Below are positions 1-32,367 of a stretch of 32,367 bases of DNA, piece by piece (positions within the stretch are counted from its first letter, which is position 1; every line of letters starts with the position of its first letter). The DNA is taken from assembly GCA_945866215.1 (NCBI GenBank), contig CAMBGQ010000019.1:1-32367 (forward strand). Direction: 5' to 3'. Below the pieces are notes generated by a model. It had not been told where the DNA came from and did no database searches. It was given only the letters and a program-made list of their open reading frames with translations. Source of the DNA: Opitutus sp. GAS368. Lineage in GTDB: Bacteria > Verrucomicrobiota > Verrucomicrobiia > Opitutales > UBA953. Both the position numbers and the translations under genes were made by a program.

Positions 1-221
1 ACGTCGATGTGCTCGTCGTAGTCGAGGGTGGGGGATTCGCCGGTGGTGCCGACGGCGACCAGGCCGTCGATGCCAGCTGCGATCTGGAATTCGACCAGCT
101 TCTTCAGGTCATCCCAGGCCACCGCTCCATTGAGGAAGGGGGTGACCAAAGCCGTATGGGCTCCCACGAAAGCGCGGGGGCCGAAGGGGCGGCGAGAGGA
201 GTTGGAACCGGTCGAAGACAT
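1..221 (-). CDS. dapA: 4-hydroxy-tetrahydrodipicolinate synthase, N-terminal part (runs off left edge)
   Basis: Condenses pyruvate with aspartate semialdehyde in the lysine/diaminopimelate pathway; cytoplasmic. Only about 73 residues are in the window; the C-terminal three quarters lie beyond the left edge. Read on the minus strand, the protein shows the family N-terminus: ALVTPF, then [17 protein letters not shown] followed by an acidic-His pair. The GTTGESPTL block is the pyruvate/substrate-binding loop of the DapA/NAL family. I chose the ATG at 221-219, which leaves about 19 extra residues ([16 protein letters not shown]...) ahead of the conserved core. Family members outside DapA (NAL, KDG aldolase) share this motif, but the spacing and the VAVGTTGES form favour DapA. 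No Shine-Dalgarno sequence is visible. Confidence 0.85.
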
Positions 222-304
222 TGGGCTGGAAGTGACCCCAGAACCAACCGCCCCCTGCTGAAAGAGACAAACCCAAAAACCCCGCCCAGTATGCCGAACC
301 CCGC

Positions 305-1357
305 TTAAGGGGCCGGACCGATGAGGATTCGGTTGTTTTCGGTATCGGTCACGTAGAGGCGACCATCCGGTCCGATGCGAGCGCCGTGCGGGCGATTGAG
401 CTGCGTGCCGGCCCAATCTGCTCCGACCGCGGCACCTTTCTTGCCGTTGCCGACGATCGTACGGATGGTCTGTTTGATCGGGTCGAAGAGGCGGAGGCAA
501 TGGTTCTCCGTGTCGAGGATGAGCACGTTACCCTTAGCATCCATCGTCACGTATTTCGGACCGCGCATCGTGGCGTCGGCGGCCGGGCCATCGGTCGCCG
601 GACCAGCCTTGCCTGCTTTGTTCACGACGACGGTGACCTTGCCGTCCTTGACGGCAGCGAGCGCGTTGCCGCCGCGGAGGAGGACGTAGACTGTACCGTC
701 CGATGCGACGCACGTCGCCCGCGCATCGCCCATCGGCGTATTCAGCGCATCATCGCCATCCTTCGGAAGGCCCTTCTTGCCGTTACCGGCGATAGTCGTG
801 ATGATCCGCGTCTTCATATCGATCTGACGGACGCGGTGATTGCCGATGTCGGCGATGACCATGAACGCGCCGTCAGGGCTGAGTGTTCCGCACATGGTGA
901 TATTGAATTGGGCCTGATCAGCCGGACCGCCGTCGCCGGCGAAGCCGGACTTGCCCGTGCCGGCGAAACTCGTCGCGACGTGGGTCTTGGGATCGAGGCG
1001 GACGATGCGGTGCTGAAAGCTGTCCGCGGCGTAGATTGAACCATCTGGGGCGATCGCGATATCGTGCATGCCGTCATACACGGCCGGAGCGAGGTCGAGG
1101 CGCTTGGCAGGCTCGGGCGGCAGCATGCCCTTGCCCATGCTGTTCCACTTCACGCCAGAGATATACTCGATCTTGCCGTCGTGGATTTTAAAGATGCGGT
1201 TGGCGGGTTGGAACTCCACGCCGTAAGCGTCGCCCTTCGCGTCAAAGGCGATGCTGAAGGGTTCGTGCAGATTGTCGGCGCCGGGGAGTTTGACGACTTC
1301 GATGGCGGCGAACGCCGAAGCGGCGCAGGCGAGCAGGGGGAGCAGGCGGGAAAGCAT
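305..1357 (-). CDS. Exported NHL-repeat beta-propeller protein
   Basis: 350 residues. It starts with a cleavable signal peptide ([17 protein letters not shown]) and is otherwise built from NHL-type beta-propeller repeats. Recurring elements are D-G-[ST]-[IV]-Y, the D-x-x-x-H-R-[IV]-[RV] strand motif (for example [11 protein letters not shown] and [11 protein letters not shown]) and [16 protein letters not shown], a signature of the SMP-30/NHL family in Verrucomicrobiota and Planctomycetota. The last blade carries [20 protein letters not shown]. It is expected to be periplasmic or surface-exposed and to act as a binding scaffold; no catalytic residues can be assigned. It is divergent from the hydrolase gene to its right. 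The start has no Shine-Dalgarno sequence. A second, unrelated propeller gene lies at 2861-3865. Confidence 0.85.
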
Positions 1358-1449
1358 ACGATGTTCATACGCTGGGCGAGGCCGTGTTCAAGACCTCTGC
1401 GGGAAAATGGTTCGACCTCGGGCCCGGCGCCTCCACCTTGACGTCTCCC

Positions 1450-2223
1450 GTGCCTACGCCGCTTCCATTAATCGTCCGCGAACTCGGCGGTGCCGGTGCG
1501 CCGCTCGTCGTGCTGCACGGCCTGCTCGGTTCGTCGCGTAATTGGCAGTCCGCCGGCGTGGCACTCGCCGAGCGCGGCCATCGCGTGCTCGCGCCAGACC
1601 TGCGTAACCATGGCTCTTCGCCGTGGGGCGATGATTGTTCCTACGCCGCTTTGGCTTCCGACGTCATCGCGATGCTGGACGGGCTCTCGCTCGGCCCCGT
1701 GCATCTCGTTGGTCATAGTATGGGCGGCAAGGCCGCGATGCGCCTCGTCATGAATCGTCCGGACCTCGTCGCCCGCCTCACCGTCGTCGACATCGCCCCG
1801 CGCGCCTATTCTGACCGCGTGCGCGTTGAGTTCGCCGCGATGAACGCCCTCGACCTTGCCGCTGTGACCTCGCGCAAGGATGCCGAGGAGAAACTTGCCG
1901 CGCAGGTGCCCGAGTGGGGCATGCGTCAGTTTATTCTAACGAATCTCGGTCAGGACGCCGAAGGCCATTGGTGCTGGACCGTCAACCGCGAGGCGCTGAC
2001 GAATTCGCTGCCCGAGATCCTCGGTAATTCTTTGGCTGTCGGTGAAGTCTGGGACGGCCCGACGCGTTTTCTGCGCGGTGGGAAATCAAATTATATCCGC
2101 GATGAAGACGTCGCGCTAATTCGCGCGCATTTCCCGCAGGCCGACGTCGTCACGCTGCCGGACAGCGGACATAACCCGCACTTCGAGGCGCGGGCCGGCT
2201 TCGTCGAAGCGGTGCTCGCTTAG
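1450..2223 (+). CDS. Alpha/beta hydrolase, YbfF/ABHD11 type
   Basis: Serine esterase of the alpha/beta-hydrolase fold, probably cytoplasmic, substrate unknown. Visible motifs in order are LHGLLGSSRNW (oxyanion loop), APDLRNHGSSP, SYAALASDV, GHSMGGKAAM with nucleophile Ser about 90, VDIAPRAY and, near the C-terminus, DSGHNPHFE, which supplies the catalytic His. The RNHGSSP and GHSMGGKAAM combination is typical of the YbfF/ABHD11 branch, whose members are about 255 residues long. I use the GTG at 1450 (257 aa). An in-frame GTG at 1384 would add 22 residues with no homology and run closer to the divergent gene. Its TAG stop overlaps the TAA of the convergent gene by two bases (2221-2222). Confidence 0.85.
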   Translation: MPTPLPLIVRELGGAGAPLVVLHGLLGSSRNWQSAGVALAERGHRVLAPDLRNHGSSPWGDDCSYAALASDVIAMLDGLSLGPVHLVGHSMGGKAAMRLVMNRPDLVARLTVVDIAPRAYSDRVRVEFAAMNALDLAAVTSRKDAEEKLAAQVPEWGMRQFILTNLGQDAEGHWCWTVNREALTNSLPEILGNSLAVGEVWDGPTRFLRGGKSNYIRDEDVALIRAHFPQADVVTLPDSGHNPHFEARAGFVEAVLA

Positions 2224-2864
2224 GCCTGCGAACGCTGGCGCTGGCGGCGGTTCTTGATGTAAAGCCCGATGCCGGTGAAGAGGATCGCCAGGCAGAGCAT
2301 CGTGCCTCCGCAGAGGATCAGCATCCTCATCCCCAAAGGATCGAGGGACTCATGGGCCTGAATCAGTGGCGATTCGTCGCCCGCGACCATCATCACCCAG
2401 CGGGCCTTCGCGCCCGGCTTGGTCTCGTCGACCAGCCAGAGGAGCACCGTGTGCGGGCTTTCGTCCGGTAGGCGTAGTAGGAAGTTGCGCGGCGAAGGCG
2501 TCCAGCGCCACTCCGCGCTCTCGAGGCGGTAGTCCTTCGCGAGTTCTTCCGGCGTGTGCTGGAAGGGCGAATCGGTCTCGAGTTTCGTGGACGAGGAGAA
2601 GTCCGGCGAGCCCGCCGCTTGCGTGAGCGGGAAGAGATCCTTGCCGGTCGAGATGATGAAAAGCCCTTCGGCGACCTTCGCCAATTCGGCGCGCTCGCGG
2701 ATGTTGAAGTTCGCTTCCAGATCGGCCGTCACATTGAGAGAGCATTCGCCGTCGGCATGCATCGTCAGGCGCGCCAGGAGCACTTCGCCGTTATGGGCGC
2801 AGACGAACAAGGGGAGCACGAGGGCTCCCCAGGTTACGACCAGCTGGCGCAGCGCGCGGATCAC
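2220..2864 (-). CDS. Small exported protein with C-terminal membrane anchor, function unknown
   Basis: I do not recognise the family. With the GTG start at 2864-2862 the protein has 214 residues: a hydrophobic N-terminal signal (RALRQLVVTWGALVLPLFVCA), about 150 polar residues rich in Glu and Asp, then one transmembrane helix (GTMLCLAILFTGIGLYI) and a short basic tail (KNRRQRQRSQA). This predicts a periplasmic domain anchored by its C-terminus. The GTG overlaps the TGA stop of the upstream propeller gene by four bases (GTGA), a classic coupling arrangement, so I prefer it to the ATG at 2903, which would overlap that gene by 43 bases. The HNGEVLLARLTMHADG segment resembles small sensory or metal-related exported domains only superficially. 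It is cotranscribed with, and probably depends on, the propeller protein at 2861-3865. Confidence 0.7.
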   Translation of the reverse strand: MIRALRQLVVTWGALVLPLFVCAHNGEVLLARLTMHADGECSLNVTADLEANFNIRERAELAKVAEGLFIISTGKDLFPLTQAAGSPDFSSSTKLETDSPFQHTPEELAKDYRLESAEWRWTPSPRNFLLRLPDESPHTVLLWLVDETKPGAKARWVMMVAGDESPLIQAHESLDPLGMRMLILCGGTMLCLAILFTGIGLYIKNRRQRQRSQA

Positions 2865-3865
2865 TTGCGATTCCAACGCAGCACGCGACCGAAGGTGTTC
2901 CACTCCGTCTCGAGGATGTTGCCGTCGTTATCGAAAGTGATGCCGTGGGGCGAGGTGACGACGCCTTCGCGCCAGTCAGCCGGCTTCACGCCAGGGGTGT
3001 TGGTTTCCTTCTTCGTGCCGTTGGCGCCGGTGTTCTCGTTGGAGCCGAGGTCGGCGACCATCTTACCTTCCTTGTTCCAGACCGAGACGCGACCGGCAAT
3101 TTCAGCGACGCACATTAGCTCGCCGTGGAAGGAGGCAGAGGAGGGATTACGTAGGCCCGTGTTGGCGATCATCTGCGGGTTGGAGCCGTCGAGGTCGACG
3201 TGGAACATGCGGTTGTTGCCGCGGTCGAGGCAGAGCAGGCGGGCCGGGCTGAAACGCGTGTCGACGAAGACCTTGTGCGTGTTGGCGAAGCCCTTGCCGT
3301 CCACCATCTGCGTGGGGCCGCCGAAGACCGACTTGAACTTTCCGTCCTTGTCGAAGACGAAGATCCAGCTCTTGCCGTAGCCATCGACGATATAAATGTC
3401 GCCGTTCGGGGCCACGTCGCAGCTCGTGAGCTTCAGGGCGTTGACGGATTTGCCCGCCTTGTCCTTGGTCTTACCCTTGTCGGCCGGGAAGGCGTCGGAC
3501 TTGATTTCCATGACGACCGTGCCGTCGAGCTTGGCCTTGATGAAGCGCTGCTCGCCGAGCACCGCGCCGTAGAGGAACTCGCCATCGGCCGACTTGCGGA
3601 CCGTGAAGCCGTGGAGCGACATCGGCAGGGCGAGGGTCTTTACGTACTTGCCGTCCTTGCCGTAGACTTGGATGCCGGCGTCCTTTTCCTGGACGCTGAC
3701 GTAGATGAGGCCGGCGGAGTCGACGGCGATTTCACCGTGGCCGTTGCCGATGGTCTGCTTGCCGGGAGGCGTGCCGAGGAAGTTGGGCAGCAGTTCGTAT
3801 TTCACTTCGGCGGCTTGGGAGAGGGAACACACGGCGAGGAGGGCGAGGAGGCGGAGGGTGGGCAT
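2861..3865 (-). CDS. Exported six-bladed beta-propeller protein
   Basis: 334 residues from the ATG at 3865, which begins a clear signal peptide (MPTLRLLALLAVCSLSQA). Longer in-frame readings only add low-complexity Arg/Pro sequence from the repeat-rich leader. The body alternates Gly/Asp-rich turns with YVSV, IYIVDGYG, FVFDKDGKF and LLCLDRGNNR strands, an NHL/6-bladed-propeller pattern. The C-terminus reads SPHGITFDNDGNILETEWN, so the closing blade is complete. Likely periplasmic or surface-located; the ligand is unknown. It is the first gene of a two-gene unit, coupled by a 4-bp overlap to the anchored protein at 2220-2864. Its start codon is preceded at 11 nt by a C-rich hexamer tract (see 3877-3904). 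The divergent DUF1080 gene carries a matching tract, so the two may be controlled together. Confidence 0.8.
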   Translation of the reverse strand: MPTLRLLALLAVCSLSQAAEVKYELLPNFLGTPPGKQTIGNGHGEIAVDSAGLIYVSVQEKDAGIQVYGKDGKYVKTLALPMSLHGFTVRKSADGEFLYGAVLGEQRFIKAKLDGTVVMEIKSDAFPADKGKTKDKAGKSVNALKLTSCDVAPNGDIYIVDGYGKSWIFVFDKDGKFKSVFGGPTQMVDGKGFANTHKVFVDTRFSPARLLCLDRGNNRMFHVDLDGSNPQMIANTGLRNPSSASFHGELMCVAEIAGRVSVWNKEGKMVADLGSNENTGANGTKKETNTPGVKPADWREGVVTSPHGITFDNDGNILETEWNTFGRVLRWNRK

Positions 3866-3876
3866 GGGGTGATGAA

Positions 3877-3904
3877 GGGGTTGGGGTAGGGGTAGGGGGT
3901 GGGG
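3877..3904. repeat. Hexamer tract, G-rich on plus strand (copy A)
   Basis: Five runs of four or more G separated by TT, TA, TA and T. On the minus (mRNA) strand this reads as CCCCTA-type hexamers and ends 11 nt before the ATG of the propeller gene. The plus strand meets the general G-quadruplex pattern. An inverted counterpart lies at 3954-3981. Confidence 0.85.
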
Positions 3905-3953
3905 TTGTAGGTGGCAAACGGATTTCCGCGTCTCTCTTTTATTGTCTCTCCTG

Positions 3954-3981
3954 CCCCGACCCCTATCCCTACCCCTACCCC
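3954..3981. repeat. Hexamer tract, C-rich on plus strand (copy B)
   Basis: Units CCCCGA, CCCCTA, TCCCTA, CCCCTA, then CCCC, ending 11 nt before the ATG of the DUF1080 gene. It matches the tract at 14847-14875 except that the latter has one more CCCCTA unit, as expected from slippage or unit gain and loss. Confidence 0.85.
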
Positions 3982-3992
3982 AAAACAATAAG

Positions 3993-4610
3993 ATGACCTC
4001 CCTCCGTCTGCTCGCGGCTCTCGCCGCCCTCGTCGTTTCGGCCTCTGCCGCCGAAGTGAAACTCGAGTCCGCCTTCAATGGTAAGGACCTCGCTGGCTGG
4101 AAGACCTCCGGCCCCGACGCCTTCTGGACCGCCGCGGATGGCGTCCTCACCGGCGTCAACGATCTCGCCTTCAAAGATTACAAGAAGGGCAATATGCTCT
4201 ACACCGAGAAGTCCTACCAGGACGTCGTCATCGAGTGCGAAGTCCGCTTCAGCGGCGAGATCGACAGCGGTATCATGGTCCGCAAGGACGCAGCCGGTAA
4301 GAAGGATATCCAGATGCAGATCGGCGTGTCCCGTTCTCTGAAGAAGGACATGACTTGCACCTTCTACGTCGGCAAGTATCCCGAAGCCGGCTGGGCCCCG
4401 AAGGTCCCCGCGCTCTGGAAGAACGGCGAGTGGAACAAGGTTCGCTTTCAGGCCAAGGGCGACACCTACACCGTCTGGCTTAACGGCGAGCAGGTCACCC
4501 ACTATGTCGACGCCGGTTACCCCTCGGCCGCTCCGGTGGGCCTTCAAGTGCACGGCGGCGTGCAGATGAAGGTCGAATACCGCAACATCGCTATCGGCGA
4601 GATCAAGTAA
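3993..4610 (+). CDS. Exported DUF1080 (3-keto-disaccharide hydrolase-like) protein
   Basis: 205 residues: signal peptide (MTSLRLLAALAALVVSASA) followed by one concanavalin-like beta-sandwich domain of the DUF1080 family. Diagnostic stretches are FNGKDLAGWK near the mature N-terminus, DFxLECEVRF-like DVVIECEVRFSG, the DSGIMVR loop, NEWN-type NGEWNKVRF, VWLNGEQVTHYVD and the closing GLQVHGGVQMKVEYRNI. DUF1080 proteins are annotated as 3-keto-disaccharide hydrolases or as carbohydrate-binding sandwiches; the sequence alone cannot say which applies here. The start at 3993 fits the signal peptide; an upstream ATG at 3942 would place the translated repeat tract in front of it. The gene is divergent from the propeller gene and followed directly by a strong terminator. 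Confidence 0.88.
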   Translation: MTSLRLLAALAALVVSASAAEVKLESAFNGKDLAGWKTSGPDAFWTAADGVLTGVNDLAFKDYKKGNMLYTEKSYQDVVIECEVRFSGEIDSGIMVRKDAAGKKDIQMQIGVSRSLKKDMTCTFYVGKYPEAGWAPKVPALWKNGEWNKVRFQAKGDTYTVWLNGEQVTHYVDAGYPSAAPVGLQVHGGVQMKVEYRNIAIGEIK

Positions 4611-4632
4611 GCCTCGGCTGAATTTCGGTCCG

Positions 4633-4661
4633 AAAGGGCGGGAACAATCCCGCCCTTTTTT
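4633..4661 (+). terminator. Rho-independent terminator of the DUF1080 gene
   Basis: An 11-bp perfect stem (AAAGGGCGGGA pairing with TCCCGCCCTTT) with a 4-nt loop ACAA and a run of six T (4656-4661). It lies 22 nt after the TAA stop and is the clearest intrinsic terminator on the plus strand. Confidence 0.93.
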
Positions 4662-4694
4662 GTACATAGGAGCCGAGGGCTGCTCTTTTACGTG

Positions 4695-4742
4695 TTAATG
4701 AAAGGAAACCATCATTAATGAGACTGATTTCGCTCATATAAA
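4695..4742 (+). promoter_or_regulatory. AT-rich leader of the DUF1501 operon with inverted repeat and TATAAA box
   Basis: The 168 bp between the terminator and the DUF1501 start is far richer in A and T than its surroundings. It holds an inverted repeat TTAATGA/TCATTAA (4695-4701 and 4712-4718) and a TATAAA at 4737-4742 that could be a -10 element; no good -35 is visible. This is the likely promoter region of the four-gene run downstream. The exact start point is unknown. Confidence 0.4.
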
Positions 4743-4829
4743 GGCGTTAGTCATCGAGCTGCAAAAAACGCATATTTATTCGCAACCTGTCGGACATCCA
4801 ACTGTCTCAAAGACAACCTCATACAGACC

Positions 4830-6161
4830 ATGAAACTCCATCGAAATTGCGAAGGAAATCACCCCGATATTCTCTCCGCCCTCAGCCGCCGAGATTTTAT
4901 GCACGTCGGCATGATTGGCACGCTCGGTCTGAGCCTTCCTGGTATGCTCCGCCTCAAGGCCTCGGAGATCGGCAAGGTCGAGTCCTTCAACGCGATGGCG
5001 GACGCCGTCATCCACATCTACTTGCCCGGCGGCATGGCGCAGCACGAGTCCTGGGATCCGAAGCCGTTCGCCTCACCCGATTACCGCGGCCCGTATACCC
5101 CGATCAAGACTTCCGTTCCCGGAGAATACGTTGGTGAGAAGTTCGTCAACATCGCGAAGATCATGAACAAGCTCACCGTCGTCCGTTCGATGACGCACGG
5201 CGAGGCGGCCCACGAACGTGGCACGCACAACATGTTCACGGGTTACCGCCCGAGCCCCGCCCTGAAATTTCCGAGCTACGGCTCCGTCATCTCGCACGAG
5301 CAGGGCAGCCGGAATAATCTGCCGCCCTACGTCGTCGTCCCGAATCAAAGCATCCCTGACCAGGGCACCGGCTACATGAGCAGCGCCTTCGGTCCGTTTG
5401 CGCTCGGCAGCGATCCGGCCGACAAAGGTTTCGCCGTCCGCGATTTGCTCGCCCCGAAGGACGTCACCTCGCAGCGCTTCGACCGCCGCCGCAGCATGTT
5501 GACCGCCGTCGACGAACATTTCCGCACCACCGAGAAGTCCGATGCCATCGGTGCGATGGACAGCTTCCAGCAGGCCGCCTACGGCCTCGTCAGCAGCGCC
5601 AAGGCCCGCGAGGCCTTCGACCTCTCCAAGGAATCCGACAAGCTGCGCGACGAATACGGCCGCAACACCGCCGGTCAGCGCTTCCTCCTTGCCCGCCGCC
5701 TCGTCGAGGCTGGCGTCCGCATGGTCTCCGTCACCTTCGGCGGCTGGGACCACCACTCGAACATCAAGGGTGCCTTCGATGGTCTGGCCCCGAGTTTCGA
5801 CCAAGCCTTCGCTCGCCTCATCACCGACCTCCAGGACCGCGGCATGCTCAAGCGCACGCTCGTCCTCGTGAGCTCCGAGTTCGGTCGCACCCCGAAGATC
5901 AACGGTACGAACGGCCGTGACCACTGGCCACGTGTCTTCTCCGTCGCCATGGCTGGCGGTGGCATGAAGGAAGGCTATATCCACGGGGCCTCTGACGCCC
6001 TCGGCGGCGAACCCGACCGCGACGCAGTCGGCCCGGAAGATCTCGCCAAGACCATGTATCGTGTCCTCGGCATCAACGCCGAGAAGCGCATCATGTCGGA
6101 CGGAGGTCGCCCGATCGATATCGTCAACGGTGGTCGGGTCATGACCGATTGGCTGACCTGA
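4830..6161 (+). CDS. Tat-exported DUF1501 family protein
   Basis: 443 residues. The N-terminus has a twin-arginine signal: SRRDFMHVGM followed by a hydrophobic stretch (IGTLGLSLPGML). The mature part is DUF1501, a sulfatase/alkaline-phosphatase-fold family: IYLPGGMAQHESWDPKP (active-site-like opening), the MTHGEAAHERGTHNMFTGY segment, PPYVVVPN, FGGWDHHSNI, SSEFGRTPKINGTNGRDHW and AGGGMKEGYIHGASDALGG. Function is unknown. In Planctomycetota and Verrucomicrobiota these genes sit beside DUF1549/DUF1553 cytochrome-domain genes, as here. It is the first of four same-strand genes; the gap to the next gene is 60 bp and the later gaps are 10 and 14 bp. The length is normal and the key histidines are present. 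No Shine-Dalgarno sequence precedes the ATG. Confidence 0.92.
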   Translation: MKLHRNCEGNHPDILSALSRRDFMHVGMIGTLGLSLPGMLRLKASEIGKVESFNAMADAVIHIYLPGGMAQHESWDPKPFASPDYRGPYTPIKTSVPGEYVGEKFVNIAKIMNKLTVVRSMTHGEAAHERGTHNMFTGYRPSPALKFPSYGSVISHEQGSRNNLPPYVVVPNQSIPDQGTGYMSSAFGPFALGSDPADKGFAVRDLLAPKDVTSQRFDRRRSMLTAVDEHFRTTEKSDAIGAMDSFQQAAYGLVSSAKAREAFDLSKESDKLRDEYGRNTAGQRFLLARRLVEAGVRMVSVTFGGWDHHSNIKGAFDGLAPSFDQAFARLITDLQDRGMLKRTLVLVSSEFGRTPKINGTNGRDHWPRVFSVAMAGGGMKEGYIHGASDALGGEPDRDAVGPEDLAKTMYRVLGINAEKRIMSDGGRPIDIVNGGRVMTDWLT

Positions 6162-6221
6162 GCTGCCCTTGATTTTGCTCCCCGCCATTCCCGACAGTCG
6201 GTTGGTCGGCATTTTGCCTCC

Positions 6222-8666
6222 ATGAAGTTTAGTCACCTCACCGCTCTCCTCCTCGCCCCGCTTGCCGCGTGGGCGGCTTACCCCGACATGTCGTCGCTCA
6301 AGCCGCACGGCGGCCAGATCGGCGCCGAAGTCAAGTTGACCATTGCCGGCGCTCGCCTCGATGACTTCGAGGACCTGCTGTTCTACACGCCCGGCTTCAA
6401 GGTGAAGAGCGTCGAGAGCCGCGCCGCGAACAAGGTCGAGCTCACCCTCTCGATTGATAAGACCGTCCGCGCGGGTAACCACGTCATGCGCGTCCGCACC
6501 AAGTCTGGGGTCTCGCACATGCGCCAGTTCTTCGCCAGCCCCTTCCCGAACATCGAGGAGAAGGAGCCCAATAGCGAGTTCACTGCCGCCCAGGCGATCG
6601 CCCTCAACCAGACCGTGGAAGGCGTCGTGCTCGCCGAGGACGTCGATTACTACAAGTTAAGCGTGAAGAAGGGCCAGCGTATCGGTGTCCAGGTCGACGC
6701 CCTCCGCCTCGCCGCTATCCCGCAGGGCGCGATGGACCCCTATGTTGCCATCCTCGATAAGGAAAAGTTCGAGAAGGCCGCCTCCGACGACACGATCCTG
6801 CACCGCCAGGACGGCTACTGCTCTTTCACCGCCGAATACGACGGAGAGTATTACGTCATGGTGCGCGAATCCTCCTACCGCGGCTCGGCCAATTCCTATT
6901 ATCGCCTCCACGTCGGCGACTTCCGTCGGCCTGACGCCGTTTACCCTGCTGGCGGCAAGCTGGGCTCGAAGCTCACCGTGCGTTTCCTCGAGCCACGCGA
7001 CTCCTTCGCCGAAGACGTCGCCCTTCCGACGGAGGACGATGCCGAGTTCGTGCTCTACCCGAAGTCGCAGCCGCCCGCGCCCTCCGGCAATTTCTTCCGC
7101 CTCTCGTCCATCGACAACACGATTGAAGTCGAGCCGAACAATGCGGCCGAGCAGGGCACCGTCGCCGCCGAGGGCGGGGCTTACGCGCTCAACGGCATCA
7201 TCGAGAAGCCGGGCGACGTGGACTTCTTCCGCGTCGTGCTGAAGAAGGGTCAAGTCTTCGAATGCCGCGCCCTCGCCCAGATTCTGGGTTCGCCGCTCGA
7301 CCCAGTCGTCACCGTGCTCAGCCCCAAGGGTAATTCCCTCGCCAACAACGACGATGGCGGCGGCATGCGACGCTTGGACTCCCGCTTCCGCCTCACCGCG
7401 CCCGAAGACGGCGCCTACCTAGTCCGGGTGACCGATCACCTTGAACGCGGCGGCATCAACTTTGTCTACCGCATCGAGATGGTGGCCTCGCAGCCGAGCC
7501 TGACGTTCGCCTCGCCGGACTACACCGTCAACGACACCAACTACCGACAGTTCATGGCAGTGCCCAAGGGCGGCCGCATGGTGCTGCTTCAGAACTTCAC
7601 CCGCAACGGCGTCGGCGGCGACTATCGCTTCGACCTCAAGGGACTGCCCCCCGGCGTGAAGCTGCTTGAAGACGCCGCGCCTGGCACCCTGCCTGGCGTG
7701 CCGATGGTGCTCGAAGCCGCGGCCGACGCGCCTCACGGCGGCACCATCGTCACTCCGCTGCTCCAGCCCAGTGACCCGAACAACAAGATCGTCGGCCAGA
7801 TGCGCCGCACCTTCGATATCGTCCGCATCGGCAACACCATCTACTATCAGGGCATTGAGGACCAGCTCCCTGTCGCCGTCGTCGACGAGGCGCCTTACTC
7901 CCTCGAAATCGAGACGCCGAAGACCCCGCTTGTGCGCAACGGTATTTTCAACCTCAAGGTCGTCGCCCAGCGTAAGGAAGGCTTCAAGGGGGCGATTCGC
8001 GTCTTCATGTGCTGGACGCCCCCCGGCGTCTCCTCGCTCGGCGAGCAGACCATCAGCGCCGACGCCACCGAGTGCATCTTCCAGCTCAGCGCCAACGGTA
8101 ACGTCGACACCAAGTCCTGGAAGTTCGTGGTCCAAGGCGAAGCCGACGCCGGCAAGGGCCGCGTGTACAACGCCTCGCCGTTCGCCGTGCTCGCGACCGA
8201 GGCCCCCTACGTCGCCGCCAACGCCATCCCGCTCACGGCGATGGAAATCGGTACGCCTGGGCTCATGGCCACCCCATTCGAAATCACGCGTCCGTTCGAA
8301 GGCGAAGCGGTCGCCCAACTCGTTGGCACGCCCGACACCGTCCGCATCGCGCCCATTAAGGTGACGAAGGACACCAAGGAGCTCCGCTTCACCATCGAGA
8401 CCGATGAGAAGTCCCGCCCCGGCAAAGTGGCGAACATGTTCGTTCAGGTCGACATCCCGACCGGCCAGGGCTTTGCGACCCACCGCATTGCGCTCGGCTC
8501 GATCCTCCGCCTCGACGTGCCACGTAAAGCTGCACCCGCCCCGGTCGCCAAGGCGGCCGCCCCCGCCGCGGCCAAGCCCGCCGCTCCGGCCGCCGCTGCG
8601 CCTGCGCCAGTCGTGCTTTCCCGTCTCGAACAGCTCCGCCTGAAGAACGAAGCCCCCAAGAACTGA
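6222..8666 (+). CDS. Exported protein with two PPC (pre-peptidase C-terminal) domains
   Basis: 814 residues. Signal peptide (MKFSHLTALLLAPLAAWA), then an Ig/IPT-like N-terminal domain (about 25-105). Two PPC domains follow, each opened by an E-x-E-P-N motif: KEPNSE at about 113, with DVDYYKLSVKKGQ, and EVEPNN at about 302, with GDVDFFRVVLKKGQ and a DDGGGMRRLDSRF loop. The C-terminal half holds further beta-sandwich segments, then an Ala/Pro-rich linker (about 770-800) and a short LSRLEQLRLKNEAPKN tail. No peptidase domain is present, so the PPC domains are structural or binding modules of an exported protein. It lies 10 bp upstream of the cytochrome-domain gene, and the two are clearly one transcription unit. 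The Ala/Pro linker may span a wall or join partners. Confidence 0.88.
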   Translation: MKFSHLTALLLAPLAAWAAYPDMSSLKPHGGQIGAEVKLTIAGARLDDFEDLLFYTPGFKVKSVESRAANKVELTLSIDKTVRAGNHVMRVRTKSGVSHMRQFFASPFPNIEEKEPNSEFTAAQAIALNQTVEGVVLAEDVDYYKLSVKKGQRIGVQVDALRLAAIPQGAMDPYVAILDKEKFEKAASDDTILHRQDGYCSFTAEYDGEYYVMVRESSYRGSANSYYRLHVGDFRRPDAVYPAGGKLGSKLTVRFLEPRDSFAEDVALPTEDDAEFVLYPKSQPPAPSGNFFRLSSIDNTIEVEPNNAAEQGTVAAEGGAYALNGIIEKPGDVDFFRVVLKKGQVFECRALAQILGSPLDPVVTVLSPKGNSLANNDDGGGMRRLDSRFRLTAPEDGAYLVRVTDHLERGGINFVYRIEMVASQPSLTFASPDYTVNDTNYRQFMAVPKGGRMVLLQNFTRNGVGGDYRFDLKGLPPGVKLLEDAAPGTLPGVPMVLEAAADAPHGGTIVTPLLQPSDPNNKIVGQMRRTFDIVRIGNTIYYQGIEDQLPVAVVDEAPYSLEIETPKTPLVRNGIFNLKVVAQRKEGFKGAIRVFMCWTPPGVSSLGEQTISADATECIFQLSANGNVDTKSWKFVVQGEADAGKGRVYNASPFAVLATEAPYVAANAIPLTAMEIGTPGLMATPFEITRPFEGEAVAQLVGTPDTVRIAPIKVTKDTKELRFTIETDEKSRPGKVANMFVQVDIPTGQGFATHRIALGSILRLDVPRKAAPAPVAKAAAPAAAKPAAPAAAAPAPVVLSRLEQLRLKNEAPKN

Positions 8667-8676
8667 GCACTCTCCG

Positions 8677-11487
8677 ATGTCTTTCCGTCGCCTCCCACTC
8701 CTCGCATTTCTCGCCGCCGGCCTGACCTCCGTCGGTTCCGCCGCGCCCGTCGCCTTCGACGAGGTCCGTGCGGTCTTCGAGGGCAAGTGCCTCGAGTGCC
8801 ACAACCCGGAGAAGACCAAGGGCAAATTGCTCATGACCACCCGCGAGGGTTTCCTCAAGGGCGGCGAAAGTGCGGCGGCCCTCATCGGCGTGGCCGCCGA
8901 CCAGAGCGAGCTCGTCAAGCGCCTGCTCCTTCCTGCGGATCATGACGACCTCATGCCGCCAAAGGGAGGCCCCTTGCCGGCCGCCGAGATCGATCTCCTC
9001 CGCCGCTGGGTCGCCGAAGGCGCCGTCTGGCCTGCGGGTGTCGTGCTCGTCGCCAAGGACAAGGCGAAGGAAGAAGCCAAGGCGGAGCTCGTCCAGAAGC
9101 TCACCACCCTCGAGAAGCTCGAGATTTTCCCGGAGTCCATCACCCTTGAGACCAAGCGCGACTTCCACCGCATCGTCGTCTTCGCCACCTTCAAGGACGC
9201 GACCACCCGCGACGTCACCGCCTTCGCTGACCTGAAGGTCGGCGATGGCAAGGTCGCCAAGCTCGACGCCTATTCCGTGCACGCCGTCGCCGACGTCGGC
9301 AGCACCGAGGTCGTCGCTTCGCTCGGCGGCCGTGTCGCCCGCATCCCGGTCGCCGTCAAGGAAGGCCATAAGGACCGTGCCGTCTCCTTCCGTCAGGACG
9401 TCATGCCGGTCTTCCTCCGCGCCAACTGCAACAGCGGTGGCTGCCACGGCGCCGCCCGCGGCAAGGACGGTTTCCGCCTCTCCCTCTTCGGCATGGATCC
9501 CGACGGCGACTATATCCGCCTGACCCGCGAGCTCATCGGACGCCGCATCAACCTCGCCATCCCTGAGGAAAGCACCTTGGTCGAGAAGTCGACGGGCGCC
9601 GTGCCGCACACCGGCAATAAGCTTTACGACGCGGATTCCTCTTACAACCAGACTATCCTCGAATGGATTGCCAATGGCGCTAAGAACGACGCCCCGAGCA
9701 TCGCCAAAGTCACTGGCATCGAGGTCTTCCCCAAGCAGATCGTGCTCGAAGGTAAAGCGGCCACCCAGCAGATCACCGTCCGCGCCACCTATTCCGACGG
9801 CACCGACCGCGACGTGACCAAGCTGGCGCTGTTCATGTCAAATAACGATCCCGTGGCCAAGATCGACAAGGACGGCCTCGTGCGCTCCGGTGATCGGGGC
9901 GCGGCCTTCATGCTCGCGCGCTTCGACGTCTTCAGCGTCACCGCCCAGGCCATCGTCATCCCTAAGGGCCTCGTCTACGAGCGTCCCAAGGTCGCCGAGG
10001 TCAATTACATCGACAAGGCCGTCAACGAACGCCTGCACCGCCTGCGCATTGTCCCCTCCGAGACCTGTACCGACGAGGAATTCATCCGTCGCGTCTACAT
10101 CGACGTGGTGGGCCTTTACCCGAAGCCGGCCGAACTGACTGCTTTCCTCGCGGATAAGCGCCCTGACAGGCGCGCGCAACTCGTCGAAGGCCTCCTGCAA
10201 CGCAAGGAGTTCACCGAACTCTGGGTGATGAAGTGGGCCGAGCTCCTCCAGATCCGTTCCGACATTCCCGGCAACAACAACGTCCCGCCTTTCTACAAAA
10301 ACGCGCTGCTCTACTACAATTGGATGGCTGCCGAGATCGGCAAGAACCGCCCGATCAACGAGATCGTCGTCGACTTACTCTCCGCGAGCGGCGGTACGGT
10401 GTCCGCCCCGGCAGTGAACTACTACCAGAGCGAGCTCGACCGCCTGAAGCTGTCCGAGAACGTCGCTCAGGTCTTCATGGGCATGCGCATCCAGTGCGCC
10501 CAGTGTCATAACCATCCGTTTGACCGCTGGACGATGGACGACTATTACGGCTTTAACGCCTTCTTCGCCCAGATCGGCCGCAAGGCCACCGACGACCCGC
10601 AGGAAGTCATCGTTTTCAATAGCAAGGGCGGCGAATCCCAGCACTTCCTGACCAAGAAAAGCGTCAAGCCGAAGTTCCTCGGCGGTGAGGAGCCGGAGCT
10701 CAAGCCGGGTGACGATCGTCGTCGCGTGATGGCCGAGTGGTTGGCCTCTCCGCGCAACCCGTATTTCGCCCGCAACGTCGCCAATCTTGTCTGGGCCCAC
10801 TTCCTCGGCGTGGGCGTGGTCGATCCAGTCGACGACGTCCGCGTGTCCAATCCGCCCTCCAACCCCGAGCTGCTCGACGAACTCGCCGCGCGCCTGACGG
10901 ATTACAAGTACGACGTCCGGCGCCTGGTGCGAGATATCACGGCCTCCGCCGCCTACCAACGTAGCTCGAAGACCAACGCCTCCAATGCCGACGACAAGCT
11001 GAACTTCGCCCGCGCCCAGGTGCGCCGCGTCCGCGCCGAGGTGCTGCTCGACGCCATCTCCCAGATCACCGAGACCCCGAACAAGTTCCAGGGCCTCCCG
11101 CTCGGCGCCCGCGCCGTGCAGATCGCCGACGGCGCGGTCTCGAACTACTTCCTGCAGACCTTCGGACGCTCGAAGCGTGAGTCGGTCGCCTCGACCGAGG
11201 TGAAGACTGATCCGAACCTCTCGCAGGCGCTCCACCTCATGAACGGCGACGCGGTCAACGACCGAATTCGTCGCGGTCAGGTGGTCGAGAAGCTGATTGC
11301 TGACGGCAAGAAGGACGACGAAATCATCCGTGAGCTCTTCCTGCGCGTCTTCGGCCGGCTTCCGGGCGCCAACGAAAACAAGGCGATCAGCGCCGCCATC
11401 GCGGCCGACCCGGCCGGTCGCCGTTTCGTCCTCGAAGATACTTTTTGGGCGCTGATGAATTCGAAGGAATTCTACTTCAACCACTGA
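8677..11487 (+). CDS. PSCyt1/DUF1549/DUF1553 exported haem-motif protein
   Basis: 936 residues with a signal peptide (MSFRRLPLLAFLAAGLTSVGSA). In order: a PSCyt1 cytochrome-c-like domain with CLECH (Cys38-His42) and the MPPKGG methionine loop; an Ig-like BIG2 domain (about 140-230); a second cytochrome-like segment with CNSGGCH (Cys251-His257), where the spacing is CX4CH rather than CX2CH; a second Ig-like domain (about 345-430); DUF1549 (from about 445, with the family CAQCHNHPFD at 607-616); and DUF1553 up to the C-terminus (RRVMAEWLASPRNPYFARNVAN, then the SNPPSNPELLDELA block). The set predicts a periplasmic or surface protein with up to three covalently bound haems; the redox partner is unknown. 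Genomes with this family usually pair it with DUF1501, as here. It is preceded by 10 bp and followed by 14 bp to its operon neighbours. Confidence 0.92.
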   Translation: MSFRRLPLLAFLAAGLTSVGSAAPVAFDEVRAVFEGKCLECHNPEKTKGKLLMTTREGFLKGGESAAALIGVAADQSELVKRLLLPADHDDLMPPKGGPLPAAEIDLLRRWVAEGAVWPAGVVLVAKDKAKEEAKAELVQKLTTLEKLEIFPESITLETKRDFHRIVVFATFKDATTRDVTAFADLKVGDGKVAKLDAYSVHAVADVGSTEVVASLGGRVARIPVAVKEGHKDRAVSFRQDVMPVFLRANCNSGGCHGAARGKDGFRLSLFGMDPDGDYIRLTRELIGRRINLAIPEESTLVEKSTGAVPHTGNKLYDADSSYNQTILEWIANGAKNDAPSIAKVTGIEVFPKQIVLEGKAATQQITVRATYSDGTDRDVTKLALFMSNNDPVAKIDKDGLVRSGDRGAAFMLARFDVFSVTAQAIVIPKGLVYERPKVAEVNYIDKAVNERLHRLRIVPSETCTDEEFIRRVYIDVVGLYPKPAELTAFLADKRPDRRAQLVEGLLQRKEFTELWVMKWAELLQIRSDIPGNNNVPPFYKNALLYYNWMAAEIGKNRPINEIVVDLLSASGGTVSAPAVNYYQSELDRLKLSENVAQVFMGMRIQCAQCHNHPFDRWTMDDYYGFNAFFAQIGRKATDDPQEVIVFNSKGGESQHFLTKKSVKPKFLGGEEPELKPGDDRRRVMAEWLASPRNPYFARNVANLVWAHFLGVGVVDPVDDVRVSNPPSNPELLDELAARLTDYKYDVRRLVRDITASAAYQRSSKTNASNADDKLNFARAQVRRVRAEVLLDAISQITETPNKFQGLPLGARAVQIADGAVSNYFLQTFGRSKRESVASTEVKTDPNLSQALHLMNGDAVNDRIRRGQVVEKLIADGKKDDEIIRELFLRVFGRLPGANENKAISAAIAADPAGRRFVLEDTFWALMNSKEFYFNH

Positions 11488-11501
11488 GACCCGCCGTCCG
11501 C

Positions 11502-14500
11502 ATGGTCGCCTCTCCTTCGTCGTATCGCTGGCTCACCCGCCGCTGCCTCATCTTGGCCGCCGGGCTTGTGGCCACCGCCGTCTCCGCCCAGGAGGCGCAG
11601 AAGCTGACCTACGACGACCACATCCGCCCGCTCCTTGAGAACAAGTGCTTCTCGTGCCATAATCCGGATAAAAAGAAGGGTGGCCTCGAACTGACCAGCT
11701 ACAGCGGCCTGATGAACGGCGGCAGCGGTGGGGCGGTCGTCGACGCGGGTAATCCTGCGGGCAGCCGCTTGTGGACCATGAGCGCGCACAAAGAGGAACC
11801 CTACATGCCCCCGGAAGGCGCGCCGCTCGAGGCCAAGGACCTGGCGCTGCTTTCCAAGTGGATTGAGGGCGGCTTGCTCCAGGCGAAGGGCAGCGTCGCC
11901 TCCAAGTCCAATAAGCCCAAGGTCGATCTTTCCTTCGCCGGTGGCGCCGGCAAGCCAACCGGTCCGGCGGCCCGTCCGGAAAACGTTCTGCTTGAGCCGA
12001 TTATCGTGACGCCCCGGACTTCCGCGGTCATCGCCATGGCGGCCAGTCCGTGGACATCGCTGCTGGCCCTGGCCGGCCAGAAACAGATTCTATTGTATGA
12101 CACCGACAGCCATGAGTTGGCGGGCATCCTGCCGTATGCCGAAGGCTCCGCCCGGTCGCTGAAGTTCAGCGCCAACGGCTCGCTACTCATCATGGGAGGC
12201 GGTCGCGGTGGTAAGCTCGGGCACGCGGTGGTCTGGGACGTGAAGACGGGCAAACGCGTCGCCGAAATCGGTAAGGAATTCGACCAGGTGATGTCGGCCG
12301 ATATCTCTCCCGACCATGGCAAGGTCATCCTCGCGACCAACTCGAAGAAGGTGAAATGCTTCGACGTCGCCACCAACGAGCAGCTCTACCTCATCGAGAA
12401 GCACACCGAATGGGTGACCGGCGCAGACTTCAGCCCGGACGGCATCCTGCTGGCGACCTCTGACCGCAACGGTAATGTCTACGTCTGGGAAGCCGACAGC
12501 GGAGGCGAGTTCTATAGCCTCGGCCAGCACAAGGGCAGCGTCACCGATCTCGCCTGGCGCGCCGATTCCAACATCTTGGCCAGTTGCGCCGCCGATGGCG
12601 TCATCACCACTTGGGAGATGAAGACCGGTAAGCAGGTCGCCACCTGGTCCGCCCATGGTGGCAACGTCCAGTCGGTCGCCTTCCTTCCCGATGGTCGTCT
12701 GCTCTCTTGCGGCGGCGACGGTACTACGGCGATGTGGGGAATCGACGGCAAGCGTCTGCCGCATGCCCAGGGCATCAAGCAAGCCGACCAAGTCGCCCGG
12801 GTTGTCGGCCTCTACGATTCCAAGTCTTTCGTCTCCAGCAACTGGCTGGGTGAAGTCCGCCTTTTTGAGAGCGAGACCGGCCGCGAGGTCACCCAGGTCT
12901 CCAGCAATCCGCCGAAGCTCGCTGACCGCCTAACCGCCTCCGAGAAGCGACTCGCTGAAATCATCCCAGCGCTCATTCCCGCGGAAGCCGCGGTGAAAGC
13001 TGCCGAAGCCGGCATCCCTGCCGCCGAAGCCGTCTTGGCCAAGCTGAAAGCTGAAGGCGAACCTGCTTCCAAGAAACTCGCTGAACACGAGGCTAAGAAT
13101 GCCGAGGTCGCCAAAGGCCTCACCTATTGGCAGGGTATGAGGACCAAGGCGAAGACGGCTGCGGAAACGGCGACCGCCGCCAAGGGGATTGCCGACTGCC
13201 GCAGCGGCCTGACTTATCACGGCCAAGAAATCGCTAAGCTGAAGCCCGTCGCTGATGGCTTCCGTGCCGCTGAGGCCGCTCTCGCCAAGGCGCGTACCGA
13301 CCTCACCTCCGCGCAGGCTGGCGTCCGCGGCATTGTCGCCGAGACCGCGGCGCAACGCGAACGCCTCGTGAGCCTCAAGGCCGCCCAGTTCAACGTGAGT
13401 GTGCTCACCGAGCAGGAGAATCTCGTCAAGCTTGAGCAGGACATCGCCGACCTCGTCGCCGGTAAGGCAGAGAACGAGGCTGCCAAGGTCTCCGCCGCCG
13501 CCCGCATCGAGTCTTCTCAGAAGACCATCGCGCAGAACGAAGGACTGCTCCCGAAACTGCAGACGGAGCTGGACGGGCTTACGGCTGAATTCGCCGTCCT
13601 CGATAAGACGCTCACGCCCTTACGCATGAATGAGTCTGCGGCCCTCGGCGGGATTGAGGCTCAGCAGAAGCTCATCGATGCCCAGAGCGAGGCGATTGTG
13701 CGCCTCGGACAAGATCGCGACGCCATCGTGGCCGTCGCCACCGCCGCGGCCAACGCTTACCGAGATCAATATACCACGCCACTCCGCGCGCGTCTCACCG
13801 AAGCCACGGTCAAGGTCGACGAATTGAAGAAGATCGCCGACGCTGCTAAACTCGCCGCCACCAAGGCGAAGGCCGGCGTCGCCGCCGCCGCTACGAAATC
13901 GAAGGATCTTGCGCTCGTCTCGGTTAAGGTCGCCGACGAGGCTAAGCAGGCCGACGTGAACCTCGCCGCGGCCGATAAAGCCTTCGGCGAAGCCCGCACT
14001 TTCGGTGCCGTATTCTCCTTCAGCTACTTCTCCCGCAAGAAGCAGACCGAGCAGCAGGTCACCAAGGCCAAGATTGCGCTTGCGAAGGCCAAGACAAGAC
14101 AGGGCATTGCCGACCAGGAGCTCGTCGCCGCTAAGTCCGTCGAACAGACTCTCGTCGCCACGCAGGTCACCGCTGATGCCGCCGTCGTCGCCGCGGACAA
14201 TGATGTCGCCCCTGCCAGTGTTGCCGTTGCCGCCATTGCCAAGGAACGCTCCATGCGTCTCGCCGAACGCGAGAAGCTCGCCGCCCCGGGCATCGACGCC
14301 GAGAAGGATTACGCCGCCAAGCTGCCCGCCCTCCAGGCTTCCGTGCAGAAGGCGAAGGATGGTCTGCCCATTCTCGAGAAGGCGCTGGTCGCCGTTCGGG
14401 CCCAGTTGACCGAGGCCGGTAAGCCCGTGGAGGCCAAGCGTCTCCTCGTGGATGCCGCCGCCAAGACCCTCGAGCTCACCAAGAGCGAGAAGGCTAATGC

Positions 14501-14681
14501 CGAGAAGGCGCTCGCCGCCGCCCAGAAGGATATCCCGCAGCGCGATAAGAATCTCGAGGAGATCGCCAAGTCTTACGCCGAACTCACCCCGCAGGTCGAA
14601 CCGATGAAGGCCAAGGTGAAGGCCGCGCAGGATCAGTATTTCGCGATGCTGCCTAAGCGCGAAGTGGCGAAGAAGAATTGA
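11502..14681 (+). CDS. Exported PSCyt1 haem motif, WD40 propeller and long coiled-coil fusion protein
   Basis: 1059 residues from the ATG at 11502. The in-frame start at 11445 would overlap the upstream gene and precede the signal peptide (RRCLILAAGLVATAVSA). Domain order: a PSCyt1-type cytochrome domain (about 30-125) with CFSCH (Cys49-His53) and MPPEGAPL; a seven-bladed WD40-like propeller (about 175-465) with VWDVKTGKRV, VYVWEADSG and TTWEMKTGKQV blade ends; then about 580 residues of Ala/Lys/Glu-rich heptad sequence to the C-terminus, interrupted near 835 by a short aromatic patch (FGAVFSFSYFSRKKQ). There is no C-terminal membrane helix. The coiled coil predicts an elongated dimer, so it could be a spacer or scaffold for the neighbouring exported proteins. 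It is last in the four-gene run and is followed by a hairpin. Confidence 0.88.
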   Translation: MVASPSSYRWLTRRCLILAAGLVATAVSAQEAQKLTYDDHIRPLLENKCFSCHNPDKKKGGLELTSYSGLMNGGSGGAVVDAGNPAGSRLWTMSAHKEEPYMPPEGAPLEAKDLALLSKWIEGGLLQAKGSVASKSNKPKVDLSFAGGAGKPTGPAARPENVLLEPIIVTPRTSAVIAMAASPWTSLLALAGQKQILLYDTDSHELAGILPYAEGSARSLKFSANGSLLIMGGGRGGKLGHAVVWDVKTGKRVAEIGKEFDQVMSADISPDHGKVILATNSKKVKCFDVATNEQLYLIEKHTEWVTGADFSPDGILLATSDRNGNVYVWEADSGGEFYSLGQHKGSVTDLAWRADSNILASCAADGVITTWEMKTGKQVATWSAHGGNVQSVAFLPDGRLLSCGGDGTTAMWGIDGKRLPHAQGIKQADQVARVVGLYDSKSFVSSNWLGEVRLFESETGREVTQVSSNPPKLADRLTASEKRLAEIIPALIPAEAAVKAAEAGIPAAEAVLAKLKAEGEPASKKLAEHEAKNAEVAKGLTYWQGMRTKAKTAAETATAAKGIADCRSGLTYHGQEIAKLKPVADGFRAAEAALAKARTDLTSAQAGVRGIVAETAAQRERLVSLKAAQFNVSVLTEQENLVKLEQDIADLVAGKAENEAAKVSAAARIESSQKTIAQNEGLLPKLQTELDGLTAEFAVLDKTLTPLRMNESAALGGIEAQQKLIDAQSEAIVRLGQDRDAIVAVATAAANAYRDQYTTPLRARLTEATVKVDELKKIADAAKLAATKAKAGVAAAATKSKDLALVSVKVADEAKQADVNLAAADKAFGEARTFGAVFSFSYFSRKKQTEQQVTKAKIALAKAKTRQGIADQELVAAKSVEQTLVATQVTADAAVVAADNDVAPASVAVAAIAKERSMRLAEREKLAAPGIDAEKDYAAKLPALQASVQKAKDGLPILEKALVAVRAQLTEAGKPVEAKRLLVDAAAKTLELTKSEKANAEKALAAAQKDIPQRDKNLEEIAKSYAELTPQVEPMKAKVKAAQDQYFAMLPKREVAKKN

Positions 14682-14688
14682 TAATAAG

Positions 14689-14709
14689 GGGCAGCACCGC
14701 GTGCTGCCC
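14689..14709 (+). terminator. Hairpin after the four-gene run (or single REP-like unit)
   Basis: Nine-bp perfect stem GGGCAGCAC/GTGCTGCCC with loop CGC, starting 7 nt after the TGA. No T run follows, so it is not a classical terminator. On the minus strand it reads CTAG followed by GG and a hairpin, close to the GTAG-footed units at 26.5-29.0 kb. It may therefore be a single unit of that family. Confidence 0.55.
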
Positions 14710-14712
14710 TAG

Positions 14713-14754
14713 GTGCAAAAGTGCAAATCGGCCTGCGGCCTGTGCAAAAGTGCA
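14713..14754. repeat. 13-bp direct repeat around a GGCC hairpin
   Basis: GTGCAAAAGTGCA occurs at 14713-14725 and 14742-14754 and flanks a small hairpin GGCC-tgc-GGCC (14730-14740). The rest of the gap to 14846 holds only further short hairpins (such as GGGAA/TTCCC) and no gene. Confidence 0.7.
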
Positions 14755-14846
14755 GAGGTCGGAATCGTTTCGGGTGACAGGTGGCGGCCCCGGGTGGCAG
14801 GTGGCGGGAATAGTTTCCCGCAGGGAAGGGTGATTTGACTCCACCA

Positions 14847-14875
14847 CCCCCGACCCCTACCCCTATCCCTACCCC
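14847..14875. repeat. Hexamer tract, C-rich on plus strand (copy C)
   Basis: Units CCCCGA, CCCCTA, CCCCTA, TCCCTA, CCCC, preceded by one extra C. The tract ends 7 nt before the ATG at 14883. It is the same array as 3954-3981 with one additional unit. Confidence 0.85.
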
Positions 14876-14882
14876 TAAAACA

Positions 14883-16112
14883 ATGCTCTCCCGTCGTCGT
14901 TTCTTGGAATCTACCTTTGTCGCCGCCATCGCCGCTTCGCTCGGCGCCGCCGAAGGCAAGCGCGTCCCGCGCGTGGTGCTGCGTTCCTCTTGGCAGACGG
15001 TGAATATCGGGGACATCGCGCACACCCCGGGCATGCTCGTCCTGCTTGAAAAGTATTTCCCTGAAGCCGTGATCACCCTTTGGCCTTCTAACGTCGATAA
15101 CGGCGTGAAGGAGATGCTGGCGGCCCGTTTCCCGAAGCTGCAGTTCGTCGGCCCCAAGACCGACGTCGCCAAACTCTACGCCGAAAATGATTTCCTCCTG
15201 CACGGCTCCGGTCCCTCTCTCGTCGGCGAGAAGCAGGTCGCGCTGTGGCGCCAGCAGGGCCCGAAACCTTACGGCGTCCTCGGCATCACCCAAGGCCAGC
15301 CGACTTCCGAGACGGTCAAAATCCTCAGCGATGCACAGTTCGTTTATTTCCGGGACTCGATCTCGCTCGCGACCGCCAAGGCAGCCGGAGTAAAATGCCC
15401 GGTGATGGAGTTCGGTCCGGACGGAGCGTTCGCGACCGACCTGCGCAACGAGGAGAAGGCCGAGGCCTTTCTGCATGGCTGGGGCCTCGAGCGGGGCAAA
15501 TTCCTCTGCTGCATCCCCCGTTATCGCATCACGCCCTATTGGACGATTCACAAAGAGCGCGTCTTTGATCCCGTGAAGCAGAAGCGTAATGACGAGATGA
15601 AAGAGCATGACCATGCGCAGCTGCGCGCCGCGATCGTCGCGGTGGTCAAGCAGACCGACCTTAAGGTGCTCATCTGCCCCGAGGACCGCACCCAGATGAC
15701 CTTGGGCAAGGAGATCCTTTTCGATAAGTTGCCCGATGACGTGAAGGACCGTGTCGTCTGGCGTCAGGATTATTGGCTCACCGACGAGGCGCTGAGCGTC
15801 TACGTCCGGAGCGCCGGACTCTTCGGCAACGAGATGCACTCGCCCATCATGTGTGTCGGTAGCGGTATCCCCGCCATTGTGTGCCGCTGGGCCGAACAGA
15901 CCTCCAAGGGCAACATGTGGAAGGACATCGGTCTCTCCGAATGGCTGTTCGACCTCGACGACGAACCGCAGCTCGCGGGCATCGTCCCGGCCGTGCTCGC
16001 CATGGCCAAGGACCCTGCCGCCGCGAAGGCCAAGGTCGTCAAGGCCCAGGCTATCCTGCGCGAACGTCAGTCCGCGGCCATCGGTCGCGTCCGGAAGGGC
16101 GTAGGCGCCTAA
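14883..16112 (+). CDS. Secreted polysaccharide pyruvyl transferase family protein
   Basis: 409 residues. The start MLSRRRFLESTF followed by VAAIAASLGAAEG is a twin-arginine-type signal, so the protein is probably exported or membrane-tethered. The body fits the polysaccharide pyruvyl transferase fold: NIGDIAHTPGMLVLLEKYFP (the N-terminal GD helix), FLLHGSGPSLVG, FRDSISL, EFGPDGAFATD, CIPRYRITPYW, VLICPEDRTQM and FGNEMHSPIMCVGSGIPAI, the conserved C-terminal H-x-x-I/P site. Family members normally act on lipid-linked precursors in the cytoplasm using PEP, so export would be odd. Either the domain has a different role or the N-terminus is an anchor. A hexamer tract lies directly before the ATG. 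An upstream ATG at 14835 would translate the tract into Thr-Pro repeats and is rejected. It is convergent with DUF6807. Confidence 0.82.
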   Translation: MLSRRRFLESTFVAAIAASLGAAEGKRVPRVVLRSSWQTVNIGDIAHTPGMLVLLEKYFPEAVITLWPSNVDNGVKEMLAARFPKLQFVGPKTDVAKLYAENDFLLHGSGPSLVGEKQVALWRQQGPKPYGVLGITQGQPTSETVKILSDAQFVYFRDSISLATAKAAGVKCPVMEFGPDGAFATDLRNEEKAEAFLHGWGLERGKFLCCIPRYRITPYWTIHKERVFDPVKQKRNDEMKEHDHAQLRAAIVAVVKQTDLKVLICPEDRTQMTLGKEILFDKLPDDVKDRVVWRQDYWLTDEALSVYVRSAGLFGNEMHSPIMCVGSGIPAIVCRWAEQTSKGNMWKDIGLSEWLFDLDDEPQLAGIVPAVLAMAKDPAAAKAKVVKAQAILRERQSAAIGRVRKGVGA

Positions 16113-16118
16113 GGCGGC

Positions 16119-17081
16119 TTACTTCTTGGCCGGAGCTTTCGCCTTCGGCTTCGGCTGCTCGGCGGGCATGACCGTCACGGCCGGGGTCGGCTCGTTCGTG
16201 CCCGCAAAGGCATTGTAGGCCTGCTGGAAGGCCGCGGCGTCACGGACATCGCCTTCGGCGATCAGCCACTGGTAACGCAGCTTGAAGGGGGCTTCCGGCG
16301 TGGCCACGCCCTTGGGGAAGGCGCCGAAGCGGCCGTAGTCGCGGTAGGCCGAGAAGGCCGTGTCCTTCGGATTGGAAGGGTGGTTGAGGAGCAGCGCCGT
16401 GAAGGTCTTGCCTTCAATCGTGAAGACCTCGGCGACCCAGGTGAGGTCGCGGACCTTATGAATCAGGATGTCCTTACCCGGGTAGACGTAGGTCGTCTTC
16501 GTGACGTCGATTTTCTCGGATGGACGGAACTGCGCCCCCGCGTGCTCGGGGTCGCCGTCGATCTTGGCTTCACCCTGGTCGGGCTTGAGCGTGCTCTTCA
16601 TCTCGATGCCGAAATAAAAGGGTGCGGTCGGCTTCGTGAATGTGAAGGTGCGTTCCTCGGTCAGGATCGGCTTCGCCGACGCGGTGGCGCCTTGCCAGTC
16701 GATCGATGCCACGAAGCCGGAGTCCGCCGGCTTGATCGCCGTGACGACCTGGTCGCCGCCGCTCATGTGCCAGCGGTCGTAGGTCTTGCCGTCGATCGTG
16801 ATCTTCGCGAAGCCGAGCATGATGCCGCGGTGGTGGGTGAAGTTGAAGCCCGGACCCTTGGTCAGGCGCAGGGCGCCGCTGGGGTCGAAGACATGGAGGT
16901 AAGGCTTATAAGTCTCCAGGCGCTTAGCCGGGGTGCTGACGTCGTGGGCTGTCATGAAGCGGGCCACGACCTTGCCATCCTGGGCGATGTCGACGGCCTC
17001 ATTTGGGGTCACCTTGATGTCGGCGGCGAAGGTCTGCGTAAGGGCCAGCAGGGTGCCGAGGGCGAGGGATAGGGGGCGCAT
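16119..17081 (-). CDS. Exported DUF6807 (PmoA-like) protein
   Basis: 320 residues with a signal peptide (MRPLSLALGTLLALTQTFA). Diagnostic family blocks are FNFTHHRGIMLGF, MSGGDQ, an EERTFTF strand, DPEHAGAQFRPSE and LLNHPSNPKDTAFSAYRDYGRF. DUF6807 proteins were formerly labelled methane oxygenase PmoA, but they are beta-sandwich proteins found beside sugar-degradation genes and have no proven oxygenase activity. The C-terminus is a Lys/Pro/Ala-rich tail (QPKPKAKAPAKK). It is convergent with the pyruvyl-transferase-like gene (6-bp gap) and divergent from the sulfatase. The shared 92-bp gap contains a perfect CCACCT-t-AGGTGG palindrome next to its start. Confidence 0.85.
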   Translation of the reverse strand: MRPLSLALGTLLALTQTFAADIKVTPNEAVDIAQDGKVVARFMTAHDVSTPAKRLETYKPYLHVFDPSGALRLTKGPGFNFTHHRGIMLGFAKITIDGKTYDRWHMSGGDQVVTAIKPADSGFVASIDWQGATASAKPILTEERTFTFTKPTAPFYFGIEMKSTLKPDQGEAKIDGDPEHAGAQFRPSEKIDVTKTTYVYPGKDILIHKVRDLTWVAEVFTIEGKTFTALLLNHPSNPKDTAFSAYRDYGRFGAFPKGVATPEAPFKLRYQWLIAEGDVRDAAAFQQAYNAFAGTNEPTPAVTVMPAEQPKPKAKAPAKK

Positions 17082-17085
17082 TCGC

Positions 17086-17098
17086 CCACCTTAGGTGG
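17086..17098. promoter_or_regulatory. Palindrome in the divergent DUF6807/sulfatase gap
   Basis: CCACCT-t-AGGTGG, a perfect 6+1+6 palindrome 4 nt upstream of the DUF6807 start. It could be an operator, or, since AGGTGG lies just before the ATG on the minus strand, it may simply hold that gene's ribosome-binding site. No other copy was noticed in the window. Confidence 0.3.
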
Positions 17099-17173
17099 AT
17101 GCCCCCGGGAGGGAAACCATGAATCTACAGAGGAAACTTTACCTACGCCCGGGGGTTGCATAGGGGTAATCCT

Positions 17174-18586
17174 ATGTCCCTTCGTCCCGTCCTCGCCCTT
17201 CTGGTCATCTTCTCGGCCGGCCTCTCCTCGCTCTTCGGCGAGACCGCCAAGCCGAACATCGTCTACATCCTGGCCGATGACCTGGGTTTCGCGGAGCTCA
17301 GTTGCAATGGCTCCGACCGTTACAAGACCCCGAACATTGACGCCCTTGCTAACGCCGGCGTGCGCTTCACGCGTTTCTACACCGTGCCGCTCTGCGGACC
17401 CTCGCGTGCGCTGATCCTGACTGGCCGCTATGGTTTCCGCTCTGGCGCCGTCACGCAGGACGCGTGCAAGACCATCATCCGCACCGGCGAGAAGGCCGAG
17501 ATCATGATCCCGACCGTCCTGAAGAAGGCCGGCTACGCGAGCGCGCTGATCGGCAAGTGGGGGCAACTTACGCCGTCCGGCGATCCGTCGGACTGGGGTT
17601 TCGACCATGAACTCTATTACAAGGGCAGCGGCATGTACTGGAACAGCAAGGTCGCCCAGCCGATGTCCGAAGGCGGCGAAGTGCGCGGAGACCCTGATAC
17701 CTACGTCCTCGACGGCAAGACCATCAAGGTGAAGGACGACGAGTATATCCCCGACCTGCTGCATAAGGACGCAACCGCTTGGATGGAGGCGCAGAAAGGC
17801 CGACCGTTCTTCCTCTATTATTCACTCTCTCAAGTGCACGGCGAAATCTTGCCGACCCCGGATAGCATCCCCGCCCCGAAGGGAGAGTCGAATGCCCAAC
17901 GCACCCAACGTTTGCTCGCTGATAACATCGGCTACATGGACAAACTCGTCGGGAAGCTCGTGGCCGAACTTGAGCGCCTCAAGCTGCGCGAGAACACCGT
18001 GATCGTATTTATGGGTGACAATGGCAGCACTAAGTCGGCCGCGGTTGACGCGACCATCGGCGGCCGCCGGATCGAAGGCGAGAAGGGTTCGATGAAAGAA
18101 GGCGGCGGCCTTGTGCCGTTCTTCGCCACTTGGCCCGGAGTCATGGCATCGGGCAAGGTGAATGCCAATGTCGCCGACGCCAGCGATCTCCTGCCGACCT
18201 TCGCTGAAATCGCTGGTGCGCCGATGCCGACCGGCCGCGTGATCGACGGGCGTAGCCTGGTTTCGCAGCTTAAGGGTGACACCAAGTCACCGCGTACCTG
18301 GGCCTTCTGCCAGCTCAGTAATAATTACTACGTCCGCGAGGTGGGTTGGAAGCTCGACCAGTCGGGCACCCTTTACGACATGAAGGACGCCCCGTTCAAG
18401 GAAGTCGCCGTCGCGGCGGACACCAAGGACGAGGCCGCCGTCGCCGCCCGTGCTCGTCTAGCGGCCGCTCTGACCGGCCTGAATCCGGCGGCAGGCTATA
18501 AGGACCAGGCCGGCGACGGCACTGGTCGCAGCGCTAACAAGGACGAGAAAAAGCCGAAGACCAAGAAGGTCAAAGAGGCTAAGTAA
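17174..18586 (+). CDS. Exported sulfatase (type I, formylglycine class)
   Basis: 470 residues with a signal peptide (MSLRPVLALLVIFSAGLSSLFG). Sulfatase features: PNIVYILADDLGF (metal-binding Asp pair), TPNIDALANAGVRFTRFY, CGPSRALILTGR with Cys74 as the residue converted to formylglycine, IGKWGQL, MGDNGS (metal Asp-Asn) and EGEKGSMKEGGGLVPF. The usual GKWHLG motif reads GKWGQL here, so the conserved His of that loop is replaced by Gly. This may mark a subfamily with a changed active site. The tail is Lys-rich (KDEKKPKTKKVKEAK). It probably removes sulfate esters from polysaccharide in the periplasm and would need an anaerobic or FGE-type maturase encoded elsewhere. The ATG at 17174 follows AGGGGT, one of the few Shine-Dalgarno-like sequences in this window. 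It is followed after 5 bp by a small membrane protein gene. Confidence 0.9.
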   Translation: MSLRPVLALLVIFSAGLSSLFGETAKPNIVYILADDLGFAELSCNGSDRYKTPNIDALANAGVRFTRFYTVPLCGPSRALILTGRYGFRSGAVTQDACKTIIRTGEKAEIMIPTVLKKAGYASALIGKWGQLTPSGDPSDWGFDHELYYKGSGMYWNSKVAQPMSEGGEVRGDPDTYVLDGKTIKVKDDEYIPDLLHKDATAWMEAQKGRPFFLYYSLSQVHGEILPTPDSIPAPKGESNAQRTQRLLADNIGYMDKLVGKLVAELERLKLRENTVIVFMGDNGSTKSAAVDATIGGRRIEGEKGSMKEGGGLVPFFATWPGVMASGKVNANVADASDLLPTFAEIAGAPMPTGRVIDGRSLVSQLKGDTKSPRTWAFCQLSNNYYVREVGWKLDQSGTLYDMKDAPFKEVAVAADTKDEAAVAARARLAAALTGLNPAAGYKDQAGDGTGRSANKDEKKPKTKKVKEAK

Positions 18587-18591
18587 TCGAC

Positions 18592-18846
18592 ATGACCGGT
18601 AACCCTAAGTCCGACTTCAAACGTAACCTCAGCCGGGAAATCGCGGCTTACTTCATCGTCGTCCTTTGCGCCTTGCCGATCCGCTTCTGGCTCTATTCGG
18701 CAACTAAGGCGGACGACGGTTGGGGATCTTATCTGGCGAGCAGTACATTTAACTATATCTCCTTCGGCCTGATTGGCGCCGTCTTCGTCTCCAAACTGAG
18801 CCTCCGGACCAAGCTTATCCTGACCTTCATCCTGGTCGCGCTCTGA
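18592..18846 (+). CDS. Small membrane protein, function unknown
   Basis: 84 residues with no recognised family. There are two clear hydrophobic segments (IAAYFIVVLCALPIRFWLY and YISFGLIGAVFVSKL) and a third at the very C-terminus (LILTFILVAL). It starts 5 bp after the sulfatase stop and ends with Leu-stop inside the membrane segment. It looks like a cotranscribed accessory of the sulfatase; whether it helps retain or mature that enzyme is unknown. Confidence 0.6.
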   Translation: MTGNPKSDFKRNLSREIAAYFIVVLCALPIRFWLYSATKADDGWGSYLASSTFNYISFGLIGAVFVSKLSLRTKLILTFILVAL

Positions 18847-18949
18847 GCGCGGGTTTGGGCAAGATGGCGCTTGTTAGAGACTTTGTCAGAGTCGGCGCAA
18901 ACAGCGGCCTCTAACCTGAGAAACTCTCCGTTATATGCCTAAATTCTAG

Positions 18950-18969
18950 CTGGCGGAGAGGGAGGGATT
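18950..18969. repeat. Exact 20-bp copy of the 3' end of tRNA-Ser (att-like)
   Basis: Bases 18950-18969 are identical to 19121-19140, which is the 3' terminal part (acceptor, CCA and T-arm side) of the tRNA-Ser gene. The similarity extends five bases leftward with one mismatch. The 171 bp between the copies holds only hairpins (GGGGC-ttc-GCCCC at 18986-18998 and a nested GTTCGG...CCGAAC). A 10-bp inverted repeat (18944-18953 and 19217-19226) brackets the whole region. The rest of 18847-18949 has no gene. Confidence 0.8.
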
Positions 18970-19121
18970 GGCTCCGCTTTGCTACGGGGCTTCGCCCCAA
19001 TCCTGACGGATTGCCTGTTCGGCCTGCGGCCTTCACCGAACCTGGGTTCTCATCCCTCCCGGTGGGCTTAAACGGGCCTATCAGGCTTACCGTTAAGGCA
19101 AGTTTGTTGACTTCATCTAAC

Positions 19122-19209
<88 letters not shown>

Positions 19210-19303
19210 TTTGTTACCAGCTAGAAGGTGCATCAAAGGGAGGGCTTGTGATGGGTCAATCACGGAGTCAGGGGATGTTTCCATCCTATTTGGGCACGAA
19301 AAT

Positions 19304-19321
19304 GGCGGGTTTTACCCCGCC
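19304..19321 (-). terminator. Probable terminator hairpin downstream of glnS
   Basis: On the minus strand: GGCGGG, 6-nt loop GTAAAA, CCCGCC, then ATTTTC. The T tract is short. It lies about 55 nt after the glnS stop. A second small hairpin (GCGAAGC-tgc-GCTTCGC, 19360-19376) begins directly after the stop codon. Confidence 0.6.
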
Positions 19322-19376
19322 TTGGTTTCGCAGCCTGCCAGCATGCCAGCAGAACCCCAGCGAAGCGCAGCTTCGC

Positions 19377-21065
19377 TTACTTCGCCACGACCTTCGCCCA
19401 GGAGTCCTTCAGGCCGACGGTGCGGTTGAAAACGGGCTTGCCGGGCTGGGAGTCCTTGGCGTCGGCGCAGAAGTAGCCGGTGCGTTCGAACTGCACGCGG
19501 GTGCTCGGCGCGAGCGCGAGGAGGGCGGGCTCGACGAAGCCACGGATGGTCTTGAGCGAGCCGGGGTTGAGGAGCGTGCGCCAGTCGGTGCCTTCGGGGA
19601 TGTCGTTCAGATCCTCGTGCGCGAAGAGGCGGTCGTAGAGGCGGACCTCGACGTCGCCGGCGTGCTTTTCAGAAACCCAATGAATGGTACCCTTGACCTT
19701 GCGGCCGTCGGGCGAGTCGCCGCCGCGCGTGGCGGGATCGTAGGTGCAGGTGACTTCGATGACGTTGCCAGCGGCGTCCTTCTTGCAGCCGGTGCAGGTC
19801 ACGAAGTAGCCCCAGCGGAGGCGGACCTCCTGACCGGGCGTGAGGCGGAAATACTTCTTCTCCGGGATCTCCATGAAGTCGGCGCGCTCGATGAGCAGCG
19901 TCTTGGAGAAGGGCACCTTGCGGGTGCCGGCGGACGGATCCTCGGGGTTGTTGACGGCGTCGAGCTCGTCGACCTGGCCTTCAGGGTAGTTCTCGATGAC
20001 GAGGCGGACGGGGTCTAGCACCGCCATGAAGCGGGAGGAGGTCTTATTGAGGTCGTCGCGGACGGCGTGCTCGAGGAGGGCGACGTCGGAGAGGGAATTG
20101 TTCTTCGTGATGCCGATGGTCTCGCAGAACTTGCGGAGCGCGGCGGGCGTGTAGCCGCGGCGGCGCATGCCGGAGATGGTGGGCATGCGGGGATCGTCCC
20201 AGCTGGAGACGCGCTTTTCCTGCACGAGTTCGAGCAGGCGGCGCTTGGACATGACAGTGTAGGTCAGGTTGAGGCGGGCGAATTCGATCTGCTGCGGCTT
20301 GGCGGGGGTGTCGAGCGTGCGGAGGAGCCAGTCGTAGAAGGGGCGGTGCACCTCGAACTCCAGCGTGCAGATCGAGTGGGTGATGCCTTCATACGCGTCC
20401 TCGAGCGGGTGGGCGTAGTCGTACATCGGGTAGACGCACCACTTGTCGCCGGTATTATGGTGATGGGCCTTGCGGATGCGGTAGATGACCGGGTCGCGCA
20501 GGTGCATGTTCGGCGAGGCCATGTCGATCTTGGCGCGGAGGACCGCCTTGCCTTCGTCGAACTCGCCGCGGGTCATCTTCTCGAAGGCCGCGAGGTTTTC
20601 GTTGACGGAAGCGTCGCGGGTCGGGCTCGGCTTTCCGGCCGTCTTCTCGTCGCCGTGGAATTCGCGGATCTGTTCCTGAGAGAGAAAGCAGACGTAGGCC
20701 TTGCCGAGCTTGATCAGCTTAACGGCGTCGGCGTGCATGCGTTCGAAGTAGTTCGACGCCTGGTAGTAGTGCTCGTTCCACTCGAAGCCCAGCCAGCGGA
20801 CGTCTTCCTTGATCGAGTCGACGTATTCGACCTCTTCCTTGGTCGGATTCGTGTCGTCCATGCGCAGGTGGCAGCGGCCCTTGAACTCGAGGGCGAGGCC
20901 GAAGTTCAGGCAGATGGACTTCGCGTGGCCGACGTGCAGGTAGCCGTTGGGTTCCGGGGGGAAGCGGGTGGCGATGGACGCGTGCTTACCCGCGGCCAGG
21001 TCGGCGTCGATGATCTGCTGGATGAAGTGGCGGTGGGCCGCTGGCGCAGGCGTTTCGGAGGACAT
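19377..21065 (-). CDS. glnS: Glutamine--tRNA ligase
   Basis: 562 residues, the normal GlnRS length (E. coli about 554). Class I synthetase: [15 protein letters not shown] is the HIGH-type motif with the GlnRS-specific Pro-Glu-Pro-Asn; MDDTNP follows; VMSKRRL is the KMSKS equivalent. The C-terminal anticodon-binding beta-barrels include [22 protein letters not shown] and KGTIHWVS, both typical GlnRS sequence. It charges tRNA-Gln directly in the cytoplasm, so the organism need not use GatCAB for glutamine. It lies 6 bp downstream of gltX in one transcription unit. No Shine-Dalgarno sequence is visible at the ATG. Confidence 0.97.
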
Positions 21066-21071
21066 GGCGAA

Positions 21072-22436
21072 TCAGGCGGCGAAGGCCTTGAGGCGAGCGA
21101 GGGTGGTATCGCGGCCGAGGACGCGGAGGACGCCGAGGAGGTGGGCGCCGCCGCCCTGACCGGAGATCGCGAAGCGGGCCGGCGCAAAGTAGTCGGTGGG
21201 CTTACGCTCGTGGGCAGCGCCGACGGCGGCGAAAGCGGCTTCAAGCGCCGGCTCGGTCCAGGTGGCGGCTTCGAGTACGGGCAGGAGCTCGCGGACGCGG
21301 ACCGCGGGATCGCCGCCCTTCTTGGTGAGGTTGGCCTTTGCGCCTTCGTCTTTTTTGAAATCGGCCGTGAAGAAGAAACCCATGAACTCCGGCAGGTGTT
21401 CGAGCGAGATCACCTTCTCCTGGACGATGCCCAAGACTTCGGTGAGGCGCGCGTCGGAGACCGAGGCGTCGATCACCTTGGTCTCGAGTAGAATCGGGCG
21501 GGCGAGAGCGGCAAACTCGGCGGCGGGCAGGTTGCGGAGCGTCTGCGCGTTGACGTGCGACATCTTGCGCTCGTCGAAGCGGGCATTGGACTGGTGCACC
21601 GCGGAGATCTCGAACTGGCGGATGATCTCTTCGATCGGCAGCACCTCCTTGCCGTCGGCCGGCGTCCAGCCGAGCAGGCAGAGGTAGTTGCGGACGGCGG
21701 CGGGCAGGTAGCGGCGCTGCTGGTATTCCTCGATGAGAGCGCCCTTGTCCCGCTTGGACATCTTGCCTGGACCGTCGGTCTTGAGGATGAGCGGGATATG
21801 CGCATACTTCGGTGGTTCGACGCCGAAGGCCTTGAAGAGCTCGAGGTGCTTCGAGGTGTTGGAGAGGTGATCCTCGCCGCGGATCACGTGGGTGATCTTC
21901 ATCTCGACATCATCGACGACGTTGACGAAGTGGAAGACCGGTTCGCCGTTGGAGCGGAAGATCACGAAGTCACGGTCTTCGACGCGGGCGACTTGACCGC
22001 GGACCAGGTCGTGCAGGACCATTGGGGCGGCGTCGACCCTCTCGTAATCCTTCTTCAGGTGTTCGTCGTAGGCGGCGGAGCGGGCGCCCTCGAGGCGCAG
22101 CCACCAGGCACCGTCCTTCTCGTAGGCGCGGCCCTTGGCGGCGAGTTCCTGGAGCTTGGCCTTATAGAGTTCGGTACGCTGCGACTGGAAGTAGGGACCG
22201 TAGTCGCCGCCGGCCTCGGGGCCTTCGTCCCAATCCATGCCGAGCCAGCGCATTGAGTCGAAGATCACCTGCAGGAAGGCCTCGGAGTTGCGCTCCTTAT
22301 CGGTGTCCTCGATGCGGAGGATGAATTTGCCGCCCGTGTGGCGGGCGTAGAGCCAGTTGAATAGGGCTGTCCGGGCGCTTCCGATATGGAAGAAGCCGGT
22401 GGGGCTGGGAGCGAAGCGGACGCGAACCTGAGACAT
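21072..22436 (-). CDS. gltX: Glutamate--tRNA ligase
   Basis: 454 residues. RFAPSPTGFFHIGSARTAL near the N-terminus is the GluRS HIGH motif and ILRIEDTDKER follows. KMSKRDKG is the KMSKS loop. The C-terminal helical domain contains NYLCLLGW, as in bacterial GluRS. It attaches glutamate to tRNA-Glu in the cytoplasm. It is the first gene of the gltX-glnS pair; the leader 22437-22554 is G-rich on the plus strand and holds no gene. The upstream gene is separated by a terminator, so this pair has its own promoter. The paired location of the two related synthetases is noteworthy but not unique. Confidence 0.96.
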   Translation of the reverse strand: MSQVRVRFAPSPTGFFHIGSARTALFNWLYARHTGGKFILRIEDTDKERNSEAFLQVIFDSMRWLGMDWDEGPEAGGDYGPYFQSQRTELYKAKLQELAAKGRAYEKDGAWWLRLEGARSAAYDEHLKKDYERVDAAPMVLHDLVRGQVARVEDRDFVIFRSNGEPVFHFVNVVDDVEMKITHVIRGEDHLSNTSKHLELFKAFGVEPPKYAHIPLILKTDGPGKMSKRDKGALIEEYQQRRYLPAAVRNYLCLLGWTPADGKEVLPIEEIIRQFEISAVHQSNARFDERKMSHVNAQTLRNLPAAEFAALARPILLETKVIDASVSDARLTEVLGIVQEKVISLEHLPEFMGFFFTADFKKDEGAKANLTKKGGDPAVRVRELLPVLEAATWTEPALEAAFAAVGAAHERKPTDYFAPARFAISGQGGGAHLLGVLRVLGRDTTLARLKAFAA

Positions 22437-22501
22437 GGGCGAATAGAGGGATGGAGGGCTGGAGGGCCTGAGGTCAGGCGGGCCAGAAGGGAAGGCGTAA
22501 A

Positions 22502-22519
22502 GGGGTCAGGGGTATAGGG
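22502..22519. repeat. G-rich tract in the gltX leader
   Basis: GGGG, GGGG and GGG runs separated by TCA and TATA, 66 bp upstream of gltX. It resembles a degenerate copy of the CCCCTA hexamer tracts (C-rich on the mRNA strand) but lies farther from the start codon. The rest of 22437-22554 is purine-rich and shows only a small CCTGA/TCAGG hairpin. Confidence 0.45.
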
Positions 22520-22554
22520 CAAGAAGGGAGGGCATGCCTAGGGGTTGGAGGGCA

Positions 22555-22582
22555 CAAAAAAGGACAGGTTCGAGCCTGTCCT
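22555..22582 (-). terminator. Rho-independent terminator of the PpiD/SurA-like gene
   Basis: On the minus strand: AGGACAGG, loop CTCGAA, CCTGTCCT, then a run of six T (A run at 22556-22561 on the plus strand). It lies 22 nt after the stop of the gene at 22605-24194 and separates it from gltX. Confidence 0.9.
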
Positions 22583-22604
22583 CCAAACGGCCTTGGGGGA
22601 GACC

Positions 22605-24194
22605 TTACTTGGCCTCGACGGGGGCTGGGACGATATCCTGGACGATACCGATGCCGGTGAAGTAGGCATTGCGCTGGGAGATGCGCTGGGCGAAAAGGCG
22701 GCTCTCATCGGCCCCGGTTTTGTCGGTGACCAAATCCTTCTTAGCTGGTCGGATGAAGACGTAGTCTCCGCTGTTGGTGCGGATCGCGGAGGTCAGCCTG
22801 CCCACGCCAGCGGCTTCGATGAGGAGACCAGTGTTGTCGCTGGCGCCGTTCAAAGCCTCGGGCACGGAGTAAACCGAGAAGGCGGCGGGGGAGGTGAGCA
22901 CGAGCTTATGGGTCTTGGCGCTGTCGGTGAAGGTCTTGCCTGCGGCGACGTCGGCTTGGATGGCTTGGCCGACCTTGGCGACTTCCTCGGCGAGGAGGCG
23001 GTTGAGCTGGGATTTCTGCCAAGCGTCGATGGCCTTGACCTTGGCTTCGTCGAAGGTCGGCAGGCGATCCGGCGTGCGTTGGTTGAGGAGGATGAAGGTT
23101 GCGCCGGCTTCGGAGCGGTAGACTTCGGTGCGCCATTCCTTTTCGGTGAGTTCGGCGGCGACGCGGAGGGCTTCGGCGGGGACCTGCGCGACGGTGGGAG
23201 GATTGATGACTTCGAAGGACGGAATCAGGGTGACCTTGGCGTTCTTGGCCTTGATCCAGGCGGCGAGTTCCTTGCTGTCGGCCTTGGCGGTATCGATCGG
23301 GAATTTCTCGGCGAGCTCGTCGGAGACCTGGCCGGCAAGGTTGGTGATGGCGCGTTCGGCGCGGATGAGCTTCTCGAGTTCAGCACGCTTGGCGAGGGAC
23401 TGTTCCTTGACCTTGCCGGTCTCGAACTTGAACTTCTCGGCCTGATTGTAGCCCATGTTGATGACTTCGTCGTCGGTGACAGGCGCGGTATCGACGACGG
23501 TTGGAGCGACGGTGATGGCGGTGACGGTGACCTGCGGGGGCAGCCGGAAATTCTCAATGTTGGCCGTGAAGGCTTCCTTCACCTTGGCTTCCTCGACCTT
23601 GATTTCGGGCTTAAAGGCGGCGGCGGTGAAGGTGGCTACGTCGACGGTCCACTGGGTGCGCTCGCGGTCGAGGATGCGCTTAATCTGGCTGGCGGTGGCG
23701 TGGCCGGAGCCGGCCAAGGTGGTGACCGCCTTCCGGATACGCCAGCTGTCCTTGATGTAGGTCTCGAAGCGCGCGCGTGTCGCGTCGTCAGACGCGTCGA
23801 GCTGCTTGGCGGCGAACTCCAGGAATTTATTGAGGCCGTCGGCGTTCTTGCCGTCGGGCGTGGTGGTCATCTCGCGGGCGAGGCGACGAATCTCGCCGTC
23901 GGACGGGGAGGGGATGCCGAGGCCATCGGCGAGGCTGAGTTCAGCGACGCGCTGCACGAGCCCGTTATTGTCGACGCGCTGTCCAGTCATCTGTCCGAAG
24001 AAGACCGCATCGTTGAAGCGCTTGCGCACGGCGGGATCGTTGAGGTCGACGCCTTGATAGAGGAAGGCCCCGCCACTTAGGCCGTCGCGACCGGCGACCC
24101 CGTAGAAGACGAAGGAGACCACGATGATCACCAGCAGGAAGCTGAAGATGGTGCGGTTGTGTTTGCTGGTGGCGTTCTGGAGCCAGGTAATCAT
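22605..24194 (-). CDS. Membrane-anchored PpiD/SurA-like periplasmic folding factor
   Basis: 529 residues. The N-terminus MITWLQNATSKHNRTIFSFLL continues into a single transmembrane helix (to about 33), followed by a large extracytoplasmic part, the topology of PpiD. Residues about 50-230 are helical and resemble the SurA_N/PpiD N-terminal chaperone domain (AVRKRFNDAVFF, QRVAELSLADGLGIPSPSDGEIRR, FETYIKDSWRIRKAV). I do not see the G-G-D-L-G-W and G-x-H motifs of an active parvulin rotamase domain in the remainder, so it may act as a chaperone without isomerase activity. A terminator follows. It is divergent from folA; the shared 94-bp gap contains two short palindromes. Confidence 0.72.
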   Translation of the reverse strand: MITWLQNATSKHNRTIFSFLLVIIVVSFVFYGVAGRDGLSGGAFLYQGVDLNDPAVRKRFNDAVFFGQMTGQRVDNNGLVQRVAELSLADGLGIPSPSDGEIRRLAREMTTTPDGKNADGLNKFLEFAAKQLDASDDATRARFETYIKDSWRIRKAVTTLAGSGHATASQIKRILDRERTQWTVDVATFTAAAFKPEIKVEEAKVKEAFTANIENFRLPPQVTVTAITVAPTVVDTAPVTDDEVINMGYNQAEKFKFETGKVKEQSLAKRAELEKLIRAERAITNLAGQVSDELAEKFPIDTAKADSKELAAWIKAKNAKVTLIPSFEVINPPTVAQVPAEALRVAAELTEKEWRTEVYRSEAGATFILLNQRTPDRLPTFDEAKVKAIDAWQKSQLNRLLAEEVAKVGQAIQADVAAGKTFTDSAKTHKLVLTSPAAFSVYSVPEALNGASDNTGLLIEAAGVGRLTSAIRTNSGDYVFIRPAKKDLVTDKTGADESRLFAQRISQRNAYFTGIGIVQDIVPAPVEAK

Positions 24195-24220
24195 TCGGTC
24201 AATTTACCTCAGGCTTTCTG

Positions 24221-24281
24221 CGGGTGTCAACCCGTCCAACTCGGCCCTGGCGCTTGCTTTCGCTGGGGTTATTAACAACCC
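24221..24281. promoter_or_regulatory. Divergent ppiD-like/folA control region with two palindromes
   Basis: The gap 24195-24288 holds CGGGT-gtca-ACCCG (24221-24234) and GGGTT-attaac-AACCC (24266-24281). Both share a GGGT half-site, so they may be a pair of related operators. No -10 or -35 could be assigned with confidence. Confidence 0.3.
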
Positions 24282-24288
24282 TTGGGCC

Positions 24289-24783
24289 GTGCCTAAACCC
24301 CTCCATTGCATCGTCGCTGTGGCCCGTAATGGGGTCATCGGCCAAGCTGGTAAGCTCCCTTGGCATATCCCCGAAGACTTGGCTTGGTTCATGGACCAGA
24401 CCGCCGGCGGCGTGATGATTGAGGGGCCGGCCTGTTACGTCGAATTGGGCAAGGCCCTCCCGGGGCGGGGCACCGTGGTGGTCTCCCGCGATCCGGCCAA
24501 GTCGTTCCCTGGCGCCGAGCGCGTCGTTTCCTTGGATGACGCCCTTGTCGCCGCTGAACGTATGGACCAGTGGAAGGGGCCGACGTGGATCACCGGCGGC
24601 GAACGTATCTACGCCCTTGGTCTGCCGCTCTGCGAACGCCTGCTCATCACGCGCATCGATCGCGATTTCCTCGGTGACCGTTTCTTCCCCGCCGATTGGT
24701 CCCGGCTGTTCACCAAGCGCGTTTCGGCGAAGGAGGGGATGCAGGATGGGTTGGGGTATGCGTTTGAAATCTGGGAACGATAG
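24289..24783 (+). CDS. folA: Dihydrofolate reductase (atypical cofactor motif)
   Basis: 164 residues from the GTG at 24289. Longer readings run back through the promoter gap and have no homology. It reduces dihydrofolate to tetrahydrofolate with NADPH. Conserved features: VAVARNGVIGQAGKLPWHIPEDLAWF (substrate pocket with the catalytic acid Asp), LPGRGTVVVSR, WITGGERIY (GG cofactor loop), and the ITRIDRDFLGDRFFP and FEIWER end. Unusually, the GR-x-T motif that follows the V-I-M strand in most DHFRs (E. coli GRHT) reads GPAC here, so the Arg and Thr that contact the NADPH phosphate are missing. It may prefer NADH or be an unusual subfamily. The stop codon lies in the loop of a 12-bp hairpin. 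Confidence 0.85.
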   Translation: MPKPLHCIVAVARNGVIGQAGKLPWHIPEDLAWFMDQTAGGVMIEGPACYVELGKALPGRGTVVVSRDPAKSFPGAERVVSLDDALVAAERMDQWKGPTWITGGERIYALGLPLCERLLITRIDRDFLGDRFFPADWSRLFTKRVSAKEGMQDGLGYAFEIWER

Positions 24784-24796
24784 ACGTTCCCAGATT
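24768..24796 (+). terminator. Hairpin enclosing the folA stop codon
   Basis: AATCTGGGAACG (24768-24779) pairs perfectly with CGTTCCCAGATT (24785-24796) across a 5-nt loop that contains the TAG stop (24781-24783). No T run follows, so it is a processing or attenuation-type hairpin or a weak terminator. Confidence 0.6.
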
Positions 24797-24804
24797 CCAA
24801 ACGA

Positions 24805-24844
24805 GGGGGCACGTGGGCAAGGTGACACGGGGACACGGGGAAGG
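24805..24844. repeat. Degenerate octamer tandem repeat (five units)
   Basis: Units GGGGGCAC, GTGGGCAA, GGTGACAC, GGGGACAC and GGGGAAGG at period 8. They are related to the GAGGACAC array at 28811-28874. Confidence 0.6.
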
Positions 24845-24847
24845 CTG

Positions 24848-24925
24848 AACTCAAAGGGAGACCGGAATGTATGCTGCGGACATGTGCCCCAGCTAACTAT
24901 CCGGTCTCCGGTATCCCTTTGAGTT
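24848..24925. repeat. 19-bp inverted repeat with 40-bp spacer
   Basis: Left arm 24848-24866 (AACTCAAAGGGA...) and right arm 24907-24925 match as inverted copies with one mismatch. The spacer holds no gene. No target-site duplication was evident, so it is not assigned to an insertion sequence. Confidence 0.8.
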
Positions 24926-24935
24926 TTGTCTCGAG

Positions 24936-24978
24936 GTAGGGCTGATGCAGCACTGTCGTGACGCGGTCTCGACCCTGC
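24936..24978. repeat. Degenerate REP-like doublet
   Basis: Starts with GTAG-GG and ends with CC-CTGC (GCAG on the minus strand). The right unit forms an imperfect hairpin (GTCGTGAC, loop, GTCTCGAC, 24955-24973); the left unit has only a small stem (GCTG-atg-CAGC). It has the architecture of the doublets at 26508, 27966 and 28945, but is less regular. Confidence 0.45.
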
Positions 24979-25011
24979 CTTGTCCCCGTGCCAGCGAAAC
25001 CCATGTCCCCT

Positions 25012-25064
25012 CGCGACTATGGGGGATTTGGCTCCTCAGTGACGCCAAATCCCCCATAGTCGCG
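25012..25064. repeat. Perfect 21-bp hairpin abutting the CE15-like start codon
   Basis: The 21-bp arm 25012-25032 (CGCGACTATGGGGG...) is exactly complementary to 25044-25064, with an 11-nt loop. The right arm ends 2 nt before the ATG at 25067. It has no T run. As RNA it would sequester the whole translation-initiation region. Confidence 0.9.
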
Positions 25065-25066
25065 CT

Positions 25067-26338
25067 ATGCTGCTCCCCCTGCTCCTGTTGGCTGCGATTC
25101 CGCCGACGATTTCCGACGAGGCAAAGGTCCCGCCGTATACGCTGCCTGATCCGTTGGTGTGCGCCGACGGGCGTAAGGTGACCGACGCCAAGATGTGGAA
25201 CGAGGTCCGTCGTCCGGAGGTCTTCCGGCTCGTTGAGGAGAACATGTTCGGCCGCACGCCGGATACCTCGAAACTGCAGGCCGATGCTGTGGTCGAGGTC
25301 CGCGAGCAGTCCAAGGACGCTTTCGGTGGCAAGGCCACCCGCACGCAGTTTCAAGTCTGGCCGGTGGGCAAGAAAGGTCCGTCGTTCGATATGCTGCTCT
25401 ACGTGCCCAATGCGGCGAAGCGTCCGGCTCCGGTCTTCGTTGGGCTTAACTTCGGCAGTAACCACACCACCACGGAAGATCCGGCGGTCTTCCCGACATT
25501 GAGTTGGGTCTCCAAGCAGTGGGCCTTAAAAGGCACCACGCAGGCGGATCTTGCCTTACGCGGTGGGCAAGCCGCGCGGTGGGAGTTCGAAGCGCTGATC
25601 GACCGCGGCTATGCTTCGGCCACCGCGTACTACGGTGATTTTGAGCCTGATCACCCTGAAGGATGGAAGGCTGGTTTCCGGGCGGCAATCTCGCCAGATG
25701 GCGTGAACACCCAATGGAAAGACGGCGAATGGGGAGCCATCGGCTGCTGGGCTTGGGGTCTGTCACGCATGCTCGATGTCCTGGGGAAGGTGTCCTCCGT
25801 CGATGCCCAGCGCGCCGCGGTCCACGGTCATTCGCGCCTTGGCAAGGCGTCGCTCTGGGCCGGTGCGCAGGACCAGCGCTTCGCATTCGTGATCTCCAAT
25901 AACTCGGGCTGCGGTGGCGCCGCGCTCAACAAGCGACTCTTCGGCGAGACCGTCGGCGTGATCAGTGGCCATTACAAAGGCCGCGGCTTTCCGCATTGGT
26001 TTACGGCGCGCTTCGAGACCTTCTCGGAAAAAGAAGACCAGCTACCGCTCGATGCGCATTACCTGCTCGCGCTGAGCGCCCCGCGTCCGCTCTACGTCGC
26101 CAGCGCTTCGGAGGATAGCTGGGCCGATCCCCTCGGCGAGTTCCTCGGTGCCGTGCATGCGGATCCAGTCTATCGCATGCTCGGCCAGCCGGGTCTCGGT
26201 ACTCGAGTCCAGCCGCCCGTCAGCCAGCCTGTCGGCCGGACCATCGGCTACCATCTTCGTCCGGGTAAGCACGACATCCTGCTCGAGGACTGGAAGAACT
26301 ACGCTGATTTCGCCGACCGCGTGATGTTGGCCAAGTAA
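25067..26338 (+). CDS. CE15-like glucuronoyl esterase, exported
   Basis: 423 residues. A short hydrophobic signal (MLLPLLLLAAIPP) with no positive charge begins the protein. The body has the bacterial CE15 pattern: VFVGLNFGSNH, DRGYASATAYYGDFEPDHPEG, GAIGCWAWGLSRMLDVL, VHGHSRLGKASLWAGAQDQRFA with nucleophile Ser256, NNSGCGGAALNKR, PLDAHYLLALSAPRPLYVASASEDSWADP and the catalytic His in RPGKHDILLEDW. CE15 enzymes cleave esters between lignin alcohols and glucuronic acid of xylan, though some members act on other uronate esters. This fits the polysaccharide-oriented neighbourhood. The start is set by the stop codons ahead of it. An unusual perfect hairpin stands directly before the ATG. Confidence 0.87.
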   Translation: MLLPLLLLAAIPPTISDEAKVPPYTLPDPLVCADGRKVTDAKMWNEVRRPEVFRLVEENMFGRTPDTSKLQADAVVEVREQSKDAFGGKATRTQFQVWPVGKKGPSFDMLLYVPNAAKRPAPVFVGLNFGSNHTTTEDPAVFPTLSWVSKQWALKGTTQADLALRGGQAARWEFEALIDRGYASATAYYGDFEPDHPEGWKAGFRAAISPDGVNTQWKDGEWGAIGCWAWGLSRMLDVLGKVSSVDAQRAAVHGHSRLGKASLWAGAQDQRFAFVISNNSGCGGAALNKRLFGETVGVISGHYKGRGFPHWFTARFETFSEKEDQLPLDAHYLLALSAPRPLYVASASEDSWADPLGEFLGAVHADPVYRMLGQPGLGTRVQPPVSQPVGRTIGYHLRPGKHDILLEDWKNYADFADRVMLAK

Positions 26339-26351
26339 GGCGATACGGGGA

Positions 26352-26367
26352 AGGGTTGACTAACCCT
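26352..26367. terminator. Small hairpin between the CE15-like gene and tRNA-Arg
   Basis: AGGGTT-gact-AACCCT, a perfect 6-bp stem 13 nt after the stop codon, without a T run. It may be a weak terminator. Confidence 0.4.
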
Positions 26368-26393
26368 CAATTACGGCAGAGTTAAAACCTCAC

Positions 26394-26468
26394 GCTCCTG
26401 TATTTCAATGGATAGAATGCTGGCCTCCGAAGCCGGCGATTTGGGTTCGACTCCCAACGGGAGCACCA
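26394..26468 (+). tRNA. tRNA-Arg (CCG anticodon)
   Basis: 75 nt. The acceptor GCTCCTG pairs with CGGGAGC (one G-T pair). The anticodon stem CTGGC/GCCGG encloses loop CTCCGAA with anticodon CCG. T-arm GTTCGACTC and encoded CCA are present. It decodes CGG, a useful codon in a GC-rich genome. Confidence 0.95.
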
Positions 26469-26507
26469 CTTTTGGGCGAGCTTAGCCCGCCAGGGACAGG
26501 GGCAGGG

Positions 26508-26631
26508 GTAGGGATGCGATTGCCATCGCATCCGTTCGACTCCGAGGCCGGAAGTCGTCGGCCCTTGGCTAGCCTCGGTTGATGTCTTGGCGTACCGGTT
26601 CAAACGGACGTGATGGCAATCACGTCCCTAC
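26508..26631. repeat. REP-like doublet 1 (inverted GTAG-footed hairpins)
   Basis: Left unit: GTAG, then a 9-bp stem beginning GGATGCGAT with loop TGCC (26508-26533). Right unit: the same layout on the other strand (26606-26631), stem GGACGTGAT. The two stems differ at two positions and both differences are compensated in the opposite arm, so base pairing is conserved. The 72-bp spacer holds a CCGAGGC/GCCTCGG inverted repeat. A G-rich tract (26493-26513) runs into the left foot. The right end lies 3 bp from the MFS stop codon. Confidence 0.85.
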
Positions 26632-26634
26632 CTT

Positions 26635-27894
26635 TTAAGCCCTCTCTTCCTGCTCTCCCGTCACCTTACTGCCGACGGTGAGCATGACGATGAAGCCGAT
26701 GATGGCGTAGCAGATTGACGAACCGAGCAGCACGTTACGCAGTTGGAAGAGGTCGGTCATCCAGCCCATGATGATGGCGGCGAAGGGGAGGAAGCCGAAG
26801 AAGCTCAGGCCGGCGACGGCGGAGACGCGGCCGCGCAGTTCGGCGGGCGAACGTTCCTGGACGATGGTATTGGCGAGGCCAACCAGCGTCGAGACGCCGA
26901 TCGCGAGGCAGACGAGCGAAGCGCCGGCCCAGACGAGGTCATTGGCTTGACTGAGGCTAACGAGCGCACCGCAGGCGAGGACCATGCCGGTGAGGATGGC
27001 GAGGCGGCGCAGGCTCGAGCGTAGGGCCATGATGAGGAGCGAGCCCGAGACCGACCCGAGGCCCGAGCACAGCATCAGCAGGCCCATCTGCTCGGGTGTG
27101 GCGCCCAGGTCGTTCCGCGCATAGAGCGGTAACAGCACGATGATGACGGGGAAGACGAACAGGGTGTTGGTGGCGAGCAGCGCGACCATCGCGAGGCTCG
27201 GCTTATCCTGGCGGACGTGGCGGAAGCCTTCGCCCGCACCGCCTTGGCGCTTCTGTTCTTCCTCGGCTGTACCCTGCGGCCGGCGCGGCAGCGTCGCTAA
27301 GGCGACCATCAGCGCCACGAAGGAAGCCGCATTCAGGTAGAAGGCCCATTCGGCGCCGTAGCGTCCGACGAGATAGCCCGCGGCGGCTGGGCCCACGAGA
27401 CGGGTAGCGTGGAAGAGCGCGCGGTCGATGGCGATGGCCTTGGCGACGTTTTCCTTGGCGACGAGTTCCGGGACGATCGCCGCGGCGGCAGGCATCTCGA
27501 AGGAGCTGGAGACGCCGAGCAGGGCCGCCGCCACGATCAGATGCCAAGTCTGCAGGGCGTCGTGGGCGATCAGCTGTCCGATCGCCAAGGCGAAGCCGAT
27601 CTGGGCGACCTGGCAGATTTGCAAGATGAGCCGTTTGTCATGGCGGTCAGCCAGCGCGCCGCCGAGACGAAAGAGCAGTAGCATCACCACGCCGCTGGCG
27701 AGATGCGGCGCTGCTTGCAGCAGGCCCTCGTATTTCTGGAGTCCATCCCGGACCACGACTTCGGTCATCACCCAGCCGAGGGCCATGCCCTGCATCCAGG
27801 TGCCCGTCATGGAGACTCCCTCGCCGACCATGTAGCGCGTGAACGGTCCGTTCGGGAAACGTTCAGCGTTAGGATTGGTGGAGGCGGAGGACAT
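26635..27894 (-). CDS. MFS transporter, EntS-like exporter family
   Basis: 419 residues from the ATG at 27894; the codon before it is TTG and offers no advantage. About 12 hydrophobic segments. MFS signatures are GGALADRHDKRLIL (the G-x-x-x-D-R-x-G-R-R-like loop after helix 2), RGRVSAVAGL in the second half, and long helices such as LIVAAALLGVSSSF. The pattern matches the MFS_3 enterobactin-exporter group, which moves siderophores or drugs outward by proton antiport. The central loop (TLPRRPQGTAEEEQKRQGGAG) is charged and cytoplasmic. The substrate is unknown. REP-like doublets stand at both ends of the gene: doublet 1 just after the stop and doublet 2 about 70 bp upstream. Confidence 0.88.
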   Translation of the reverse strand: MSSASTNPNAERFPNGPFTRYMVGEGVSMTGTWMQGMALGWVMTEVVVRDGLQKYEGLLQAAPHLASGVVMLLLFRLGGALADRHDKRLILQICQVAQIGFALAIGQLIAHDALQTWHLIVAAALLGVSSSFEMPAAAAIVPELVAKENVAKAIAIDRALFHATRLVGPAAAGYLVGRYGAEWAFYLNAASFVALMVALATLPRRPQGTAEEEQKRQGGAGEGFRHVRQDKPSLAMVALLATNTLFVFPVIIVLLPLYARNDLGATPEQMGLLMLCSGLGSVSGSLLIMALRSSLRRLAILTGMVLACGALVSLSQANDLVWAGASLVCLAIGVSTLVGLANTIVQERSPAELRGRVSAVAGLSFFGFLPFAAIIMGWMTDLFQLRNVLLGSSICYAIIGFIVMLTVGSKVTGEQEERA

Positions 27895-27965
27895 CAACGG
27901 GGCAAAGTTGGCGACAAAGCCTCAAAGTGCAAAGGGAATGGCTCGAACCAGATTATTGTGGCCCG

Positions 27966-28019
27966 GTAGGGCCGACCATCCTTGGTCGGCCGCGGTCGAG
28001 CAAGGATGCTCGACCCTAC
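27966..28019. repeat. REP-like doublet 2 (inverted GTAG-footed hairpins)
   Basis: Left unit: GTAG plus stem GGCCGACCA with loop TCCT (27966-27991). Right unit, on the other strand: GTAG plus stem GGTCGAGCA with the same loop (27994-28019). Two stem positions differ between the units and both are compensated. It is followed at once by two heptamers (CAACCGC, TCACCGC; 28021-28034), which recur beside doublet 3. Confidence 0.87.
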
Positions 28020-28043
28020 CCAACCGCTCACCGCTGACCCCGG

Positions 28044-28751
28044 TTACTTCTTATAGGCGGCTTCCGTCGCCTGCCAGGCGGCGTCGACGGCGGGCTTTAG
28101 CACGGAAGCGATGGCCTTGTAGCCTTCGGCGGCGGGATGGAGGTTGTCCTTCAGGTAGCTGCCGGGCTTGCCTTCACCGTTCGGGAGGTTGAGCGCGACG
28201 TTGATGTCCACATACCAGAGATTCTTTCCTTCCTTCACGATCTGCTCGAGCTGGCGGTTATACTCGTCGAGCAGGGGCCACTTGGCTTTACGTGAAGGTG
28301 CACGGGTGGTGGCGACGAAGACCACGGCGCAGTCCGGGTTCTCCTTGCGCAGACGGGCGAGGTATTCGCGGATGCGCGCGATGGGGGCTGCGACGGGGTC
28401 ACCGGAGTTGATGTCGTTACCGCCACACTGGAACACGACCACGCGCGGGTGGTAAGGTAGCGTGATGCGATCCATGTAGCCGAGGACCTCAGTCGTGAAG
28501 GAGCCACCGAAGCCGCGGTTGATCACCGGGTAGGGCTTCATCTCCTCGCCGACGTTCTTCCACATGCGCAGCGTGCTGGCACCCGTGAAGAGGAGGGCGT
28601 GTTGGGGCGGAGGGTTAGCCTGATCGGCGGCTTCGAAGGCGGTGATGTCCTTGGCCATACGCAGCGGCTGCTGGGCCAGGGGAATGTGGGGCTTGGTGAC
28701 GTCAGCCGCGAAGGCGGTGATGGCGAGAAGGCAGGTGAGGAGGGCTTTCAT
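28044..28751 (-). CDS. Exported SGNH/GDSL-type hydrolase
   Basis: 235 residues from the ATG at 28751; signal peptide MKALLTCLLAITAFA. SGNH blocks: ALLFTGASTLRMW (block I, GDS replaced by GAS, nucleophile Ser59), NRGFGGS (block II Gly), FQCGGNDINSGDP (block III Asn) and DNLHPAAEGY (block V Asp-x-x-His). It is expected to deacetylate or de-esterify carbohydrates in the periplasm, in line with other exported enzymes nearby. The ATG at 28826 would translate the hexamer and octamer repeats and is rejected. A hexamer tract precedes the true start by 7 nt. It ends close to doublet 2. Confidence 0.87.
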   Translation of the reverse strand: MKALLTCLLAITAFAADVTKPHIPLAQQPLRMAKDITAFEAADQANPPPQHALLFTGASTLRMWKNVGEEMKPYPVINRGFGGSFTTEVLGYMDRITLPYHPRVVVFQCGGNDINSGDPVAAPIARIREYLARLRKENPDCAVVFVATTRAPSRKAKWPLLDEYNRQLEQIVKEGKNLWYVDINVALNLPNGEGKPGSYLKDNLHPAAEGYKAIASVLKPAVDAAWQATEAAYKK

Positions 28752-28758
28752 ATTGAAA

Positions 28759-28777
28759 GGGTCGGGGTAGGGGTAGG
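28759..28777. repeat. Hexamer tract, G-rich on plus strand (copy D)
   Basis: G-runs GGG, GGGG, GGGG, GG separated by TC, TA and TA, which reads on the mRNA strand as C-rich CCCCTA-type units. It lies 7 nt upstream of the SGNH start codon. It is the fourth of four tracts placed at exported-protein starts. Confidence 0.8.
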
Positions 28778-28810
28778 AAAAGGCAGGGAGGGCGGGAGGG
28801 CAACAAAATG

Positions 28811-28874
28811 GAGGAAACGAGGACACGAGGGCACGAGGACAGGTGGACTCGAGGACACGAGGGCTGGAGGTATG
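28811..28874. repeat. Octamer tandem repeat (eight units)
   Basis: Period-8 units GAGGAAAC, GAGGACAC, GAGGGCAC, GAGGACAG, GTGGACTC, GAGGACAC, GAGGGCTG, GAGGTATG. Unit ends vary but GNGG is kept in every unit. It lies in the 394-bp gap between the SGNH and DUF5069 genes, which holds no gene. Confidence 0.8.
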
Positions 28875-28888
28875 AAAGCGAGGTTATG

Positions 28889-29073
28889 GCGGTTAGCGGA
28901 TAGCGGTTGGGGTAGCTGCATTTTTCGCCGCAGGGCGAAACCGGGTAGGGGCACGATTCATCGTGCACTCCGCAGGGGAGGGCGCGGCGTAGCCACGCCC
29001 CTACCTCGGGCCGCCCTGCGGCGGCCCAAATGTATCTTGTTTTTCTAACCGCTTACCGCCAACCGCTATCCGC
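28889..29073. repeat. Nested palindromic element around REP-like doublet 3
   Basis: Outer 16-bp perfect inverted repeat (28895-28910 and 29059-29074). The arms are themselves heptamer repeats: GCGGTTA, GCGGATA, GCGGTTG on the left; TAACCGC, TTACCGC, CAACCGC, TATCCGC on the right. Inside are a TTTCGCC-gcag-GGCGAAA hairpin (28923-28940), doublet 3 and a GGGCCGC/GCGGCCC hairpin (29008-29027). No gene is contained. Confidence 0.75.
28945..29004. repeat. REP-like doublet 3 (inverted GTAG-footed hairpins)
   Basis: Left unit: GTAG plus hairpin GCACGAT-tc-ATCGTGC (28945-28966). Right unit on the other strand: GTAG plus a 9-bp stem GGGCGTGGC with loop TAC and one G-T pair. It has the same architecture as doublets 1 and 2 but different stem sequences. 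Confidence 0.83.
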
Positions 29074-29145
29074 TCAGACCTATCTTGGGGTTTTGGCTTT
29101 CCTCTGCCATCTGTCCTCCGTCATCTTTTATCTAACCTTACTCCC

Positions 29146-29592
29146 ATGCCCCTCGTCCCTGGTCTCCTCAGCCCCTATGAAGCCGTCCGTGGTTTCGTGT
29201 ATCTCCCCCGCCTGGTCTCCAAGATCCGTCTGCACGCCGCCGGTCAGTTGCACGCGGATTTCGTAAACAACCTCGGCAAGGCCTTCGACGACCGTTGCTG
29301 CCAGTATCTCGGTATCCGGTATGACGACCTTCGCGTCTGGGTGCTGCAGAATCCGGCCGCGACGCCGGACGAGGTCCTTGCGTGGGCCGAAGCCAAGGGC
29401 CGCAAACTTTCCACAAACGAGATTGAGATCTGGAACGGCTTCATGACCAAGCGCGGTTGGCGCGACGAAGCCAACGAAGTGCTCGTCCGTCGCCTCAAGG
29501 AGAACGGCCTCACCCTCGAAGCGGGCGTGGACACGATGTTCGACTACATCGAGGTCGATGAAGGACGCTTGGCCCGAAAAGCGGCGCTTTAA
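29146..29592 (+). CDS. DUF5069 family protein
   Basis: 148 residues, probably cytoplasmic. It matches the DUF5069 pattern: SPYEAVRGFVYLPRLVSKIRLH near the N-terminus, LGKAFDDRCCQYLGI, the DEVLAWAEAKG helix, IEIWNGFMTKRGWRD and a C-terminal FDYIEVDEGR. The function of the family is unknown; it is widespread in Verrucomicrobiota and Planctomycetota as a short stand-alone gene. The ATG at 29146 follows a pyrimidine-rich leader without a Shine-Dalgarno sequence. It is separated by a long structured leader and its own -10 from the next pair of genes. Confidence 0.82.
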   Translation: MPLVPGLLSPYEAVRGFVYLPRLVSKIRLHAAGQLHADFVNNLGKAFDDRCCQYLGIRYDDLRVWVLQNPAATPDEVLAWAEAKGRKLSTNEIEIWNGFMTKRGWRDEANEVLVRRLKENGLTLEAGVDTMFDYIEVDEGRLARKAAL

Positions 29593-29614
29593 GGCAGGTT
29601 TGTGATAATAACCT

Positions 29615-29620
29615 TATAAT
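29615..29620 (+). promoter_or_regulatory. TATAAT -10 box before the holin-like gene, with structured leader
   Basis: A perfect TATAAT, but no convincing -35 at the right spacing. Between it and the ATG at 29771 lie about 150 nt without a gene, containing several short hairpins (TATCC/GGATA, CCCGTC/ACGGG and TCCCG/CGGGA). The gene therefore probably has a long structured 5' leader. Confidence 0.5.
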
Positions 29621-29770
29621 TTTGGGTTGAGAGGGGAGACGGTCGGCCCGAGGCTGAACCTCCCCTTTTCACGAACCGTATCCCTCCGGATACTCCTTCG
29701 CCTTGCGCCGTCTCCTCACATCAACGTCCCGTCCGACGGGTCCCGGCCTTCGGGTCGGGAAAGGCTGCGC

Positions 29771-30457
29771 ATGACCTTGGCGCTCACGCTAGCCCAGGCC
29801 GCGGCCGAGGGGGCTTCGGCCGAGGGCGTGGCGGTCGTCGCCAATAACTTCCAGGCCGCGCTGCAGGCCTTCAAGTCGGGTGGCTGGATTGTCGCGCTCA
29901 TCGGTGCCGCCGCCATGGTCGGACGTCTCCTCGTGGACGAAGCGGACGACGCCAGCTGGCAGCGTTCGCTCCGGCATGTCCTGGCCGCCGCGATCTTCGC
30001 GGTCATCGCCTATTTCCTCATGTTCCAGTGGGAGCTATCGTCGCTCAACAAGGCGATCATCCAAGGTCTTTGCGGCGCCGTCGCGCCGGAGCTCGTCGAC
30101 TGGATCACCTCCAGCATCCGCCGCCGGCTTGGTTTCAAGCACAAGCAGAACAAGCCCGCCTGGAAGAAGCTCTTCACGCGTCAGAAGAAACCTGCGCGTC
30201 GCCGCCGGTCCGCCGCGAAGCAGCCCAACCCGGCTCCGCCCAAACGGCTGCGAAAGGGACTGCGCCAACCGGTGGGCGCCAAGCCCCCAGCCAAGAAATC
30301 CTCTTCACGAGCGCTGGCCCAGGTCACTTCACCGAAGAAGCCCAAGGCCAAGCCAGTCACCCGGAAAGCGCCCACCAAGTCGGCCGCGTCGAAGCCGGTC
30401 GTGCCCAAGCCAACTTCGTCCAAGCCGGCCGAAGGCCAGGAACCCCTTAATCTTTAA
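29771..30457 (+). CDS. Holin-like (LydA-type) membrane protein with long basic tail
   Basis: 228 residues from the ATG at 29771. An upstream TTG at 29627 would translate the structured leader and is rejected. The N-terminal half has three hydrophobic segments: GWIVALIGAAAMVGRLLV, HVLAAAIFAVIAYFLMFQW and KAIIQGLCGAVAPELVDWI, separated by DEADDASWQRSLR. Topology and the G-A-x-x-x-R-L and G-x-x-G-P/A-E-L-x-D-x-I patterns resemble phage holins of the LydA group, but the match is by eye only. The C-terminal 100 residues are extremely rich in Lys, Arg, Pro and Ala (KKPARRRRSAAKQ, then repeated K-P and K-A dipeptides), like a histone-H1-type tail, which holins lack. It precedes the next gene by 12 bp. 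Either a domesticated phage holin or an unrelated membrane protein with a nucleic-acid- or polyanion-binding tail. Confidence 0.5.
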   Translation: MTLALTLAQAAAEGASAEGVAVVANNFQAALQAFKSGGWIVALIGAAAMVGRLLVDEADDASWQRSLRHVLAAAIFAVIAYFLMFQWELSSLNKAIIQGLCGAVAPELVDWITSSIRRRLGFKHKQNKPAWKKLFTRQKKPARRRRSAAKQPNPAPPKRLRKGLRQPVGAKPPAKKSSSRALAQVTSPKKPKAKPVTRKAPTKSAASKPVVPKPTSSKPAEGQEPLNL

Positions 30458-30469
30458 ACCCATACAATC

Positions 30470-30922
30470 ATGTGCGCCCAGCGTAACCGCGGTCAATCCG
30501 CCAAGAACAACCTCATTCAAGCCGAGATCGGCATCGTCGGCATGGCCGTAGTGACGCTGCTCGTCTCTCTCGCCGGCCTTTGGTTCAGCCATGAGCTTCG
30601 CGATACCACCCAGCGCGTGAAGGAGACGACCGTCAGCATCCAATCTTCCTTCGCGGCCTACAAAGGGGCGATGAAATCCGCCGAGACGGGAGTCGTGCTC
30701 TTCACCGACCAAGGCACGAAGTCGGATAACAAAAATGTCGAGGTGACCGCCACGGCGGCGACGACGGCCTTGGAAATCGCCGAACGCGACACCAAGGAGT
30801 CGGTGAAGCTGCTGGATCAGGTGCTCGAACTGCTGGCGACCTACGAAACCGTGACGGTCACCTTCGGTGCTTCGGCCTTCATCTTTGCCCTGTTCGTGGT
30901 AATCCGCCGCTTCCGGATCTGA
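30470..30922 (+). CDS. Two-helix membrane protein with extracytoplasmic coiled region, unknown
   Basis: 150 residues. A transmembrane segment near the N-terminus (IGIVGMAVVTLLVSLAGLWF) and another at the C-terminus (VTFGASAFIFALFVVI) enclose about 90 residues of helical, polar sequence (TTQRVKETTVSIQSSFAAY, TTALEIAERDTKESVKLLDQVLELL) likely outside the cytoplasm. Short basic ends on both sides support both termini being cytoplasmic. The layout resembles small membrane partners such as spanin-like or signalling subunits, but no family is recognised. It lies 12 bp after the holin-like gene and is probably its partner. Its TGA stop lies inside a hairpin shared with the convergent thiL gene. Confidence 0.6.
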   Translation: MCAQRNRGQSAKNNLIQAEIGIVGMAVVTLLVSLAGLWFSHELRDTTQRVKETTVSIQSSFAAYKGAMKSAETGVVLFTDQGTKSDNKNVEVTATAATTALEIAERDTKESVKLLDQVLELLATYETVTVTFGASAFIFALFVVIRRFRI

Positions 30923-30939
30923 GCGGCTCGTCCGCTCAG
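30919..30939. terminator. Shared hairpin holding both convergent stop codons
   Basis: CTGAGCGG and CCGCTCAG form a perfect 8-bp stem with a 5-nt loop. The plus-strand TGA (30920-30922) and the minus-strand TGA (30936-30938) fall at symmetric positions inside the stem. No T run is present on either side. Confidence 0.65.
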
Positions 30940-31898
30940 GCGAAGTGGCCGAACCCGCGGACCTTGAGCGGTTCGCCGTCGGCGACGTCGCGGGCGAGGC
31001 CCGTGCCGGCTTCGACGGTGCCCAGCCGGGTCAGCGGCGTGAGCGGGAAGGCTTTGCGGAAAGTAGCCTCGAGCAGGTCAGCCCGGCTGGCGCCCACCGT
31101 GAAGAGCAGTTCGTAATCCTCGCCGTCCTGCAGGGCGTGTTCCAGTACAGGCTTGCCGTCGGCTTTCGCGAGGGTCCGGGCGGCTTCGGCAATCGGTAGG
31201 TTCGCCACTGCGATGCGGGCGTCGTGCCGGGAGCCGAGAAGACCGGGCAGGTCCTTGGCAAGGCCGTCGGAGAGGTCGGTGCAGGCGGTGACTTCGCCGT
31301 GCCCGCAGAGCCATTCGCCTTCGGCGAGCCGGGGGGTGAAATCGAGGTGCTTGCCGTAGAGCGAGCCGCCGAGCTGGCCGGTGACGAACAGCACGTCGCC
31401 GGCGACGGCGGTCCGGCGGGTCAGGATGCGATGCGCAAAACCTTGGAGAGCGAGGGTGCCGACGAAGGTTCCTTGTTGGCCGCGGCAGATGTCGCCCCCG
31501 ACGATGCGCAGACCGGCCTTGGCGGCGGCGCGCCCAGCACCGTGGGCGAAATCGGTGAGCCAGGTCGCGTCGACGTCGCCGCCGATGACGAGGGAGAGCA
31601 AAGCGTCGGAGGGGACGGCTCCCGCCGCGGCGAGGTCGCTCAAGTTGCGATTCACCAGCTTGGTGCCGGCACGGATGCCGTCGCACGCGGCGTCGAAGTG
31701 GCGGCCGAGGAGCACGGAGTCAATCGTACTGGCGCGGATAGAGCGGCCGCCGGTGGTCGGCAAGTGCGCGCAATCTCCGCCCGGGCCTTCGGGGAAAGCT
31801 GGGGCGGCGTCGGCGAGCGACTGCACCACGCGGCGGATAAGTTCTTCCTCGGTCAGCTGAGCGACCGAGCGATCCGCGAGAGTGGTGAGGGCGCCCAT
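30936..31898 (-). CDS. thiL: Thiamine-monophosphate kinase
   Basis: 320 residues, usual ThiL length. It phosphorylates thiamine monophosphate to thiamine pyrophosphate with ATP in the cytoplasm. Family features in order: GPGGDCAHLP (normally G-D-D-A/C-A; the first Asp is Gly here), the IDSVLLGRHFDA segment (normally T-D-x-L-V-E-G-V-H-F), RNLSDLAAAGAVPSDALLSL, LRIVGGDICRG, DVLFVTGQLGGSLYGK, TACTDLSDGLAKDL and EDYELLFTV. The last three blocks are the most secure. The gene begins 4 bp after the stop of the CPBP-like gene, so the two are cotranscribed. The substitution in the first metal-binding motif is unusual and could affect Mg2+ binding. No Shine-Dalgarno sequence is visible. Confidence 0.88.
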   Translation of the reverse strand: MGALTTLADRSVAQLTEEELIRRVVQSLADAAPAFPEGPGGDCAHLPTTGGRSIRASTIDSVLLGRHFDAACDGIRAGTKLVNRNLSDLAAAGAVPSDALLSLVIGGDVDATWLTDFAHGAGRAAAKAGLRIVGGDICRGQQGTFVGTLALQGFAHRILTRRTAVAGDVLFVTGQLGGSLYGKHLDFTPRLAEGEWLCGHGEVTACTDLSDGLAKDLPGLLGSRHDARIAVANLPIAEAARTLAKADGKPVLEHALQDGEDYELLFTVGASRADLLEATFRKAFPLTPLTRLGTVEAGTGLARDVADGEPLKVRGFGHFA

Positions 31899-31901
31899 GG
31901 T

Positions 31902-32367
31902 TCAGAGCGTGGCGGCGTTCGGGGCTAGTTTCAACCAGACTAAATTCCAACCATTGAACCCCGCGTGGACGGCGATGCAGGCCAGCAGCCCATGGCGGTC
32001 GCGGACCAGGCACATGAAGGCCCCGAAAGCGAACAGGGGGAGGGCGGCGGACGGGCTCAGGTGCGCGGCGCTGAAGATTGCGCCCGTCACGCAGATGGCG
32101 ACCCAGCGGGCGTGGCGTTCGGAGGCTAATTTAGCCAAGCCAAGGGCGAAGGGGCTCGTGATGAGGACGACGAACGCGACCTTAATGAGAAGGTTTATCA
32201 AGATCAGGACTTCCCTGGTCTCCTTGGGGCTGCCGTCGGCTGGCCTCAGTGTTTGCGAATCGAGCGGCTGAATGGCGAAGGCTTCGAGATTAAAGCCTGC
32301 GACCAACCAGAAGGTAATGGGCAGAAGAACCGCCAGCCAAAGAATGGCGCGGGTCCAGAGGTTGGAG
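31902..32367 (-). CDS. CPBP-like (abortive-infection/CAAX) membrane protein, N-terminus beyond right edge
   Basis: The reading frame is open to the right edge: the sequence ahead of the TTG at 32306 continues in frame as ILWLAVLLPITFWLVAGF, a membrane segment, so the start lies outside. Recognisable are the CPBP second motif in VTGAIFSAAHLS (F-x-x-x-H) and the third in CIAVHAGFNGWN (H-x-x-x-N). The first motif, E-E-x-x-x-R, which holds the catalytic glutamates, should lie about 30 residues before the F-x-x-x-H, where LITSPFALGLAKL appears instead. It therefore looks like a non-catalytic member. Cotranscribed with thiL (3-bp gap between its stop codon and the thiL start). Function unknown; CPBP proteins are membrane proteases or bacteriocin-immunity factors. 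Confidence 0.7.
   Translation of the reverse strand, partial: SNLWTRAILWLAVLLPITFWLVAGFNLEAFAIQPLDSQTLRPADGSPKETREVLILINLLIKVAFVVLITSPFALGLAKLASERHARWVAICVTGAIFSAAHLSPSAALPLFAFGAFMCLVRDRHGLLACIAVHAGFNGWNLVWLKLAPNAATL

Follow-up and report, generated by a model that had tools for sequence, protein, structure and literature searches.

The window, that is, the whole stretch of 32,367 nucleotides analysed here, comes from the genome of an uncultured Opitutae MAG (Verrucomicrobiota; 1.9 Mb, 85.5% complete). It contains a divergent gene pair. The minus-strand gene (2861..3865) encodes an NHL/6-bladed beta-propeller protein, as judged by a repeat match, and the plus-strand gene (3993..4610) a protein with a 3-keto-disaccharide hydrolase domain (PF06439), identified by a domain match. 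Both products carry an N-terminal hydrophobic leader and are expected to be exported. The space between the two genes holds two arrays of hexamers: array A, GGGGTTGGGGTAGGGGTAGGGGGTGGGG (3877-3904), is C-rich on the minus strand and lies in the putative promoter of the minus gene, and array B, CCCCGACCCCTATCCCTACCCCTACCCC (3954-3981), is C-rich on the plus strand and lies in that of the plus gene. Each is 28 nt long, which corresponds to 4.7 imperfect units, and each ends 11 nt before its own ATG (3865 on the minus strand, 3993 on the plus strand). No hairpin was seen by eye at this locus.

A previous sequence-only reading had described the two tracts by these coordinates, with a C-rich mRNA strand, equal distances to the start codons and, as the genes diverge, an inverted arrangement, and the strands and start codons bear this description out. 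It had also pointed out that the complementary strand matches the G-quadruplex (G4) pattern. This is correct as well, since the G-strands of A and of B each contain at least four runs of at least three Gs separated by short loops, so that G4 folding is possible. Within the units, C occupies positions 3 and 4 in 98-99% of cases, while T is kept at position 5 in 80% and A at position 6 in 86%.

Three further arrays are found in the window, two before gene starts and one past a tRNA gene. The array at 14848-14875 (plus strand) precedes a polysaccharide pyruvyl transferase-like gene (ATG 14883), whose predicted promoter consists of a -35 box TTGACT (14835-14840) and a -10 box TACCCC (14858-14863) on the same strand. 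Another (28758-28779, minus strand) lies 6 nt before the start codon of an exported GDSL-lipase-like gene. The last one is short (26499-26514, minus strand) and located downstream of tRNA-Arg(CCG) (26394-26468, plus strand), where it adjoins a hairpin and is followed by no gene start. The window also contains other intergenic tandem repeats made of 7- or 8-mers (24805-24841, 28811-28862, 29045-29074 and 22446-22484), several of which lie directly upstream of gene starts with a C-rich mRNA strand.

How common are such arrays? Allowing up to two mismatches, CCCCTACCCCTACCCC matches the window 12 times, compared with 0.01 expected from dinucleotide-preserving shuffles, and the same MAG contains 61 16-mer matches at this threshold versus 8 for the reversed pattern. 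Within the order, 34 of 57 genomes have matches, nearly all of them from the window's own genus. There a genome has between 0 and 117 of them when at most one mismatch is allowed (about zero for the control) and most species are positive, whereas genomes of the other families of the order contain 0 to 2. Together with the sample of 800 kb described below, the shuffles, the reversed-pattern controls and the counts in the genome and the order rule out a chance origin. The CCCCTA runs between the two genes are thus one case among dozens in the genus and not special to this gene pair.

The sequence-only reading had linked the tracts to the exported nature of both proteins. While the hydrophobic leaders agree with export, the specificity does not hold, as arrays are also found before purH, mnmA, accA and an ABC-F gene. 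A modest enrichment of exported products is observed for arrays within 25 nt of the ATG (19 of 30 families versus 248 of 626 genes, p=0.013); none was found for arrays farther away. Gene-specific control of exported proteins was rejected as the main reading because arrays precede many cytosolic housekeeping genes.

An unbiased sample of 800 kb from a sister genome (G016) served for counting placements. Named records that share 94-99% protein identity with G016 are Opitutae MAGs. It contains 31 arrays versus 2 for the control, and 29 of the 31 are intergenic. The C-rich strand faces a start codon in 24 arrays and a stop codon in 5, usually abutting the stop. Upstream of starts there are 20 C-type and 4 G-type arrays in 324 leaders; after stops there are 9 G-type and 2 C-type arrays in 252 regions. 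Divergent spacers, 98 of 403, hold 15 of 43 arrays. When all families of 6-9-mer repeats are considered, 79 of 94 arrays turn their C-rich strand to the closest gene edge (45 of 49 at starts, 34 of 45 at stops). Other arrays form a second class 40-130 nt from the ATG; several of these directly precede a -35 box instead of covering the -10 box. About one sixth of arrays faces a stop codon without a promoter-like partner.

The leaders of these genomes have their own character. With gene starts and coding calls taken from a simple home-made script, Shine-Dalgarno-like 4-mers were found at 6 of 73 unambiguous starts. A search for 16S rRNA, aimed at a change in its anti-Shine-Dalgarno sequence, found none in ten genomes with masked stretches. 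Across the sister genome, TTGAC and TTGCC are strongly enriched 31-40 nt before the ATG, with TTGCC occurring 36 times in this bin compared with about 3 times per bin farther upstream. As the -35 boxes peak at this distance, most leaders should be short, and arrays ending 0-20 nt before the ATG would then occupy the spacer, the -10 box and the start region. In samples of three genomes (G011, G033 and G000), the near absence of Shine-Dalgarno sites is accompanied by a peak of C in the last three bases before the ATG.

The sequence-only reading had suggested aligning the leaders of orthologous genes. In such a comparison, arrays A and B are retained in most orthologs and the -35/-10 spacing is conserved in nearly all of them. 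For the minus gene, the predicted -35 box TTGCCA (3912..3917) reads TTGCC[TA], once TTGCGT, and each of the 18 distinct ortholog sequences found has it 17 nt ahead of TACCCC. This predicted -10 box (3889..3894), a unit of array A, is invariant in all 18, while the adjacent units drift. For the plus gene, 21 of 22 distinct ortholog sequences have TTG[TA]NN, corresponding to the predicted -35 box TTGTCT (3942..3947), followed by TAT after 16 nt, which places the predicted -10 box TATCCC at 3964..3969 in array B. The two predicted -35 boxes are 24 bp apart.

The same spacing recurs in other genes and also where the array is missing. Orthologs of the minus gene without an array have TAATTT or TACGCT at equal spacing from the -35 box. 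Upstream of purH, TTGACC-17-TA is found in 18 of 21 distinct ortholog sequences, and TTGAC[CG]-17-TACC persists in array-less species including G057, G061, G006, G066, G071 and G074. The pyruvyl-transferase gene shows the 17-nt TTG-TA spacing in 11 of 12 distinct orthologs and 16 nt in the twelfth; the distance from -35 box to ATG varies between 42 and 67 nt, yet that from -35 box to TA stays constant at 16-17.

Because the repeat has a period of 6, constancy of phase among the orthologs of one gene is in part trivial. What carries weight for a promoter is that a single unit is selectively conserved, that the spacing survives in species lacking the array and that the phase agrees among independent families. 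Over four promoters TA is kept at the -10 unit in 68, at the preceding unit in 17 and at the following unit in 36 of 73 distinct ortholog sequences, which are related and hence not independent observations. Among 13 independent gene families with arrays, 9 have TA in the 16/17-nt phase (p ~0.009). The arrangement resembles sigma70-type promoters in that the -10 unit is preceded, at 16-18 nt, by a -35 box conserved in orthologs; TACCCC and TATCCC share the TA of the -10 consensus TAnnnT but not its final T. In a genome-wide search for a -10 consensus, non-array genes showed only a weak excess of TA at spacings of 15-18, and many array genes lack a TTG box where it would be expected.

The conserved TTG-16/17-TA spacing, the selective conservation of TA in one unit and the array-less purH promoters lead us to read the locus as two back-to-back promoters of the sigma70 type, with short leaders and predicted -10 boxes inside the arrays, a reading to which we assign a probability of about 60%. 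The minus promoter would consist of TTGCCA, a spacer of 17 nt and TACCCC, that is, one unit of array A, and the plus promoter of TTGTCT, a spacer of 16 nt and TATCCC, one unit of array B. Each array would then span part of the spacer, the -10 box and the expected RNA start. In sigma70-type promoters the first transcribed nucleotide is expected some 7 nt past the -10 box, and the transcripts may accordingly begin near 3882 on the minus strand and 3976 on the plus strand, leaving roughly 17 nt ahead of either ATG. The DNA itself shows the arrays, where they lie, the conserved distance between the -35 and -10 boxes and the preferential retention of the -10 unit; we infer from it where transcription starts, which sigma factor acts and that unit number affects expression. 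Of the two roles proposed by the sequence-only reading, in translation or in transcription, the latter is supported by the -10-like unit that nearly all orthologs have 16-17 nt away from a conserved -35 box, and the arrays most likely act in transcription start rather than in the reading of the message.

The arrays probably expanded by duplication of units around TACC-type -10 boxes. Between species the array length varies from 16 to 29 nt for the plus gene and from 14 to 52 nt for the minus gene, and as these differences lie mostly beyond the -10 box, it is the leader length that changes: a different number of units would change how far the start codon lies from the promoter. The -10 role does not account for the arrays that face stop codons or for those 40-130 nt from the ATG. 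An extended version of the reading goes further, although we think it improbable. Promoters across the genus would have been rebuilt as GC-rich -10 arrays in which TACCCC is repeated and several units are each usable as a -10 box, giving multiple starts and leader lengths tuned by unit number in a lineage nearly devoid of Shine-Dalgarno sites, and a single process would add outward C-rich repeats at both intergenic edges as raw material.

Could the arrays act in the RNA instead? A G-poor leader might keep the start site unstructured for translation without Shine-Dalgarno sites or bind a pyrimidine-specific protein. The rarity of Shine-Dalgarno sites, the excess of C-rich over G-rich mRNA strands in the leaders and the many arrays that stop 5-15 nt before the ATG fit this idea. 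However, with the -35 box 41-57 nt from the ATG, the RNA is predicted to start inside or after the array and to include only its last one or two units; we do not favour a role in translation, as the larger part of the tract precedes this point. The equal polarity at stop codons, where initiation cannot be helped, also speaks against it, and we consider it the least probable of the explanations weighed here. A DNA structure is somewhat less remote but still unlikely: a G4 on the template strand, or an i-motif opposite, would aid melting or block the polymerase near the transcription start. The G-strand and the near-invariant C at unit positions 3 and 4 suit this proposal, and the rule for strand and position equals that of the G4-forming heptamers of Xanthomonas and Nostoc (PMC4692102). 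Yet in several species the purH array and its G4 potential are missing while the -35/TACC pair stays, the conserved TATCCC of the plus array interrupts a GGGG run and gives a better -10 box, and positions 5 and 6 are largely kept although G4 loops require no fixed sequence.

About equally unlikely is that the arrays are mostly passive, either as intergenic short tandem repeats or as remnants of REP-like hairpins with expanded GTAG feet, which overlap promoters incidentally. The other 6-9-mer families do occupy the same spaces with the same polarity, stop edges included, and palindromes ending in CCCTACC adjoin some arrays. On the other hand, arrays are kept at orthologous promoters in many species with one unit per array selectively conserved, and RAYT-like Y1 transposases were undetected in several array-rich, incomplete genomes. 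A REP/RAYT mobile element is hence unsupported (Y1_Tnp was undetected in the incomplete genomes G000, G012, G028 and G034); the arrays share with REP/RAYT elements the intergenic location, the GTAG/CTAC motif and, in some cases, an adjoining hairpin, but are not hairpins themselves. Terminal inverted repeats of an insertion element were also rejected: inverted pairs occur, but their interiors differ and the arrays lie at gene edges.

In phase-variable promoters, short tandem repeats between or beside the -10 and -35 boxes alter expression by slippage, and in the classical cases a change of units in the spacer breaks the register. The arrays described here similarly overlap the predicted core promoter and differ in unit number between genomes. 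Their 6-nt unit, however, preserves the register, and they are imperfect compared with the typical fast-slipping tracts. Another parallel is offered by the TAACTGA direct repeats of marine Beggiatoaceae, for which a translational role was proposed (PMC4679880). These are also forward-oriented, just before the start codons of many unrelated genes with few Shine-Dalgarno sites, but are neither C-rich nor G4-capable and have another unit length, and the evidence here points to the promoter.

The closest resemblance is to the G4-forming intergenic heptamers GGGAATC and GGGGA(C/T)T of Xanthomonas and Nostoc (Rehm et al. 2015, PMC4692102). Their G-rich strand is antisense less than 50 bp upstream of ORFs and sense less than 50 bp after stops. 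Like the arrays here, they are genome-wide intergenic G-rich short tandem repeats with conserved positions, G4-capable and with the same strand rule. The unit differs, GGGGTA being a hexamer from another phylum. The heptamers are under-represented between divergent ORFs, whereas the present arrays are common there; the under-representation is a trait of the published cases and not of this kind of repeat. That a unit keeps a conserved spacing to a -35 box, as seen here, is not described for the heptamers in the parts of that paper that were searched.

If the promoter reading is true, the core promoter itself can reside in short tandem repeats whose unit length spares the -35/-10 register, and slippage would alter the leader length while leaving the promoter intact. 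The outward polarity of G-rich intergenic repeats known from Xanthomonas and Nostoc would moreover be found again in a phylum unrelated to theirs, and there in several families of repeats together, which calls for a common cause.

Other sequences were noticed in the sister genome. Its 252 regions past stop codons are enriched in GGTAGG and GTAGGG. Three intergenic regions (L204, L206 and L216) contain, as judged by eye, palindromic REP-like hairpins with GTAGGG...CCCTACC feet, some of which abut hexamer arrays. In L202, L207, L210 and L216 there are (CACCTTTG)n arrays with a -35-like TTGCAC in each unit, often interrupted by a GC-rich hairpin.

Follow-up and report, generated by a model that had tools for sequence, protein, structure and literature searches.

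Three pairs of inverted, GTAG-footed hairpins lie within 2.5 kb of the window (the whole stretch of 32,367 nucleotides analyzed), and they raise the question of what they are and what brought hairpins with such different stems so close together. REP sequences are recognized by a short hairpin with the tetranucleotide GTAG (or GGAG/GTGG) on its 5' side. The preliminary description read the three pairs as REP/RAYT-type elements, and this reading holds: copies are numerous, they form inverted doublets with covarying stems, and RAYT genes of congeners are accompanied by the same hairpins. The three doublets are very probably REPINs spread by RAYT (TnpA-REP) transposases, with each family served by its own cognate RAYT clade. 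The window belongs to contig C19 of a MAG (G000; 1.9 Mb, 97 contigs, 85.5% complete), for which the closely matching contigs, among named records, are those of freshwater uncultured Opitutae. The features concerned are as follows.

26394..26468, + strand: tRNA-Arg(ccg), upstream neighbor of doublet 1
26508..26533, + strand: doublet 1 (family B), left REP unit, GTAG + GGATGCGAT/TGCC/ATCGCATCC
26534..26605, no strand: doublet 1 (family B), spacer, 72 nt
26606..26631, - strand: doublet 1 (family B), right REP unit, inverted, GTAG + GGACGTGAT/TGCC/ATCACGTCC
26635..27897, - strand: MFS transporter, between doublets 1 and 2
27966..27991, + strand: doublet 2 (family A), left REP unit, GTAG + GGCCGACCA/TCCT/TGGTCGGCC
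27992..27993, no strand: doublet 2 (family A), spacer, GC
27994..28019, - strand: doublet 2 (family A), right REP unit, inverted, GTAG + GGTCGAGCA/TCCT/TGCTCGACC
28044..28826, - strand: GDSL lipase, between doublets 2 and 3
28923..28940, no strand: outer hairpin of the family I composite, TTTCGCC-gcag-GGCGAAA, beyond the coordinates of the preliminary description
28945..28968, + strand: doublet 3 (family I), left REP unit, imperfect, GTAG + GGGCACGA/TTCA/TCGTGCAC
28980..29004, - strand: doublet 3 (family I), right REP unit, inverted, GTAG + GGGCGTGGC/TAC/GCCGCGCCC
29008..29027, no strand: second outer hairpin of the family I composite, GGGCCGCC-ctgc-GGCGGCCC

All six inverted units lie where they had been placed originally. 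Those of doublets 1 and 2 (26508+, 26631-, 27966+ and 28019-) are recovered by a window scan as perfect GTAG hairpins with a 9-bp stem and a 4-nt loop, and the scan finds no further GTAG hairpin of comparable quality across the 32-kb window. When the scan is run over all 256 tetranucleotide feet, GTAG has 4 matches, compared with a mean of 0.35; the overlapping feet GGTA and TAGG also have 4 each, and AAAA has 5. The stems of doublet 1 (GGATGCGAT and GGACGTGAT) differ at two positions, as do those of doublet 2 (GGCCGACCA and GGTCGAGCA), and every change is compensated in the opposite arm, as had been reported. The right unit of doublet 3 (29004-) has a 9-bp stem with one G-T pair and a 3-nt loop, and shares 96% identity with a RAYT-I-flanking unit. 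The left unit (28945+), read by hand, is imperfect (8-bp stem, one mismatch, TTCA loop) and is also present at L097.

Doublet 3 lies at the center of a ~105-bp composite with four hairpins (28923-29027) that recurs genus-wide, with copies mostly at 87-92% identity. It is surrounded by an outer inverted frame, AGCGGATAGCGGTTGG ... CCAACCGCTATCCGCT (28890-29075). In sister species this frame also encloses unrelated inserts (IG3 of L206, L216 and L217) and is therefore a separate repeat family. G-rich tracts of the GGGNNAGGG type, with a natural GGTAGGG and no hairpin, occur at 28770-28790 of the window and in IG1 and IG3 of relatives, and are possible insertion targets.

The preliminary description expected further inverted GTAG-GG hairpins elsewhere in the genome, and these are abundant. 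A covariance model of the unit identifies 123 related units in G000, and the stretches around its matches (~306 kb) contain 164 GTAG hairpins, 126 of which sit in 63 head-to-head doublets, within sequence thus picked around matches. The scan of these stretches demanded GTAGGG and left the preceding base free; G precedes GTAG in 164/164 units, all of which read G-GTAG-GG, so the foot here is GGTAG. Doublet midpoints fall outside ORFs of at least 100 aa in 54 of the 63 cases and inside in 9, compared with 83.5% of random positions inside, the ORFs being greedily picked frames and not annotated genes. Family-pattern counts reach 130 per genome, and the reversed control gives 0 in every genome.

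Assignment to the nearest RAYT-flanking unit divides the G000 units into families A (52), B (49), K (18), F (13), C (9) and G (9), with I (3), L (2), H (2) and D (1) as minor families and six units left unassigned. Doublets 1, 2 and 3 of the window represent families B, A and I, respectively. The right unit of doublet 1 is identical to a RAYT-B-flanking unit of L123, the left unit of doublet 2 is identical to a RAYT-A-flanking unit of L084, and letter-for-letter identity to another species' RAYT-flanking unit extends to 90/164 own-genome units. These matches overturn two earlier claims. Each doublet had been credited with its own stem sequence, whereas the doublets are copies of multi-copy families with few stem variants; the hairpins of one short window look unrelated because they are drawn from different families. 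Selection had been placed on structure and foot but not on the stem, whereas the family stem follows the RAYT clade and the 90 exact matches include it. To judge from the sequences compared, constraint acts on the stem inside each family, a different stem takes its place in the next family, and the foot alone is common to all.

The families also differ in spacing. Family A spacers measure 2 or 4 nt, and those of family B 64-66 or 69-72 nt, with conserved ends and, in most spacers, gttcg at the start. In all 28 short-spacer doublets a CC-type half (CT in one of them) is paired with a GC-type half, and none of the long-spacer doublets is built from two halves of one type. Such pairing would be expected if an ancestral heterodimer had been copied; heterodimer preference has been described as unexplained (PMC3733652). 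Hybrid doublets combining a family K half and a family B half around a shared spacer type occur at L170:2917, L178:2899, L187:2939, L188:2590 and L194:6130, and RAYT-K and RAYT-B lie close on the RAYT tree. A further repeat, gggaaaccggagaccggatgattggctgg, is found in many gaps, often adjoining REPINs (IG1 of L209, L214 and L220; L166:2840; L345; L349), and short direct repeats of the form GAGTATGGAGTATCGAGTAT occur in gaps of several species (IG2 of L206, L209, L212 and L215).

Stem covariation, anticipated in the preliminary description, is present across copies: over 26 distinct units, 99.6% of cells are paired, compared with 67% after shuffling and at most 47% after sliding, and 66 cells are changed on both sides, compared with 20.6 expected from shuffling, in a test that is partly circular and overstates independence because the units were chosen as hairpins. 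The window scan and the family-pattern count per genome are free of this pre-selection. A long hairpin spanning both halves was rejected as the conserved structure: Watson-Crick pairing is 74% across the halves vs 96% within them, and under DNA parameters the local double hairpin is the more stable form in 20/20 distinct short doublets.

The preliminary description called for a RAYT gene in this genome or its relatives, and the relatives supply it. None was found in G000 (85.5% complete) with PF01797, NF047646 or a genus alignment, which leaves two readings: orphan copies at present, or a RAYT gene located in the 15% of the genome not recovered. In the genus, the RAYT model NF047646 matches 36/55 congeneric genomes. 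PF01797 was discarded as sole detector, being too weak here; NF047646 and the genus alignment did better. The identity of these genes is supported by NF047646 (E 2e-24) and E. coli TnpA-REP (PDB 4ER8, E 3.3e-13). The HUH motif, the catalytic Tyr and the RAYT profile are present, with strict motif patterns matched in 43/50 and the misses mostly pattern misses.

Small RAYTs are regularly enclosed by GTAG hairpins: among the 48 with room on both sides, hairpins are found on both sides of 39, on one side of 6 and on neither side of 3, counting as small the extended reading frame L132, which the tree places in this class. Long Y1 genes (~308-333 aa) were rejected as mobilizers, with GTAG hairpins beside 0/5 loci that have room on both sides and a separate clade on the tree. 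Stems of family A flank RAYT-A (L084, L086), those of family B flank RAYT-B (L123, L134) and those of family I flank RAYT-I (L097, L110, L133); at L097 a complete composite of the doublet 3 type, with its four hairpins, stands on either side of the gene. On a RAYT tree of 57 Y1 transposase genes of the genus, 16 flanking-hairpin labels ('none' and '?' included), assigned from hairpin sequence ahead of tree building, need 16 changes (minimum 15; shuffled mean 41.3), an agreement in part expected from joint inheritance of gene and flank, and with five labels hand-set or hand-corrected where the automatic rule had misread them.

The putative foot-reading motif, WQ-x4-DH-x2-R, is kept in 48/50 RAYTs; one exception is truncated and the other ends DHRLS. 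In E. coli, the GTAG foot is read by W94, Q95, E100, H101 and R104, and D at position 100 is reported for subclasses 2.5 and 2.7 (PMC6006769). The RAYTs of this genus have residues matching W94, Q95, H101 and R104 of TnpA-REP, but carry D, not E, at position 100. At L099 (G028:C18), MPDHLR replaces the HUH motif and family G hairpins still lie on both sides; by its sequence, this RAYT is probably inactive.

Copy number is high in genomes that carry the cognate RAYT. For family A, the RAYT-A carriers G016 (101 copies) and G004 (53) rank 1 and 4 of 55, and for family B, the RAYT-B carriers G062 (130) and G068 (32) rank 1 and 5 of 55; the medians of the other genomes are 1 and 2, respectively (one-sided p ~0.01 each, kinship uncorrected). 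At least 20 units with no cognate RAYT found are present in eight genomes for family A and in seven for family B, and G019, at 99% completeness, has 27 family B units and no RAYT found. In Pseudomonas fluorescens and Stenotrophomonas, REP abundance likewise tracks the cognate RAYT, and the copies without RAYT seen in Pseudomonas are explained by RAYT loss (PMC3686654); in E. coli, REPINs are kept in genomes without RAYT (PMC8049555).

Comparison of orthologous sites points to turnover. The tRNA-Arg/MFS gap contains a family B doublet in G000, G012, G070 and G027, and family A or family F in other genomes. Doublet 2 occurs in G000 alone among the MFS/lipase gap sequences listed, part of the 28 extracted. 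At site S7, G000 has an intact B doublet, G008 a degenerate one and G012 one half, and G070 and G027 have none; at S6, a B doublet is present in G000, G012 and G008 and absent from G070. An A doublet is missing from G012 at S5, and an F-G-A cluster from G070 at S3. Sites that carry a doublet in one genome and lack it at the orthologous place in another show both gain and loss, and deletion accounts for the absence at some of them. No pre-existing GTAG that could have served as target is present at the empty sites of S6 and S7.

At three places in orthologous gaps, different families start at the identical base: B and F after '...ggggttggg', A and F after '...ggtaa[t/c]attg', and D, B and F after '...atgag', where the D/F part may be divergence since these two families are similar. 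The loci are IG1 of L206/L216 and of L209/L215, and S1 L183:3000 with L335 and L337. Because the GGTAG foot is common to all families, the RAYT belonging to one family may take the foot of another family's resident element as its target, so that families replace one another at the same base. We consider this unlikely, but if foot re-use is true, the foot would be a common docking site and the stems a private address. Same-base occupation is the sole observation here without a confident place in known behavior, and the most unusual lead.

The REPIN reading describes a non-autonomous mobile repeat of two inverted GTAG-footed hairpins, mobilized by a RAYT, an HUH transposase of the IS200/IS605 superfamily. 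By analogy with E. coli TnpA-REP, the RAYT would act on single-stranded DNA, recognizing the GTAG foot by means of conserved residues and the stem of the hairpin by contacts that differ between clades. Cleavage would be followed by copying of the doublet into intergenic DNA, a sequence of events modeled on the E. coli enzyme. The copies in G000 are probably orphans of RAYTs lost or absent from the assembly, and would be slowly decaying.

Chance formation of hairpins in GC-rich DNA would be favored by the G+C content of 63% and by the similar counts for overlapping or A-rich feet in the window alone, but the 123 covariance-model matches in the own genome and the up to 130 family-pattern matches per genome, vs 0 in the reversed control, refute it, leaving it a negligible probability. 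RNA elements, either bidirectional terminators or mRNA-stabilizing hairpins spread by selection for function and not by a transposase, are more plausible and still very improbable. The doublets are intergenic, with 15 in convergent and 6 in divergent gaps (background 27 and 22 of 118), their stems contain GT pairs, and doublet 1 closely follows tRNA-Arg. Against this, dispersed copies share exact stems with transposase flanks of sister species, orthologous sites of close species differ in doublet presence, and a conserved T run is absent: none was seen by eye in the sequence 3' of the doublets, where an intrinsic terminator would have it. A secondary effect of the doublets on RNA is possible.

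An origin through a different transposase, the doublets being its non-autonomous IS elements or MITEs and the RAYT link incidental, would fit the inverted-repeat form, the short or conserved-ended spacers and the MITE-like look of the family I composite with its surrounding AGCGG frame. It is rendered still less credible than the RNA reading by the RAYTs that are flanked by hairpins on both sides at many independent loci, matching by clade, by the long Y1 genes of the same genomes, which lack GTAG hairpins, and by a foot and doublet form that are those of REPs. RAYT-spread REPINs thus remain the preferred explanation.

REPIN-RAYT systems are a known kind. The closest likeness in taxonomy is Opitutus terrae, of the same class of bacteria, whose REPs carry a GTAG foot and form several families side by side; they include head-to-head dimers spaced by 1-2 nt as well as heterodimers, and their stem changes are complementary (PMC3733652). 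The present case concerns another genus with small genomes of ~2 Mb, and the likeness is drawn from the published description. In Pseudomonas fluorescens and Stenotrophomonas, too, a group contains numerous REP classes, every one of them linked to a RAYT (PMC3686654), whereas the host here belongs to Opitutae and its own genome holds traces of about ten families with no RAYT found. The E. coli REP/BIME system with TnpA-REP (PDB 4ER8) shares the RAYT fold family, GTAG foot, inverted doublets and REPtron layout; unlike E. coli REPs, the units here have 9-bp stems and 3-4 nt loops. IS608 and the IS200/IS605 elements share the HUH Y1 transposase and the hairpin with a tetranucleotide at its foot, but no self-mobile left-end/right-end unit is seen here, and the RAYT genes lie within REPtrons. 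No prior description of a REPIN-RAYT system in this genus was found in the searchable literature, and the genus represents a new case of a known kind. With at least 11 REPIN families, most of them matched to one RAYT clade, it combines an invariant foot, a near-invariant foot-reading motif and clade-varying stems in a natural panel for the RAYT residues that read the stem, and it is also suited to testing whether persistence of REPINs is possible without a RAYT.
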